Origin: Lysobacter sp. A03
GTDB lineage: Bacteria > Pseudomonadota > Gammaproteobacteria > Xanthomonadales > Xanthomonadaceae
Length of the DNA stretch: 64,000 bases
NCBI RefSeq assembly: GCF_000855665.1
Contig: NZ_JXSS01000106.1
Coordinates: 1 to 64,000, forward strand
Direction: 5' to 3'
Shown here piece after piece: positions 1 through 64,000 of the stretch. The notes under the pieces were generated by a model that saw nothing but the letters and a program-made list of their open reading frames with translations, made no database searches and was not told where the DNA came from. The position numbers and the translations under genes are program-made. The number at the start of each line of letters is the position of its first letter. Positions within the stretch are counted from its first letter, which is position 1.

Positions 1-64
1 GGTGGCAGTCCTGCTGGCCGGTCTGCTCTCACTGGACACGCTGTTCCGAGGTGACGCCGAGGAC
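1..64. other. Inverted internal segment of ccmB (inversion or contig-end fold-back)
   Basis: Read on the plus strand from base 2, these bases encode [20 protein letters not shown], a recognisable second membrane segment and following loop of CcmB. The N-terminus of the same protein lies on the minus strand from 202 leftward. The two readings meet in the 15 bases 50-64, which fit CcmB on both strands (GDAED on plus, VLGVT on minus). The simplest reading is that the stretch left of about 50 is inverted relative to a normal ccmB, between short inverted repeats. An assembly fold-back at the end of a contig would look identical. Confidence 0.7.
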
Positions 65-202
65 GAGTGCGAACAACACCACCACGAGCAGGGCAAACAA
101 CGCAGGCTGGAACGCATCGCCGCGCCGGCGCCACAGCAGGCGCAGGTCGCGCTTCATCAGCGCCTTTGCCGATCCGGGAAGGCCTGGCAGGGCGCCGCTC
201 AT
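29..202 (-). CDS. ccmB: CcmB N-terminal fragment (heme exporter membrane subunit), interrupted
   Basis: CcmB is the membrane subunit of the CcmAB transporter used in System I cytochrome c maturation. The ATG overlaps the ccmA stop codon (ATGA arrangement at 199-202), the usual ccmAB coupling. The first ~50 residues are normal: a basic start ([14 protein letters not shown]) followed by the first hydrophobic helix ([15 protein letters not shown]). Then the frame runs into unrelated residues (SEQRVQ) and a TGA at 29-31. A full CcmB is about 220 residues. The missing second helix is present on the opposite strand at 2-64, so the gene is broken here by an inversion, real or artefactual. Confidence 0.75.
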
Positions 203-858
203 GCGATCGCGCCGCTGGAATGGCGGACCATCTCGAGCATGCGGGTGCGCCCCGGCGGCGCCGCGTAGGCGCCGTGGGTCGTCACCAGGGCCGCCCCGCC
301 GCTGCGCAGGTGCGCCTGGATCATCCGGTTGACCAGCTCAATGCCCTCCAGATCGAGGTTGGCATAGGGCTCGTCCAGCAGCCACAGTGGCGCCGGCGAC
401 AACCACAGCCGTGCCAGCGAAAGCCGCTTTTTCTGTCCGGCGGAAAGCTGGCGGGCGAGCGCGTCCTCGAATCCGCCCAGTCCCACGATGGCCAACGCAT
501 TGATTGGCAACTGGTTGCGACGCCGCCCCTGCAGGCCGGAGAGAAATGCCAGGTTTTCCATCGCACTCAAGTCGGCCTTGAAACCGGGCAGGTGACCCAT
601 GTAGGCGATGGCGCGCGCGCGCCGCGACGCACGCGCCCGCTGCCCATCGATGTCCACCTCTCCACCGTCGGCGCGCAGCAGTCCGGCAAGCACGCGCAGC
701 AAGGTGGTCTTTCCCGACCCGTTGCCGCCTTGCACGAGCAGCGCTTCGCCGGCGTCCACGGAGAAATCCAGCGGGCCGAACACGGGGTCGTCGTTGCGTG
801 CGAAATGCAGGCCGCGGGCGGCGAGCAGGGGCGGGGCGGATCTATCGGCGGCGGTCAT
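199..858 (-). CDS. ccmA: Cytochrome c biogenesis heme exporter ATP-binding protein CcmA
   Basis: A 219-residue ABC ATPase that drives the CcmAB(CD) complex, which releases holo-CcmE during cytochrome c maturation at the inner membrane. Walker A is GGNGSGKTT (about 44-52), the signature is LSAGQKKR (139-146), and Walker B is LWLLDEP (159-165). The short length with no extra domain is typical of CcmA. It leads a minus-strand operon, and ccmB overlaps its stop. The rest of the ccm operon would lie left of the window. The two cytochromes c at about 26 kb are possible clients. Confidence 0.93.
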
Positions 859-897
859 CTGGAGGCGTAGTGGCCGGTGAAACTCCGGGCGCCCATG

Positions 898-1434
898 TTA
901 GCCGTTCGGCGGAGCGTCCCGTTGCTGGTCTTTCCAGTGGACGCAGGCCGCTGCGTCGGACGGCAGCTCACGATTGAAAACTGCCTTCTTCCATGCATCC
1001 ATCGAAGGACCTGGCGCCAGCATCCGCAGGGTCACCGGCTGGGCCGAATCCCACGCCAGGATCGCTGCCTGCCCAAGCGAATCGCCCAGTGCGGCGGCAG
1101 TTGGCACATCGACGTCTGCGAGCAGCCAACCCGGTTCGTGCCACTTTCCGTCCGGCCCTTCCGCCCACGCGCGCTCGCGCTGGATGCCCAACGCGTCCAG
1201 ACGCGCCACCAGTTGGGCGTCGGCTTGTTGGTTGGCGTCGTCGGGACGTGGCTCGGAGGCCGGGTTCCACGCGGTGATGAACGCATAGGATCGGGCGGGC
1301 CAGCGGCTTTCGAGTCGCCCAGCGCGCTCGCCCACGAGTATCGGGAACTCCTCACCATCCACTCGCACCCCGTACCGGGCCGCGGCGTAGGCAGTGGCCA
1401 ACTCGATGGCATTGACGACCTTTAGTGTCCTCAT
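898..1434 (-). CDS. DUF3293 domain-containing protein
   Basis: A 178-residue soluble protein of the DUF3293 family, whose function is unknown. The family hallmark is visible: an alternating stretch ending in the ITAWNP motif near residue 57, followed by an N/Q/D-rich segment. No signal peptide or membrane helix is seen. I chose the ATG at 1434 (MRTLKVV) over one 12 codons upstream because the upstream residues look like untranslated leader. It lies 39 bases upstream of ccmA on the same strand, so cotranscription is possible though no functional link is evident. It is divergent from the aminotransferase gene. Confidence 0.75.
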   Translation of the reverse strand: MRTLKVVNAIELATAYAAARYGVRVDGEEFPILVGERAGRLESRWPARSYAFITAWNPASEPRPDDANQQADAQLVARLDALGIQRERAWAEGPDGKWHEPGWLLADVDVPTAAALGDSLGQAAILAWDSAQPVTLRMLAPGPSMDAWKKAVFNRELPSDAAACVHWKDQQRDAPPNG

Positions 1435-1581
1435 GAGGGCCAGCTTCCGACTACTGGACGCGGGATGCAAGTGGGCCGCTATTCCTCCGCGATACCGGTC
1501 CGGTGATGTCGCCGGGGAGGCCGCTCGCCACCTCCCGGTATTTCGTAGACTGGCTGCCTTTGTGACTCACAGGTCCCGCCC

Positions 1582-2760
1582 ATGTCGATCAGCGCCTCCG
1601 CCAGCACCGTGCCGGCCCCGGAAACCAAATTGCCCAAGGTGGGCACAACGATTTTTACCGTGATGTCGCAACTGGCCGCCGACCACGACGCGGTCAACCT
1701 GGGTCAGGGTTTTCCGGATTTCGATCCGCCGGAGCGCCTGGTGGAGGCCTTAGCCAGGGCCATGCGGCACGGCCGCAATCAGTACGCGCCGATGAGCGGC
1801 ATCCCCGCGTTGCGTGAGGCCATCGCGGAGAAGACCGAGCGCTGCTACGGCTACCGGCCCGACGTCGATGCCGAGATCACCGTCACTTCCGGCGGCAGCG
1901 AGGCCATCCTGGATGCCATTCACGCGGTGGTCCGGCCGGGCGAGGAGGTCATCGTCCTGGACCCCTGCTACGACTGTTACGAGCCCGCCATCGAGATGGC
2001 CGGGGGCATTCCCGTGCACGTGCCTCTCGACCCGAACACCTTCGCCCCCGACTGGGACCTGGTCCGCACCGCGGTCACGCCGCGGACCCGGATGCTGATG
2101 ATCAACAGTCCCCACAATCCGTCCGGCGCAACGCTGAATAAGGACGACATCGAGCAACTTGCCGCGCTGTTGCGCGATACCGACATCTACCTGCTGTCGG
2201 ACGAGGTCTACGAGCACATCGTCTTTGACGGTGCGCGCCACGAGTCGGTGCTGCGCTATCCCGAGCTGCGCGAGCGTGCGTTCGTGATCTCCAGTTTCGG
2301 CAAGACCTACCACTGCACCGGCTGGAAGGTCGGCTATTGCGTGGCGCCACCGGCTTTGAGCGCCGAATTCCGCAAGGTCCACCAGTACAACACCTTCTGC
2401 ACGTTTGCCCCCGCGCAGTTCGCCTTCGCAGAGATGATCCGGGATGAGCCGGAGCACTACCTGGAGCTGAGCGCGTTTTACCAGCCGATGCGCGACCGTT
2501 TCCGCGAGCAGCTCCTGACCACGCGTTTCAAGCCATTGCCGGTGCCGGGTGGCTACTTCCAGCTGGTCGATTACTCGGCGGTAAGCGACCTGGATGACGC
2601 CGAATTCTGTCGCTGGCTTGCGATCGAGCACGGCGTCGCCGCGATTCCGCTCTCGCCTTTCTATGGCACGCCGCCGGCCGGACAACGGCTGGTGCGCTTG
2701 TGCTTCGCCAAGAGCGAAGCAACCCGTGATGCGGCAATCAAACGACTGGAGAAGCTGTAA
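1582..2760 (+). CDS. PLP-dependent aminotransferase, methionine/glutamine type (YbdL-like)
   Basis: A fold-type I aminotransferase of 392 residues. The PLP lysine is K241 in SSFGKTYHCTGWKVGY. The NSPHNPSG motif (175-182) and the LLSDEVYEH motif (D207, Y210) contact the cofactor. Overall it resembles YbdL, a methionine aminotransferase related to glutamine transaminase K. Its stop codon overlaps the start of an omega-amidase gene (TAATG). That pairing is known from the glutamine transaminase/omega-amidase pathway, which closes methionine salvage by hydrolysing alpha-ketoglutaramate. Substrate preference is inferred. A TAGACT -10-like hexamer sits at 1546-1551. Confidence 0.88.
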   Translation: MSISASASTVPAPETKLPKVGTTIFTVMSQLAADHDAVNLGQGFPDFDPPERLVEALARAMRHGRNQYAPMSGIPALREAIAEKTERCYGYRPDVDAEITVTSGGSEAILDAIHAVVRPGEEVIVLDPCYDCYEPAIEMAGGIPVHVPLDPNTFAPDWDLVRTAVTPRTRMLMINSPHNPSGATLNKDDIEQLAALLRDTDIYLLSDEVYEHIVFDGARHESVLRYPELRERAFVISSFGKTYHCTGWKVGYCVAPPALSAEFRKVHQYNTFCTFAPAQFAFAEMIRDEPEHYLELSAFYQPMRDRFREQLLTTRFKPLPVPGGYFQLVDYSAVSDLDDAEFCRWLAIEHGVAAIPLSPFYGTPPAGQRLVRLCFAKSEATRDAAIKRLEKL

Positions 2761-3557
2761 TGGACAACCTTCGTGTCTCCCTGGTCCAGGGCGAAACCCT
2801 GTGGCACGACCCGGCCGGCAACCGCGAGTATTACGGTGGTCTGATCTCTTCGCTGCGCGGTCTGACCGATCTGGTGGTATTGCCGGAAACGTTTACCAGC
2901 GGCTTCTCCAACGAGGCCATTGACGATGCGGAAACCATGGACGGCGAGTCGGTGGTGTGGATGCGCGACCACGCCAGGGCGCTTGATGCGGCGGTTACAG
3001 GGAGCGTGCAGATCCGTGATGGAGACAAGGTCTTCAATCGGATGCTGTTCGCCACGCCGGACGGCGGGCTGCACAGCTATGACAAGCGGCACCTGTTCCG
3101 CTACGCCGGCGAACACAAGCGCTATGCCCCCGGTCGTGACCGGCTGACGGTTGAGTGGAAGGGTTGGCGTATCTGCCCGATGGTCTGCTACGACCTGCGA
3201 TTCCCGGTGTTTTCGCGCAACCGCTTCGATGTCGAACGCAAGGGAGCGTCGGATTACGACCTGGCCCTGTATGTCGCCAACTGGCCCGCGGCGCGCGCGC
3301 ATGCGTGGAAAACCCTGCTGCGGGCTCGGGCGATCGAGAACCTGTGCTTCGTGGCGGGTGTCAACCGCGTTGGCACCGATGGCAACGACCTGGCCTATTC
3401 CGGCGACAGCGCGGTGATCGATTACGTCGGCGATGCACTGAGTGAATGCACCGACCGGGAACTGGTTACCACCACGACCCTGCTCGCCGCCGGATTGCAC
3501 GAGCATCGAGCGCACTTCCCGGCGATGCTGGATGCGGACCGCTTCGAGCTGGCGTGA
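2760..3557 (+). CDS. Nitrilase-family omega-amidase (YafV-like)
   Basis: A carbon-nitrogen hydrolase of 265 residues. The full Glu-Lys-Cys triad is visible: E43 in LPETFTSGF, K109 in YDKRHLF and C143 in VCYDLRFP. The length and the YDKRHLF and CYDLRFPVF motifs match the YafV/Nit2 omega-amidase branch, which hydrolyses alpha-ketoglutaramate and alpha-ketosuccinamate. It is translationally coupled to the upstream aminotransferase through a one-base TAATG overlap, so the two probably act in sequence. It should be cytosolic. It converges with the dehydrogenase gene to the right, leaving 10 bases between the stop codons. Confidence 0.87.
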   Translation: MDNLRVSLVQGETLWHDPAGNREYYGGLISSLRGLTDLVVLPETFTSGFSNEAIDDAETMDGESVVWMRDHARALDAAVTGSVQIRDGDKVFNRMLFATPDGGLHSYDKRHLFRYAGEHKRYAPGRDRLTVEWKGWRICPMVCYDLRFPVFSRNRFDVERKGASDYDLALYVANWPAARAHAWKTLLRARAIENLCFVAGVNRVGTDGNDLAYSGDSAVIDYVGDALSECTDRELVTTTTLLAAGLHEHRAHFPAMLDADRFELA

Positions 3558-3567
3558 CCTGGAGGAA

Positions 3568-4314
3568 TCACCGCAGCTGGATCGATCCACCGTCGGCCAT
3601 CAAGGTCTGCCCGGTCATGTAGCGGCTGTCCTCGCTCAGCAAGAAAGCCACTACCGGCGCGACGTCCTTTTCAGGATCGCCGAAATACCCGAGCGGGATG
3701 CGGGATGCAGCTTCTTTGTAGTGCTCCGGATAGCTGGCCTTCCATTTGGTCACACCTTCGGTGTGCGCCTTGGGGCAGACGATGTTGACGCGTATTTTGT
3801 CCTTCGCCCACTCATTGGCCGCGACCCGGCTGAGGCCGCGGATGGCTTCTTTTGCTGCAGCGTAGCTGGCCTGCGTTTCCAGTCCGGTCAGTCCAGCGCC
3901 CGAGCCGAAGTTGACAATGGATCCGCCCGACTTGGCGAGTTCAGCGTACGCCGCCTGCATGAAGAACAGCGTCGCGTTGAAGCCGGTTCCGAACGAGAGC
4001 ACCCAGTCCTGCTCGGTCAACTCCATCAACGGCTTCTGGGTGGAGGCGTGGGCATTGTTCACCACACCCGTCAGTCGGCCAAAGCGGGACAGGGCCAGCT
4101 CGACGGCCTCCGCGGAGGTGGATTTCTGCGACACATCACCTTTGAGGAAGGCAATCCTCCCCGGGTTTGTCTGTTCTTTATTCATGCCTGACGTTTCGTC
4201 GATGTCGACTGCAACGACGGCGGCCCCCCGCTCGACCAGTACCGTCGTCAACGCGCCGCCGATGCCTGCTGCGCCGCCGGTGACGATGACCACCTGTCCG
4301 TCCAACATTCCCAT
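3568..4314 (-). CDS. SDR-family oxidoreductase
   Basis: A 248-residue classical short-chain dehydrogenase. It has the NAD(P)-binding TGGAAGIG (12-19), the NNAH motif (86-89), catalytic S138 and the YAAAK active site (Y151, K155). It ends in the family's C-terminal MTGQTLMADGG segment. The ATG at 4314 is preferred because AGGAGG lies 8 bases upstream; the open frame extends further 5' without a ribosome site. D37 after the second strand (VAVDID) suggests NAD rather than NADP. The substrate cannot be deduced. It is monocistronic and divergent from the nfeD operon. Confidence 0.85.
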   Translation of the reverse strand: MGMLDGQVVIVTGGAAGIGGALTTVLVERGAAVVAVDIDETSGMNKEQTNPGRIAFLKGDVSQKSTSAEAVELALSRFGRLTGVVNNAHASTQKPLMELTEQDWVLSFGTGFNATLFFMQAAYAELAKSGGSIVNFGSGAGLTGLETQASYAAAKEAIRGLSRVAANEWAKDKIRVNIVCPKAHTEGVTKWKASYPEHYKEAASRIPLGYFGDPEKDVAPVVAFLLSEDSRYMTGQTLMADGGSIQLR

Positions 4315-4502
4315 CTCGATAACCTCCTGTTTGCGGCGCGTGCCTGTGAAAGACGACTCAATTCGCACCCAACGTCCCAGCATACGCCGTGGTCGTTGTG
4401 AGCCTGGGTGCATTTCGGAGCGCGCGTCTTTCCCGCTGTTTTAACGGCCGCTGACGCCTACTGGTGGGGTATGGCGTTCGCGCCGCCCGTCCTGGGGTGG
4501 AC

Positions 4503-6014
4503 ATGACAGCGCTTCGGAATGCATGGCTCATAGTGTCGCTTATCGCCGTTGTGGTCGGCGTCTGGCTGGCGGATGCCCGTTCGCAACCGGTGCCAATGGA
4601 AGGTGGAGCGCAGCCCACCGTCGTATTGTTGGAGATCCAGGGTGGGATCGGTCCAGCCAACCGTGATTATCTGGTGCGAGGCCTGCAGCATGCGGCCGAC
4701 GAAAACGCTGCTGCGGTCGTGCTCCGCATTGATACGCCCGGCGGGCTTGACGCGGCCACGCGCGACATCAACCAGGCCATTCTCGCCTCTCCCGTTCCGG
4801 TGATCGGCTGGGTGGCGCCGCAGGGCGCCCGCGCGGCGAGTGCCGGCACCTACATTCTCTATGCCTGCCACTTGGCGGCGATGGCCCCTGCGACATCCCT
4901 GGGCGCAGCGACGCCGGTTTCAATGGGCGGCGCAACCCCGTTTCCAGGCTCGAAGGAAAATTCCCCGACGGCTGGCTCCACACCATCAAGCACAGAAGGG
5001 CAGGGCAGGAACGATGACGACGAAGGGGTGGCACCCGGCCAGTCCGAGACCGCCGACACGAAGCCGGGTCGACCCGAGCCAGCGACGACGGACGCCATGT
5101 CGCACAAGGTCGTCAACGACGCGGTCGCCTATCTGCGCAGCCTGGCGGAATTGCGCGGTCGCGACGCTGCGTTTGCCGAAGATGCGGTTCGCAATGCGGC
5201 AACCCTGACCGCCGACCAGGCGCTGAAGCAGAACGTGGTGGAGATCATCGCCACCGACATGGACAGCCTGCTGGGCCAGGCCGATGGCCGCGAAGTGCGG
5301 CTGCGGGACGGAGCAACGGTACTCGCGACGCGCGGCGCGGCGGTAACGACGTTCGCGCCGGACTGGCGCTTCAGCCTGCTGGCAGTGCTGACCAATCCAT
5401 CGGTGGCCTACATGCTTCTGCTCGCCGGTATGTACGGGCTGTTGCTGGAGGGCTACAGCCCCGGGGCGGTTGTGCCGGGAGTGGTAGGCGCGATCTGCCT
5501 GTTGCTGGCGCTGTACGCGCTGCAGGTCCTGCCGGTCAACTATGCGGGCGTGGCTTTGATTGCGCTGGGCGTTCTGCTGATGGGCCTGGAGTTTTCCGTG
5601 CCCAGCTTCGGGGCGTTGGGAATCGGCGGGGTAGTGGCGCTTGTGGTCGGCTCGTTGATCCTGTTCGATACAGACGTGCCCGGGTTCGGTGTGCCCGGCC
5701 AACTGATCCTTGGCGTGGGTATCGCCAGCGCGTTGGCCTTCATGGGACTGGTCTGGGTGCTTGCAGGATCACGCACACGACAGGTTTCTGTGGCTGCCGG
5801 CGCCATGGTCGGTCAGCAGGCGATAGCGATCGAGGACTTCATCGGCCGGGGACACGTACGCATCCGCGGAGAAATCTGGCAGGCCGAATCCGTCGTGCCC
5901 GTCGAGCGCGGTCAATCCTTGCAGGTGCAGTCCATGGACGGGCTGGTGCTGCATGTCACCCACGCCGGACCCGCAGTTGCCGTGCGGTCCGGCAAAACCG
6001 GAGTCCCACCATGA
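4503..6014 (+). CDS. NfeD family membrane-bound serine protease (ClpP-class, NfeD1b type)
   Basis: 503 residues: an N-terminal signal or anchor helix (about 6-22), a ClpP-like Ser-Lys protease domain, a cluster of membrane helices (about 300-430), and a C-terminal OB-fold NfeD domain. The nucleophile is S113 in ARAASAGTY and the general base is probably K202 in SHKVVNDAV. Between them, residues 146-198 are a low-complexity S/T/E/D/G-rich insertion. Homologues cut stomatin-like proteins near their C-terminus, and the next gene, overlapping by 4 bases, is a stomatin homologue. The start could instead be the ATG at 4464. Confidence 0.88.
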
Positions 6015-6838
6015 ACCTGATCATGTACTTCCCGATACTGCTGGTCATCGCAGTGTTCTTCTTCAGTGCGATCAAGATCCTGCGCGAGTACGAGCGCGGC
6101 GTGGTGTTCCAGCTGGGCCGGTTCTGGAAGGTCAAGGGGCCGGGGCTGATCCTGCTGATCCCGGTAGTGCAGCAGATGGTCCGGGTCGACATGCGCACCA
6201 TTGTCATGGACGTCCCGTCGCAGGACCTGATCACCCGCGACAACGTCTCCGTGCAGGTCAACGCCGTCGTGTATTTCCGCGTCGTGGACGCTGAAAAGGC
6301 GATCATCGCGGTGGAGCATTTCTACGAGGCCACCAGTCAGCTTGCCCAGACGACCTTGCGCTCGGTGCTTGGTCAACACGAGCTGGACCAGCTTCTGGCC
6401 GAGCGTGACAAGCTCAACAGCGACATCCGCGCGATCCTCGACAAGCAGACCGATGCGTGGGGCATCAAGGTCGCCAATGTCGAGATCAAGCACGTCGACA
6501 TCAACGAGACGATGGTCAGGGCGATTGCCCGCCAGGCGGAGGCCGAGCGCGTGCGCCGGGCCAAGATCATCCACGCCGAAGGTGAGCAGCAGGCGGCCGA
6601 GAAGCTGGTCGAGGCCGCGCGGATCATGGGCGCCGATCCACGCGCGATCCAGCTGCGCTACATGCAGACGCTGACCGAGATAGCCGGCGACCGGACCTCC
6701 ACGATCGTGTTCCCGCTGCCGTTGGATCTTGTGGAGCCATTGCTGGCACGGCTGAAGGAACCCGCGCACCCGCCGCATGATCGGCGTGATCCAACCAGCT
6801 CAGGTCCGGTCGCACAAACAGGAGAGGAGCACACATGA
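6011..6838 (+). CDS. Slipin / stomatin-like SPFH protein
   Basis: 275 residues: an N-terminal hydrophobic helix (about 3-22), an SPFH/band-7 domain (about 24-190) containing [14 protein letters not shown] and [15 protein letters not shown], and an Ala/Glu/Arg-rich coiled-coil segment (about 180-220). It is a membrane-microdomain scaffold that oligomerises and partners with NfeD-type proteases. Its start overlaps the nfeD stop (ATGA), and its own stop overlaps the thioredoxin start in the same way, so three genes are tightly coupled. The C-terminal tail is P/H/R-rich and a plausible protease target. Confidence 0.92.
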
Positions 6839-7158
6839 CCCAGGACTACGCCATAACCGCGCCGACGCGCGAGGAGGTGGACGCGCTGCCCGGAACAACC
6901 GTCATCGAGTTCGGCACCTCGTGGTGCGGCCATTGCCAGAGGGCGCAGCCGCATATCGCGGCAGTCTTCGCGAGCCACCCAGATCTTCGCCATCTGAAGG
7001 TGGAGGATGGTCCAGGGCGGCGGCTGGGCAGATCCTTCCGGGTCAAACTCTGGCCGACACTGGTTTTCATGCGTGACGGCGTGGAAGTCGCCCGCGTCGT
7101 CAGGCCAACGGATGCGCCTGTGATAGCCGAGGCGTTGCAGGCCGTCGAGGGGTCATGA
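6835..7158 (+). CDS. Thioredoxin family protein
   Basis: A 107-residue thioredoxin fold with active site WCGHC (C31, C34) and the cis-proline motif WPTLVF. CGHC is more oxidising than the CGPC of TrxA, suggesting isomerase-like or specialised use. There is no signal peptide, so it should be cytosolic. The start overlaps the slipin stop (ATGA), making it the third cistron of the nfeD-slipin-trx operon. Its role with a membrane protease and scaffold pair is unknown; quality control of membrane proteins is one possibility. Confidence 0.88.
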
Positions 7159-7286
7159 TTGAGGCTCCTCGAGAAGCCCGCCCGACAGGCTGTCGACCGG
7201 GCGTTAACGGCGTCCCCCCTATCAATTGGACAACGACCGCACTTGGCCGGTCTCAATGCGCTCCGTCGCGCTTACGACGAGGACCT

Positions 7287-7892
7287 ATGAACTTTCCAAG
7301 CCGCACAACCCTTGCTCCGCGTAACCACCGCACGCTTGCCGCCCTCGGTGCGTTGTCGCTCGCACTCGCCCTGGGCGCCTGCGACCGGGCTGCCGAAGAG
7401 GGGACTCACATGGATCCGCCGGCCACCGCCGATGGCGAGATGCCGTCGCCCATCGGGCCCGGTGGAACCCTAGTCACCGATGCAGCCGATGCCTCGGGCA
7501 GCCTGACGGTGATGTCGGTGGGCGGTCCGGGCGATTATGTTGCCGACAACGACCGCCGTGCGGTGTACATGCTGGAAGGTGACCTGGATGGCGACAAGTG
7601 CACCGTGTCATGCCTGACGCAGTGGGCGCCATTGTTTCCGCCCACCGGCGAGCCGACCGTAAGTGACGGATTGAGCCCTGTCCTTATCGGAACAGTCGAG
7701 CGCCCCGATGGCAGCCACCAGGTCACCTATAACGGGCGTCCGCTCTACCACTTCGTCGGTGACACCCGCCCCGGCGATGTGCTCGGCCACCAGCGCAAGG
7801 ATGAGTGGGGCGACTGGTATTTGCTGACACCGCAGGGCAGTGAGCTGGGTGAGGAAGTTGGCAAGCTGGAGACGCCGCCCGACAGCAACTGA
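7287..7892 (+). CDS. Lipoprotein with secreted-repeat (PF03640-type) domains
   Basis: 201 residues. A signal peptide ends in a lipobox (LALGAC, lipid Cys about 32), then a short acidic linker, then two copies of the 'secreted repeat of unknown function'. These are visible as YVADNDRRAVYMLEGD...CTVSCLTQWAPLFPP and YNGRPLYHFVGDTRPGDVLG. The family is found in predicted secreted lipoproteins and its role is unknown. The ATG at 7287 follows a GAGGA ribosome site; an in-frame extension to 7155 would remove the signal peptide from the N-terminus. It sits between the trx operon and the TlpA/DsbG pair. Confidence 0.82.
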   Translation: MNFPSRTTLAPRNHRTLAALGALSLALALGACDRAAEEGTHMDPPATADGEMPSPIGPGGTLVTDAADASGSLTVMSVGGPGDYVADNDRRAVYMLEGDLDGDKCTVSCLTQWAPLFPPTGEPTVSDGLSPVLIGTVERPDGSHQVTYNGRPLYHFVGDTRPGDVLGHQRKDEWGDWYLLTPQGSELGEEVGKLETPPDSN

Positions 7893-7943
7893 GCCGACCG
7901 TTCGAGTCAGTACCGCATAACCCGCACCGGGTAGAGTGGCCGG

Positions 7944-8843
7944 ATGCTCAGTCTCGGCCCTTTCCCCCTGCCGGCCGCAATGCTGGCGGTCTCCCTGATA
8001 ATCGCGATCCTCGTCTCGCGCCAGTTTGCGAGGCGCGTGCGCTCACGCGGGGCGACATCGTCCATCGCTACGCCAGAGGCAGAGGCAGCTGCCCACCCCG
8101 CTCAAGATCGAACAGCGTCGTCGGTCATCTTCGACATGTTCTTTATCGGCATCCTGGCGGCGCGGCTGGTATTCGTGTTGAGGTGGTGGCCCGCCTACGT
8201 GGCTGAGCCCTGGTCGGTCCTGCGCATCGGTGATGGTGGCTTTACCTGGTGGGCCGGATTGCTGGCCGCATTAGGCTGGGCCGCCTGGAAGCTCCGCCAG
8301 AGCCCCGGGTTGCGCATTCCTCTGATCGCAGGAAGCCTGTCTGGAATGCTGGCTTGGGCAGCACTGCTGGGATCGGTGTGGCTGATGCACCAGTCCAGCG
8401 TGGAATTACCAACCACCGAGATGACCACGCTCGCGGATGAACGCGTAACCCTTTCGGCGATGTCCGGTCAGCCGCTGGTGGTCAATCTTTGGGCCACCTG
8501 GTGCCCGCCGTGTCGTCGAGAAATGCCGGTACTGGCCAAAGGCCAGCAGTCCACGCCGGATGTCGGCTTCGTTTTCGTCAACCAGGGTGAGGGTCCGGAG
8601 CAGATCCGCGACTATCTTCAGTCCGAGGGCCTGTCGTTGGACAACGTGCTGCTTGACCCGTTTTCCAGCCTGATGAACGAAATGGGCGCACGCGGGCTTC
8701 CCACCACGCTCTTCTTTGACGCCACTGGGCGGCTGGTGGACTTCCACATGGGCGAACTGACCCAGGCGGGTCTCGCCAGCAAGCTGCAGGCCATTGTCGG
8801 GTCGCCCGGTCCAATTTCCCCCACTCCCCCGGAGGTGCCGTGA
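7944..8843 (+). CDS. TlpA-family thiol-disulfide oxidoreductase with N-terminal Lgt-like membrane domain
   Basis: 299 residues. The N-terminal half (about 5-150) is hydrophobic, with four to five helices resembling a shortened prolipoprotein diacylglyceryl transferase, but Lgt's catalytic motifs are not visible. The C-terminal half (about 160-290) is a periplasmic thioredoxin/TlpA domain with active site WATWCPPC (C187, C190) and cis-proline LPTTLF. This suggests a membrane-tethered reductase. Its stop overlaps the dsbG-like start (TGATG), so it probably keeps that partner reduced. A TAGAGT hexamer ends 6 bases before the ATG, with no good ribosome site. Confidence 0.82.
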   Translation: MLSLGPFPLPAAMLAVSLIIAILVSRQFARRVRSRGATSSIATPEAEAAAHPAQDRTASSVIFDMFFIGILAARLVFVLRWWPAYVAEPWSVLRIGDGGFTWWAGLLAALGWAAWKLRQSPGLRIPLIAGSLSGMLAWAALLGSVWLMHQSSVELPTTEMTTLADERVTLSAMSGQPLVVNLWATWCPPCRREMPVLAKGQQSTPDVGFVFVNQGEGPEQIRDYLQSEGLSLDNVLLDPFSSLMNEMGARGLPTTLFFDATGRLVDFHMGELTQAGLASKLQAIVGSPGPISPTPPEVP

Positions 8844-9688
8844 TGGCACGCAAGACCATCCAGTCCTGGCTGTTTCTGGGCCCGATCCTGCTGCTGGCAA
8901 GCGCCTGCAGCGATGCTGTGGAATCAGGCGCGCAGCCAGCGCAAGCTGAGCCGATCGGGAAGGTGTCGGCTCCTGACGCCGATAATAAAGCCGGTGACTA
9001 CCCCGCGCCCATCCAGGCGCTGGAAGCGCAGGGCCTGGAGGTGCTGGGAACGTTCAACGCGCCCTCCGGCCTGACCGGCTATGCGGGCATTGCGGGCGGC
9101 AACCCGGTGTCGATCTACATGACCGGCGATGGTTCCCATGCACTGATCGGCACCCTGATCGACGCCGCCGGCAACGACGCCGGGGCGGAGGCGATGCGTG
9201 ATCTGGTCGTCAAGCCGATGTCCGAGCGCATCTGGAACAAACTCGAGAAAGCGACCTGGGTGCAGGACGGAAAGACCGATGCACCGCGGGTCATCTACAC
9301 ATTCACCGATGCCAATTGCCCGTATTGCCACAGCTTCTGGGAAGCAGCGCGACCGTGGGTGGATGCGGGAAAGGTCCAACTGCGGCATGTCATGGTCGGG
9401 GTGATCCGCCAGGACAGCGCCAACAAGGCTGCCGCGATCCTCAAGGCCGCGTCACCCGAAAAAGCGCTGACGGACAATGAGCGCAACCAGTCCAGCGGCG
9501 GCATCAAGCCGATGGCGGCCATTCCGGCGGACGTGCGCGCCCAGCTGGACAGCAACGAACGCCTGATGCTGGAGCTGGGCTTCCAGGGCACGCCGGGAAT
9601 CCTGTTCCACGATGAGCAGGGCAATGTACAGCGCCGCTCGGGCATGCCGCAGGGCGACGATCTCAACGTGGTGCTCGGCCCGCGCTGA
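8843..9688 (+). CDS. dsbG: Thiol:disulfide interchange protein DsbG-like
   Basis: 281 residues with an N-terminal signal sequence, a DsbC/G-type dimerisation domain (about 50-130) and a thioredoxin domain with active site ANCPYC (C159, C162) and cis-proline GTPGILF. DsbG is a periplasmic isomerase that rescues sulfenylated or misbridged cysteines and needs a membrane reductase, a role the overlapping upstream TlpA-type protein could fill. I chose the ATG at 8843 over a GTG at 8840 because GGAGG (8831-8835) then lies at the better 7-base spacing. A strong terminator follows. Confidence 0.88.
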   Translation: MARKTIQSWLFLGPILLLASACSDAVESGAQPAQAEPIGKVSAPDADNKAGDYPAPIQALEAQGLEVLGTFNAPSGLTGYAGIAGGNPVSIYMTGDGSHALIGTLIDAAGNDAGAEAMRDLVVKPMSERIWNKLEKATWVQDGKTDAPRVIYTFTDANCPYCHSFWEAARPWVDAGKVQLRHVMVGVIRQDSANKAAAILKAASPEKALTDNERNQSSGGIKPMAAIPADVRAQLDSNERLMLELGFQGTPGILFHDEQGNVQRRSGMPQGDDLNVVLGPR

Positions 9689-9711
9689 GTCCAGTGTGTT
9701 GCCACGATTTC

Positions 9712-9748
9712 CCGCGGCGCACGGCAACCCGGTGCGCCGCGGTTTTTT
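9712..9748 (+). terminator. Rho-independent terminator after dsbG
   Basis: A perfect 11-bp stem (CCGCGGCGCAC at 9712-9722 with its complement at 9732-9742), a 9-base loop and a TTTTTT run. It closes the TlpA/DsbG operon and separates it from the convergent GntP permease gene. Confidence 0.9.
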
Positions 9749-9755
9749 CTACGAC

Positions 9756-11159
9756 TCAGACGATCCCGGTGCTGTAGAACACGCCGATGATGACCATGAC
9801 CGCCAGGGTCTTGATGATCGTGATCGCGAAGATGTCCTTGTAAGCCTGGCGATGGGTCAAGCCGGTCACCGCCAGCAGCGTGATCACCGCGCCGTTGTGG
9901 GGCAGGGTGTCCATGCCGCCGGACGCCATCGACGCCACCCGATGCAGTACTTCCATGGGGATGCCCGCGGCGTTCGCGTTGGCAATGAAGGTCTCCGACA
10001 TCGCCGCAAGGGCGATGCTCATGCCCCCGGATGCCGAGCCGGTGATGCCGGCCAGCGCGGTGACCGTGATTGCCTCGTTGACCAGCGGATTGGGGATGGC
10101 GCCGAGCGCGTTGGCCACAACCAGAAAGCCCGGCAATGCGGCGATTACCGCGCCAAAGCCGTATTCCGACGCGGTGTTCATGGCCGCCAGCAAGGCACCC
10201 GCGATCGCGTCCTTGGTACCGATCGCAAAACTTGTAATCACCGGCTTCCAGGCGAACGCAATGACCGACAGGATCCCCACCAGCAGCGCTCCCTCAACCG
10301 CCCAGATGGCGACCACGGAGGAGATCTGCTGCACAACCGGGGCGTTGCTGCCGATCACGGCGGGATCAAAGGAGTGGCTCTCGCCGTAGTAGCGTGGGAT
10401 CCAGTTGGTGAACAGCTTGTTGGACACACCCACGAGTATCAGCGGCAGGATCGCCAGCGCGGGGTTGGCCAGCTTGCCGCCGGTGAACTCGGCCGGCTCG
10501 TTGAGCAGCTTGGCCGGATCGCCATAGCCTTCACCGGCTTTCAGCGCAGCGCGTCGTCGCCACTCCAGATAGCTGATGCCGACAATCAGGATGAACACAC
10601 CGCCGATCGTTCCCAGCCACGGCGCGGCCCAGGTGTCGGTGCCGAAGAACGGGGTCGGAATGATGTTCTGGATCTGCGGCGTGCCGGGCAAGGCGTCCAT
10701 GGTGAAGGTGAACGCACCCAGCGCGATGGTGCCGGGAATCAGGCGCTTGGGGATATCGCTCTGGCGGAACAATTCGGCGGCAAACGGATACACCGCAAAC
10801 ACCACCACGAACAGCGACACGCCGCCATAGGTGAGCAGCGCGCACACCATCACGATCGAGAGCATTGCCCGACTGGCGCCGAACAGCTTGATCGTGGCGG
10901 CGACGATCGCCTTGGAGAATCCCGAAAGCTCGATCACCTTGCCGAAGATCGCCCCCAGCAGGAACACCGGGAAGTAGAGCTTCAGGAAGCCGACCATCTT
11001 GTCCATGAACAAGCCGGTGAACATGGGCGCGACCAGACTCGGATCGCTCAACAGCACCGCGCCCAGCGCCGCGACCGGCGCGAACAGGATGACGCTGTAG
11101 CCGCGATAGGCGACGAACATCAGAAACGCCAGCGCGCCCAGGACAATCAGGAAATCCAT
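9756..11159 (-). CDS. GntP family permease (gluconate:H+ symporter type)
   Basis: 467 residues with about 12-14 hydrophobic helices. It shows GntP-family features: an FPVFLLGAIFGKVIE segment, TYGGVSLFVVVF, a central DALPGTPQIQN loop and a C-terminal MASGGMDTLPHNGAV motif. The family moves gluconate or related hydroxy- and keto-acids by proton symport in the inner membrane; this substrate is not determined. I chose the ATG at 11159 over a GTG at 11180. It is divergent from the TonB-dependent receptor gene, which could supply a substrate across the outer membrane, but no catabolic genes adjoin. Confidence 0.88.
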   Translation of the reverse strand: MDFLIVLGALAFLMFVAYRGYSVILFAPVAALGAVLLSDPSLVAPMFTGLFMDKMVGFLKLYFPVFLLGAIFGKVIELSGFSKAIVAATIKLFGASRAMLSIVMVCALLTYGGVSLFVVVFAVYPFAAELFRQSDIPKRLIPGTIALGAFTFTMDALPGTPQIQNIIPTPFFGTDTWAAPWLGTIGGVFILIVGISYLEWRRRAALKAGEGYGDPAKLLNEPAEFTGGKLANPALAILPLILVGVSNKLFTNWIPRYYGESHSFDPAVIGSNAPVVQQISSVVAIWAVEGALLVGILSVIAFAWKPVITSFAIGTKDAIAGALLAAMNTASEYGFGAVIAALPGFLVVANALGAIPNPLVNEAITVTALAGITGSASGGMSIALAAMSETFIANANAAGIPMEVLHRVASMASGGMDTLPHNGAVITLLAVTGLTHRQAYKDIFAITIIKTLAVMVIIGVFYSTGIV

Positions 11160-11370
11160 GTCAACCCCGCCATTCGCCACTCCCCGTGTATCAGTGACCG
11201 AGGAGTGTCCGCGCAGCGCCGCCCGACGGGCATTGTCCGAAGGTACAGCTGTGATCGGTGTCTGCCCCGCCTAGTCTGACCGCCAAGGTGGAACGGGTCT
11301 GGGTTTGCCGTGGATCCGAAACCTCGACACGACAACCGGCAAGCCAATCGAATCAAAGGGGAGAGACCGT

Positions 11371-13635
11371 ATGTACCGTAAGCAGTTGAGCGTCGCCATC
11401 GTCTGCGCATTGCTCGCGCCAGGCGTCTGGGCGCAGGACGCGTCAAGTACCGCAACAACCGACGGCGCCGCGCAGGAAAGCCAGGCCAAGACGCTCGACG
11501 CCGTCACCGTGACCGCCCGTCGGCGCACCGAGTCCATCCAGGACGTGCCGGTCGCGATCAGCGCGTTCGGCGAGGAAGCCCTCAAGGACCTGCAGGCCGA
11601 CACCGTCGAGGGTTTGCAGGGCGTCGTACCCAACATGAACATCGTGCAGGGTCGCGGATCGGCCAACTCGATCAACGTCTTCATCCGCGGCATCGGTCAG
11701 CCGGACGCACTGCAGACCTTCGATCCGGGCGTGGGCATGTACGTCGATGACGTCTACTACTCGCGGATCAACGGCGCGATGTTCTCCCTGTTCGACGTCC
11801 AGCAGGTGGAAGTGCTGCGCGGCCCGCAGGGCACGTTGTATGGCAAGAACTCCACTGGCGGCGCGATCAAGGTCACCACCAAGAACCCGTTCGAGGACAC
11901 CGGCGGCTCGGTTGAGGCCACGGTGGGCAACTTCGGCCAGCGTGAAGGCAAGTTCTACTTCGGCGGGGAGTTGAACGAATCGGTTGCCATGAGCCTTGCC
12001 GGCTCGATGAGCGAGAGCGACGGCTACGTGACCGACCCGTCCACGGGCCGCAAGTACAACGGCGACGAAAACAACGCCCTGCGCGGCAAGATTGCGTTCA
12101 AGGTCAGCGACACGGTCAACGCCACGCTGTCACTGGACCGCAACAAGCAGTACGCCCCGCTGACCCTGGGCCAGCCGACGGCGCCGCTCATCCAGACCGA
12201 CCTGGCATTCGGCCCGGTCGTGCTGAAGCCGGCGCCGACGGGTGAGTACGACTTCCGCACCCGCACTTCGTTCGGTCCGAACCAGGGCCAGGAAATGACT
12301 CACACGGGCGCGAGCCTTACGGTGGACTGGGACATGAGCGCGCAGTGGCGCTTCAAGAGCATCAGCGCTTGGCGCAAGCTGAAGACCGAGTCCTTCATCG
12401 ATATCGATGCGTCGGAGTTCGAGTTGGGCGACGTGCTGGTGGCGATCGACCAGAACCAGAAGAGCCAGGAATTCCAGTTCCAGTACGACAACGGCAGCAA
12501 CCTGCAGGCGATCTTCGGCCTGTATTACATGAACGAGAAAGTGCCTTCCTACCAGGAGGCCTACGCCAGCGATTTCTTTGCCTTAGCCGGGATGCCGATT
12601 TCGTTCCTGCGCACCATCGAAGACGATCTGGATACCACCTCGAAAGCCGCATTCGCGCACATGAGCTGGGAGTTCGTGCCGACCTGGACCCTGGCCGCAG
12701 GTCTGCGCTACTCCAAGGATGAGAAGGATTACACCCGGTCCACCAGCACCTACTGGGGCCCGATCCTCGCTGCGCTGGATGAAACCGTGGCGTTCGATGG
12801 CCGCCAGAGCTGGGACGCCTGGACGCCTTCGATCAGCCTGCAGAAAGCCTTCAGCAGCAACGTCATGGGCTACGTCTCGGCCAACCGCGGCTTCAAGTCC
12901 GGCGGGTTCAACGGGCGCGCCAACTCGGTGTTGGAAACCACCCAGGCGGTGTTTGATCCGGAGTTCGTCTGGACCTACGAGGCCGGACTGAAAATGCGCT
13001 CGGCCGACGGCCGCATGCAGGGCAACGTCACCGCCTTCCACAGCGAGTACAAGGACTTCCAGGCCCGCGTGTCGGAGATCGTAAACCCCGATTCGCCGAC
13101 CCCGAGTTTCTCCTTCCCCGTGCTCAACGCCGCGTCGCTGAAGATCGACGGCATCGAGTTCGAAGGCAGTGCATTGCTCGGCGAGGGCACCCGTCTTTCC
13201 GGCCAGCTGTCCTACATGAACGCCCGCTACGACGAGTTTGTGGACCCTCGCGTGCAGCTGGACCCGGCACTGGCCAACCTGCACGACCATGTCCCGTTCT
13301 CGCCTGACTTCACCGCGCGTGTCGCCCTGCAGCACACTTTCATCATGGATGGCGGCGCAGGGGTCACGATTGGCGGAGACGTGGCCTACCGTGACGACAC
13401 CTGGCTTTCGGTCGACAACCGCAGCAACCTGATGCAGAACGCGTACGCAACGTACGGCCTGTTCGGTGTCTGGGATTCGTCCGACTATGCGTGGCAGGTG
13501 CGCGCGGGCGTGCGCAACCTGGGCGACAAGGTCTACAAGACCGACGGCCAGGAGTTCTCCAGCGTCGCCAACATCCAGACCGCGTACTACGCCATGCCGC
13601 GCAACTACTACCTGTCGGTGCGCTACAACTTCTGA
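11371..13635 (+). CDS. TonB-dependent outer-membrane receptor
   Basis: 754 residues: signal peptide (about 1-20, cleavage after VWA), a TonB-box-like TLDAVTVTARR (about 45-55), a plug domain (about 60-165) containing IRGIGQPDA and LRGPQGTLYGKNSTGG, then a 22-strand barrel ending in YNF, the terminal aromatic signal for the Bam machinery. It resembles the FecA/Cir-like receptors common in Caulobacter, sphingomonads and xanthomonads. The ligand cannot be read from sequence. GGGGAG precedes the ATG. It is monocistronic with its own terminator, beside a tonB-like gene and divergent from gntP. Confidence 0.92.
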   Translation: MYRKQLSVAIVCALLAPGVWAQDASSTATTDGAAQESQAKTLDAVTVTARRRTESIQDVPVAISAFGEEALKDLQADTVEGLQGVVPNMNIVQGRGSANSINVFIRGIGQPDALQTFDPGVGMYVDDVYYSRINGAMFSLFDVQQVEVLRGPQGTLYGKNSTGGAIKVTTKNPFEDTGGSVEATVGNFGQREGKFYFGGELNESVAMSLAGSMSESDGYVTDPSTGRKYNGDENNALRGKIAFKVSDTVNATLSLDRNKQYAPLTLGQPTAPLIQTDLAFGPVVLKPAPTGEYDFRTRTSFGPNQGQEMTHTGASLTVDWDMSAQWRFKSISAWRKLKTESFIDIDASEFELGDVLVAIDQNQKSQEFQFQYDNGSNLQAIFGLYYMNEKVPSYQEAYASDFFALAGMPISFLRTIEDDLDTTSKAAFAHMSWEFVPTWTLAAGLRYSKDEKDYTRSTSTYWGPILAALDETVAFDGRQSWDAWTPSISLQKAFSSNVMGYVSANRGFKSGGFNGRANSVLETTQAVFDPEFVWTYEAGLKMRSADGRMQGNVTAFHSEYKDFQARVSEIVNPDSPTPSFSFPVLNAASLKIDGIEFEGSALLGEGTRLSGQLSYMNARYDEFVDPRVQLDPALANLHDHVPFSPDFTARVALQHTFIMDGGAGVTIGGDVAYRDDTWLSVDNRSNLMQNAYATYGLFGVWDSSDYAWQVRAGVRNLGDKVYKTDGQEFSSVANIQTAYYAMPRNYYLSVRYNF

Positions 13636-13663
13636 CCGGCAACAAGCGTCAGGCGACACAGCG

Positions 13664-13697
13664 AAACGGCGGCGGGCCCAGGGCCTGCCGCCGTTTT
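13664..13697 (+). terminator. Rho-independent terminator after the TonB-dependent receptor
   Basis: A 12-bp stem with one mismatch (13667-13678 with 13682-13693), a 3-base loop and a TTTT tract; flanking A and T runs extend the pairing. It lies between convergent genes and may work in both directions. Confidence 0.8.
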
Positions 13698-13720
13698 CAT
13701 TGCCCGGACCTGGCCCGGAC

Positions 13721-15773
<2,053 letters not shown>

Positions 15774-15890
15774 TCGCCTGCTCGAACCGGACGGGGCAGC
15801 TTTCCGGGAAGTTTACGAAACCGATTGTTGCGGTTTGAAGCTTGTGCTGATCAAATACTGCCGAATGTTCCGCTATTGGAATTGTCTGGC

Positions 15891-16865
15891 ATGCAGGATC
15901 TCAACGATCTCCACTATTTCGCCATGGTGGTGGAACACTCCGGCTTTGCTGCGGCCGAGCGCGCGACGGGCGTACCCAAGTCACGCCTGAGCCGTCGCAT
16001 CAGCCAGCTTGAAGCCGAGATGGGGGTACGCCTGCTGCAACGGTCCACGCGCCGGTTTGCAGTCACGGAGGTCGGCAATTCGGTCTACCGCCACGTCCAG
16101 TCGATGTTGGCGGAGGCGCAGGCGGCCCGCGAAGTGGTTGATCGGCTGAGCGCCGAGCCGCGCGGGGTGATCCGGGTCAGCGTTCCAGTGGGCGTCGCCC
16201 AGCAACAGATGCCCAAGTTGCTGCCCGGGTTCCTCGGCCGCTATCCCGAAGTGCGGGTGCAACTGCACGTCAGCAATCGCCGGGTCGATGTGATCAACGA
16301 AGGCATCGACGTCGCCCTGCGGGTGCGCAGCAAGCTCGATGACGACGGCAGTCTGGTGATGCGCAGCTTCGGCCAGATCCAGGAACTGCTGGTCGCCAGT
16401 CCCGACTACCTGCGCAAGATGGGTCGGCCAAGGACGCCGCAGGAGCTCTCCGACCACGTCACCATGAGCATGAGCGAGGACGATGCGCGACAGCGTTGGG
16501 AACTGCACGGACCGGAGGGAGACGTACAGCCGGTCGACATAAAGCCGCGGGTGATGGGCTTCGACCTGCCGATGCTGCTCTCACTGGCGATACAGGGCGT
16601 AGGCATCACCTTGTTGCCCGAAAGCGTGTGCGCCGATGCCGTCCGTCGCGGTGACCTGCAGGTGGTGTTGCCTGCATGGCGTTTGCCGCAGGGCATCTTC
16701 CACGCCGTATTTGCCTCCCGCCGCGGCATGCTGCCAGCGGTCCGGGTGTTCATTGATTACCTTGCCGAAACCGTTCCGGCGCTGGTCGCCGATGCCCGCC
16801 TGGGCTGCGGCGACATTAACGGCAAGCCGTGCAGTGAGGCGGAACTCAAGGCGTTCAGACGCTGA
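15891..16865 (+). CDS. LysR family transcriptional regulator
   Basis: 324 residues: an N-terminal winged helix-turn-helix (about 3-62, DLHYFAMVVEHSGFAAAER, RLSRRISQLEAEMGVRLLQR) and a type 2 periplasmic-binding-like effector domain (about 90-300). It belongs to the large CrgA-like group, whose members often act on quinone- or aromatic-stress targets. No divergently transcribed target is adjacent, since serS upstream runs in the same direction, so its regulon is unknown. The ATG at 15891 gives the canonical short N-terminus before the first helix. Confidence 0.9.
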   Translation: MQDLNDLHYFAMVVEHSGFAAAERATGVPKSRLSRRISQLEAEMGVRLLQRSTRRFAVTEVGNSVYRHVQSMLAEAQAAREVVDRLSAEPRGVIRVSVPVGVAQQQMPKLLPGFLGRYPEVRVQLHVSNRRVDVINEGIDVALRVRSKLDDDGSLVMRSFGQIQELLVASPDYLRKMGRPRTPQELSDHVTMSMSEDDARQRWELHGPEGDVQPVDIKPRVMGFDLPMLLSLAIQGVGITLLPESVCADAVRRGDLQVVLPAWRLPQGIFHAVFASRRGMLPAVRVFIDYLAETVPALVADARLGCGDINGKPCSEAELKAFRR

Positions 16866-16891
16866 CGCATCGGCGATCCTCGTGCGATAAT
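16862..16891 (+). promoter_or_regulatory. Candidate promoter for tRNA-Ser
   Basis: A TGACGC -35-like element (16863-16868) and GATAAT -10 element (16886-16891) are separated by 17 bases, followed by a GC-rich stretch. The predicted start lies about 70 bases upstream of the tRNA. The -35 overlaps the end of the LysR gene. Confidence 0.45.
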
Positions 16892-16969
16892 CCGCGGCGC
16901 GGAGATCCGGTGCAATGCCGGCTCGCCTCGAACCGCTGATCAGGCTTTGGCCCGCAGCGACCAGTACTT

Positions 16970-17059
16970 GGAAGAGTGGCCGAGCGGTTGAAGGCACCGG
17001 TCTTGAAAACCGGCGAAGGGTTAAACCTTCCGTGGGTTCGAATCCCACCTCTTCCGCCA
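16970..17059 (+). tRNA. tRNA-Ser (anticodon TGA)
   Basis: A 90-base gene with encoded CCA. The acceptor stem pairs GGAAGAG (16970-16976) with CTCTTCC (17049-17055). The anticodon stem-loop shows the 7-base loop CTTGAAA, with anticodon TGA at 17004-17006. A long variable arm (GCGAAGGGTTAAACCTTCCG region), typical of class II tRNA-Ser, precedes the T-loop GGTTCGAATCC. It reads UCA-type serine codons. Confidence 0.97.
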
Positions 17060-17168
17060 ATTCGCTCCCAGTCGAGCCTCCTCCTGCAAACTCGTGAGTT
17101 GCGCCGTCTGAAGCGCAGCGGTAGCCTCGCCGGCAGGGGACTACACGGAACGTAGACGAGGAGGGACA

Positions 17169-17816
17169 ATGGGAATTACTGTATTCATCGTGGATGACCA
17201 CGCACTGGTGCGTACCGGCATGCGCATGATCCTGTCGGCCGAAGACGATATCCAGGTCGTGGGAGACGTGGAAAGCGGCGAGATGGCGCTGCCACTGATC
17301 CGTCAACTGAAACCCGACGTGGTGTTGTGCGACCTGCACCTGCCCGGAGTGAGTGGGCTTGAAGTCACGGAGCGGGTCGTAAAGGGCAACCACGAAACGC
17401 GCGTGATCATCGTATCCGTGCTGGAGGACGGTCCGATGCCGCGGCGGTTGCTGGAAGCCGGCGCGTTCGGTTACGTCGGCAAAGGCGGTGATGCCGCCGA
17501 GCTGGTACGGGCCGTGCGGGACGTTGCGCGAGGCAGGCGCTACCTGGCCAGCAACATCGCCCAGCACCTGGCGCTGTCAGGCCTGGAAGGGGATGACTCC
17601 CCCTTCGATGAGCTCTCTCCGCGCGAGTTGGAGGTGGCGCTGCTGCTTGCGCAGGGCTTGCGTCAGGAGGAGATCGCCCGCCGGTTGTGCTTGAGCGCGA
17701 AGACCATCAACACCCATAAAAGCCGAATGTTCGAGAAGCTCGACATCAGTGACAACATCGCGCTGGCCAGGCTGCTGGGGCAACACGGAGTGCTTGAGCC
17801 AAGCCGGGTTCTTTAG
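17169..17816 (+). CDS. NarL/FixJ-family response regulator (UvrY/GacA-like)
   Basis: 215 residues: a receiver domain (1-120) with acidic pocket D9/D10, phosphoacceptor D55 (DLHLPG) and K105 (GYVGKGGD), then a LuxR-type helix-turn-helix (about 150-210) with LSPRELEVALLLAQG and KTINTHKSRMFEKL. Length and motifs fit the GacA/UvrY subgroup that controls small regulatory RNAs of the Rsm/Csr pathway. No sensor kinase is adjacent, as is usual for gacA-type genes; the assignment is by similarity only. It converges with rne across a shared terminator. Confidence 0.87.
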   Translation: MGITVFIVDDHALVRTGMRMILSAEDDIQVVGDVESGEMALPLIRQLKPDVVLCDLHLPGVSGLEVTERVVKGNHETRVIIVSVLEDGPMPRRLLEAGAFGYVGKGGDAAELVRAVRDVARGRRYLASNIAQHLALSGLEGDDSPFDELSPRELEVALLLAQGLRQEEIARRLCLSAKTINTHKSRMFEKLDISDNIALARLLGQHGVLEPSRVL

Positions 17817-17853
17817 CCATCGCAGCGAGTCACCGGTCGCCGATATCCGGAAG

Positions 17854-17883
17854 CAAAACGGGCCGCAATTGCGGCCCGTTTTG
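17854..17883. terminator. Bidirectional terminator between the response regulator gene and rne
   Basis: A perfect 30-base palindrome (two 15-base arms, 17854-17868 and 17869-17883) with an A run on the left and a T run on the right, so it can terminate transcription from both convergent genes. Confidence 0.92.
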
Positions 17884-17916
17884 TTGGTGGCTGCGAAAAG
17901 CCTCCAGTTTTGAACC

Positions 17917-20900
17917 TCAGGCGTCGTGCTTGAGGTCTTTCGTCGCCGATTCTGTGGATAGTTCCGCGGCGTCTTCCTCGTCCGTGCCGCTAGCGAGTCT
18001 GCTGCCTTCGAAGAGGTTCGCGGTACGCGGCTCTTCCTTGTCACTGGCTTTCTCGAGGAGCACGTTCTGATTGGCCGGCGACTCGACGTTCTCGGGCGCC
18101 GCATGCTCCACGATCATCGCTGGCGCTGCTGCTCCAGGCTCCGCCGACACTTTCTCAACTTCAACCACCGTCGGCGGTGCAACCACCACTGGTGGCAACC
18201 TGGTTCCGGCGTCGATCCCGTCATCGGCTGCATTTTCTCCGGTGATGTAACCCGGAATGGTGCGCGCCAAGGGTTGTTGGCCCTGTGCGGCCGGCTTGTT
18301 CGACAGTGAGTCGGAGCCGGTCTGCGCTGTGTCAACAGATCCGCCGGTTTCCCGCGCATCCGTCGCTGCCGTCATGGAAGCAGGCGCGTCCGCAGAAGTC
18401 ATGTTGCCGCCATCGGTCTCTGTGCCTTCGGTCACGGCAGTTGACTGTTTGCGGACACGAGGCGTACGCGGTGGTCGCGGCGCACGTGGTTTGCGTGCCT
18501 TCGGCGCAGAGGTGACCTCGGCCTCCTCATTGCCGTCGTCGTCGCCCTCGGCTTGAATCCCGGCGTCTCCCTGGGCGTCGGCGCTCGGCGTGCTCTTTTC
18601 CTTGAGCTCAGCATCGGTCGATGACTGATCTGAAGACTCGACGCTTTTTGCGGCTGCAAGTGGTTTCGCTTCGGGCTGATTTTCAGGCTGCGCAGCCATC
18701 GGCTTTTCGTCGGTCTTCGGTTTATCTTCCTGATTGTTGCCAGCCTCGGGAACATCATCAAAGTCGAACTCAGGCTGTGCACGACTCACCGCTGCCCCAG
18801 CTGCACCGGCCGGAGCAACGCCCGAGGTGTCGTCATCGTCCGTGGACCCTGCATCCGACAGGACGTTGTCGGAAGAATGGTCTGCGGCTGACGATGCGTC
18901 CGCGCTGCCGCGACGGCGGCGACGGCCACCACGACGGCCGCGGCGACGACGGGGCGTTCCGTCGGCGTTGTTCTCGTCTTCGGCCGTGGCGTGGCCATTG
19001 CTAGCGTTTGCGGCTCCCGGCTCTTGCTGCGTGTCAGCGTTGGCGCGCTCGCTGTGACGTTCTGATACAGCCGATGCCGCCGCCGTTGCGGCGGCCGCGG
19101 TGGCCAATTCCGTCTGATCGGCGGTATCCACCTGCGGTGCGGTTACGTCACGTGCCGGGCGATCACCGCGCGACTGGCGTGGCTGTCGCTGCGTCGGCTT
19201 TTCGGAGACGTCCATTGCCGCCACGTTGGCTTCACCCTGGCGTCGCGGCTGCTTCTCGCGCGGCTGCCTCGGTCCACGACCGTTGCTGGAAGCGGCCCGC
19301 TCATCCTGAGGCTGACCGGTGCCACGACGACCATCATCCCGACGGCTGCCATCGCGACCTTGCTGCTTGCCGCCACGGCGCTGACCGTTGCGGTCCTGTC
19401 GCTCACCGCGCTCGCTGCGCTCGGCCTGGTTGGTGCCGTTGGGACGGCCACGATTGCTGGTTGCGCGCTCGTTGGCCTTATCGGCAGCGGGGGCAGGGGT
19501 GCCGCGGAAGAACCGCATGATCCGATCCACCATTCCAATGGAATGGGTCGGCGCAGCGGCGACGACCACCGGGGTCGGGGCCACCGGTGCCGGCACGTCA
19601 GCCTGGCGCGGCTCGCGCAAGGGCGCCGGCTGGGCCGGCCTGACATTGGTCACGGCGGCGGCGACCGGAACATTCAGGTTTGCCTTGGTCAACGCGTGGG
19701 TTGGAAGCTTGCGCTGGCTGCCGCGGTGGTAGCTCGGACGGTTGCTGTCTTCGCCCAGCTCGTTATCGCGCAGACGGCTGACTTCGTAGTGGGGCGTCAA
19801 CAGATGCTCGTCGGCGACGATGACGATCGGGGTGCCGTGGCGGCTTTCGATCTCGCTGATCGCGCGGCGCTTTTCGTTGAGCAGGTAGTTGGCGATTTCG
19901 GTCGGCGCCTGGACCAGGATCTGCCCGGTGTTCTCCTTCATCGCATGCTCTTCGCTCACGCGCAGGATCGACAGCGACAGCGACTCGACGCTGCGCATGC
20001 GGCCATGGCCTTCGCAGCGCGGGCATACCAGCTGGCTGGACTCGCCCAGGCTCGGACGCAGGCGTTGCCGGCTCATCTCGAGCAGGCCGAAACGGGAAAT
20101 ACGGCCCACCTGGACCCGGGCGCGGTCCTGCTTGAGCGCATTTTGCAGCCGGTTTTCGACTTCGCGCTGGTGCTTGCTGGAGGACATGTCGATGAAATCG
20201 ATCACCACCAGCCCAGCCAGGTCGCGCAGGCGCATCTGGCGGGCGACTTCCTCGGCGGCCTCAAGGTTGGTGTTGAACGCGGTTTCCTCGATGTCGCTGC
20301 CACGCGTGGCGCGGGCCGAGTTCACGTCAACCGCCGTCAGCGCCTCGGTCTGGTCGATGACCAGCGCTCCGCCCGACGGCAGGCGCACGTCGCGCTCGTA
20401 GGCGTTTTCGATCTGCGACTCGATCTGGAAGCGGTTGAACAGCGGTACGTCGTCGGTGTAGTGCTTGAGCTTGCGCAGGTTGTGCGGCATCACCTGCTCG
20501 ACGAACTCGCGCGCCTCGGCGTACATCTCTTCGGTGTCAACAAGCACTTCGCCAATGTCCGGGCGCATGTAATCGCGCAGCGCGCGGATGATCAGGCGGC
20601 TTTCCTGGTAGATCAGGAACGGCGCCGGCTTGGTCAGCGCCGCATCGGCCACCGACTTCCACACCTGCAACAGGTAATCCAGGTCCCACTGCAGCTCCTC
20701 GGCGTCACGGCCGACACCAGCGGTGCGGATGATCACACCCATGTCGTCGGGGATGTTCAGCGCATCCATCGCACGCTTGAGCTCGGCGCGATCCTCGCCC
20801 TCGATCCGGCGAGACACGCCGCCCGCGGTGGGGGAGTTGGGCATCAGCACCATGTAGCGGCCGGCCAGCGAGATATAGGTGGTCAGAGCCGCACCCTTGT

Positions 20901-21228
20901 TCCCGCGCTCTTCCTTGTCCACCTGGACCACGACTTCCTGGCCTTCGCGGAGCAGTTCCTTCAAGCCGGCCTTGTTGTGGTCGACGCCCGCGGCGAAGTA
21001 GTCACGCGAGATTTCCTTCATCGGCAGGAAGCCGTGGCGATCACCGCCATATTCGACGAACGCCGCCTCCAGCGAGGGCTCCAGGCGGGTGATCTTGCCC
21101 TTGTAGATGTTGGACTTTTTCTGTTCCTGCGACGGTTGCTCGATATCGATGTCGTACAGGTTCTGCCCGTCGACAATCGCGACGCGCAGCTCTTCGGCCT
21201 GCGTCGCGTTGATCAGCATGCGTTTCAT
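17917..21228 (-). CDS. rne: Ribonuclease E
   Basis: 1103 residues. The catalytic half has an S1 domain (about 37-120), the DNase I-like core with metal ligands D301 (TAVDVNS) and D344 (VVIDFID), and the zinc-link VCPRCEGHG (C402, C405) that holds the tetramer. The C-terminal half (about 520-1103) is disordered, with Arg/Gly-rich tracts (RRRRGRRGG near 800) that should bind RNA, followed by acidic Asp/Glu/Pro-rich segments. It is the endonuclease of mRNA decay and rRNA/tRNA processing and a degradosome scaffold. GAGGAA lies 7 bases before the ATG. A long leader suggests autoregulation. Confidence 0.96.
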
Positions 21229-21705
21229 TGATGCATTCCTCGCGCGCTCTACCGCGCGGAACGCCCTGGCGTTTCGCCTCTGGACACTGCGTCCCGTCGC
21301 CGCGACATGGAACCTGCAGGCCGGTGAACCGGCGTGCGCGCGCTGACGTGACCTGACAATTTCCAGCGCTTCTACACCACGGCAAACCGCGGGAGCGCTT
21401 GTTTTTGTTGCTTACCAAATTTTGGGGCCGGAGGCGCTTCGGGCAGATGCCGTGACGCCGCTCGGGTCGTGTTCATCGACCGGTGATTGACGCATATTCG
21501 CCAAAACCGGACGAGCCGAGGTTCCACCGTGCTGGCGCTGCTAACATGGCCGCCCCGAGGGCGGGGGTCAGACGCAGACCGGAATCGCAGGTTGGGCTTT
21601 TGGCCCGTGCTCCGGCTACCAGGCGTAATGCAGTGGCCGGAACGACTTCCCTGCGAAATCAAAACCTTATCTCGCGTCGCGAGTGTATCAGATAACTTCC
21701 CCAGA
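21229..21705. promoter_or_regulatory. Divergent rne/rluC intergenic region with long rne leader
   Basis: 477 bases with no convincing gene. On the minus strand it holds the rne 5' leader. There is a CGCGCG hairpin (21241-21246 with 21253-21258) whose edge touches the GAGGAA ribosome site (21236-21241), and a GCCGGT/ACCGGC hairpin (21320-21333). In E. coli a long structured rne leader mediates autoregulation by RNase E, and a similar role here is inference. On the right edge TTATCT (21667-21672) and GATAAC (21691-21696), 18 bases apart, may be the rluC promoter. Confidence 0.5.
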
Positions 21706-22677
21706 ATGACCCATTCAGATACCCAGCAAAGCCATGCCGGAGCGCGCGTTGCGGTGGTTCCCGAGGACCGTGAAGGCCAGCGGCTGGACAACTTTCTGCT
21801 TGGGCTTCTGAAGGGCGCTCCCAGGTCGCTGGTCTACAAGCTGGTGCGCTCCGGACAGGTGCGTGTTAACGGGGGCCGGGCGAAGGCGGAACGTAAGCTG
21901 GAAAGTGGCGACAAGGTTCGAATCCCCCCGCTACGGCTGGAGGCGGAAGGCGAGCGGGCGTCACCGCCGCGCGGATTCATGGATGCGCTGGAGGCGGCAA
22001 TCGTCCATGAGGATGCGCGGTTGCTGGTCCTGAACAAGCCATCGGGGGTCGCCAGCCATGGCGGTAGCGGCATCAGCTTTGGCGCGATCGAGACGCTGCG
22101 TGCGTTGCGGCCGGGGCAGGGCCTGGAGCTGGTGCATCGGCTTGATCGCGACACCTCGGGCGTCCTGGTGGTCTCCAAGAAGCGCTCCACCCTGACCGAG
22201 ATGCAGGCGCTGATGCGTGAGAGCACCAGCGGCGCCGGAGGCATGCGAAAGCGTTACCTGGCGTTGCTGATCGGACGCATGCCGGATGGAACGATGAGCG
22301 TGGACGCGCCGCTACACGTCGGCCTGCGTCAGGGCGGCGAGCGGCACGTGCAGGTGAACCCGTCAGGCAAGTCAGCGCTGAGCCATTTCAAGGTGCTTGA
22401 GCGGCGCGGCGGGCACTCCTACTGCGAGGTGCGCATCGAAACCGGACGCACCCACCAGATCCGCGCGCATGCGCAACACATCGGGCATGCCGTCGCGGGC
22501 GACGACAAATACGGGGATCCGGAGGTGAACCGTCGCCTGCGGGATCAGGCCGGGCTGAAACGCCTGTTCCTGCACGCGGCGACGCTGGAGTTCGCACTCG
22601 ACGGTGGCAAGACGCCATACAGCCTAACTGCTCCGCTGGCGCCCGAGCTGCTGGATGTCCTCGACCGCCTGAAGTAG
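21706..22677 (+). CDS. rluC: 23S rRNA pseudouridine(955/2504/2580) synthase RluC
   Basis: 323 residues: an N-terminal S4 RNA-binding domain (about 20-85, QRLDNFLLGLLKG, LVRSGQVRVNG) and a RluA-family catalytic domain with HRLDRDTSG, whose second Asp is the nucleophile. RluC modifies three uridines of 23S rRNA. Position divergent from rne is the classical location. The ATG at 21706 has no Shine-Dalgarno sequence and follows a GATAAC hexamer by 9 bases, so the transcript may have almost no leader. An upstream in-frame extension looks non-coding. Confidence 0.94.
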   Translation: MTHSDTQQSHAGARVAVVPEDREGQRLDNFLLGLLKGAPRSLVYKLVRSGQVRVNGGRAKAERKLESGDKVRIPPLRLEAEGERASPPRGFMDALEAAIVHEDARLLVLNKPSGVASHGGSGISFGAIETLRALRPGQGLELVHRLDRDTSGVLVVSKKRSTLTEMQALMRESTSGAGGMRKRYLALLIGRMPDGTMSVDAPLHVGLRQGGERHVQVNPSGKSALSHFKVLERRGGHSYCEVRIETGRTHQIRAHAQHIGHAVAGDDKYGDPEVNRRLRDQAGLKRLFLHAATLEFALDGGKTPYSLTAPLAPELLDVLDRLK

Positions 22678-22679
22678 AT

Positions 22680-22715
22680 CGTCGCCGGCGGTGCACGCGT
22701 GCATCGGCGGCGACG
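22680..22715. terminator. Nested hairpin between convergent rluC and tonB-like genes
   Basis: An 8-bp outer stem (CGTCGCCG 22680-22687 with CGGCGACG 22708-22715) encloses a perfect 12-base palindrome (22692-22703). There is no T tract, so this is only a possible bidirectional terminator. Confidence 0.35.
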
Positions 22716-22728
22716 AACGCTCTCGCAT

Positions 22729-23178
22729 CTATTGCGGCAGGCTGCCTGAGACGTCTCGACAGCGCTCCGAATCCATGTCCGGGGCGGTGAACTTCACCGG
22801 TACCCGCAGCGGACTTTCCGCCGGTTGGCCACGACTGGTGCCTGCCTGGAATTTCCAGCCCTTTACTGCGTCCACTGCAGACTGGTCCAGCTGCGGGTGG
22901 CCGCTGGTGTCTTCCACCTTCACGTTCTTCGGAATGCCATCCACGCCGATGGTCAGTAGCACGCCCACCACGCCTTCGATACCCGCGCAGGCCAGTTCCT
23001 CGGGGTACTCGGGCGGTGGAGTCTCTACGGCCATGGGCTGCGTAGGTGCAACCTGCACCGGCTGCTCGGCCTGGTCTGAGTTGCAGCCAGCGAGCATCAG
23101 GCCCAAGGCAAGGGCGGACAGGGCGGGAAACAGCTTCACGTGGCCAATCACGGGCTTGAGCGGGTGGGTAATTTGCAT
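22729..23178 (-). CDS. TonB C-terminal-domain lipoprotein
   Basis: 149 residues: a lipoprotein signal ending in LMLAGC, a short Q/P/T linker, and a TonB-type C-terminal domain (about 60-135) recognisable by PEYPEELACAGIEGVVGVLL, IGVDGIPKNVKV and AVKGWKFQAG. Unlike true TonB it has no inner-membrane helix, so it cannot engage ExbBD in the usual way; it may be an unrelated periplasmic use of the fold. The ATG at 23178 has GGAG 8 bases upstream; a GTG at 23187 overlaps the phhB stop. Likely cotranscribed with phhB. Confidence 0.8.
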   Translation of the reverse strand: MQITHPLKPVIGHVKLFPALSALALGLMLAGCNSDQAEQPVQVAPTQPMAVETPPPEYPEELACAGIEGVVGVLLTIGVDGIPKNVKVEDTSGHPQLDQSAVDAVKGWKFQAGTSRGQPAESPLRVPVKFTAPDMDSERCRDVSGSLPQ

Positions 23179-23183
23179 CTCAT

Positions 23184-23525
23184 TCACTCCTGCAGGGCAT
23201 CGGTTTTTGCAGCACAGATGAAGTCGTTCTCGCTCAGGCCGCCCACGTCGTGAGTCGAGAAGCGAACCTCGCAGCGGTCGTAATGCACACCCAGATCCGG
23301 GTGGTGGTCCTCGCGATTGGCGATGAAGGCCAGCGCATTGACGAAGGCGATCGTCCGGTAGTAATCGTTGAACTTGAACGTGCGGGTCAGGGCCCGGCCT
23401 TCCTCTGCAACGGTCCAGTCATCCAGATGCCCATGGAGTTCACGGATCCGGGCTTCGTCGAGGCGATGTCCTGAACCTTTGCGCGGGACGCAATGGGCCT
23501 GGGCGAGTGAAATCCTGTCTTTCAT
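23184..23525 (-). CDS. phhB: 4a-hydroxytetrahydrobiopterin dehydratase (pterin carbinolamine dehydratase)
   Basis: 113 residues, the standard length. The family motif is clear: [16 protein letters not shown] followed by TH and GGLSENDF, with the His pair and later His forming the dehydratase site. It recycles the pterin cofactor of phenylalanine hydroxylase, or acts in molybdopterin-related or moonlighting roles. No phhA is in the window. AAGGAG precedes the ATG. It lies upstream of the TonB-like lipoprotein on the minus strand and is divergent from nfuA. Confidence 0.92.
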
Positions 23526-23616
23526 CGGGGACTCCTTGCGGTGGGCAGGCTGAACGCCTCTCGGCAGCCTTGCCTGGCTTAACGGGGGGCATACGCTTGT
23601 ATAGCGCCAAGCCCGT

Positions 23617-23622
23617 TAGAAT
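23617..23622 (+). promoter_or_regulatory. Candidate -10 element of a leaderless nfuA transcript
   Basis: TAGAAT ends 6 bases before the nfuA ATG (23629), which places the expected transcription start on or next to the A of the start codon. No ribosome-binding site is present. A weak TTGTAT lies 14 bases upstream, which is short spacing. Confidence 0.45.
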
Positions 23623-23628
23623 AGCGGC

Positions 23629-24225
23629 ATGATCCAGATATCCGAATCCGCACAGACCCATTTCCGCAAACTCATCGAACGCGAGGCAATCCCCGGTCTG
23701 GGGGTTCGCCTGTCGGCCGTCAATCCCGGTACGCCCCGCGCCGATGTCCGCCTGGAGTTCACCGAACCGGCGGAGCTCGACGGCGATGAGTGGGCGATCG
23801 ATTGCAAGGGCTTCACGCTGTGGCTTGAGGCCGAGAGCGTGAGCGTGCTGGACGGCGCGGAAATCGACTACGAAGCGCTCGCCACCGGTGGTCAGCTGCA
23901 GATCCGGGCCCCGAAGATCAAGGGCGCCGTCCCCGGCGCGTCCGCGTCGCTCGTGGAGCGCGTCCGCTACCTCATCGAGAACGAGATCAATCCGCAGCTG
24001 GCCATGCACCGCGGCAACGTCGCGCTGCAGGAGGTCACTGCGGACGGCATCGTCGTGCTGCGTTTCGGAGGCGGGTGCCACGGCTGCGGTATGGCGGATG
24101 TGACATTGAAGAACGGCATCGAGAAGACCCTGCGCGAAAAGGTGCCCGGGGTGACCGGCGTGCGTGATGCGACCGACCACGAGACCGGCTCCGCCCCCTA
24201 TATCGCGCGCAACGGCGCCGGCTGA
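23629..24225 (+). CDS. nfuA: Fe-S biogenesis protein NfuA
   Basis: 198 residues: an N-terminal degenerate A-type (IscA-like) domain (about 1-95) lacking the A-type cysteines, and a C-terminal Nfu domain (about 105-185) with the CxxC cluster ligands C150 and C153 ([10 protein letters not shown]). It carries and delivers [4Fe-4S] clusters, especially under oxidative stress or iron limitation. Domain order and size match gammaproteobacterial NfuA. A probable -10 box directly precedes the start codon. The proline-rich membrane gene follows by 14 bases and may be cotranscribed. Confidence 0.95.
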
Positions 24226-24239
24226 CCGACCCGCCACCC

Positions 24240-25937
24240 TTGACCCTTCCGGTTGACGCGTGGCTGCATGCGCTCCGGCTTCGGATGAAGCTGGTGGAAC
24301 CGCATCGGCGTCGCGCCGCCGGAGAGTTCCCGCCGGGGTGGAACGAGTGGGTTGCCCGCGATGAACGCTCCCGCACACCCGCCATACCGCCCGAGGCCAT
24401 GGCCTCGGTGTTTACCCAGCGCGACGTTGCGCCGCCGCCGCCGCACTCCCCGGAACTGGGCCGCTGGGATTCGTTCAAGGCGCTTTGCCGCGAGCAATGG
24501 GACCCGCCAGCAGCCGACGAACGCCCGCTCCGGCGCATCGCGTGGCTGATTGCCATCGGCTGGCATCTATTTGTCGCCGTAATGCTGGTCTGGTTGATGT
24601 ATCAGCAGTATCTGGCGCCCGCAAACCCGCCGAAAAAAGGGCAGGAGGACGTGGTCCAGATCGAGTTCATCGGCGAGGGCACTCCCGAGGAGGTCGGTGG
24701 CGGCCAGGATGTCCCGCCTTCGCCGGCTGACGCGCCCTCGGCAAGTGCCGCACCGTCCGGGCAGGGTTCTGCCGCAGGCGAACCGCCAGCCCCACAGATT
24801 CCACCGCAGCCAGTCGAGCCCACATCTGAGGTAGCAGCTTCCGGGGCCCCAGCGACGATGCCGCCTGTTGCGCTTGACCAGCCGGTGCCGGAACCCACGC
24901 CGCCAGAGGTCAGTCAGAACGTCGAGGTGAGCAAGCCGGTGCCGGATGTATCCGAATACCAGTTGCCTCCACCGATGCCACGGCTTCCGCTACCGCAGGT
25001 GACCGTTCCAGAGCGCACCGTGTCTGCACCGGACACGGTCGTGGTCGAGGTGCCGTCGCGACCGGCCGCCGCGCTCTCCACGGTAGCGCCCAGACCGATT
25101 CCGGAAATAACGCTGGAGCAGTCACCCGCAGAGGTGGTCGTGCATGAAATTGCCGCGCCGCTACCCGCGGCGCCGACGGTGACCGTTCCGCGGCGTGAAG
25201 TGGCCGTGGCCGAGCAAACGCTGACACCCCGGTCAATCCGGGAGCGGGAGATTCCCGCGCCCGCTCCAGCCACGGCCGCCCGGCCAGCTGAATCCTCGAC
25301 CAGTGACACAGCCACGCTCGCAAGGTCGGATAGTTCTTCGCCGAGCGAGCGGAAGAACAACGCCTCGACAGGAACCGGCGATGCGGCCGCGACACCTGCG
25401 CAGACCACCGGCCCGAAGACCGCCGCCGCGCCCGGCGGCTGGGATACGCTCAAACGTGCCGACGATTGGGGCGAATCCACCCGCAATGTGGACGGTGGAC
25501 AGAAGGGCGATCCGTCGGGTCTATACAACAGCGATGGCAGCGTGCGCCTTGCCGAGGCACCGGGGTCCGCCTCGCCGGCGCGGCCTCCCGGCGCGTTGAC
25601 CGATGAGATCGTAAACCTGGATCGCGCCGGCACCTGGCTCAAGCGCAAGCCCACCGACTACGAGCCCACCGCGTTCGACCGCTACTGGAGGCCCAGCGAG
25701 ACCCTGCTGGAAGAATGGGTGCGCAAGAGCGTCACCACCGTCCGGATCCCCATCCCGGGCACCAACAAACACGTGGTCTGCCAGACGATCCTGCTGGTTG
25801 TTGGCGGGGCCTGCGACATCACCGATCCCAACCTGCTGGATGTCCCCGCCACGGCACGCCCTGCGCCAGACATCCCGTTCAAGCCCGAATTGCAGGAAGG
25901 CAACGGCAGCCTGCTGCCGGAGCCGGTCGAGCCGTAG
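24240..25937 (+). CDS. Proline-rich single-pass membrane protein ('transmembrane repetitive protein')
   Basis: 565 residues, function unknown. A cytoplasmic N-terminal segment (about 1-95, W/R-rich) precedes one membrane helix (about 100-122, IAWLIAIGWHLFVAVMLVWL). A long Pro/Ala/Val/Glu-rich stretch of imperfect repeats follows (about 150-390), then a conserved C-terminal region (about 420-560) with DYEPTAFDRYW and two cysteines. The layout recalls TonB (helix, proline spacer, folded end), but I do not see a TonB domain. Similar genes sit behind nfuA in xanthomonads. The TTG start is weak; ATG at 24285 is possible. Confidence 0.7.
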   Translation: MTLPVDAWLHALRLRMKLVEPHRRRAAGEFPPGWNEWVARDERSRTPAIPPEAMASVFTQRDVAPPPPHSPELGRWDSFKALCREQWDPPAADERPLRRIAWLIAIGWHLFVAVMLVWLMYQQYLAPANPPKKGQEDVVQIEFIGEGTPEEVGGGQDVPPSPADAPSASAAPSGQGSAAGEPPAPQIPPQPVEPTSEVAASGAPATMPPVALDQPVPEPTPPEVSQNVEVSKPVPDVSEYQLPPPMPRLPLPQVTVPERTVSAPDTVVVEVPSRPAAALSTVAPRPIPEITLEQSPAEVVVHEIAAPLPAAPTVTVPRREVAVAEQTLTPRSIREREIPAPAPATAARPAESSTSDTATLARSDSSSPSERKNNASTGTGDAAATPAQTTGPKTAAAPGGWDTLKRADDWGESTRNVDGGQKGDPSGLYNSDGSVRLAEAPGSASPARPPGALTDEIVNLDRAGTWLKRKPTDYEPTAFDRYWRPSETLLEEWVRKSVTTVRIPIPGTNKHVVCQTILLVVGGACDITDPNLLDVPATARPAPDIPFKPELQEGNGSLLPEPVEP

Positions 25938-25961
25938 TTTGATCGGCGGCCTCCAGGAAAT

Positions 25962-25990
25962 GAAAAAGCCCGCGCAATGCGGGCTTTTTC
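25962..25990. terminator. Bidirectional terminator at 25.97 kb
   Basis: A 12-bp perfect stem (GAAAAAGCCCGC at 25962-25973 with its complement at 25979-25990) and a 5-base loop. A and T runs sit in the stem ends, so it can serve both the proline-rich gene and the convergent cytochrome gene. Confidence 0.9.
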
Positions 25991-26035
25991 CTGATCCGAA
26001 CCTCGGCGCGGAAAACTTGCCGCGCCCCGACGGCG

Positions 26036-26464
26036 CTACTTCTTGTGCGAGCCCGTCAGGTTGACCAGATTGCTCGGACGCGATGCGAAGTAGGTTGAGA
26101 GGTCGGCGATTTGCTGGTCGGTGAGCGCCTTGGCCTGCATCGACATCATGACGTGGTCGCGGCTGCCATCGCGGTAGCTCTGCAGGGCGTAGGCCAGATA
26201 GTCCTGGTATTGGCCACCGATGACCGGGTAGGTCGTATCGATCGGCGCGTTGCCATCAGCGCCGTGGCAGTCGATGCACGACTGGCCGGTTGCCGCGCCC
26301 TTGGCGTTGGCCATCTGCTCGCCGGCCGCGACGTACCCTTGCGGCAACCCGGCGGAGGAAGAGTGGGAAGGATCCGCCGGCGTCTGCGAGCAGGCGGACA
26401 GGGCGAACATGGCGACGGCGGCAAGGACCGCAGGGGCGATGGCGAATGTTTTGCGGATCGTCAT
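26036..26464 (-). CDS. Class I cytochrome c lipoprotein
   Basis: 142 residues: a signal peptide ending in a lipobox-like FALSAC, and one heme c site CIDCH (about 63-67, GQSCIDCHG). A distal Met ligand probably lies in the VMMSMQAKALTDQQI region, the hallmark of c553/c5-type cytochromes. It would be a membrane-tethered periplasmic electron carrier. It lies 12 bases downstream of a second, similar cytochrome gene, forming a two-gene operon. Maturation depends on the Ccm system, part of which is at the left end of this window. Confidence 0.87.
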   Translation of the reverse strand: MTIRKTFAIAPAVLAAVAMFALSACSQTPADPSHSSSAGLPQGYVAAGEQMANAKGAATGQSCIDCHGADGNAPIDTTYPVIGGQYQDYLAYALQSYRDGSRDHVMMSMQAKALTDQQIADLSTYFASRPSNLVNLTGSHKK

Positions 26465-26476
26465 GGGGCTGCGTTC

Positions 26477-26812
26477 CTACTTGACGTTGGACAGAAATGC
26501 GGCGATGTCGGCGATGTCCTGGTCGGAAAAGCCCTGGGACTGTGCACGCATCGTCGGATGCGAGCGGGTGCCGTTCTGGTAGGCGGTGAGCGCATTGACC
26601 AGATAGTCCGCCGACTGTCCCCCCAGCTTGGGCACGTGGTAGTTGGGATAGGCGTTCTTGTAGCCGTCAATCCCGTGACAGCCCTGGCAGGTGTAGGTCA
26701 GCTCGTAGCCGTTCTGGGCACTGGCCGACGCGTGGGCGGGCTCCTGCCCAGCGGCAGGGGCCGCAGCAAGGGTCAGAGCCAGGGCAGCGGCAATGGTGAG
26801 CAGTCGCATCAT
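26477..26812 (-). CDS. Class I cytochrome c (periplasmic)
   Basis: 111 residues: a cleavable signal peptide (about 1-22, LAAAPAAGQ), one heme site CQGCH (YTCQGCHGID), and a C-terminal MRAQSQGFSDQDIADIAAFL segment that supplies the distal Met. The core resembles that of the downstream lipoprotein cytochrome, consistent with duplication. Tandem c553-type cytochromes often serve as soluble electron donors or form a diheme unit; the redox partner is unknown. I used the first of two adjacent ATGs (26812); the longer open frame upstream has no signal peptide. Confidence 0.87.
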   Translation of the reverse strand: MMRLLTIAAALALTLAAAPAAGQEPAHASASAQNGYELTYTCQGCHGIDGYKNAYPNYHVPKLGGQSADYLVNALTAYQNGTRSHPTMRAQSQGFSDQDIADIAAFLSNVK

Positions 26813-27089
26813 AGGTATCCGCAATCTCGTGTGGCTGGCGAAATTAAGGCCGGCTTGGGCAGTGTGGAATCGCCGCTGCCGCCGCGCAATTTTCGGAGTA
26901 TAGCTTGCGTTCATCGATCAACGAAGGGCAAGTGTCGCAAAGGACCACCCATTGCAGGCGATAATCGCAGGTCGCATCGGCATGACCTTCGGCGCATTCC
27001 GGCGGTGAAGTGTTGGTGACATACTTATCTACAACACCGGCATTGCGACCGGTCTGTGTCCGTCCAAAATCACATCACCGGGGTCTCCA

Positions 27090-28202
27090 ATGCAACATCG
27101 CGCCAATTCCAGCGGCAATGCCTGGCTTCGTGCCTGTGGCCCTCTGTTCGTGTGCCTCTTGCTGCTCTCAGGCTGCAAGGGCGGGGCGGCGGGTGCCGAC
27201 GGCGCCAAGAAGGGCGACGCCGAAGAAAAGGAGGCGGTGACGGTTGAGGTGGCGCCGGTGCAGACGCGATCCATGGCCGCCAGTTACACCGGCACCGCGC
27301 CGCTGGAGGCCTCGGTGGAGGCGCAGGTCGTCGCCAAGACGTCTGGAGTGGCGCTGAAGGTCATGGTGTCGGAGGGCGAGAAGGTGCGGGCCGGGCAGAC
27401 GCTTGTGCGGCTGGATTCCGACCGCGCCCGTCTTCAGGTAGCGCAGACGGCTTCGCAGGTCGGCAAGTTGAGCAACCAGTTCGAGCGGGCGCGGAAGATG
27501 GCCGCCGAGCAGCTCATCGCTGCCGCGGACTACGACCAGATCCGCTACGACCTCGCCAATGCGCAGGCCGCCAACCGCATGGCTAACCTGGAGCTTTCGT
27601 ATGCGGATGTGAAGGCCCCGATCGACGGGGTGGTTGCATCGGTCCCGCCCAAAGCGGGCAACTTCATCCAGATCAATACCCCGATCGTGCGGATCGTGGA
27701 TTCCTCGACCTTGGAGGCCACCCTCAACGTTCCCGAGCGTGAGCTTGCAACGATGGCGGTGGGCCTGCCGGTAGCGCTGGCAGTGGACGCCCTGCCGGGC
27801 CAGTCGTTCACCGGAACGGTGGCGCGGATTTCTCCGGTGGTCGATGCCGGCAGCGGCACGTTCCGCGTCATCGCCCGTTTCGACAGCGACGGTGGCCTGC
27901 AGGCCGGGATGTTCGGTCGGATCAGCATCAACTACGACCAGCGCGCTGACGCGACCGTGGTGCCGCGCAACGCGCTGCTGGAAGGCGAGGGCGATCCGGC
28001 GGTGTTCGTGGTCGAGGACGGAAAGGTCCGTCGCGCGGCTGTCCAACTCGGATACACCGACGGCAACTGGGTGGAGGTGCGCGAGGGACTTGCGGTGGGC
28101 GACCGCGTCGTGATCGCCGGCAAGACCGCACTGAGGGATGGCAGCGCGGTGACGGTGATCGGCGACGCGCCCGCGTCGGCGACTCCTGCGTCCGCGCAGT
28201 AA
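27090..28202 (+). CDS. RND efflux periplasmic adaptor (membrane fusion protein)
   Basis: 370 residues: a lipoprotein signal (LLLLSGCKGG), a biotinyl-lipoyl-like half-domain, a short alpha-helical hairpin (about 110-155), the second lipoyl half (VKAPIDGVVASVPPKAG), a beta-barrel domain and a membrane-proximal domain. It bridges RND permeases to an outer-membrane channel. It is followed after 14 bases by two RND permease genes, the first and second partners. The hairpin is short, as in AcrA/CusB-like adaptors that meet a TolC channel; no channel gene is present here. Confidence 0.93.
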   Translation: MQHRANSSGNAWLRACGPLFVCLLLLSGCKGGAAGADGAKKGDAEEKEAVTVEVAPVQTRSMAASYTGTAPLEASVEAQVVAKTSGVALKVMVSEGEKVRAGQTLVRLDSDRARLQVAQTASQVGKLSNQFERARKMAAEQLIAAADYDQIRYDLANAQAANRMANLELSYADVKAPIDGVVASVPPKAGNFIQINTPIVRIVDSSTLEATLNVPERELATMAVGLPVALAVDALPGQSFTGTVARISPVVDAGSGTFRVIARFDSDGGLQAGMFGRISINYDQRADATVVPRNALLEGEGDPAVFVVEDGKVRRAAVQLGYTDGNWVEVREGLAVGDRVVIAGKTALRDGSAVTVIGDAPASATPASAQ

Positions 28203-28216
28203 TCCGGGGCTGACCG

Positions 28217-31200
28217 ATGAGCGACGTCATGGAACGATCCGCGCCGCCGCCGGAGCAGCATCCGGCCCGCAGCTTCAATCTGGTCGAGTTCTCGACCCGC
28301 CGGCGGGTCACGGTGGCGATGATCACCATCAGCTTCCTGCTGTTCGGTTTCATCGCGCTGGGCAACCTGAAGGTCAATCTGCTTCCCGATCTCAGCTATC
28401 CCACCCTGACGGTTCGTACCGAATACATCGGCGCGGCGCCCACCGAGATCGAGACCCTGATCACCGAACCGGTCGAGGAGGCCGTTGGGGTGGTCAAGGG
28501 ACTGCGCAAGCTCAAGTCGGTCTCGCGCACCGGCCAAAGCGACGTGGTGCTGGAGTTCGCCTGGGGCACCGATATGGACAAGGCCGGGCTCGAAGTACGC
28601 GACAAGATGGAATCCCTGCAACTGCCGCTGGAGGCCAAGCCGCCGGTACTGCTGCGCTTCAATCCGTCCACCGAACCGATCATCCGGCTGGCGCTGTCCT
28701 CCAGGACGGAAGGCGACGAATTACGCCAGCTGGCAGTGCTGCGCCACTACGCCGACGATGACCTCAAGAAGAAGCTCGAGCCCGTGCTCGGCGTGGCCGC
28801 CGTCAAGGTTGGCGGCGGGTTGGAGGACGAGATCCAGGTGCTGGTCGACCAGGAAAAGCTGTCCCAGTTGAACCTGCCGATCGGGACGGTCACCCAGCGC
28901 TTGGCGCAGGAGAACATCAACATCTCCGGTGGGCGCCTGGAGGAAGGCTCGCAGCGCTACCTTGTCCGTACCGTGAACCAGTTTTCCAGCGTGGATCAGA
29001 TCCGCGACATGCTGGTGACCACCAGCAGTGGTGGGAGCGATGCGGCCGCCGATGCGGCGATGCAGATGGCTCGCGTGGCTGCTGCCTCCGGCTCTGCCGA
29101 TGCGATGGCTGCAGCGGCATCGGTACAGAGCGCGTCCTCGAGTGACTCCAGTACGGTTGCCGGCGGCAAGCCGGTGCGCCTGAAGGACATCGCCGACGTC
29201 GTACAGGGCCACAAGGAACGCGAGGCAATCATCCGCCTGGATGGTCGCGAAGCCGTCGAGCTGGCGATCTACAAGGAGGGCGATGCCAATACCGTCGCCA
29301 CCGCGGATGCGATCCACGAGCGGCTGGAAACGATCCGCAAACAGGTGCCGCCGGATATCGAACTGACCGTCATCGACGACCAGTCGACCTTCATCCGCAA
29401 TGCGATCAGCGACGTCAAGATGGACGCGGTGATCGGCGGCCTGCTGGCGATCCTGGTGATCTTCCTGTTCCTGCGCGACGGCTGGAGCACCTTCGTGATC
29501 GGCCTGTCGCTGCCGGTCTCGATCATCACCACGTTCTTCTTCATGGGCCAGCTCGGGCTGAGCCTCAATGTGATGTCGCTGGGCGGTCTGGCGCTGGCGA
29601 CCGGACTGGTGGTGGATGACTCGATCGTCGTGCTGGAGTCGATCGCCAAGGCGCGTGAGCGGGGTCTGGGCATCCTCCAGGCCGCCATCGTCGGCACCGG
29701 CGAGGTCAGCATGGCGGTGGTCGCCTCGACCCTGACCACAGTGGCGGTGTTCCTGCCGTTGGTGTTCGTCGAAGGGATCGCTGGCCAGCTGTTCCGGGAT
29801 CAGGCGCTGACCGTGGCGATTGCGATCGGCATCTCGCTGGCGGTGGCGATGACGTTGATCCCGATGCTGAGCGCGCTGCGTGGCCGACCGGGCGAGTCCT
29901 TCCCCGAAGAGCCGCCGCATCCGCAATGGCAGGCCAAGCGCAGGTGGCAGAAGCCGGTTGCGGCCACGCGCCGTGGAGTCGGTGCAGCGATCAGTGGTGT
30001 GCTGTTCGGTGTCGCCTGGCTGGTGGTACGTTTTTGGCGAGGCACCGTTGCCGTGGTCGGTCCGGTGATGCGCAAGGCCAGCGATCTGGCGATGGCGCCG
30101 TACGCGCGGGCGGAGCGGGGCTACCTCAAGTTGTTGCCGGCAGCCATGGCGCGACCGATCGTGGTGCTGGGTTCCGCAGCCGCTGCGTTCGTGCTGGCGC
30201 TGCTGCTGGTGCCATTGCTGGGCGCAGACCTGATCCCCCAGCTGGCCCAGGACCGCTTCGACATGACGGTCAAGCTGCCGCCCGGCACCCCGCTGCGGGA
30301 AACCGACGCGCTGGTGCGCGATCTGCAGAAGAAGCATGCCGGGACCGAAGGCATCCATGCGCTTTACGGCGTCAGCGGCAGCGGAACCCGCCTGGATGCC
30401 AGTCCTACCGAGAGCGGTGACAACGTCGGCAAGCTCAACATCGTGATGAGCAATGGCGGCAGCGAGCGACTGGAAGCCTCGATGAGTAATGCGCTGCGCG
30501 AGAGCATGCAGGCGTATCCGTCCGCCGAGGTCGATTTCAGTCGGCCGGAGTTGTTCAGCTTCTCGATGCCGCTGGAGATCGAGCTGGCCGGGCCTGATCT
30601 GGAAACGATCAGCAAGGCTGGGCAGCGGATGGCCGCCCTGTTGCGCGCCAATCCGCACTACACCGATGTCAGTTCAACGGTGGAGCAGGGTTTCCCGGAA
30701 ATCCAGATTCACTTCGACCAGCAGCGCGCCGCGGCATTCGGAATGACCACGCGCCAGATCGCCGACGCGGTGGTGTCCAAGGTGCGTGGCGACGTGGCCA
30801 CGCGTTACAGCTTCCGCGACCGCAAGATCGACGTCCTGGTTCGGGTGAAGGAGGGCGACCGCGGTTCGGTGGACGACATCCGCAACCTGATTATCAATGC
30901 GGGTGGGAAGTCGGTGCGGCTGGGCTCGGTGGCCGATGTGGTGTCCACCACGGGTCCCAGCGAGATCCATCGCGCCGACCAGGTCCGGGTGGCCGTGGTC
31001 TCGTCCAACCTGCAGGGCATCGATCTGGGCAGCGCCGTGCTGGAAGTCCAGAAGCTGGTCGCGGAGAACCCGCTGGGCGCGGAGGTGCAGATGCACATCG
31101 GCGGCCAGGGCGAGGAGCTTTCCAGTTCCATCCGCTCGCTGCTGTTTGCGTTTGGTTTGGCAATCTTCCTGGTCTACCTGGTCATGGCCTCGCAGTTCGA

Positions 31201-31699
31201 GTCGTTGCTGCATCCGTTCGTGATCCTGTTCACCATCCCGCTGGCCATGGTCGGCGCGGTGCTGGCCTTGCTGCTGACCCGCTCACCGGTGTCGGTGGTG
31301 GTGTTCATCGGACTGATCCTGCTGGTCGGCCTGGTGACCAAGAACGCGATCATCCTGATCGACAAGGTCAACCAGTTGCGCGAGGCCGGCGTGGCCAAGC
31401 GCGAGGCGCTGGTGGAGGGCGCACGCTCGCGCCTGCGACCGATCGTGATGACCACGTTGAGCACGCTGTTCGGCTTCCTGCCACTGGCATTGGCGTTCGG
31501 CGAGGGGGCCGAGGTGCGCTCGCCGATGGCGATCACCGTGATCGGCGGCTTGCTGGTGTCGACCCTGCTGACGTTGGTCGTCATCCCCGTCGTCTACGAC
31601 CTGCTGGACCGTCGCCCGGACGAGTACTACCGCAACCGTGCGCGGCGCGGCGATGACATCGTGCCGGTGGCCACGGGGAATCCGGAGCCGGCTGCATGA
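28217..31699 (+). CDS. RND efflux transporter permease, subunit 1 (enlarged)
   Basis: 1160 residues, about 110 longer than typical. It has 12 core membrane helices and two large periplasmic loops. Family motifs are present, such as GLVVDDSIVVLESIAKARERG in TM4 with the paired Asp for proton relay. Two unusual insertions are seen: an Ala/Ser-rich run at about 268-317 in the first porter loop, and a cytoplasmic segment at about 553-637 between TM6 and TM7 with an extra hydrophobic stretch. The stop overlaps the next permease start (ATGA), so the two are probably made as a pair. Confidence 0.93.
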   Translation: MSDVMERSAPPPEQHPARSFNLVEFSTRRRVTVAMITISFLLFGFIALGNLKVNLLPDLSYPTLTVRTEYIGAAPTEIETLITEPVEEAVGVVKGLRKLKSVSRTGQSDVVLEFAWGTDMDKAGLEVRDKMESLQLPLEAKPPVLLRFNPSTEPIIRLALSSRTEGDELRQLAVLRHYADDDLKKKLEPVLGVAAVKVGGGLEDEIQVLVDQEKLSQLNLPIGTVTQRLAQENINISGGRLEEGSQRYLVRTVNQFSSVDQIRDMLVTTSSGGSDAAADAAMQMARVAAASGSADAMAAAASVQSASSSDSSTVAGGKPVRLKDIADVVQGHKEREAIIRLDGREAVELAIYKEGDANTVATADAIHERLETIRKQVPPDIELTVIDDQSTFIRNAISDVKMDAVIGGLLAILVIFLFLRDGWSTFVIGLSLPVSIITTFFFMGQLGLSLNVMSLGGLALATGLVVDDSIVVLESIAKARERGLGILQAAIVGTGEVSMAVVASTLTTVAVFLPLVFVEGIAGQLFRDQALTVAIAIGISLAVAMTLIPMLSALRGRPGESFPEEPPHPQWQAKRRWQKPVAATRRGVGAAISGVLFGVAWLVVRFWRGTVAVVGPVMRKASDLAMAPYARAERGYLKLLPAAMARPIVVLGSAAAAFVLALLLVPLLGADLIPQLAQDRFDMTVKLPPGTPLRETDALVRDLQKKHAGTEGIHALYGVSGSGTRLDASPTESGDNVGKLNIVMSNGGSERLEASMSNALRESMQAYPSAEVDFSRPELFSFSMPLEIELAGPDLETISKAGQRMAALLRANPHYTDVSSTVEQGFPEIQIHFDQQRAAAFGMTTRQIADAVVSKVRGDVATRYSFRDRKIDVLVRVKEGDRGSVDDIRNLIINAGGKSVRLGSVADVVSTTGPSEIHRADQVRVAVVSSNLQGIDLGSAVLEVQKLVAENPLGAEVQMHIGGQGEELSSSIRSLLFAFGLAIFLVYLVMASQFESLLHPFVILFTIPLAMVGAVLALLLTRSPVSVVVFIGLILLVGLVTKNAIILIDKVNQLREAGVAKREALVEGARSRLRPIVMTTLSTLFGFLPLALAFGEGAEVRSPMAITVIGGLLVSTLLTLVVIPVVYDLLDRRPDEYYRNRARRGDDIVPVATGNPEPAA

Positions 31700-34600
31700 G
31701 CATCGCCGAGATCAGCCTGCGACGGCCGGTCACCACGATCATGCTGTTCGTATCGATGGTGGCGATCGGGCTGATCGCCGCGGTGCGGCTGCCGCTGGAA
31801 GCCCTGCCTGATGTGTCGGCGCCGTTTGTCGGTGTGCAGCTGCCCTATGCCGGATCAACGCCGGAAGAGGTGGAGCGCAACCTGCTGCGCCCGGCCGAGG
31901 AGGCGCTGGCGACGATGAGCGGCATCAAGGGTATCCAGGGGCGTGCGTCCGCGGACGGCGCCATGGTGTTCATGGCGTTCTCGGACTGGAGCCGCGACGT
32001 GGAGATCACCGCCTCCGAGGCGCGTGAGCGTATCGACGCTATCCGCGACGAGCTGCCCGACGACTTCCGGCGCTATTTCGTGTTCAAGTTCTCCACCACC
32101 GACCAGCCGATCATGCGGCTTCGCCTGGCGGGCGAAATGGACATGAGCGGCGAGTACGACCTGATCGACCGGGAGTTCAAGACGCCACTGGAGCGCATTC
32201 CCGGCGTGGCCAAGGTGGATATCGGCGGGGCGGCGGCCAACGAGGTCGAGGTGGCGATCGATCCGGATCGTCTGGTGGCCCATGGGCTCAATCTCAACGA
32301 ACTGACCCAGCGCCTGCAGGCTGCGAACTTCTCCGTGTCTGCCGGTCAGATCGAGGACGGTGGACGTCGCCTCCGTGTTCAGCCGATCGGTGAGATCAAC
32401 CAGATCGAGCAGTTGCGGGAGCTGCCACTGAACGCCACCGGCCTGCGCCTGGGCGACGTGGCCGATGTCCAGTTGCGCTCTGCGCGTCTGGATGTGGGTC
32501 GGCGGCTGGATGGACGTCCCGCCGTGGCGCTGGAAATCTTCAAGGAGCGCAATGCGAACCTGGTGGAGGTATCCCGGCTGGTCCTCGCCGAGCTGGACCG
32601 GATTCGCACCCAGCCAAGCCTGAGCGGCGTCGACTTCAAGGTTATCGAGAACCAGGGCAAGGACGTTACCGACTCGCTGCTGGAGCTGGCAGAGGCCGGC
32701 GGCATCGGCCTGTTGTTGTCGGTCGCGGTCCTGTTCTTTTTCCTGCGCCATTGGCCGTCGACGCTGATGGTGACGCTGGCGATTCCAATCTGCTTCGTGA
32801 TGACCCTGGGCTTCATGTATTTCGCCGGGGTGAGCCTCAACGTCCTCAGCCTGATGGGTTTGCTGCTGGCGGTCGGCATGCTCGTCGACAACGCGGTGGT
32901 GGTGGTGGAGAGCATCTACCAGGAGCGTGAGCGGATGCCCGACCAGCCGGTGCGCGCCTCGATCGTGGGCACACGCAACGTCGCCATCGCCCTGTCGGCG
33001 GGCACCCTGTGCCACTGCATCGTGTTTGTTCCGAACCTGCTGGGTGAGGTCAACAACATCAGCATCTTCATGTCGCAGATCGCGATCACCATCTCGGTGT
33101 CGCTGCTGGCGTCATGGCTGGTTGCGGTGAGTCTGATCCCGATGCTGTCTTCAAGGATGAAAACGCCGGCGGCGGTGCAGAACGATCGCGGACTGATCCG
33201 GCGGCTGCAGACTCGCTATGCGCGTTTCCTCCGCTGGACCCTGGAGCATCGCGGTTGGAGCATCACCGGCATCGTGCTGATCATTGCCATCAGCGTGGTG
33301 CCGATGACGAAGACCAAGTTCGACATGTTCGGCGGCAACCAGGGCGGCGATACCAACATCGGCTACACCTGGAGCGGCAGCTACAGCAAGGATCAGATGT
33401 CGGAGGAGGTTGCCAGGGTCGAGGCGTATCTTGAGGAAAACCGCGACCGTTTCAGGATCGCCCAGATCTACTCCTGGTACAGCGCGGGGAGCGACGCCGG
33501 CACCATGGTGACCTTCAAGAGCGACGTCGCCGACGCCGGGGAATTGGTGGAGGAGATCCGCAAGGGGCTGCCCAAGTCGGCACGTGGCAAGATCGCTATC
33601 GACGAACAGGGCAACCAGGGCGGCGGCACTGGCGAGGGCATGCAGGTCCAGCTGGTCGGGGACTCAACAGAGGTGCTGACCGCGCTGGCCAATGACGTGG
33701 TGCCGTTGCTGGCCCGGCAAACCGAGCTGCGCGATGTCCGCATCGATGCCGGCGACAGCAACAACGAATTGAACGTGCGGGTCGACCGCGAGCGGGCCGC
33801 GGCATTCGGTTTCAGTGCCGACGAGGTGGCGCGCTTCGTCGGCCTGGCTTTGCGCGGCGCGCAGCTGCGTGATTTCAGCCGTGGCCAGAGCGAGGTGCCG
33901 GTGTGGGTTCGTTTCGCCGGGGCCGAGGAGTTCGACGTCTCCGACATCGCCGCCTTCACTGTGCGCTCGCCGGACGGTCGCGAGGTTCCCTTGCTGGCCA
34001 TGGTGGATTTGGATACCAGCGCCGCAGCCACCGAGATCCGCAGGACCAACCGCCAGACATCGCTGGTGATCAAGGCCAACCTGGCCGGCGATGCCACGAC
34101 GCCCGACGCCCGAAAGGCGATCGAGCAGACCCTGGACAGCGTGGCGTTCCCTCCCGGTTATGGTTACACCTTCGAAGGCAGCTCGTTCCAGAATGATGCC
34201 GAGGCGGTGAACCAGATGATGTTCAACCTGATCATCGCGCTGGTGATGATCTACGTGGTCATGGCTGCGGTGTTCGAGTCGCTCGTATTCCCGTCGGCGA
34301 TCATGAGCTGCGTGGTGTTCTCGATCTTCGGCGTGTTCTGGCTGTTCTGGCTGACCGGCACCTCGTTCTCGGTGATGGCCTTCATCGGCATCCTGGTGCT
34401 GATGGGGGTGGTGGTGAACAACGGCATCGTCATGGTCGAGCACATCAACAATCTGCGTCGGCGCGGCCTGTCACGCACCGATGCGCTGGTGGAAGGCAGT
34501 CGCGAGCGTCTGCGGCCGATCCTGATGACGATGGGCACGGCCATCCTGGCCATGATTCCGATCTCGCTTAGCAACACCGTCGTTCTGGGCGGCTTGACCT

Positions 34601-34779
34601 ACTCGCCGATGGCTCGCGCCGTGGCCGGTGGTCTGGCGTTCTCCACGCTGGTCAGCCTGCTGTTCCTGCCGACCATCTACGCGATCCTCGACGATATGCG
34701 CAACGCAACGGCGCGCATGTCACGTCGGGCGAGGGGAGTGCGGGTGGATGGTGGAACGCCGGAGCAGGCAGCAGCTTGA
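31696..34779 (+). CDS. RND efflux transporter permease, subunit 2
   Basis: 1027 residues, normal RND length, starting MSIAEISLRRPVTTIML. TM4 carries VGMLVDNAVVVVESIYQER (single Asp at the relay position), and the C-terminal half has the mirrored GVVVNNGIVMVEHINNLRRRG in TM10. It overlaps the first permease by 4 bases. Tandem RND permeases sharing one adaptor, as in MdtBC, can form mixed trimers in which one subunit is transport-active and the other supports it. Substrate is unknown; drugs, fatty acids or lipid-like compounds are possible. Confidence 0.93.
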   Translation: MSIAEISLRRPVTTIMLFVSMVAIGLIAAVRLPLEALPDVSAPFVGVQLPYAGSTPEEVERNLLRPAEEALATMSGIKGIQGRASADGAMVFMAFSDWSRDVEITASEARERIDAIRDELPDDFRRYFVFKFSTTDQPIMRLRLAGEMDMSGEYDLIDREFKTPLERIPGVAKVDIGGAAANEVEVAIDPDRLVAHGLNLNELTQRLQAANFSVSAGQIEDGGRRLRVQPIGEINQIEQLRELPLNATGLRLGDVADVQLRSARLDVGRRLDGRPAVALEIFKERNANLVEVSRLVLAELDRIRTQPSLSGVDFKVIENQGKDVTDSLLELAEAGGIGLLLSVAVLFFFLRHWPSTLMVTLAIPICFVMTLGFMYFAGVSLNVLSLMGLLLAVGMLVDNAVVVVESIYQERERMPDQPVRASIVGTRNVAIALSAGTLCHCIVFVPNLLGEVNNISIFMSQIAITISVSLLASWLVAVSLIPMLSSRMKTPAAVQNDRGLIRRLQTRYARFLRWTLEHRGWSITGIVLIIAISVVPMTKTKFDMFGGNQGGDTNIGYTWSGSYSKDQMSEEVARVEAYLEENRDRFRIAQIYSWYSAGSDAGTMVTFKSDVADAGELVEEIRKGLPKSARGKIAIDEQGNQGGGTGEGMQVQLVGDSTEVLTALANDVVPLLARQTELRDVRIDAGDSNNELNVRVDRERAAAFGFSADEVARFVGLALRGAQLRDFSRGQSEVPVWVRFAGAEEFDVSDIAAFTVRSPDGREVPLLAMVDLDTSAAATEIRRTNRQTSLVIKANLAGDATTPDARKAIEQTLDSVAFPPGYGYTFEGSSFQNDAEAVNQMMFNLIIALVMIYVVMAAVFESLVFPSAIMSCVVFSIFGVFWLFWLTGTSFSVMAFIGILVLMGVVVNNGIVMVEHINNLRRRGLSRTDALVEGSRERLRPILMTMGTAILAMIPISLSNTVVLGGLTYSPMARAVAGGLAFSTLVSLLFLPTIYAILDDMRNATARMSRRARGVRVDGGTPEQAAA

Positions 34780-34839
34780 AGGAAAGGCCGCAAGCGGTGC
34801 GCTGACGCGCCGCTGGCGGTCCGAGGCCGGGCCGGACAA

Positions 34840-36072
34840 TCAGCCGAACAGTGTTCCCAGCATTTTCAAGCCGCCGGTCCAGACCCCGATGGCTGTGCCC
34901 AGACTGGTCAGGAAGAAGTTCAACAGCGTCCGTGACACGCGGTTGCGCCACCAGCCGCGCACGGTCTGCACGTCGGCACGAAGCGCCATGAAGTCGGCGT
35001 AGGTGGGCTTGCGTATCCACGCCTCGGTCAGCGCGCTCAAAGTGCCGGACGCCAGGGCCGGGTGCAGTGGGGTGATCGGCGAGGCAACGAACGCCACCAG
35101 GATGCTCAGTGGGTGGCCGCCGGCGATCGCGCAACCCAAGGCGCCGAGCAGGCCCGTGGCGAGGATCCACTGCAGCAGCAGGTCCGATCCGACGTCGATT
35201 CCGCCCTGCCAGAAGCCCCAGGCGAATCCGCCGATCACCACGGTGGACAGGATGATGGTGAACCATGGAATGTTGCTTTTGGGCGCGACGGACTCCAGCT
35301 CCTCGCGGATCGCGCCGGCAGGACCGGTCTCCTCGCGCAGGTGCTTGGCGAGTCCTTGCAGGTGGCCGGCACCGACCACCGCCAGCACCTCGCGGGAACC
35401 GTCGTTGTTGGTGTCCTCGCGTATCTCGCGCAGCCGCGCAGCCATGTAGCGGTCGCGCTCGGCGATGACGGTCTCGTACACCGCAGGGCTTTCGCTGGCG
35501 AATTCGTTGAAGCTCGCCTCCAGCATGTCGCCCTGCTTGAGCTTCTCGATTTCCTCCGCGCCAACTTCATCGTCAGCCAGCAGTCCCGTCAGCAGTCCGC
35601 CACCGAGTTTGGCCCGACCCCAGAATCCCAGCCGGTCTGATGCACGCTTGAAGGTCAGGCCGACATCGCGGTCTATCAGGTGCACCGGCATGTTCCGCGC
35701 CCGCGCCTCCAGCACTGCCCGCTTCAGTTCGGCACCGGGCTCCACGCCCAGTTGCTCAGCGAGCCGACGCTGGTAGGCCGCGAGCGCCAGGTTGGCCGCG
35801 AACATCGCCGTCTTGCCGGTGCGGATCACCTTCACCAGGTCCAGCTTGGCCATGGAATCGGCGTCCGATAGAGCCTGCAGACGCGCTTCGTCGAGCTCCA
35901 CGGCCACCGCGTCGAAACGGCCGCTGCCTATGGCATCGCGCACCGCCTCCACGCTCTCCTGCGACACATGGGCCGTCCCCAGCAAGGTGTAGCGAACACC
36001 GTCGCGCTCGACGACCTCATGCGGCTGTCCATGCAGAAAGTCGGCCGCGGTGGCCAGTGGGGTATCACTCAT
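34840..36072 (-). CDS. TraB/PrgY-family membrane protein
   Basis: 410 residues. An N-terminal TraB/PrgY domain (about 20-245) shows TLLGTAHVSQESVEAV, AVELDEARL and the closing AVVGAGHLQGL, the conserved Gly-His and Glu residues of the Tiki/TraB-like fold. Four to five membrane helices follow (about 265-410). PrgY of Enterococcus shuts down a peptide pheromone, and the wider fold includes metalloproteases, but the role in Gram-negatives is unknown. ATG at 36072 follows a TTG in frame. It lies 45 bases downstream of aguB, so the polyamine operon may include it. Confidence 0.83.
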   Translation of the reverse strand: MSDTPLATAADFLHGQPHEVVERDGVRYTLLGTAHVSQESVEAVRDAIGSGRFDAVAVELDEARLQALSDADSMAKLDLVKVIRTGKTAMFAANLALAAYQRRLAEQLGVEPGAELKRAVLEARARNMPVHLIDRDVGLTFKRASDRLGFWGRAKLGGGLLTGLLADDEVGAEEIEKLKQGDMLEASFNEFASESPAVYETVIAERDRYMAARLREIREDTNNDGSREVLAVVGAGHLQGLAKHLREETGPAGAIREELESVAPKSNIPWFTIILSTVVIGGFAWGFWQGGIDVGSDLLLQWILATGLLGALGCAIAGGHPLSILVAFVASPITPLHPALASGTLSALTEAWIRKPTYADFMALRADVQTVRGWWRNRVSRTLLNFFLTSLGTAIGVWTGGLKMLGTLFG

Positions 36073-36117
36073 CAAAAGACAACCGTGGTGGATGGGTGCG
36101 CGCGGGGCGCAACAGGG

Positions 36118-37017
36118 TCAATCGCGATAGCGCTTGAGCAGGTCGTCGTAGGCGTCAATCCGCCGGTCGCGCAGGAACGGCCATATCCGACGGACATCCT
36201 CGCTGCGCTGCAGGTCGACCTCGGCCATCAGGATTTCCGGAGTGTCCCCGGCCATCGCCAGAAACTCGCCTTGCGGTCCCAGCACATGACTGTGGCCCCA
36301 GAAATCCACCCCGGCAGTGCCCAGCGGGGAGGGCTCATGCCCGACGCGATTGCAACTGAGCACCGGCAGGCCGTTGGCGACCGCGTGTCCGCGATGGCTG
36401 ATGATCCACGATTCGCGTTGACGGTCTTTCTCGGCCTGGTCGTCGTCAGGGTCGTAGCCGATCGCGGTGGGGTAGAGCAGCAGTTCGGCGCCGGCCAGCG
36501 CCATCAGGCGGGCAGCCTCGGGGTACCACTGGTCCCAGCACACGAGCACGCCAAGACGGCCGACGGAGGTGTCGATCGGCTCGAAACCGGTATCGCCCGG
36601 GGTGAAGTAGAACTTCTCATAGAAGCCCGGATCATCCGGAATGTGCATCTTGCGATACTTGCCGGCGATACTGCCGTCCGCCTCCAGCACCACGGCGGTG
36701 TTGTGGTAAAGCCCGGCGGCGCGGCGCTCGAACAACGAGCTGACGATCACCACCTTGTGCTTGGCAGCGAGGCGGCCGAGGCGGTCGGTGCTGGGACCAG
36801 GGATCGGCTCGGCGAGGTCGAACTCCTCCACCGACTCGTGCTGGCAGAAGTACGGGCCGTTGTGGATCTCCTGCAGCAGTACCAGGCGCGCGCCATTTCC
36901 GGCGGCCTGAGCGACGCGCTGTTCGATCTGCGCCAGGTTGGCGTCGGCGTTGCCGGCGCCGCGATCGATGACGGCGCGATCCTGGATCAGCGCAACAGTG
37001 AGGGTCCTGGTTTTCAT
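36118..37017 (-). CDS. aguB: N-carbamoylputrescine amidase
   Basis: 299 residues of the nitrilase superfamily with the catalytic triad E50 (LLQEIHNGPYF), K123 (YRKMHIPDDPG) and C160 (VLVCWDQWYPEA). These exact motif variants define the AguB branch, which splits N-carbamoylputrescine into putrescine, CO2 and ammonia. It works directly after agmatine deiminase, whose gene lies 71 bases upstream on the same strand. ATG at 37017 gives the standard length; the longer open frame upstream runs back into the end of aguA. Confidence 0.94.
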   Translation of the reverse strand: MKTRTLTVALIQDRAVIDRGAGNADANLAQIEQRVAQAAGNGARLVLLQEIHNGPYFCQHESVEEFDLAEPIPGPSTDRLGRLAAKHKVVIVSSLFERRAAGLYHNTAVVLEADGSIAGKYRKMHIPDDPGFYEKFYFTPGDTGFEPIDTSVGRLGVLVCWDQWYPEAARLMALAGAELLLYPTAIGYDPDDDQAEKDRQRESWIISHRGHAVANGLPVLSCNRVGHEPSPLGTAGVDFWGHSHVLGPQGEFLAMAGDTPEILMAEVDLQRSEDVRRIWPFLRDRRIDAYDDLLKRYRD

Positions 37018-37088
37018 GACGGTTCCGATGGTTCGATGGAGGGCGCATGAGCGCACGGGTGCGGCATCCGCGCCACGTCTGGCATGGG

Positions 37089-38117
37089 TCAGACGACGCC
37101 GTCGGGCAGTTGCATCGTGATGCAGTGCAGGCTGCCGTTCTGCCAGATCAGTGGCCGGCAAGGCACTTGAATGACCTCACGGCCGGGAAATGCACTGGCG
37201 ATCACTGCCGCGGCCTCATCATCCTTGGTGTCGCCGTAAGCGGGCATCAAAACGGCACCGTTGATGATCAGGAAGTTCGCGTAGCTTGCCGCGAGCCGCC
37301 GGTCGCCGTCGATGACGGGCGCCGGCCAGGGCAGCGGAAACAGGCGATACGGTGCACCTTCGACCGTGCGCAGGGCGGCCAGTTCCGAGGCCATCGCCTG
37401 CAGCGGAGCGAAATGCGAATCGGCTTCGTCGTTGCAGGCCTGGTAGACGATGGCGTCGCGCGCGGCGAAGCGGGCGAGCGTATCGATATGGGCATCGGTG
37501 TCGTCGCCCTCCAGATAGCCATGATCCAACCAAAGCACGCGCTGCTGTCCCAGGTGGTGCGACAGCTTCTGCTCGAGTTCCTCCCGCGTTGCCTGCGGGT
37601 GACGCTCGTGCAGGCACGTCCACGTCGTGAGTAAGGTGCCCTCGCCATCGGTCTCAATCGCGCCGCCTTCCAAGGCGAAGTCGATGTCGTGCCGGCTGCC
37701 GCGGCGGAACACGTCGCGCTCGAACAGTGCCTCGACAAGGCGATCGTCAAGCCTGGCGTCGAACTTGCCCCCCCAGCCGGTGAAGCGGAAATCCAGCAAG
37801 CGGAAATCGCCGTTCGCCCTGAGGCTGATCGGACCGGAATCGCGCAACCAGGTGTCGTCGTACGCGACCTCGATGAACTGGACCCGCTCCATATCGACAC
37901 GGGCCGATGCCAGCCGCGCACGCGCGTACGCTTCGACATCCTCATCGGCCACGCAGATCAGCACCGGCTGGAATCGGGTGATCGCCGATACGAGCGCGAT
38001 GTAGGTCTCCTCGACCTCGCCCAGGCGGTCGGCCCAGTCGGTCTCGGCCGTCGGCCAGGCGATCAGGATCGCCGACTGGGGTTCCCACTCGGCGGGAAAA
38101 CGCGTCGTTTCGGTCAT
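37089..38117 (-). CDS. aguA: Agmatine deiminase
   Basis: 342 residues of the guanidino-modifying (pentein) superfamily. Visible features are WLRDSGPI, the LEGGAIETDGEG loop with its Glu, DDTDAHIDTLARF with the catalytic His-Asp, and the nucleophile C332 in NGSLHCITMQLP. It hydrolyses agmatine to N-carbamoylputrescine and ammonia, the first step of arginine-derived putrescine synthesis, followed by AguB. ATG at 38117 is preferred over a TTG 15 bases upstream. A small periplasmic protein gene ends 22 bases upstream. Confidence 0.95.
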   Translation of the reverse strand: MTETTRFPAEWEPQSAILIAWPTAETDWADRLGEVEETYIALVSAITRFQPVLICVADEDVEAYARARLASARVDMERVQFIEVAYDDTWLRDSGPISLRANGDFRLLDFRFTGWGGKFDARLDDRLVEALFERDVFRRGSRHDIDFALEGGAIETDGEGTLLTTWTCLHERHPQATREELEQKLSHHLGQQRVLWLDHGYLEGDDTDAHIDTLARFAARDAIVYQACNDEADSHFAPLQAMASELAALRTVEGAPYRLFPLPWPAPVIDGDRRLAASYANFLIINGAVLMPAYGDTKDDEAAAVIASAFPGREVIQVPCRPLIWQNGSLHCITMQLPDGVV

Positions 38118-38139
38118 GGGGCTCGCTTGCAAGGTGGGC

Positions 38140-38475
38140 TTATCGGATGGCCGGCTTCGGGCCGGTTTCGCTGCTCACGGCCTGATTCGCGACGACGTCG
38201 ATCACGCGGTCCCTCTCGAAATAGACCGTGAACTGGGGATAGGACCAGCGATTGATTGTCGGCCACTGGCTTTTTTGACCGCCGCGCGGATCCAACCGCT
38301 GCGCGGGAGCGCCGTAACGTGCCTCCACCTGGGCCATGCTTGCTCCTCGGGCAGGCACCGCTGCCTGGTTGAGCTGCTCGGCGCGCTCGATCAAAAGCGT
38401 GTCGGCGGAGGCGGGCGCGGCGAACGCAATCAGTGCGAGCAGTGAAAGGCTGGCAATACCGGGTTTGATGGTCAT
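38140..38475 (-). CDS. Small periplasmic protein of unknown function
   Basis: 111 residues: a clear signal peptide (about 1-24, LLALIAFAAPASA) and a compact mature part with MAQVEARYGAPAQRLDPRGG and INRWSYPQFTVYFERDRV. The spacing of 'YGxP...W.Y....YF..D.V' recalls SmpA/BamE-like or SH3-like lipoprotein folds, a resemblance I can only suggest. It precedes aguA by 22 bases and is probably cotranscribed, but the reason is unclear. Similar small proteins are common in xanthomonads. Confidence 0.72.
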   Translation of the reverse strand: MTIKPGIASLSLLALIAFAAPASADTLLIERAEQLNQAAVPARGASMAQVEARYGAPAQRLDPRGGQKSQWPTINRWSYPQFTVYFERDRVIDVVANQAVSSETGPKPAIR

Positions 38476-38600
38476 TTCCTAAATTCCCTGGACGGATTCT
38501 GAAGCGGGATTGTAAGCACAAGCGCCGGATTGCCGCGTCGGGGCTAGCCGGAGCGGGATCGGCTTCACGTCCCGTCCCGGACGCAAGCTCCAGAACGCAG

Positions 38601-38620
38601 AAAACCGCCCGGAGGCGGCC
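38601..38620 (-). terminator. Rho-independent terminator after rpmJ
   Basis: On the minus strand, CCGCC and GGCGG pair across a 4-base loop and are followed by TTTTCTGCGTT. Short CCAGAA/TTCTGG arms (38590-38595 with 38621-38626) enclose it. It lies about 30 bases after the rpmJ stop. Confidence 0.55.
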
Positions 38621-38650
38621 TTCTGGCGAAGCGCAGGAAGCGCCCGTGGA

Positions 38651-38776
38651 TCAGCGCTGGCGCGCCTTGAAACGCGGGTTCGACTTGCAAATCACGAAGA
38701 CCTTGCCGCGACGGCGAACGACTTTGCAGTCGCGGTGACGGGCCTTCGCCGACTTCAGGGAGGACAGGACCTTCAT
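38651..38776 (-). CDS. rpmJ: 50S ribosomal protein L36 (zinc-ligand-poor, YkgO-like form)
   Basis: 41 residues, starting [14 protein letters not shown] and ending NPRFKARQR. It matches the YkgO-type L36 rather than the 38-residue four-ligand form: only two cysteines (17 and 29) remain, so the zinc ribbon is probably not filled. This form is zinc-independent, and in xanthomonads it seems to be the usual L36. It is a monocistronic gene with its own terminator, upstream of the small periplasmic gene and divergent from cmk. Confidence 0.93.
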
Positions 38777-38940
38777 GAGAGACCTCGGCAACAGTGGGGA
38801 ATTAGCAAGCCTGCAATGCTAGCGGGTTTTTGCATGGCGATCAAGCGCATGCGGGCGTTTCAAGACAGCCTGAGAGGCTCGCGACAGGTCCGGCGACAGC
38901 GCCAAGGTCTTTGCGCTGCTTCTGCGTGGTCGGCGGACGG

Positions 38941-38946
38941 CATAAT
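38941..38946 (+). promoter_or_regulatory. Candidate -10 element of a leaderless cmk transcript
   Basis: CATAAT ends 6 bases before the cmk ATG (38953), so the expected transcription start coincides with the start codon. No Shine-Dalgarno sequence is present. The sequence from the hexamer to the ATG (AATAGCGCGATG) closely matches that before nfuA (AATAGCGGCATG). Confidence 0.45.
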
Positions 38947-38952
38947 AGCGCG

Positions 38953-39651
38953 ATGAACAGCAGCCCAAGCGAAACAACATCCGATCCCGCCCCGGTTTTG
39001 ACGATAGACGGCCCGTCCGGGTCGGGCAAAGGAACCATCAGCCGCCTGGTGACCGCCAGGCTCGGGTGGCACTACCTCGACTCCGGGGCACTTTATCGCG
39101 CCGTCGGCGTCGCCGCAGGCTGGAAAGACATCGACCTGGGCGACCCGGCAGCGCTGGTGCGCTGCGCATTCGATACCCGGGTCGACTTTGAGGAGCGGGA
39201 AGACGGCTTGCGGGTCCTCGTCAACGGCACCGACGCCACCCACGAGCTGCGGATGGAAACCGCTGGTGCGGCCGCGTCGGCGATCGCGGCAATCGGCGAA
39301 GTACGCGAGGTGCTGAAGGAGCGGCAACGCGCGTTCCGGCGCCCGCCGGGCCTGGTTGCCGACGGCCGGGACATGGGCACGGTCATCTTCCCCGACGCGG
39401 CCCACAAGGTGTTCCTGACCGCCAGCGCGGACGAAAGAGCGCAAAGACGCTATAAGCAGTTGAAGGACAAGGGGGTTTCCGTTACATTTGCGGGGCTGCT
39501 GCGGGAGATTCTCGCCCGTGACGCCCGCGACGCGAACCGTGCCGTGGCACCTTTGCGACCGGCTGCAGACGCCGTGACCATTGATACCACGGGCATGGCA
39601 ATCGACGATGTGGTGGACAGGGTCCTGGCTTTGCTGGCCCCTGCGCAGTGA
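38953..39651 (+). CDS. cmk: Cytidylate kinase
   Basis: 232 residues. The P-loop is [15 protein letters not shown] (about 17-31). The CMP-binding segment has [27 protein letters not shown] is conserved in Cmk, and the lid region has RRYKQL and [13 protein letters not shown]. It phosphorylates CMP and dCMP to the diphosphates. Position upstream of rpsA is the classic cmk-rpsA arrangement of proteobacteria. The ATG at 38953 is chosen because upstream residues are unlike Cmk and a -10 box immediately precedes it. Confidence 0.95.
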
Positions 39652-39834
39652 GCTTTACCGCAATACCGCTGTAACAATCCCGTCGCAATTCCGCGGCGGA
39701 TAAACCAACCGACACATGGTGCAGCTCCACCGCACCACATCAACGGGTGGGTCGACCACGTGCTGCTTGCGTTATCCCCTGTGGGAAACGATGCCAGCCG
39801 GTGCGACCCGTGTGTTCACACGGATATTTTCCTA

Positions 39835-41526
39835 ATGACCGAATCATTTGCAGAACTGTTCGAACAGAGCGAGCAGTACCTCTCGAACCTGAAGCCTGGC
39901 TCCATCGTTGTTGGTACCGTCGTCGAAGTCCGCAGCGACGTCGTGGTGATCAACGCCGGCCTGAAGTCCGAAGGCATCGTGCCCATCGAGCAGTTCCGTA
40001 ACGACGACGGCGAGATCGATATCGCTGTCGGTGACAAGATCAAGGTCGCGCTGGATGCCATCGAGAATGGCTTTGGCGAGACCGTCCTGTCGCGTGAGAA
40101 AGCCAAGCGCGCGATGGTGTGGGACGAGCTGGAAGAAGCGCTCGAGAACAACGAGACCATCACCGGCCGCATCAGTGGCAAGGTCAAGGGTGGTTTCACC
40201 GTCGACATCAAGGATGTCCGCGGCTTCCTGCCTGGCTCGCTGGTTGACGTCCGCCCCGTGCGTGACTCGACCTACCTGGAAGGCAAGGAACTCGAGTTCA
40301 AGCTGATCAAGCTGGACCGCAAGCGCAACAACATCGTCGTCTCCCGCCGTGCGGTGGTTGAGAGCGAGCACTCGGAAGAGCGCGAGCAGCTGATGGAGAA
40401 GCTGGTCGAGGGCGCGATCCTGAAGGGCGTGGTCAAGAACCTCACCGACTACGGCGCGTTCGTGGACCTGGGCGGTATCGACGGCCTGCTGCACATCACC
40501 GACATGGCCTGGAAGCGCGTGCGCCATCCGTCCGAAGTCGTCGAAGTCGGCCAGGAGCTGGACGTCCGCGTGCTCAAGTACGACCGTGAGCGCAATCGCG
40601 TCAGCCTCGGCCTGAAGCAGCTGGGCGAGGATCCGTGGGACAACATCGCCCGCCGTTACCCGGCCGACACCCGCGTGTTCGGCAAGGTCTCCAACGTCAC
40701 CGATTACGGCGCGTTCGTCGAGATTGAGCCAGGCGTCGAAGGCCTGGTGCACGTGTCCGAGATGGATTGGACCAACAAGAACGTCAACCCGTCCAAGATT
40801 GTGCAGGTCGGTGACGAGGTTCAGGTCATGGTGCTGGACGTGGACGAGGAGCGTCGCCGCATCTCGCTGGGCATGAAGCAGGTTTCGTCCAACCCGTGGG
40901 AGACCTTCGCGGTCCTGCACAAGAAGGGCGACAAGGTGGAAGGCCAGATCAAGTCGATCACCGACTTCGGCATCTTCATCGGCCTGGACGGCGGTATCGA
41001 TGGCCTGGTCCACCTGTCCGACATCAGCTGGAACACTACCGGCGAAGACGTGGTCCGCAACTACAAGAAGGGCGACACCCTGGAAGCCGTCGTGCTGGCC
41101 GTGGACCCGGAGCGCGAGCGCATCAGTCTGGGCGTGAAGCAGATGGAGCAGGACCCGTTCGGCCAGTTCATGGCGTCCAACACCCGTGGCTCGATCGTCA
41201 CCGGCAAGGTTACCGAAGTCGACGAGAAGGGCGCCACCATCGAGCTGGCGGACGGCATCGAAGGCTACGTGGCTGCGCGCGACATCTCCAAGGAGCGCGT
41301 GGAAGATGCCAGCAAGGTGCTCAAGGTCGGCGACGAGATCGAAGCTCGCTTCATCGGTATGGACCGCAAGGGCCGCACGATGCAGCTGTCGATCAAGGCA
41401 AAGGACGAGGCGGAAATGCAGGAAGCCGTCTCCGACTACAGCCGCGCCAGCGCGGAGGCAGCCAGCGGTACGACCAAACTGGGCGCGTTGCTGCGTGAGC
41501 AGTTGAACAGCAACAAGTCCGAGTAA
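39835..41526 (+). CDS. rpsA: 30S ribosomal protein S1
   Basis: 563 residues with six S1 (OB-fold) repeats. Domains 1-2 (about 20-170) bind the ribosome, and repeats 3-6 carry the conserved [29 protein letters not shown] and GATIELADG centres. S1 unwinds and recruits mRNA to the 30S subunit. The 183-base region between cmk and this start should hold its promoters and a leader that S1 is known to bind in E. coli for autoregulation. A terminator and ihfB follow, the standard order. Confidence 0.97.
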
Positions 41527-41592
41527 TCCGGACCGGCGCGCTGTCCTCTCCGGACGGCTCGTTGTTGCCGTTACTTTGTTGTTGCAACACGA

Positions 41593-41624
41593 GTACGGCC
41601 CGGCTTTGGCCGGGCCGTACTTCG
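41593..41624 (+). terminator. Terminator after rpsA
   Basis: A perfect 12-bp stem (GTACGGCCCGGC at 41593-41604 with its complement at 41609-41620), a TTTG loop, and only a weak T-containing tail. It probably reduces read-through into ihfB rather than blocking it. Confidence 0.7.
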
Positions 41625-41681
41625 TTCGAAACAGCAACTCCCATATTTTGAAACGGCCACAAGCAGCCACTACAGACACTC

Positions 41682-41984
41682 ATGACCAAGTCCGAACTGA
41701 TCGAGATCCTGTCCCAGCGCCAGCCGCACCTCAAAGGCGAAGACGTAGATCTGGCAGTGAAGGCATTGCTCGAGATGATGGGGAGTTCACTCGCCGATGG
41801 CGAGCGCATCGAAGTGCGTGGCTTTGGCAGTTTCTCGCTGCACTACCGGCCGCCCCGCATGGGTCGCAACCCGCGAACGGGCGAGTCCGTTGCGCTGGCC
41901 GGGAAGCACGTGCCCCACTTCAAGCCAGGCAAGGAATTGCGCGAACGCGTCAGTGACGCGATGCCAGTGGATGAGGCCGATTGA
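41682..41984 (+). CDS. ihfB: Integration host factor subunit beta
   Basis: 100 residues of the HU/IHF family. [10 protein letters not shown] begins the helical dimer body, and the beta arm carries [22 protein letters not shown], with the prolines that intercalate into DNA. IHF bends DNA sharply for transcription control and recombination, pairing with an alpha subunit encoded elsewhere. Position between rpsA and lapA is standard for gammaproteobacteria. Confidence 0.96.
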
Positions 41985-42078
41985 ACCCGCCGCCGGCTAT
42001 CCACGGATCTGGGGCTGCCACGCCTACCCTGCGATCCGATGAGCTGTTTGTCATGGATGCGGCATCCAGGAGATTGTC

Positions 42079-42348
42079 ATGCGAGTGATCCGGTTTCTGG
42101 TGGCGATTGTTTGCCTGGCGTTTGGTGCAGTCCTGGGTGCGCTCAATCGGCAGCCGGTATCCATCGATGTCGGCTTTGGCCACGTCGCATCCAACCTCGG
42201 CATCGTGATGCTCGCGTGTCTGCTTGTTGGCGTGATCGTGGGTGGCATGGCGATTAGCGCCAGCGTGGTCTGGCCACTGCGTCGCCGCCTGGCCAACGCG
42301 CAGAAGCAGATCCCAACCGAGCCGTCCGTTGCAAAGGAAGTCCTGTAA
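42079..42348 (+). CDS. lapA: Lipopolysaccharide assembly protein LapA (DUF1049)
   Basis: 89 residues with two membrane helices (about 4-20 and 40-62) and a short cytoplasmic tail (LRRRLANAQKQIP). LapA is a partner of LapB in controlling LPS amount at the inner membrane. AGGAG precedes the ATG. lapB begins on the base after the stop codon, so the pair is translationally coupled. Confidence 0.9.
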   Translation: MRVIRFLVAIVCLAFGAVLGALNRQPVSIDVGFGHVASNLGIVMLACLLVGVIVGGMAISASVVWPLRRRLANAQKQIPTEPSVAKEVL

Positions 42349-43527
42349 ATGGACTTCATCAGCGAGTGGTTCTGGTTCTTTGTACTCGTGCCTCTGGCGG
42401 CCCTTGGCGGCTGGGTGGTGGGCCGACGCGGTGGTGAGAGACACAGCACTACGCAGGTAAGCCGGCTTTCCACCACCTACTTCCGCGGCCTCAACTATCT
42501 GCTGAACGAACAGCCGGACAAGGCCATCGAGCTTTTCCTGCATATCGCCGAACTCGACAAGGACACCTTCGAGACCCAAGTGGCACTAGGCCACCTGTTC
42601 CGGCGACGCGGCGAGGTGGACCGGGCCATTCGCCTGCATCAGGCGCTCGTGCAGCGTCCAGGCCTGAGCGACCAGCAGAAGGTGCAGGCACTGCTCGCTC
42701 TGGGCGAGGATTACATGAAGTCCGGTCTGCTGGATCGCGCGGAGACCGTGTTCAGCGATCTGGTCGACCTGGACATGCGCGCGCCGCTGGCCCTTCGGCA
42801 CTTGATCCACATCTACCAGTCTGAGCGCGAGTGGGACAAGGCAATTGAGAATGCCCAGCGCTACGAGGCCGCGACCGGTGAGTCGATGGGCAAGTTGATC
42901 GGTCAGTTCGAATGCGAGCTGGCTGATCGCCACCGTGCCGCCGGTGACGTACCGTCGGCGCGCGCTGCGGTCGCGCGCGCCTACCAGGCGGATGCCAATT
43001 CCGTCCGCGCCGGGATGCTGGAAGGGCGCCTGGAGGTGGAGTCGGGAAACGATGCCGGGGCGATCCGCGCCTTCGAGCGGGTTGCCCGTACGGACCCCGA
43101 TTACCTGCCCGAGGTGATGCCGGCGCTGTTGTCGTCCTACGAACGAACGGGCGATGGTTCCGGAGCAAGGGCGTTTCTTTCCGAAATGTGCGAGCACTAT
43201 CGTGGCATCGCCCCGGTCCTCGCGCTGACCAGGATGGTGGAGAGTCAGGACGGTGTTGCTGCCGCCCGCGCCTATCTGGCCAACGAGCTCAAGGATCGAC
43301 CTTCGGTGCGTGGTGAAGCCGCATTGATGGAGCTGAGCATCGCTGAGGGAGCGGATCCGCTGGCAACCCTCCACGACCTGAAGCACATCACCGAACAGTT
43401 GCTGGTCCGCAATCCGAGCTACCGCTGCAATCATTGCGGCTTCGGGGCCCGCAGCCATCATTGGCAATGTCCGAGCTGCAAGGAGTGGGGCACTGTCAAG
43501 CCACTCCTGAACTACGCGGTGGTGTGA
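42349..43527 (+). CDS. lapB: Lipopolysaccharide assembly protein LapB (YciM)
   Basis: 392 residues: one N-terminal membrane helix (about 4-24), a run of TPR repeats (about 35-345), and a C-terminal rubredoxin-like zinc/iron site with C360, C363, C374 and C377 (CNHCGFG and QCPSC). LapB presents LpxC to the FtsH protease and so limits lipid A synthesis, and it links lipid A enzymes to export. It abuts lapA and is followed 4 bases later by O-antigen initiation genes, tying LPS control to LPS supply. Confidence 0.94.
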   Translation: MDFISEWFWFFVLVPLAALGGWVVGRRGGERHSTTQVSRLSTTYFRGLNYLLNEQPDKAIELFLHIAELDKDTFETQVALGHLFRRRGEVDRAIRLHQALVQRPGLSDQQKVQALLALGEDYMKSGLLDRAETVFSDLVDLDMRAPLALRHLIHIYQSEREWDKAIENAQRYEAATGESMGKLIGQFECELADRHRAAGDVPSARAAVARAYQADANSVRAGMLEGRLEVESGNDAGAIRAFERVARTDPDYLPEVMPALLSSYERTGDGSGARAFLSEMCEHYRGIAPVLALTRMVESQDGVAAARAYLANELKDRPSVRGEAALMELSIAEGADPLATLHDLKHITEQLLVRNPSYRCNHCGFGARSHHWQCPSCKEWGTVKPLLNYAVV

Positions 43528-43531
43528 CCGC

Positions 43532-44512
43532 TTGCTCTTCTGGTTGCTCCTGCACTTCATGATTGCGGCGGCGGGGACGCTGTTGGCGCGCCGCTACGCG
43601 CTGCAGCGTGATCTCCTTGATCACCCCGGGGAGCGGCGTAGCCACCAGGTGGCCACCCCGCGCGGCGGCGGTATCGCGATCGTCGTTGCGGTGCTGGTCG
43701 CGATCGTGGCGCTCGTGCTGCGTGATCCGTCGCAACGCTGGTTGCTGGGCGGCTTCGGCGTCGGCCTCGTCCTGGTTGCAGCGGTTGGCATGATGGATGA
43801 CCACCGACCGTTGCCGGCCAGTCTGCGCCTGGCGGTCCACGCGCTCGCCGGAGTGGTCCTGGCGATCAGCGTGCAAATGGCGGCGGGGAATCCGTGGCTG
43901 TCCGTGTTCGCGTTCGTCTTGGCGGTCGCTCTGACCAACATCTGGAACTTCATGGACGGCATCAACGGCCTTGCCGCAAGTCAGGCCTTGCTGGTGGCGC
44001 TGGCACTGGCCTGGGTGTTGGGCGGCACGTGGGGCCTTCTGGCGGGCGCGCTGGCCGCGGCCTGTGCCGGCTTCCTGCCGTTCAATTTTCCGCGTGCACG
44101 CATCTTCCTGGGCGATGGCGGCAGTGGGGGCATTGGTTTCTGTCTCGCCGGGCTGGGAACAGTTGCAGCGATGACAGACCGGGCGGCGGCGCTTTGGCTG
44201 TTGTTGCCACTGTCCGCCTTTCTAGTGGATGCCGGCCTGACCCTGCTGATGCGGTTGGTTCAGCGGGAGCGATGGTGGGAAGCGCATACTCGACACGCTT
44301 ACCAGGCTTGGGCCCGCGTGGTTGGACACACAAGGGTCACATTGGCATACGCATCATGGACGGCGACGACTGTCGCCGTGATGATCGTGCTCGGCGCAAC
44401 GCCGGTTTCATTGGCGCTTACGCTGTGTGTGGTGACGTATCTGGCCGCATCGGTGGGCTGGTGGCGGCTGGAGCGAATGGAATCGCATATAAAAACAATA
44501 GGTGGCAAATGA
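43532..44512 (+). CDS. WecA-like polyprenyl-phosphate glycosyl-1-phosphate transferase
   Basis: 326 residues with about 10-11 membrane helices. WecA/MraY-family motifs are present: GMMDDHRPLPA (D89, D90), TNIWNFMDGINGLA (D142) and FLGDGGSGGIGF in the next cytoplasmic loop, plus a basic HTRHAYQ segment. It transfers a sugar-1-phosphate to undecaprenyl phosphate to begin O-antigen or a related polymer; the sugar (GlcNAc, QuiNAc or FucNAc) is not determined. The TTG start is supported by conserved N-terminal residues; ATG at 43559 is an alternative. Overlaps the next gene by ATGA. Confidence 0.88.
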   Translation: MLFWLLLHFMIAAAGTLLARRYALQRDLLDHPGERRSHQVATPRGGGIAIVVAVLVAIVALVLRDPSQRWLLGGFGVGLVLVAAVGMMDDHRPLPASLRLAVHALAGVVLAISVQMAAGNPWLSVFAFVLAVALTNIWNFMDGINGLAASQALLVALALAWVLGGTWGLLAGALAAACAGFLPFNFPRARIFLGDGGSGGIGFCLAGLGTVAAMTDRAAALWLLLPLSAFLVDAGLTLLMRLVQRERWWEAHTRHAYQAWARVVGHTRVTLAYASWTATTVAVMIVLGATPVSLALTLCVVTYLAASVGWWRLERMESHIKTIGGK

Positions 44513-46422
44513 TGAGATGGCGTGAGCGATGGTCCGGCGCGGTACCACGTTCGGCGGTGGTGGTGCACGACCTTGCGATGGTCTGGATCGTGTGGGTGGT
44601 CTTGCACCGGGTTCGTTACGGCGTGATGGTATCGCCGCCTGAATTGCCGTTGTGGTCGACAGAAATTGCGTTGGTGCTGGCCGCCCAGGGGTTGGTGTTC
44701 TGGCAGGTCGGCCTGTATCGGGGGCTGTGGCGCTTCGCCAGCGTTCCCGACCTGTGGAACATCTTCAAGGCCTGCGCGCTGGGGCTGTTTGCGATTGTTC
44801 TGGGCCTGTTTCTCTACAACCGGCTCGAGCTTGTCTCGCGCACCGTCCTTCTGATGTACCCATTCGTACTGATGGGCATGCTCGGGGCGCCGCGACTTCT
44901 GTATCGCGCATGGAAGGACAGCAACAGCGATCAAACCGACGCCGCGTCCGTTCGCATCCTGATCCTTGGTGCCGGCCATGCCGGCGATGCACTGGTCCGC
45001 GACCTGCGTCGTCTAGGGTCGTATCAGCCCGTAGGCTTTCTGGATGATGCGCGCCGTCTTCGCGGAAGCAAGGTGCAGGGCATTCCGGTTCTTGGCGGTG
45101 TGGAAGAGGTGGCCGAAATCGCCCGTGAGACTGCGGCTCGGCTTCTGGTCATAGCAATGCCCTCGGCAACCGCAAACGAAATGCAGCGCGTTGTTGCGGC
45201 GTGCGAGCGTTCGGGTTTGCCCTTCCGGATGGTGCCTCGACTGCGCGACACCCTGGAAGGTCGGTCCCTGCCGGGGCAGTTGAAGGAAGTCGCCATTGAG
45301 GATCTGCTCGGACGCCAGCAGGTGTTGCCCGACTGGAAAGCGATCCGCAGCTGGCTGGGTGCGCGCGCGGTTCTGGTCACCGGCGCAGGCGGTTCTGTCG
45401 GATCGGAGCTGTGCAGGCAGTGCGCGCGTCACGGCGCGCGCCGCATTGCGATGGTGGAGCAGGACGAGTTCGCCCTCATAACCGTCTTGGCCAGCTTGCG
45501 CCGTGACTTTCCGGATCTTGAGTACATCCCGGTGCTTGGCGATTGCGGCGATCCCGCGGTTATCCGGCACGCGCTTGAGGCGTCGCAGCCCGAAGCTGTT
45601 TTCCACGCAGCAGCCTACAAGCAGGTGCCCCTGCTGGAGACGCAGCTCCGCGAGGCCGTACGCAACAATGTACTGGCGACCGAGACGGTTGCCCGCGCCT
45701 GCCGCGAGGCGGATGTCGGCACCTTCGTGTTGATCTCGACCGACAAGGCGGTGGATCCGGGCAACATCCTGGGCGCCACGAAGCGTCTTGGCGAGATGGT
45801 CTGTCAGTCGCTGGTGGACCCGCGCAGTACCCGGTTCGTTACGGTGCGCTTCGGCAACGTGCTGGATTCGGCAGGTAGCGTGGTGCCCCTGTTCCGTGAG
45901 CAGATCCGCCAGGGTGGGCCGGTGACAGTCACCGATCCCGAAGTGACGCGCTACTTCATGACCATCCCGGAAGCCTGCCAGTTGATCCTCCAGGCATCGG
46001 CGATCGGCAGCCAGGAGGCTATCTACACGCTCGACATGGGGGAACCGGTGCCAATCAGGCTGCTGGCCGAACAGATGATCCGGTTGGCCGGCAAGCAGCC
46101 GGGACGCGATGTGTCGATCGTCTACACAGGACTGCGGGCGGGCGAGAAGCTGCACGAGACCCTGTTCCACGCCGACGAACGCTATCGCGCCACCGCGCAC
46201 CCGAAGATCCTGCAGGCTGAACCCCGCGCCGTGGTTGCCAGTGACATCCACCAGGCGCTTGAGCGGCTGCGCGATGCCTCCGGCCGCTATGACCTGTCCG
46301 CGCTCGACATCGTCCTGCGACGTACGGTGCCCGAATTCCAGCCGATCGGATCGCATGCGGTTCCGGTCGCCGCTCCCACCACGGTGGTCGCGTTCCCCAC
46401 CCACGCTTCAAGGAAGAATTGA
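44509..46422 (+). CDS. Nucleoside-diphosphate-sugar epimerase/dehydratase (WbpM/CapD-like)
   Basis: 637 residues: four N-terminal membrane helices (about 15-130), a CoA-binding-like Rossmann domain (about 147-260, ILILGAGHAGDAL), then a CapD-type SDR domain (about 285-600) with TGAGGSVGSE, AAAYKQVPLLE and STDKAVDPGNILGATKR. It resembles the WbpM/FlaA1 group, 4,6-dehydratases of UDP-GlcNAc that start the synthesis of QuiNAc, FucNAc or bacillosamine. It is coupled to the WecA-like transferase (ATGA) and to galU (TGATG), which fits a route making the first O-antigen sugar. Confidence 0.9.
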   Translation: MMRWRERWSGAVPRSAVVVHDLAMVWIVWVVLHRVRYGVMVSPPELPLWSTEIALVLAAQGLVFWQVGLYRGLWRFASVPDLWNIFKACALGLFAIVLGLFLYNRLELVSRTVLLMYPFVLMGMLGAPRLLYRAWKDSNSDQTDAASVRILILGAGHAGDALVRDLRRLGSYQPVGFLDDARRLRGSKVQGIPVLGGVEEVAEIARETAARLLVIAMPSATANEMQRVVAACERSGLPFRMVPRLRDTLEGRSLPGQLKEVAIEDLLGRQQVLPDWKAIRSWLGARAVLVTGAGGSVGSELCRQCARHGARRIAMVEQDEFALITVLASLRRDFPDLEYIPVLGDCGDPAVIRHALEASQPEAVFHAAAYKQVPLLETQLREAVRNNVLATETVARACREADVGTFVLISTDKAVDPGNILGATKRLGEMVCQSLVDPRSTRFVTVRFGNVLDSAGSVVPLFREQIRQGGPVTVTDPEVTRYFMTIPEACQLILQASAIGSQEAIYTLDMGEPVPIRLLAEQMIRLAGKQPGRDVSIVYTGLRAGEKLHETLFHADERYRATAHPKILQAEPRAVVASDIHQALERLRDASGRYDLSALDIVLRRTVPEFQPIGSHAVPVAAPTTVVAFPTHASRKN

Positions 46423-47321
46423 TGTCCTCACGTATTCGCAAAGCGGTGTTCCCGGTCGCAGGGTTGGGAACCCGTTTCCTTCCCGCCACCAAGACCGTGC
46501 CCAAGGAGATGTTGCCGATCATCGACCGGCCACTCATCCAGTACGCCGTCGATGAGGCGATCGAGGCCGGTTGCGACACGCTGGTGTTCGTGACCAACCG
46601 CTACAAGCATGCCGTCGCCGATTACTTCGACAAGGCCTACGAGCTGGAAGACAAGCTGGAGGCCGCCGGGAAGCTCGAGCAACTCGAGCTCGTGCGCAAC
46701 CCGCTCCCCCCGGGCGTGCGAGCGGTGTTCGTAACCCAGACTGAGGCGCTCGGCCTGGGTCACGCGGTCTTGTGCGCCAAGCCGGTGATCGGCAATGAAC
46801 CGTTCGCGGTCATCCTCCCCGACGACCTGATCTGGAACCGCGGTGCGGGTGCGTTGAAGCAGATGGCCGACGCCGCCGAAGCCAGCGGCGCCAGCGTCAT
46901 CGCGGTGCAGGACGTGGAGCGGGAGAAGACCGGCAGCTATGGGATCGTCGCCACTGACGAATTCAACGGCCGTCAGGGGCGCATCCGCGCAATCGTCGAA
47001 AAACCCAGTCCTGCCGATGCGCCCAGCACCCTGGCCGTGGTGGGTCGTTATGTGCTCAGCCCACGCATCTTCGAGCTGCTGGAAGGCACGACCCCGGGGT
47101 CTGGCGGCGAGATACAGCTCACCGACGCCATTGCCACGTTGCTGGTGGAGGAGGTCGTTGATGCCTACCGGTTCCAGGGGACGCGTTTCGATTGCGGAAC
47201 GCACCTTGGATTGATCGGCGCCACCATCCGCTACGCGCTGGACCACGAGAAGCTCAGCGAGGCAGCGCAGGGAATGATGCGCGACGCATTGCATGAAATG
47301 GGCCTGCGCGAACTGGAGTAG
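46422..47321 (+). CDS. galU: UTP-glucose-1-phosphate uridylyltransferase
   Basis: 299 residues. The nucleotidyltransferase start AVFPVAGLGTRFLPATKTVP, the PKEMLPIIDRPLIQYAVDEA metal and sugar region, the LPDDLIW motif and VEKPSPADAPS are all diagnostic of GalU. It makes UDP-glucose for LPS, exopolysaccharide and trehalose. The ATG at 46422 overlaps the preceding stop (TGATG), with AGGAAG upstream. It is the last gene of the lapAB-to-galU run and ends at a strong bidirectional terminator. Confidence 0.96.
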   Translation: MSSRIRKAVFPVAGLGTRFLPATKTVPKEMLPIIDRPLIQYAVDEAIEAGCDTLVFVTNRYKHAVADYFDKAYELEDKLEAAGKLEQLELVRNPLPPGVRAVFVTQTEALGLGHAVLCAKPVIGNEPFAVILPDDLIWNRGAGALKQMADAAEASGASVIAVQDVEREKTGSYGIVATDEFNGRQGRIRAIVEKPSPADAPSTLAVVGRYVLSPRIFELLEGTTPGSGGEIQLTDAIATLLVEEVVDAYRFQGTRFDCGTHLGLIGATIRYALDHEKLSEAAQGMMRDALHEMGLRELE

Positions 47322-47377
47322 GGCGTCCGGGTGGTGCGCGGGATTGTCCCGCCCGAGTCAGGGGACAAACGAGTAAA

Positions 47378-47417
47378 AACGAAGGGAGCCGGGCGTTTTC
47401 GCCCGGCTCCCTTCGTT
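47378..47417. terminator. Bidirectional terminator between galU and fadA
   Basis: A 17-bp perfect stem (47378-47394 with 47401-47417) around the loop GTTTTC, flanked by A-rich and T-rich sides. Outer complementary tracts (AAACGAG at 47367-47373 and CTCGTTT near 47431) extend the fold. It serves the convergent galU and fadA genes. Confidence 0.93.
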
Positions 47418-47439
47418 CGTTTCATTTTGCTCGTTTTAC

Positions 47440-48642
47440 TTACAGCGCTTCGAAGATGCCCGCTGCGCCCATGCCGGTGCCGATGCACATGGTCACCAAA
47501 CCGTACTTCTGCTGACGTCGGCGCATCCCGTGGAGGATCGTGGCGGTACGGACCGCTCCGGTGGCGCCCAGCGGATGGCCAAGAGCAATTGCCCCACCCA
47601 GCGGATTCACCTTGGACGGATCCAGCTCGCAGTCACGGATCACGGCCAGGGCCTGCGCCGCAAACGCCTCGTTCAACTCGATCCAGTCGATCTGCTCTTT
47701 GGTCAGGCCGCCCTGCTTGAGTGCCTTCGGAATCGCGGCAATCGGGCCGATCCCCATGACTTCCGGTCGCACCCCGGCAACGGAGAAGCTGACGAAGCGG
47801 GCCAGCGGCGTGAGGCCGTAATCCTTGATGGCCTGGGCGGACGCGAGCAGGACCGCGCCGGCGCCATCGGACATCTGCGAGCTGTTGCCCGCAGTCACGG
47901 TGCCCCCGAACTGCCCGTTGCGGAACACCGGGCGCAACTTGGCCAGCCCTTCGATCGTGGAGCCGGCGCGCGGGCCCTCGTCGGTGTCCACCAGCGTGCG
48001 CTTCTCGCGGATGCTGTCGCGCTCAAGGTCGGGCAGGTGGGAGACGACCTCCAGCGGACTGATCTCGTCGCGGAATTCACCGGCTTCGATCGCTGCCAGC
48101 GCCTTGAGATGGGATTCCAGTGCGAACGCATCCTGGTCCTCGCGGCTGACCTTCCACTCCTCGGCGACCTTCTCGGCGGTAATTCCCATCCCGTAGGCAA
48201 TGTTGACGTGGTCGTCCTTGAACACGTTGGGTGAGAGCGCAACCTTGTTGCCCATCATCGGCACCATCGTCATCGACTCGGTGCCGCCGGCCAGCATCAG
48301 GTCCGCGTTGCCCAGACGGATCTGGTCGGCCGCCAGCGCTACTGCCTGCAGGCCGGAGGAGCAGAATCGATTGATGGTCTGCGCCGCGATCGTGTTGGGC
48401 AGGCCTGCCAGCAACACGCCGATGCGGGCCACGTTCATTCCTTGCTCGCCCTCGGGCATCGCGCAGCCGATGATCGCGTCATCGATCCGGTTCACGTCGA
48501 TTCCCGGCGCCTGGGCGATGACGGCCTTGAGCACGTGGGCGAGCATGTCGTCGGGTCGGGTATTGCGGAACGCGCCGCGGGCCTTGGCAACCGGCGTCCG
48601 GGTGGCGGCGACGATGTAGGCGTCTTGTACTTGCTTGGTCAT
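47440..48642 (-). CDS. fadA: Acetyl-CoA C-acyltransferase (3-ketoacyl-CoA thiolase)
   Basis: 400 residues, a degradative thiolase. The nucleophile is C94 (NRFCSSGLQA), with H356 (LGHPLGATG) and C386 (TMCIGTGMG) completing the catalytic triad. It performs the thiolytic last step of fatty-acid beta-oxidation. It lies 20 bases downstream of the fadB-type gene in a psrA-fadB-fadA operon, so it should be induced with it. ATG at 48642 gives the normal N-terminus; the longer open frame upstream overlaps fadB. Confidence 0.94.
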   Translation of the reverse strand: MTKQVQDAYIVAATRTPVAKARGAFRNTRPDDMLAHVLKAVIAQAPGIDVNRIDDAIIGCAMPEGEQGMNVARIGVLLAGLPNTIAAQTINRFCSSGLQAVALAADQIRLGNADLMLAGGTESMTMVPMMGNKVALSPNVFKDDHVNIAYGMGITAEKVAEEWKVSREDQDAFALESHLKALAAIEAGEFRDEISPLEVVSHLPDLERDSIREKRTLVDTDEGPRAGSTIEGLAKLRPVFRNGQFGGTVTAGNSSQMSDGAGAVLLASAQAIKDYGLTPLARFVSFSVAGVRPEVMGIGPIAAIPKALKQGGLTKEQIDWIELNEAFAAQALAVIRDCELDPSKVNPLGGAIALGHPLGATGAVRTATILHGMRRRQQKYGLVTMCIGTGMGAAGIFEAL

Positions 48643-48662
48643 GGTGTTGTCCTCGTCGTCAC

Positions 48663-51038
48663 TCAGTTGCGCAGGGGTTTGCCCGTCTTGAGCATGTGGG
48701 CTACGCGGGCCTGGGTCTTGGGCATCTGCGCCAGCTCGACAAAATGCTCGCGTTCCAGCTTCAGCAGCCACTCCTCGTCCACCAGCGAACCACGGTCAAC
48801 TTCGCCGCCGCACATGACGGTGGCGATGCGGCTGGCGATCTCATAATCGTGTTCAGAGATGAAGCGGCCCTCGAGCATGTTCACCAGCAACATCTTGAAG
48901 GTCGCTACACCCACATCGCCTGCCACCTGGATCCGGCGTGCGGGCAGGGGCGGGCGGTAACCGGACTCAGCCAGCGCCCGAGCCTGCGCCTTGGCGACGT
49001 GAAGCAGTTCGAAGGCATTGAAAACGACCACGTCGTCTTCGCGCGCCAGCTCGAGCGATTTGGCCTCCATCGCCGACGTGGCCACCTTGGCCATGGCGAT
49101 GGTCTCGAACACGTTTTTGAGTTCGGCGAAGACATCACCGTTCGGCCCGGCGGCATCGGAAGCGCGCACCGCGAGCTCCTTCAGGCCACCGCCGGCGGGC
49201 AGCAGCCCGACCCCGGCTTCCACCAGCCCCACGTAACTCTCCAGCCCGAACACCGTTCGCGCCGCATGCATCTGGAACTCGCAGCCGCCGCCCAACGCCA
49301 GGCCGCGCACGGCGGCAACCACCGGCACCAGCGAGTACTTGATCCGCTGGCTGGTGCGCTGGAAGTTGGCGACCATCGACTCGAAGCCCTTGATGTCGTT
49401 GGCCTGCAGCAGTCCCAGCGCTCCCGAAAGATCGGCGCCGGCGGAGAAGGGCTCCTTGGCCTGCCAGATGACCAGCCCGGAGAACTCTCTCTCGGCGCGG
49501 GAAATCGCTTCCTGCAGGCCATCGAGTACCTGGTCCGACACGGTGTTCATCTTGGTCTTGAAGCCGACCACGGCGATGTCGTCGCCTTCGTCGGCCCACA
49601 TGCGCACGCCGTCGTTCTCGAACACGGTGCGTCCCTGCGAGGGCTTCTCGCCCAGCAGCGGGTCCGGGAACCGCTGCCGCGCATATACCGGGTTGGACGA
49701 GCGCGGCACGATGGCGTCGCGGCCGGGGCTGTAGCTGCCATCAGCGACGTGGACGCCCTCGCGGCCGTCAAAGACCCAGTCGGGCAGGGTGGCAGTGCTC
49801 ATCGCATTGCCGGCGACGATGTCCTCGGCAATCCAGTCGGCCACCTGCTTCCATCCCGCGGTCTGCCAGCTCTCGAAAGGACCGACCGACCAGCCATAGC
49901 CCCAGCGCATGGCCAGATCGACGTCGCGCGCAGTCTGAGCGATGTCTTTGAGATGGAACGCGCTGTAGTGGAAGGTGTCGCGGAAGCACGCCCACAGGAA
50001 CTTCGCCTGCGGGTGTTCGCTGGCGCGCAGGGCGGCGAACTTTTTCGCCGGGTCGTGTTCCTTGAGCAGTGCGGCGACTTCGGGATCCGCCTCCGGGACG
50101 GACGGGCGGTAGTCCTGCGACTCCAGGTCCAGCACCAGGATGTCCTTGCCCTTGCGGGTGTAGAAACCGGCGCCGGTCTTGGCACCCAGTGCGCCTTTCT
50201 CGACCAGCGCCGCGAGCCACTTCGGTGCCTTGAAGTATTTGTGCCACGGATCATCCGGCAGGGTGTCGGCCATGGTCTTGATGACATGCATCATCGTGTC
50301 CAGCCCGACCACGTCGGCCGTCCGGTAGGTCGCCGATTTCGGGCGACCGATGGCGGGGCCGGTCAGCGCATCCACGGTATCGAAGCCCAGCCCGAGCTGC
50401 TCGGTGTGATGCATCGCGGTCAGCATCGAGAACACGCCGACGCGGTTGCCAATGAAGTTCGGCGTGTCCTTGGCGATGACCACGCCCTTGCCCAGGGTGG
50501 TGGTCAGGAAGGTTTCCAGCGACTCGAGCACACCGGCGTCGGTCGTACGCGCCGGAATCAGTTCCGCCAGGTGCATGTAACGCGGCGGATTGAAGAAATG
50601 CACGCCGCAGAAGCGATGGCGCAACTGCTCGGGCAATACTTCTGCGAGCTTGTTGATGCCCAGGCCGGACGTATTACTGGCCAGCACCGCGTGATCTGCA
50701 ACGTGCGGGGCAATCTTGCGATACAGGTCCTGCTTCCAGTCCATGCGCTCTGCGATCGCTTCAATGATCAGGTCGCAGTCGGTGAGCTGCTCCAGGCCGG
50801 TCTCATAGTTGGCTGCAGTGATACGGCCGGCAAGACACTTGTCAGCCAGCGGAGCGGGGCTGAGCTTGGCGAGGTTGGCAATCGCCTTGTCGACGATGCC
50901 GTTGGGGTTTGCTTCCTTGGCCGGCAAGTCGAACAGCACCGTGTCGACGCCGGCATTGGTCAGGTGCGCAGCAATCTGCGCGCCCATGACGCCGGCGCCC
51001 AGAACGGCTGCGCGTCGGACAAGTAGTTTATTAGACAT
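48663..51038 (-). CDS. fadB: 3-hydroxyacyl-CoA dehydrogenase / enoyl-CoA hydratase (multifunctional FadB-type)
   Basis: 791 residues. The domain order is dehydrogenase first: an NAD-binding domain (AAVLGAGVMGAQIA, about 11-24; HFFNPPRYMHLAEL) and its C-terminal part (to about 480), then a crotonase domain (about 490-790) with SAGADLSGALG, ALGGGCEFQMHAART and VEAGVGLLPAGGG. This order is the reverse of E. coli FadB and matches FadN-like proteins. It performs hydration and NAD-dependent oxidation in beta-oxidation. ATG at 51038 has AAGGAG upstream. Located between psrA and fadA. Confidence 0.93.
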   Translation of the reverse strand: MSNKLLVRRAAVLGAGVMGAQIAAHLTNAGVDTVLFDLPAKEANPNGIVDKAIANLAKLSPAPLADKCLAGRITAANYETGLEQLTDCDLIIEAIAERMDWKQDLYRKIAPHVADHAVLASNTSGLGINKLAEVLPEQLRHRFCGVHFFNPPRYMHLAELIPARTTDAGVLESLETFLTTTLGKGVVIAKDTPNFIGNRVGVFSMLTAMHHTEQLGLGFDTVDALTGPAIGRPKSATYRTADVVGLDTMMHVIKTMADTLPDDPWHKYFKAPKWLAALVEKGALGAKTGAGFYTRKGKDILVLDLESQDYRPSVPEADPEVAALLKEHDPAKKFAALRASEHPQAKFLWACFRDTFHYSAFHLKDIAQTARDVDLAMRWGYGWSVGPFESWQTAGWKQVADWIAEDIVAGNAMSTATLPDWVFDGREGVHVADGSYSPGRDAIVPRSSNPVYARQRFPDPLLGEKPSQGRTVFENDGVRMWADEGDDIAVVGFKTKMNTVSDQVLDGLQEAISRAEREFSGLVIWQAKEPFSAGADLSGALGLLQANDIKGFESMVANFQRTSQRIKYSLVPVVAAVRGLALGGGCEFQMHAARTVFGLESYVGLVEAGVGLLPAGGGLKELAVRASDAAGPNGDVFAELKNVFETIAMAKVATSAMEAKSLELAREDDVVVFNAFELLHVAKAQARALAESGYRPPLPARRIQVAGDVGVATFKMLLVNMLEGRFISEHDYEIASRIATVMCGGEVDRGSLVDEEWLLKLEREHFVELAQMPKTQARVAHMLKTGKPLRN

Positions 51039-51076
51039 TACTTGTAACTCCTTGATTGGATTGTCTATGTCAAGCA

Positions 51077-51697
51077 TCAATCTTTGAATCCGGCCGCGGC
51101 AAAGCGGATCAGTTCACGTGCCGCCCGTTCCGCGTGACTCTTCTCCTGCGCCCCACCGGGGCGCTTGATCAGGCCAAAATCGGCCATCGCGTATGTCAAT
51201 GCTCCCGCAAGGAAGTCCAGCCGCCAGTACAGCTCCTCCTTGCTCAGGTCCGGCAGACAGCCACCGATGGCGCGCGCGAAATCGCGCAGTACGTGGCCAT
51301 AGCGCTCGGACATGAATGTGCGCAAGCCATCGTTTTTCTCCGCATAGGCGCGGGCGATGACGCGTACAAACGCGGCGCCGCCGTGGCGGTGCAGGGCAAC
51401 GGCAAGCGCGGGTTCGATAAAGGCCGCGAGGATTGGTTCCAGTTCGCCGGGATGCTGGTCCAAGGCGGTTTTCAGCGCCTGCAGGCGGTGGGCGCTCATC
51501 TCGTCCATGCGTCGCCGGAACACTTCGTTTACGAGGTTTTCCTTGCTGCCGAAGTGGTAGTTCACCGCTGCGATGTTGACGTCGGCGCGCCCCGTGACCT
51601 GACGCAGGGAAGTGCCCGAGAAACCGTGTTGGGCGAACAGCTCCTCTGCCGCAGTCAGGATCCGGTCCTTGGTGGAAAACTGGGTGTTGGAAGACAT
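51077..51697 (-). CDS. psrA: TetR family regulator, PsrA-like (acyl-CoA-responsive)
   Basis: 206 residues: a TetR DNA-binding domain (about 8-60, LTAAEELFAQHGFSGTSLRQ, NIAAVNYHFGSKENLV), close in wording to Pseudomonas PsrA, and an all-helical ligand domain (about 65-200). PsrA represses its own gene and the fadBA operon until long-chain acyl ligands release it. Three things support the assignment: it is the first gene of a fadBA operon, the fadB start lies 38 bases downstream, and a CAAAC-N4-GTTTG palindrome sits 41 bases upstream of its start. Confidence 0.85.
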   Translation of the reverse strand: MSSNTQFSTKDRILTAAEELFAQHGFSGTSLRQVTGRADVNIAAVNYHFGSKENLVNEVFRRRMDEMSAHRLQALKTALDQHPGELEPILAAFIEPALAVALHRHGGAAFVRVIARAYAEKNDGLRTFMSERYGHVLRDFARAIGGCLPDLSKEELYWRLDFLAGALTYAMADFGLIKRPGGAQEKSHAERAARELIRFAAAGFKD

Positions 51698-51737
51698 GCA
51701 GACATCCCGATTCGGCGCGAATGCGCGAAGTGTGAAT

Positions 51738-51751
51738 CAAACGCTTGTTTG
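51738..51751. promoter_or_regulatory. PsrA-type operator upstream of psrA-fadBA
   Basis: The palindrome CAAACGCTTGTTTG matches the Pseudomonas PsrA consensus G/C-AAAC-N2-4-GTTT-G/C. It lies 41-54 bases upstream of the psrA start, in the promoter region, consistent with autorepression of the whole operon. Confidence 0.75.
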
Positions 51752-51848
51752 GATGCTAGGCTTCAAGCGGCCTGCGGTCAAATGACACCCGCTCCGGCGC
51801 ATTGCGCTCACGGTTTTCCGGTAGAATCCGTGGCAGCCATTTCGGCCA

Positions 51849-51874
51849 AACCCGCGTCAGTACGCGGGTTTTCC
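51849..51874 (+). terminator. Hairpin with T tract in the ndk leader (possible attenuator)
   Basis: AACCCGCGT (51849-51857) pairs with ACGCGGGTT (51862-51870) across a 4-base loop, followed by TTCC within a TTTT run. A TAGAAT -10-like hexamer at 51822-51827 would start a transcript just before it. It may attenuate ndk or belong to a promoter further upstream. Confidence 0.5.
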
Positions 51875-51936
51875 TGTTATCCTTTGGCGCGTATCCCTGA
51901 CATACGGGGTGCCGCCCGCCCAACCGGAGATTTTCC

Positions 51937-52362
51937 ATGGCGCTGGAGCGTACCCTTTCCATCATCAAGCCCGACGCAGTCGCCAAGAATGTGATCGGCG
52001 AGATTTACAGCCGTTTCGAGAAGGCGGGCCTTAAGGTCGTCGCCTCGAAGATGAAGCACCTTTCCAAGGCCGAGGCCGAAGGCTTCTACGCGGTCCATCG
52101 CGAGCGCCCGTTTTTTGCCGCCCTCGTCGAGTTCATGAGCTCCGGTCCGGTGATGATCCAGGCGTTGCAAGGCGAGGGCGCCGTGCTCAAGCACCGTGAC
52201 CTGATGGGCGCCACCAACCCGAAGGATGCTGCTCCGGGCACCATCCGCGCCGATTTTGCCGACAGCATCGACGCCAACGCGGTCCACGGATCTGACAGCC
52301 TGGAGAACGCCGCGATCGAAATCGCGTATTTCTTCCCGGCCACCGACGTTTACTCGCGCTGA
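51937..52362 (+). CDS. ndk: Nucleoside diphosphate kinase
   Basis: 141 residues, the standard length. The active-site histidine is H117 in NAVHGSDS, and the N-terminal [15 protein letters not shown] and [16 protein letters not shown] are conserved. It balances nucleoside triphosphate pools. A Shine-Dalgarno-like CCGGAG precedes the ATG. ndk then rlmN is the usual order in gammaproteobacteria. Confidence 0.97.
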
Positions 52363-52414
52363 CCATCCACTCCCGGACGCCGGGAACGCAACACGCAATC
52401 GCAGTACCCATGCC

Positions 52415-53680
52415 ATGACCACCAACCGCGACAACACCATTGACATCCAGTTGACCGGTTCGCCTGAGGCGGAACGCAAGGCTGTGACCGGTGTCGCCCC
52501 GGATGCGACGTCACCGGCACTTCCGGGGGCGGCAACCGCTGCTCCGCGGAAGAACATCTTTGACCTGGACCGCACACAGCTGGAGGACTTCTTCGAAGGC
52601 GTGCTCGGCGAAAAGCGTTACCGCGCCCACCAGGTCATGAAATGGATCCATCACCGCTACGTCACTGATTTCGACGAGATGACGGACCTGGGCAAGGCGT
52701 TGCGCGCGAAGTTGCACGAGCACGCCGAAGTCCGCGCACCGATTGTCCTGACCGAGAAGCCGTCCGTTGACGGCACCCACAAGTGGCTTATCGGGATGGA
52801 CCCCAAGAACGCCATCGAGGCGGTGTTCATTCCGGAAAAGGGGCGCGGCACGCTGTGCGTGTCCAGCCAGGTGGGTTGCGCGTTGAACTGCTCCTTCTGC
52901 TCCACCGGCACCCAGGGGTTCAACCGCAACCTCACCACCGCCGAGATCATCGGTCAGGTGTGGGTCGTGGCCCGTCACCTGGGCAACATGCCCCATCAGC
53001 GCCGCCGCCTCACCAACGTGGTGATGATGGGCATGGGCGAGCCGCTGATGAATTTCGACAACGTAGTCCGAGCGATGAGCATCATGCGCGACGACCTCGG
53101 CTATGGTCTGGCCAACAAGCGGGTGACACTCTCCACCGCCGGTATGGTTCCTATGATCGACAAGCTCGGCGAGTTGAGCGATGTCTCGCTCGCGGTGTCG
53201 CTGCACGCGGCCAACGATGAGCTGCGCACCGAGTTGGTACCGCTGAACAAGAAATACCCGATCGCCCAACTGATGGCGGCCTGCGAGCGCTACGTCATCC
53301 GCAAGCCACGCTCGTCCATTACGTTCGAATACACCCTGATGCGCGGCGTCAACGACCAGCCCGAGCATGCGCGCCAGCTCGCCCGTCTGATGAAGCAGTT
53401 CGACAATGCCACGCAGATGAAGGACGCGGCCAAGGTCAACCTGATCCCGTTCAACCCTTTCCCGGGGACGCGCTATGAACGCTCCAGCGAGGACGACATC
53501 CGAGCGTTCCAACAGCTGTTGCAGCAGGCCCGTGTGCTTACCACCGTGCGCCGCACGCGCGGTGACGACATCGACGCCGCCTGCGGCCAACTCAAGGGAC
53601 AGGTCATGGACCGCACCCGCCGACAGGCGACCTTCCGAAAAATGCTGGCCGAGCAGGGCGCAGGAGATGCCGGTGTCTGA
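52415..53680 (+). CDS. rlmN: 23S rRNA (A2503-C2) / tRNA (A37-C2) methyltransferase RlmN
   Basis: 421 residues, a radical SAM enzyme. The cluster ligands are C155, C159 and C162 (CALNCSFC), and the methyl-carrying cysteine is C390 (DAACGQLKG). The SAM-binding [12 protein letters not shown] is present. It methylates C2 of A2503 in 23S rRNA and of A37 in some tRNAs. An N-terminal extension of about 45 residues (Ala/Pro/Thr-rich) is typical of xanthomonads and lies outside the fold. pilF starts 14 bases before its stop. Confidence 0.95.
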
Positions 53681-54518
53681 GGGGCGCAGGTCCAATCGTC
53701 TTTCCGTGGGGAAGGCGGTGATCGTGGTGTTGGTCGCCGTGGTCCTTGCGTCCACTGCCTGCAGCCGCTTGAGCTTCGTCAAGCCCAAACTCGCGCGCAG
53801 CGGAATGGATCGCAAGGCTCCCGAGGTGCGGATGACCCCGGACAGCTACGATTCTCCGGCCGCGAAATCCCGCGTATTGATCCAGCAGGGGCAGGCGGCA
53901 CTGTCCCAGGGCGATCTCGGAGGCGCGGCAAAAGCAGCCGATCAGGCGGTCCGCATGGCTCCTGACAACGCTTCGGCTCACACACTGGCCGCCCTCGTCG
54001 CCGAGCGTAACGGCGACTCCGCCGCGGCAGGAAAACACTACCGCCGTGCCATTGATCTGGAGCCTCGCCAGGGCGGCATCGCGAACAACTACGGGACCTG
54101 GTTGTGCAGCAACGGTCGCGCCCAGGAGTCACTGGAGTGGTTCGATCGCGCGCTGGCGGATCCGGGGTATCGCACACCGGCCATCGCAATGGCGAATTCC
54201 GGAGCCTGCGCCGCTGACGCCGGGCAGGATGCCCATTCCGAGCGTTACCTGAGAGGCGCCCTTGAACTGGACCCGGAAAATCCCGTGGCACTGGGTGCCA
54301 TGGCCGAGCGAACCTTCCGCGCGGGCGACGCGTTCCGTGCGCGCGCGTTCTCGCAGCGGCGCCTTGCGGCCGCTCCGGCGGACAGGCGTTCGCTCGTGCT
54401 TGCGTCACAGATTGAAGAAAAGCTAGGCGACAAGGAAGCCGCCGATAGATATGTTCAACGGTTGGGGGCGGAGTTCCCGGCCGTACCGGGTTCCGGAAAC
54501 GGGGAAATCGGAAATTGA
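53667..54518 (+). CDS. pilF: Type IV pilus biogenesis TPR protein PilF/PilW
   Basis: 283 residues: an N-terminal lipoprotein-like signal (VVLASTAC, an imperfect lipobox), then about six TPR repeats (about 70-265), with [20 protein letters not shown] in the central repeat. PilF is the pilotin that brings secretin PilQ to the outer membrane and aids its multimerisation. CAGGAG precedes the ATG, which overlaps the end of rlmN. The stop overlaps the rodZ start (TGATG). Confidence 0.88.
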
Positions 54519-55333
54519 TGGGACAGTCGAACGAAAGGCTATCGGATGATGCCGAACGTTGTGGCGCGCGGCTTGCGCGTGCGCGTGAAAACGCCGGAAT
54601 CACGCTTGAGCAGGCTTCCGCACGCCTGAAGATGCCGGTGCGCGTAGTGCGCTCGCTTGAAAATGACGAGTGGCAGTCCGAGCCCAGTGTTTTTGTCCGC
54701 GGCCACCTGCGCAGCTACGCAAAGATGCTCGGCGTCGACATCGAGCAGGATCTTGTCAGGTCGGGAGTCAACGAAGTCCGACCTGCAGAACTCGTCAGCC
54801 ATACCCATACGCCCAAATACCGTCATATGTTCGAGCAGGCGGCGCGTCGCGGCATCTATATCGCGATCACCGCGTTCATCGTGGTGCCGGTGTGGTTGGC
54901 GACCAAACCGCACCTGTCCAGCATGCCGGAAGTGCAGTCACTGGATATCCCGTCCTTTGCCACGGGAATGGGCGATTCGGCCACGCCGGCCGACGCCACG
55001 GTTCAAGGGCGCACGCCGGTCATCGCCTCCATGGCAGCCATCCGCGCGCCGGTCGGTGTCTCGGAGCCGCAAGGCTTATCGTTGACGTTTACCGATGACA
55101 GCTGGCTGCAGGTGACCACGTCCACGGGCGAGGTACTCGAGCAGGCCGTCATCGGCAGCGGCGAGAAGAGGCAGTGGGACGCCAAGGAAGACCTGCGGAT
55201 CGTGATCGGGAACATTGCCGCGATCGAAGCCAGGCAGAACGGCAAACCTGTGGATCTGGAGGCATTCAGCCGCGCGAACGTCGCCCGCTTTAAGCTATCC
55301 TCTGACGGTTCACTTGTGCCGACCAGCGACTGA
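54518..55333 (+). CDS. rodZ: RodZ-like helix-turn-helix membrane protein
   Basis: 271 residues: an N-terminal helix-turn-helix (about 10-80, LARARENAGITLEQASARL, FVRGHLRSYAKMLGV), one membrane helix (about 110-130), a Thr/Ala/Val-rich spacer, and a periplasmic DUF4115 domain (about 180-265, LTFTDDSWLQVTTSTGE). RodZ links MreB to the membrane for rod-shape growth. The ATG at 54518 overlaps the pilF stop. In E. coli ispG and hisS follow rodZ; here they do not. Confidence 0.87.
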   Translation: MGQSNERLSDDAERCGARLARARENAGITLEQASARLKMPVRVVRSLENDEWQSEPSVFVRGHLRSYAKMLGVDIEQDLVRSGVNEVRPAELVSHTHTPKYRHMFEQAARRGIYIAITAFIVVPVWLATKPHLSSMPEVQSLDIPSFATGMGDSATPADATVQGRTPVIASMAAIRAPVGVSEPQGLSLTFTDDSWLQVTTSTGEVLEQAVIGSGEKRQWDAKEDLRIVIGNIAAIEARQNGKPVDLEAFSRANVARFKLSSDGSLVPTSD

Positions 55334-55376
55334 TACGACTCAACCGCATCGTCGCGCCAATCCGGCACCTCCTCAT

Positions 55377-55395
55377 CGGCCCGCTGCGCGGGCCG
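55377..55395 (+). terminator. Hairpin between rodZ and yfgM (weak terminator candidate)
   Basis: An 8-bp GC stem (CGGCCCGC at 55377-55384 with GCGGGCCG at 55388-55395) and a TGC loop, followed by TTCGT rather than a T run. It may mark the boundary between the rodZ group and yfgM-bamB-der. Confidence 0.35.
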
Positions 55396-55450
55396 TTCGT
55401 AATCAATGATCCGGCGATTCTGGCGGATCCGGACAGCATGGCGACCCCAG

Positions 55451-56080
55451 ATGGCAATTGACGATCCACTAGACGAACACGAGCAAAGCGAACGCGTATT
55501 GGCGTGGTTGCGACAAAACGGCGTCGCCCTGGTGGGCGGCATCGTGCTCGGACTTGCCGCGATCGGTGGCTGGAAATGGTGGGGTCACCACCAGCATGCT
55601 GAAGCGCTGGCGGACGCGGATCGCTACCAGAAGGTCATCAGCGCCATCGAAGCCGGCGACGCTGATGTCGTGTCCCGTATCGACGGCCTGCAAAGCAATG
55701 TGTACGCCGAGCTTGCCGGTCTCGAGCTTGCCGCCAAGCAGGTTCGTGATGGCGACAATGAAGCGGCCGTCGCCACCTTGCGGTCGATCAAGCCGGGCGA
55801 CTCGCGCATGGCCGCGGTGGTCGACCAGCGCCTGGCCCGTTTGCTGGTGGACGCGGGCAAGGGCGAGGAGGCGATCGGGCTGCTGCAAGGCGCCGATACC
55901 GCCATGGCGTTGGAAGTGCGCGGCGACGCGCAATATGCCTTGGGCAAGATGGACGACGCACGCAGTGCCTATATGCAGGCTCTGACCAAGATGGATGTCG
56001 CGTCGCCGCGCCGCAAGCTGCTCGAACTCAAATTGATGGAAGTCGGCGGCAAGCCCGACGACTCCGAGGTACGGTCCTGA
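55451..56080 (+). CDS. YfgM-like tetratricopeptide membrane protein
   Basis: 209 residues: a short acidic N-terminus (DDPLDEHEQSERV), one membrane helix (about 25-43, VALVGGIVLGLAAIGGWKWW), and a periplasmic TPR-like domain (to about 205). YfgM associates with the SecYEG translocon and periplasmic chaperones. The start at 55451 matches the family N-terminus, with the helix near position 25. Its stop overlaps the bamB start (TGATG). Confidence 0.87.
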   Translation: MAIDDPLDEHEQSERVLAWLRQNGVALVGGIVLGLAAIGGWKWWGHHQHAEALADADRYQKVISAIEAGDADVVSRIDGLQSNVYAELAGLELAAKQVRDGDNEAAVATLRSIKPGDSRMAAVVDQRLARLLVDAGKGEEAIGLLQGADTAMALEVRGDAQYALGKMDDARSAYMQALTKMDVASPRRKLLELKLMEVGGKPDDSEVRS

Positions 56081-57291
56081 TGAATCCTGCAACGACGCTT
56101 TCCAATAGTCACCGACCGGCGAGCCAGCTGGTCGTGCGCGTTTCCGTAGTGCTGTTGTGCGCGACTGCGCTCGTGGGCTGCAGCACGATGAAAGGCTGGT
56201 TCAGCAGCGACAAGAAGAAGGCCGCAGCGCCGGCGGCACTGGTTGAATTCCAGCCGTCCGCCCAGCCCTCGCGCATCTGGTCGGCAAACGTCGGCAAGGG
56301 TGAAGGCAAGATTGGCGCGCGCCAGGGTCCGGTCATCGCCGATGGCAAAGTGTTCGCAGCCGCCGTGAAGGGTGGCGTCCACGCCTACGACCTGCAATCC
56401 GGCGCCAAGGTCTGGAGCTATCCCAGCAAGCTGCGTCTAACCGGCGGACCCGGCGTGGGCGAGGGCGTGGTGGCCGTTGGCAGCCTGGACGGTGATGTGA
56501 TCGCACTGGACGCAGATACCGGCAGTGAGAAGTGGACGGCCAAGCTCAGCAACGAGATCATCGCCGCGCCGGCGGTTGGAATGGGCATGGTGTTCGTGCG
56601 CTCCAACGACGGTCGGATCACCGCGTTCGACGCCGCCAGTGGTGACCGGCGCTGGTTCTGGAACCACGACGTGCCGATGCTCTCGGTACGGGGCAACGAT
56701 ACGCCGGTACTGGGCCCGGGCTACCTGTTTGTCGGCAACGACGATGGCACCGTGGTGGCGCTGTCGGCCAACGACGGCCGCCCGTTGTGGGAAGAGAGCG
56801 TGGCCCAGCAGGAAGGGCGCACCGAGCTGTCCCGCATGGCCGACGTCGACGGCGCGCCGGTGCTTGACGGCACCACCCTGTACGCCACCAGCTATAAGGG
56901 CAAAACCATTGCCATTGACGCCCCCAGCGGCCAGCCGATGTGGATTTCCGACCACGGCGGCCCTGGCCGCATCGGCGTTGGTCCCAGCGTGCTTGTGGTC
57001 TCCGACGCCGCCGACAACGTGGTCGGTCTGTACAAGACCGGCGGCAGCGCAATGTGGACGCAGCCTGCGATGACCCGCCGGAACCTCACGGCGCCGGCTA
57101 TCCAGGGCGACTACGCGGTCGTTGGCGATCTGGACGGCTACCTGCACTGGTTGTCGCTCGATACCGGTGAATTCGCGGCGCGCACGCGCGTCGGCCGTGA
57201 CCGGCTGTTGTCGGCGCCGCGCGTGGCGGACGGCATCCTCGTGGTGCAGGACGTTGGCGGTAAATTGAGCGCGTACCGGCTGGGACAGTGA
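56080..57291 (+). CDS. bamB: Outer membrane protein assembly factor BamB
   Basis: 403 residues: a lipoprotein signal ending in TALVGCSTM, then an eight-bladed beta-propeller of PQQ-like repeats (about 50-400), seen as repeating Gly-Trp and AxDxxTG units ([39 protein letters not shown]). BamB is a peripheral subunit of the Bam complex that inserts barrel proteins, such as the receptor at 11-13 kb. It is coupled to yfgM by overlap and followed by der. Confidence 0.94.
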
Positions 57292-57325
57292 TCAGCAAGC
57301 TCCTCCATTCCTGCCGGATCCGCCA

Positions 57326-58723
57326 ATGTTGCCGCTAGTCGCCCTCGTGGGCCGTCCCAACGTCGGCAAATCGACGCTGTTCAATGCACTCACCCGTACC
57401 CGCGACGCGCTCGTCCATGACCAGCCCGGAGTCACCCGGGACCGGAACTACGGACTGTGTCGGCCTGAAGGCCAGCGCGAATTCGCGGTAGTTGATACCG
57501 GCGGCATTGGCGGCGAGGACGAGGGCATCGCCGGCGCGACAACGCGCCAGGCCCGTGCCGCTGCTGCCGAAGCCGACCTGGTTCTGTTTATCGTGGACGG
57601 CCGCCAGGGTGCTTCACGCCTGGACGACGACATCCTTGCCTGGCTGCGTAAAACCGCGCGTCCGACCTATCTGGTGGTCAACAAGACCGACGGTCTGGAA
57701 ACCCATGCGGCACTGAGCGAGTTCGCCCATTACGGGTTTACCGATGTGATCGGCATTTCCTCGGCCCATCGCCAGGGTATTGATGACCTGATCGATGTCG
57801 TCCTGGAGCGCTTGCCCGAGCTGGGCGATTCGGCGCAGCTGGACAACGATCCTTCGCGGATCAAGGTGGCCTTTATCGGCCGCCCCAACGTCGGCAAGTC
57901 GACCCTCGTCAACCGGCTGCTGGGCGAGGAGCGGATGATCGCCTCCGAGGTTGCCGGCACCACCCGCGACTCCGTCGCGGTGGACATGGAGCGCGACGGA
58001 CGGCTGTACCGACTGGTCGATACGGCCGGACTGCGCCGCAAGTCCCGCGTGGACGAGGTTGTGGAAAAGTTCTCCATCATCAAGACCCTGCATGCGATCG
58101 AGCAGTGCCAGGTGGCGGTGGTGATGCTGGACGCCAACGAAGGCGTGACCGATCAGGACGCCAGCGTGCTGGGCTACGCCCTGGATGCCGGGCGTGCCTT
58201 GGTGATTGCGGTCAACAAGTGGGACGGCCTGAGCGATTACCAGCGCCAGCAGAACGAGGCGCTGTTGGCGCGCAAGCTGACCTTCGTCGACTGGGCCGAG
58301 CGGGTTCGCATCAGCGCTACTCACGGCTCCGGACTACGCGAATTGTTCGCGGCTGTGCATCGTGCGCACGCCTCGGCGACCCGCGAGTTCAGCACCAGCG
58401 AAGTGACCCAGGCGATGGAAGCGGCGTATGAGGCCAATCCGCCACCGGTCATCCGCGGTCATGTCGCCAAGCTGCGCTACGCTCATCCTGCGGCCAGCAA
58501 CCCGCCGACGTTCGTGATTCACGGCACGCGCCTGAAAACGCTGTCCGACAGCTACAAGCGCTATCTGGAGAACTTCTTCCGCAAGCGTTTCAAGCTGGTC
58601 GGAACGCCGGTGCGCTTTGTCTTCAAGGACAGCGTCAATCCTTACGAAGGCAAGAAAAACGTGCTCAGCGAGAAGCAGGTGGCCAAGCGCCGCCGTCTGA
58701 TCCGTCACGTAAAGCGCGGCTGA
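57326..58723 (+). CDS. der: GTPase Der (EngA)
   Basis: 465 residues with two tandem GTPase domains, each having GRPNVGKST (about 9-17 and 183-191) and a DTxG switch ([11 protein letters not shown] and [11 protein letters not shown]), plus NKTD and NKWD specificity motifs. A C-terminal KH-like domain (about 365-455) follows. It is essential for 50S ribosome assembly. It closes the yfgM-bamB-der group, as in E. coli. Confidence 0.96.
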
Positions 58724-58732
58724 GCCACGGAC

Positions 58733-58760
58733 AAAAAGATCCCCTCGCAAGGAGGGGATC
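58733..58760 (-). terminator. Terminator of fadD (minus strand)
   Basis: A 9-bp stem (GATCCCCTC with GAGGGGATC, 58738-58746 and 58752-58760) followed on the minus strand by TTTTTG. The plus side lacks a T tract, so it acts mainly on fadD and less on der. Confidence 0.8.
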
Positions 58761-58787
58761 GGATTGACGCGAGTAGCTCATCAGGTT

Positions 58788-60461
58788 TCAGCCTGGCTGT
58801 TCGTCCCGGAGCTCCCGGCGCAGGATCTTGCCCACGTTGGACTTGGGGAGTTCGCTGCGGAACTCGACTACCTTCGGCCGTTTGTAGCCCGTCAGGTTCT
58901 CCCGTGCGAACGCGGTCACCTGTTCAGCGGTCAATGACGGGTCCTTCTTTACCACGACCACCTTGACCACTTCGCCGGAGTGCTCATCGTCCATACCGAT
59001 TGCTGCAACTTCGAGCACCCCGGGCATCATTGCGATGACGTCCTCGACCTCGTTGGGATAAACGTTGAAGCCCGAGACCAGGATCATGTCCTTCTTGCGA
59101 TCGACAACGTAGAAGAACCCGTTCTCGTCCATCCTGGCGATGTCGCCGGTGTGCAGCCAGCCGTCGGCATCCATCACCTCGGCGGTTTCCTTGGGCAGTT
59201 GCCAGTAGCCCTTCATCACCTGCGGGCCCTTCAGGCAAAGTTCGCCGACCTCGCCGACGGGCAGCAGATTGCCGTCCTCGTCCTGGATGCAGGCATCCGT
59301 GGAGGGGATAGGCAGGCCGATGGCGCCGTTGTACTCGGCCAGGTCCATCGGGTTGATGCACGCCGCCGGAGCGGTTTCGGTCAGGCCGTACGCCTCGATC
59401 AAGGTGCAGCCGGTGGTCTTCTTCCAGCGCTCGGCGACGGAACGTTGCACCGCCATGCCGCCGCCCAGGGTCAGGCGAAGCTTGGAGAAATCGACCTCAT
59501 CGAAACCGGGCGTATTCAGCAAGCCGTTGAACAGCGTGTTGACTCCGGTGATGGCGGTGAACGGGACCTTCTTGAGCTCCTTGACGAACCCGGGCATGTC
59601 GCGCGGATTGGTGATCATGTGGTTCAGGCCGCCGAACTTCATGAAGACCAGACCGTTCGCGGTCAACGCGAAGATATGGTAAAGCGGCAGCGCGGTGATG
59701 ATGATTTCCTGACCCAGCGTGACGTTGGTGCCCACCCAGGCCGAAGCCTGCTGCATGTTGGCGACCATGTTGCGGTGGGTCAGCATCGCGCCCTTGGCCA
59801 CGCCGGTGGTCCCGCCGGTGTACTGCAGGAAGGCAATGTCCTCCGGCCCGACGTCGATTTCCGGCAGTGAGTGTTTGGCTCCGGCTTTCAGGGCCTCATT
59901 GAAACGGACCGCACCGTGAATACGGTACTCCGGCACCATCTTCTTGATGTACTTGAGCACAAAGTTCATCACAGTGCCCTTGACCCCGAGCATGTCGCCC
60001 AGACCGGTCGTGATGACGTGCTGCACCCTGGTATCCGGGAGCACTTCGGCGGCGGTGTCGCCAAAGTTGTCCAGCACCAGCAGCACCTTGGCCCCGGAAT
60101 CCACCAGCTGGTGCCGCAGCTCGCGGGCGGTGTACATCGGGTTGGTGTTGACCACCGTGAGGCCTGCGCGGAGCACGCCAAACGTGGCGACCGGATACTG
60201 GAGGCAGTTGGGCATCATGATCGCTACGCGATCGCCCTTGCGCAGCTTCAGCACGCCCAGCAGGTAGGCCGCGAAGTGGGCGCTGAGTGTGTCGATCTCA
60301 GCGTAGGTCAGAGCCTTGCCGAAGTTCGCAAACGCGGGCCGGTCACGGAAACTGCTGATCGCAGCCTCCATGACGTCGACGATCGAGGTGTACTCGTCAG
60401 GATCGATCTGGGCGGGCACGCCCGCCGGGTAATGGTCGAGCCATGGACGTTCAACACTCAT
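58788..60461 (-). CDS. fadD: Long-chain fatty acid-CoA ligase
   Basis: 557 residues of the adenylate-forming family. The ATP/AMP motif is [13 protein letters not shown] (about 212-224), with [20 protein letters not shown] and the C-terminal K-containing KRPKVVEFR segment. It activates exogenous fatty acids at the inner membrane, feeding the fadBA products and releasing the acyl-CoA that PsrA-type regulators sense. AGGGG precedes the ATG. No PsrA-type palindrome is evident upstream. It is a single gene behind the symporter gene on the same strand. Confidence 0.94.
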
Positions 60462-60584
60462 CGCGATCCCCTTGATAACTGTGGTGCGTGCGCGACCGGT
60501 GGATCGGATCCGCGACGGCGCATGGTTCCAAAGATTTGAGCATAGGCCCCGATGGGTGGCAAGACGACTGCGAGCCGTTTCCGG

Positions 60585-61844
60585 TCAGGGCTCGACAGAG
60601 TCGGGAGCGATAGCGTCGCCGCGTGCCGCTTTGGCGACGATGCTGGTTGCCGCGAGATCGGCGGTGACGTTGCCCAGTGTCGCAAAGACATCCGGGATCG
60701 TGTCCACCGCCAACAACAGTCCCAACGGTGCCACGGGCAGCCCCATCGCCTGCGCTACCGGCAGATTGGTGGCCATGTAGCTGACCTGGCCGGGCAGCCC
60801 GACGGAACCCAGGCTGATCACCACCGCCAGCGCGCAACCCGCGGCGAGCTGGGCAACGCCCAGGTCGATCCCGTAGGCCCAGGCGATGAAGGCGGCCGCA
60901 CTGAGGTACTGCACAGGACTGGTGATCCGGAACAACGTCACCGCCATGGGCAGGACCAGTCCGGAAATCTGCCGCGGGTAGCGCAGTCGGTCATTGGCGA
61001 CCTCCAGCATGGCCGGCAGGGAAGCCAATGACGACTGGGTGCTCGCCGCGACCACCTGGGCGGGGGCAATGGCGGCGGAAAAGCGCCTGATCGACTCTCC
61101 CCCCCACACGACAGCGACCAGAACCATGGCCCCGGCTACGGTCAGATAGAGGAAGCATTGAAGCGCGATGTAGATGCCCAGCGCGCTGAGCATGCTCATT
61201 CCCGCTCTGGCAGTAACGGCCAGGATGAGTGCGAACACCCCGAGCGGTGCCGCCCAGAGCACCCAGCGAACGATCATGATCATCGCGTCGGCCAAGGCCT
61301 GGAAAAACTCGACCATCAGCGCGCGTCGAGGCCCTTCGATCCGGGTCAGGGCGAATCCGAAGAACAGCGCAAACACGACCAGTGGCAACATGGCGCCGTT
61401 GGCAGCCGCCTCCACCGCGTTACTGGGAACGATGCCGGTGACCCATTGCGACCAACCGGCCGGAGCGGGCAGGGCAGCGGTCTCGCTCGCGCCACCACCC
61501 AGCGCAACGGCAAGGCTCGGGTCATGCGGCAGCATCGACAGCAAGGCAGGTGCGGCGATCGCGGTGAATACCGCCGCCAGGGCCAGCAGGGCGATGAATA
61601 CCAGGATGGCGTTGCGCGCGATCCGCCCCGACGCGGCGGCGTCGGCCGCGGTACTGACGCCGACCACGACCAGCGCCAGCACCAGCGGTACCACGGTCAT
61701 CTGCAGCGCGTTCAACCACAACCGGCCGAACGGGTGGACAACGTCGGCGACGCGCGTCGCGATTTCCGGGTCGACCCAGGCCAGGCCCAGGCCGATCAGG
61801 GCGCCCAGGGCGAGCGCCAGCAGGACGCGCGAGGTGCCCGTCAT
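60585..61844 (-). CDS. Dicarboxylate/amino acid:cation symporter (DAACS family)
   Basis: 419 residues with about 8-9 hydrophobic helices and two re-entrant segments. Family motifs include VVPLVLALVVVGV early, the serine-rich re-entrant AASTQSSLASLPAM, and a C-terminal VDTIPDVFATLGNVTAD loop that binds substrate. The family takes up glutamate, aspartate, C4-dicarboxylates or small peptides with Na+ or H+. The order epimerase-RpiR regulator-symporter on one strand suggests it imports an amino acid or dipeptide produced in cell-wall recycling; this is inference. Confidence 0.87.
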   Translation of the reverse strand: MTGTSRVLLALALGALIGLGLAWVDPEIATRVADVVHPFGRLWLNALQMTVVPLVLALVVVGVSTAADAAASGRIARNAILVFIALLALAAVFTAIAAPALLSMLPHDPSLAVALGGGASETAALPAPAGWSQWVTGIVPSNAVEAAANGAMLPLVVFALFFGFALTRIEGPRRALMVEFFQALADAMIMIVRWVLWAAPLGVFALILAVTARAGMSMLSALGIYIALQCFLYLTVAGAMVLVAVVWGGESIRRFSAAIAPAQVVAASTQSSLASLPAMLEVANDRLRYPRQISGLVLPMAVTLFRITSPVQYLSAAAFIAWAYGIDLGVAQLAAGCALAVVISLGSVGLPGQVSYMATNLPVAQAMGLPVAPLGLLLAVDTIPDVFATLGNVTADLAATSIVAKAARGDAIAPDSVEP

Positions 61845-62008
61845 GGATGCACACCCTGCTCAAACGGGATCGCTGCGGCAGTTGCGGGCGCGTCGGGATG
61901 TGGGTCAAACACGGCAGGTCGTTGCATCTACGGTCTCGTGACAGGCATTGGCGGCCGCGCAGCGCGGCCGGACTGGATCGGGGAAACGAGCGGGTGTCGC
62001 CGTTGCAC

Positions 62009-62857
62009 TCAAGGTTCAAGCATCGGTTGCAGGCGCTCGAGGTTCTCACGCAACTGCTGGTCGCGTCCGCCCTCGCAAAGACGGACGAATACGCGGTCCA
62101 TCAGGTGCTGTGCGGCAGCCTGGTAAAGCAAGGGCTGGATATGCACCTGCTCATCGTGGGCCGATACCAGCAGGGCGATGTCGGCGTACGCGCGCAACGG
62201 GTTGGACGTGTGACGGGTGATGGACACAACGGTACCACCACGTTCGCGGAAGCAGCGCGCGATGTAGCAAAGCGGCGGCGGCTTTCCGTGCTCGGAGAAC
62301 ACCATCAGCACGTCGCCCGGACAGGCAGCGCTGACGCTGGCCGCCATGTGCGCCGGATCGAAGTTGTGAACCGTCAGGATGCCAAGCAACGACAGCCGGA
62401 GGGCGAGGGCGCGGGCGCGGATGTCGTCATCACCCAGACCGATCAGGAATACCTTGCCGCCCGCGCTGGCGATCGTGATTGCGGCCGCGACCGCAGCGAC
62501 GGTGCCCGGCGGATTGATCGACCGCGTCTCCTCCTCGGCCGCGGATTTCCGTCTCCACAACTCCGCGGCCATGGCATCGGCGGGATGCTCCGGCGCACTG
62601 GTTGCCGGCGGCTCGTCGCCGTTGTCGGCGCGCGCGATATCCTCGCCAACGGAGTACTTGAGGTCGGGGTAACCCTTGAAACCGAGCTTCTGGCAGAACT
62701 TCACCACGCTGGACTGGCTGACGCCAAGCGCGTTGGCGAGCTGCTGCGACGAGTAGTCTCGCAGCAGGTTGGCGTTGTCGAGCACGAAGTCGGCGATGCG
62801 GCGCTCGATCGCCGACATCTGGTCACGCCGCGAGCGGATGGTCAGCAGCGCCGACAT
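62009..62857 (-). CDS. MurR/RpiR family transcriptional regulator
   Basis: 282 residues: an N-terminal RpiR helix-turn-helix (about 1-80, SALLTIRSRRDQMSAIER, SQSSVVKFCQKLGFKGYPD) and a C-terminal SIS phosphosugar-binding domain (about 115-250, GKVFLIGLGDDDIRARALAL). Such proteins sense sugar phosphates, in MurR N-acetylmuramate-6-phosphate. The ATG at 62857 sits one base after the epimerase stop (TGAGATG), so it is translationally coupled to the epimerase and probably controls that operon. The longer frame upstream overlaps the epimerase. Confidence 0.87.
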   Translation of the reverse strand: MSALLTIRSRRDQMSAIERRIADFVLDNANLLRDYSSQQLANALGVSQSSVVKFCQKLGFKGYPDLKYSVGEDIARADNGDEPPATSAPEHPADAMAAELWRRKSAAEEETRSINPPGTVAAVAAAITIASAGGKVFLIGLGDDDIRARALALRLSLLGILTVHNFDPAHMAASVSAACPGDVLMVFSEHGKPPPLCYIARCFRERGGTVVSITRHTSNPLRAYADIALLVSAHDEQVHIQPLLYQAAAQHLMDRVFVRLCEGGRDQQLRENLERLQPMLEP

Positions 62858-62858
62858 C

Positions 62859-63971
62859 TCAGGCAGCAGCGTTGCAGTTGCTGATCGGCTCCAGTCCGCG
62901 GATCTCGCGGATGCCGAGCCCCGGCGCATCGGTGATCGATATCTCCGACTCGTTGAAGATCACCCCGCCTTCCACCGGGTTGTAGGCGCACAGCGACGGA
63001 CCGTCGAGGTCGACCTTGGTGATGACATCGGACTTGGCCACCGCCAGATGCACCGCCGCGGCAACACTGATGCTGCTCTCCAGCATGCAGCCGATCATGC
63101 ACTCCACCTGGTGCATCGCGGCGATGTCGGCAATACGCACGGCGTTGGAAATTCCGCCGGTTTTCATCAGCTTGATGTTGATGATGTCGGCCGCACGCAT
63201 GTGGATGAGCTTTATCACCTCCATCGGACCGAAAACGCTTTCGTCGGCCATGATCGGCGTATGCACGCGCTCGGTCACGTAGCGCATGCCTTCCAGGTCG
63301 CGCGCGCGGACCGGTTGCTCCACCAGCTCCAGCCTGACGCCCGCATCCTCCAGCCCGCGGATGGCGTACACCGCCTCCTTGGCACTCCAGCCCTGGTTGG
63401 CGTCCAGCCGCAGCAAGGCGCGGTTCTCCACCGCCGCGTAGATGGCCTTGACCCGCTCGATGTCGACTCCGATGTCCTTGCCGACCTTGATCTTCAGCGA
63501 ATCGAAACCCCGGTCGACCGCGCTGATCGAGTCGGCGACCATCTTGTCGATCGTGTCCACGCTGATGGTGATGTCGGTAGTGACCAGCGGATCTCCGCCG
63601 CCAAGCATCTTGTACAGCGGCGCACCGTAGAGCTGGCCGAACAGGTCATAGATGGCGATTTCGACGGCAGCCTTCGCGCTGGAATTCTTCTCCATCGCGG
63701 TCTGGATCAAACGGGTGATGCGGTTGAGGTCGGCGATCTCCTCGCCGATCAGCCGTGGCGAGATGTAGTGACGGATCGCATCGACGATCGAGCCGTGCGT
63801 ATCGCCGGTAATGACCGCGGTGGCGGGCGCCTCGCCGTAACCGATGTTGCCGCTGTCGGTGTGGACCATCACAACGATGTCCTCTACTTGCTGGACCGTT
63901 CGCAGCGCGGTCTTGAACGGGGTTTTCAGCGGCACGCGGAGCATGCCGAATTCGATTCGGGTGATCTTCAT
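62859..63971 (-). CDS. Dipeptide epimerase (L-Ala-D/L-Glu epimerase-like, enolase superfamily)
   Basis: 370 residues of the mandelate racemase/muconate-lactonising group. Catalytic K162 (SLKIKVGK) and K267 (INIKLMKTGG) flank the metal ligands D190 (LRLDANQGW), E218 (LVEQPV) and D243 (MADESVF). A DLD motif (321-323) is the DxD that binds the dipeptide amino end in L-Ala-D/L-Glu epimerases. That reaction recycles murein peptides. The C-terminus (GLEPISNCNAAA) continues beyond the usual end. It leads a coupled operon with the RpiR regulator, then the symporter. Confidence 0.87.
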   Translation of the reverse strand: MKITRIEFGMLRVPLKTPFKTALRTVQQVEDIVVMVHTDSGNIGYGEAPATAVITGDTHGSIVDAIRHYISPRLIGEEIADLNRITRLIQTAMEKNSSAKAAVEIAIYDLFGQLYGAPLYKMLGGGDPLVTTDITISVDTIDKMVADSISAVDRGFDSLKIKVGKDIGVDIERVKAIYAAVENRALLRLDANQGWSAKEAVYAIRGLEDAGVRLELVEQPVRARDLEGMRYVTERVHTPIMADESVFGPMEVIKLIHMRAADIINIKLMKTGGISNAVRIADIAAMHQVECMIGCMLESSISVAAAVHLAVAKSDVITKVDLDGPSLCAYNPVEGGVIFNESEISITDAPGLGIREIRGLEPISNCNAAA

Positions 63972-64000
63972 TTGTCGCAGGTCCGGTTGCTGTGTGCGTC

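Follow-up and report, generated by a model that had tools for sequence, protein, structure and literature searches.

Within-gene inversion has reportedly been described for bacteria as intragenic invertons (Chanin et al. 2024, cited in PMC11868660), in which a segment lying between inverted repeats inside a gene can turn over. The gene studied here encodes CcmB (PF03379), the permease subunit of the heme-handling ABC transporter of Ccm System I. Spontaneous inversions at short repeats have been detected by sequencing reads in Salmonella cultures, where five of seven tested inversions were verified and a minimum of 12 bp of homology at the junction was deduced for inversions, as given in the parts of PMC3411829 drawn on here. 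Sequencing library preparation is also described as a source of inverted chimeric reads at inverted repeats; in the PDSM model, as set out in the sections of PMC10908179 used here, a strand becomes linked to its reverse complement where an inverted repeat lies close by, and nearly perfect repeats suffice for this.

We analysed a stretch of 64,000 nucleotides (the window; G000:C109:1-64000) from Lysobacter sp. A03. It begins with base 1 of contig C109, and next to that end ccmB is read partly from one strand and partly from the other. We conclude that ccmB is almost certainly ordinary and intact in the cell, that it was cut between two abutting contigs, C109 and C48, and that the inverted sequence at the C109 end is most likely a fold-back introduced on the way to the assembly.

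Results

On the minus strand, ccmB starts at position 202 and in the ORF list runs for 57 codons until its frame is closed by a stop at position 29. Only codons 1-46 of this frame are native (positions 64..202, minus strand), with the gene continuing at base 1 of C48, whilst residues 47-57 are read off an inverted tail. The native piece covers positions 2-40 of the Pfam CcmB model in one search and 2-39 in another. Its start is overlapped by 4 bases by an ORF for an ABC-transporter ATPase (199..858, minus strand; Pfam ABC_tran, 91 bits), which is called ccmA because it neighbours ccmB. The preliminary description had followed the minus-strand gene to about residue 50 and then to a premature stop; the stop is there, but the native sequence ends at codon 46.

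The tail occupies positions 1-65 of the plus strand, with position 1 being the contig end, and is thus longer than the approximately 1-50 given earlier. Base for base it reproduces C48:53-117, from the second part of ccmB, read in the coding direction. The plus strand at 2-64 does encode a true, later segment of CcmB, as had been proposed for a membrane segment read there, and this segment is identical to the ccmB of C48. The two readings had further been said to agree with CcmB across positions 50-64. For the minus strand, agreement is confined to the residues LG, since it reads VLGVT where the gene has ALGGE. Bases 64-65 (CG) are compatible with both the tail and the native sequence.

A tail of 65 bases is by itself too short to separate an inverted allele from a fold-back. 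It could in principle come from an intragenic inverton, with some cells of the population carrying the 97-nt segment between the repeat arms turned over and ccmB thereby switched off.

The missing part of ccmB was found in the same assembly. A search of the strain's own genome with positions 1-1000 of the window returned, apart from C109, nothing but C48:53-117 and a weak match (68%) in C33. Window positions 1-65 agreed with the plus strand of C48 throughout (65 of 65), and identity stopped at the following base; judged by its length, an exact match of this kind is far beyond chance. Contamination by another strain was ruled out, the tail being identical to the genome's own C48. C48 (31,301 bases) starts inside ccmB in the normal orientation, and the 3' part of the gene is followed in normal order by ccmC, E, F, G, H and I. 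The corresponding Pfam matches are Cytochrom_C_asm (ccmC), CcmE, CcmF_C, Redoxin (ccmG) and CcmH, with TPR and Ig_CycH domains in the CcmI-type gene; the names ccmC, ccmG and ccmI are assigned partly from gene position.

Searched genome-wide, the Pfam CcmB model gave two complementary matches and no third. The first lies on the minus strand of C109 (model positions 2-40, 27.8 bits) and the second on the plus strand of C48 (model positions 38-215, 171.4 bits), both above the curated cut-off of 24.9, and together they span the whole family model. ccmB is therefore one gene in two pieces, on C109 and C48. As only these two complementary pieces occur in the genome, both a ccmB pseudogene and a second ccmB copy were ruled out. 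Among the matches listed, Lysobacter antarcticus GW1-59 was the nearest named one to the stretch of CcmB on C48 (98%); going by its coordinates, it is probably the same-genus genome G001. For an inverton the assembly offers a single inverted junction, plus the normal orientation on C48 with the right flank, which tends to speak against inversion; the second junction that an inversion would create was not found in the assembly by the search with positions 1-1000.

Joining the two contigs restores a normal gene. In the coding direction the native window sequence ends ...GCACTCG and C48 begins CCCTCGGCGGCGAG; placed end to end, C109 and C48 give an open CcmB of 229 amino acids, 227 of which are identical to locus L169 of a relative assembled in one contig (G003). 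The same length is found in L169, L170, L171 and L208, the relatives compared for this, taking as start the methionine 47 codons upstream of the junction that is present in each. We then examined 89 related loci, selected for similarity to the portion of CcmB on C48, from nine same-genus genomes and the best 80 of at least 233 relatives; five pairs look like one genome represented twice, leaving about 84 distinct. All 89 are open across the junction in one frame and in the same sequence order, and the open frame reaches back 52 codons or more on the upstream side. The comparison with ccmB of close relatives suggested in the preliminary description thus finds the gene continuous throughout.

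BLAST placed the two contig ends side by side in five of the nine same-genus relatives. In L169, L170, L171 and L175 the window match and the start of C48 overlap by 9 bases inside the repeat, and in L172 the placement agrees with an overlap of 7 bases. In L173, L174, L176 and L177 the BLAST match stops short of the junction on at least one side, and continuity there was read from the reading frames.

A short inverted repeat marks the point at which the native sequence gives way to the tail. In the intact gene its arms, CGCCCTCGGCG and CGCCGAGGACG, are 97 nt apart; the downstream arm, CGCCGAGGACG, is the site of the fold-back and occupies positions 55..65 of the window. The arms are complementary at 10 of 11 positions with a perfect core of 8 bp, shorter than the inverted copies of about 15 bp previously suggested. 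The start of C48 coincides exactly with the repeat, and the tail ends after 65 bases. A switch point at such a repeat, together with a tail that is identical to nearby sequence in inverted form and with C48 as the native neighbour, is what a fold-back contig end looks like. Inverted repeats flanking a segment are equally a feature of an inverton, though pairs of this kind are commonplace: in the window's 96 blocks of 666 bp, an 8-bp inverted pair with a spacer of 40-150 occurs in 76 and an 11-mer inverted pair with at most one mismatch in 58.

Nor is the repeat kept among relatives, a property that would support an inverton without strictly defining one. Compared ungapped at the same positions, the 8-bp core is complementary in only 3 of the 89 relatives, two of which (L175 and L242) look like one genome, and a conserved inverted repeat was ruled out on this basis. 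The ccmB repeat is thus nothing special, being commonplace and rarely kept. A strong hairpin at the junction likewise found no support as the cause of the contig break: under the folding parameters applied, either the DNA or the RNA set, folding energy there is average for the window (MFE -33.6, compared with a mean of -34.0 and sd of 5.6 over 65 window tiles).

The base at the junction bears on how the two sequences were joined. The codon before Leu-Gly is GTC (Val) in the window, whereas relatives have GCN in 55 of 89 loci, GGN in 34 and GTN in none. The first bases of C48 fit a GCC codon, C48 base 1 being C, and the downstream arm has T. As T is absent at this codon position in relatives and C48 starts with C, the T of GTC probably derives from the fold-back tail; this assignment of the native junction base draws on the single terminal base of C48 together with the relatives. 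The mismatched base in the window would then be that of the downstream arm, which puts the switch beyond the 8-bp core, in or beside window positions 64-66, a direction suggested by one base. Such an outcome is expected if a coding strand with its 3' end at ...GGACG is extended by self-priming or cross-priming. A recombination crossover within the core would be expected to preserve C, the native base, at the left junction, and the T seen instead points away from an inversion.

We also checked the other contig ends of the assembly for tails of the same type. End stretches were fetched for 196 of 238 contig ends, and 122 were readable after 74 pieces with N within the first 60 bases were excluded; contig-end matches of other kinds were left out of the count. 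Besides the ccmB end, three of the 122 showed fold-back geometry. The last 24 bases of the C36 end (L141) equal C82:47-70 (L088). When 500 bases of C36 were searched against the one-contig relative G003, the match ran to base 486, with C82 beginning 6 bases further on and the C36 tail lying close by in inverted orientation. The C41 end (L146) finishes in 26 bases that recur as a perfect inverted copy within C41, the arms being 16 bases apart; in G003 this tail, too, maps in inverted orientation. At the C38 end (L143) the last 24 bases have a perfect inverted copy in the same contig with 3 bases between the arms. This end could be a natural hairpin; its last 18 bases were without a reported match in the relative, which speaks neither for nor against a fold-back. 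Fold-back tails thus recur at contig ends of this assembly, with the relative backing two of the three others.

The scan of contig ends also returned matches of other kinds. Exact end overlaps of 127 bases join C40 with C96 and link C55, C73 and C93, which we take to be the trace of a k=127 de Bruijn assembler. The starts of C27 (L034) and C54 (L060) form a 24-base dovetail with one mismatch and are probably adjacent, unjoined contigs; a short dovetail was also seen for C47 and C77. Between the C61 end (L165) and C43:112-138 (L050) there is a direct-geometry match of 27 bases, one of them mismatched, such as would arise if a read skipped ahead some 110 bases where the contig breaks off; C32 and C56 look like a forward jump as well. 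The start of C1 matches itself shifted by one base, like a simple repeat, and the end matches of C52 and C97 with C59 are presumably repeats. The remaining matches were 14-17 bases long.

Discussion

That the inverted end might be a contig-end fold-back, and so an assembly artefact, had been offered in the preliminary description as one of two readings, and it is the one borne out here. The tail matches C48 exactly, the CcmB Pfam match is split between the two contigs, relatives are continuous across the junction and other ends of the assembly carry tails of like geometry, all of which were observed directly. During library preparation or amplification, the coding-strand 3' end at ...CGCCGAGGACG would anneal to CGCCCTCGGCG, 97 nt upstream, through 8 perfect pairs, one mismatch and two more pairs. 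Extension of the annealed 3' end would produce a molecule turning back on itself, and an assembler using a read of such a molecule could extend the C109 end past the true sequence. Too few normal reads over the junction would then leave C109 and C48 unjoined. In this scheme we infer the priming of the strand, the stage of library preparation at which it occurred and the scarcity of spanning reads.

The PDSM inverted chimeric reads, as presented in the parts of PMC10908179 used here, resemble the ccmB end in that a strand continues into its reverse complement beside an inverted repeat close at hand, and in that the repeat need only be nearly perfect. Those reads differ in being soft-clipped reads of human DNA, whereas the ccmB case is known from a contig-end tail alone. 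Set against the known CcmB family (PF03379), the gene is complete across both contigs and in the same order, the sole difference being the split in the assembly.

A molecule of the same shape might also have formed in the cell. A rare but real rearranged or fold-back molecule, arising by template switching in culture, could have been sequenced and then used by the assembler, and the short-repeat inversions detected by reads in Salmonella cultures lend this some precedent. The ccmB repeat, with 8 perfect pairs or 10 of 11, falls below the 12-bp homology cut-off stated in the portion of PMC3411829 used here, and the presence of the same type of tail at several contig ends of one assembly points to the library or the assembly. 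We consider such an origin very improbable.

A reversible inversion that switches off cytochrome c maturation, the other reading put forward at the outset, is slightly less probable still. Segments between inverted repeats within a gene are common to ccmB and the intragenic invertons of Chanin et al. 2024, a class reportedly established in bacteria. The ccmB repeat by comparison is short, rarely kept and ordinary, and the assembly shows one inverted junction beside the normal orientation. With C48 in the normal orientation, all 89 related loci continuous, a repeat that is both short and common and a T at the junction, the invertible-segment reading was not upheld, and it is highly doubtful that a minority of the strain's cells carry the 97-nt ccmB segment inverted. 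Were such a minority inversion real, it would yield cytochrome-c-deficient cells at low frequency.

A fold-back formed outside the cell remains by far the best account of the ccmB end, and the case serves as a caution. A contig-end fold-back can mimic an invertible switch and make a gene of a core pathway seem broken. Looking for the missing half in the other contigs of the same assembly largely settles such cases.
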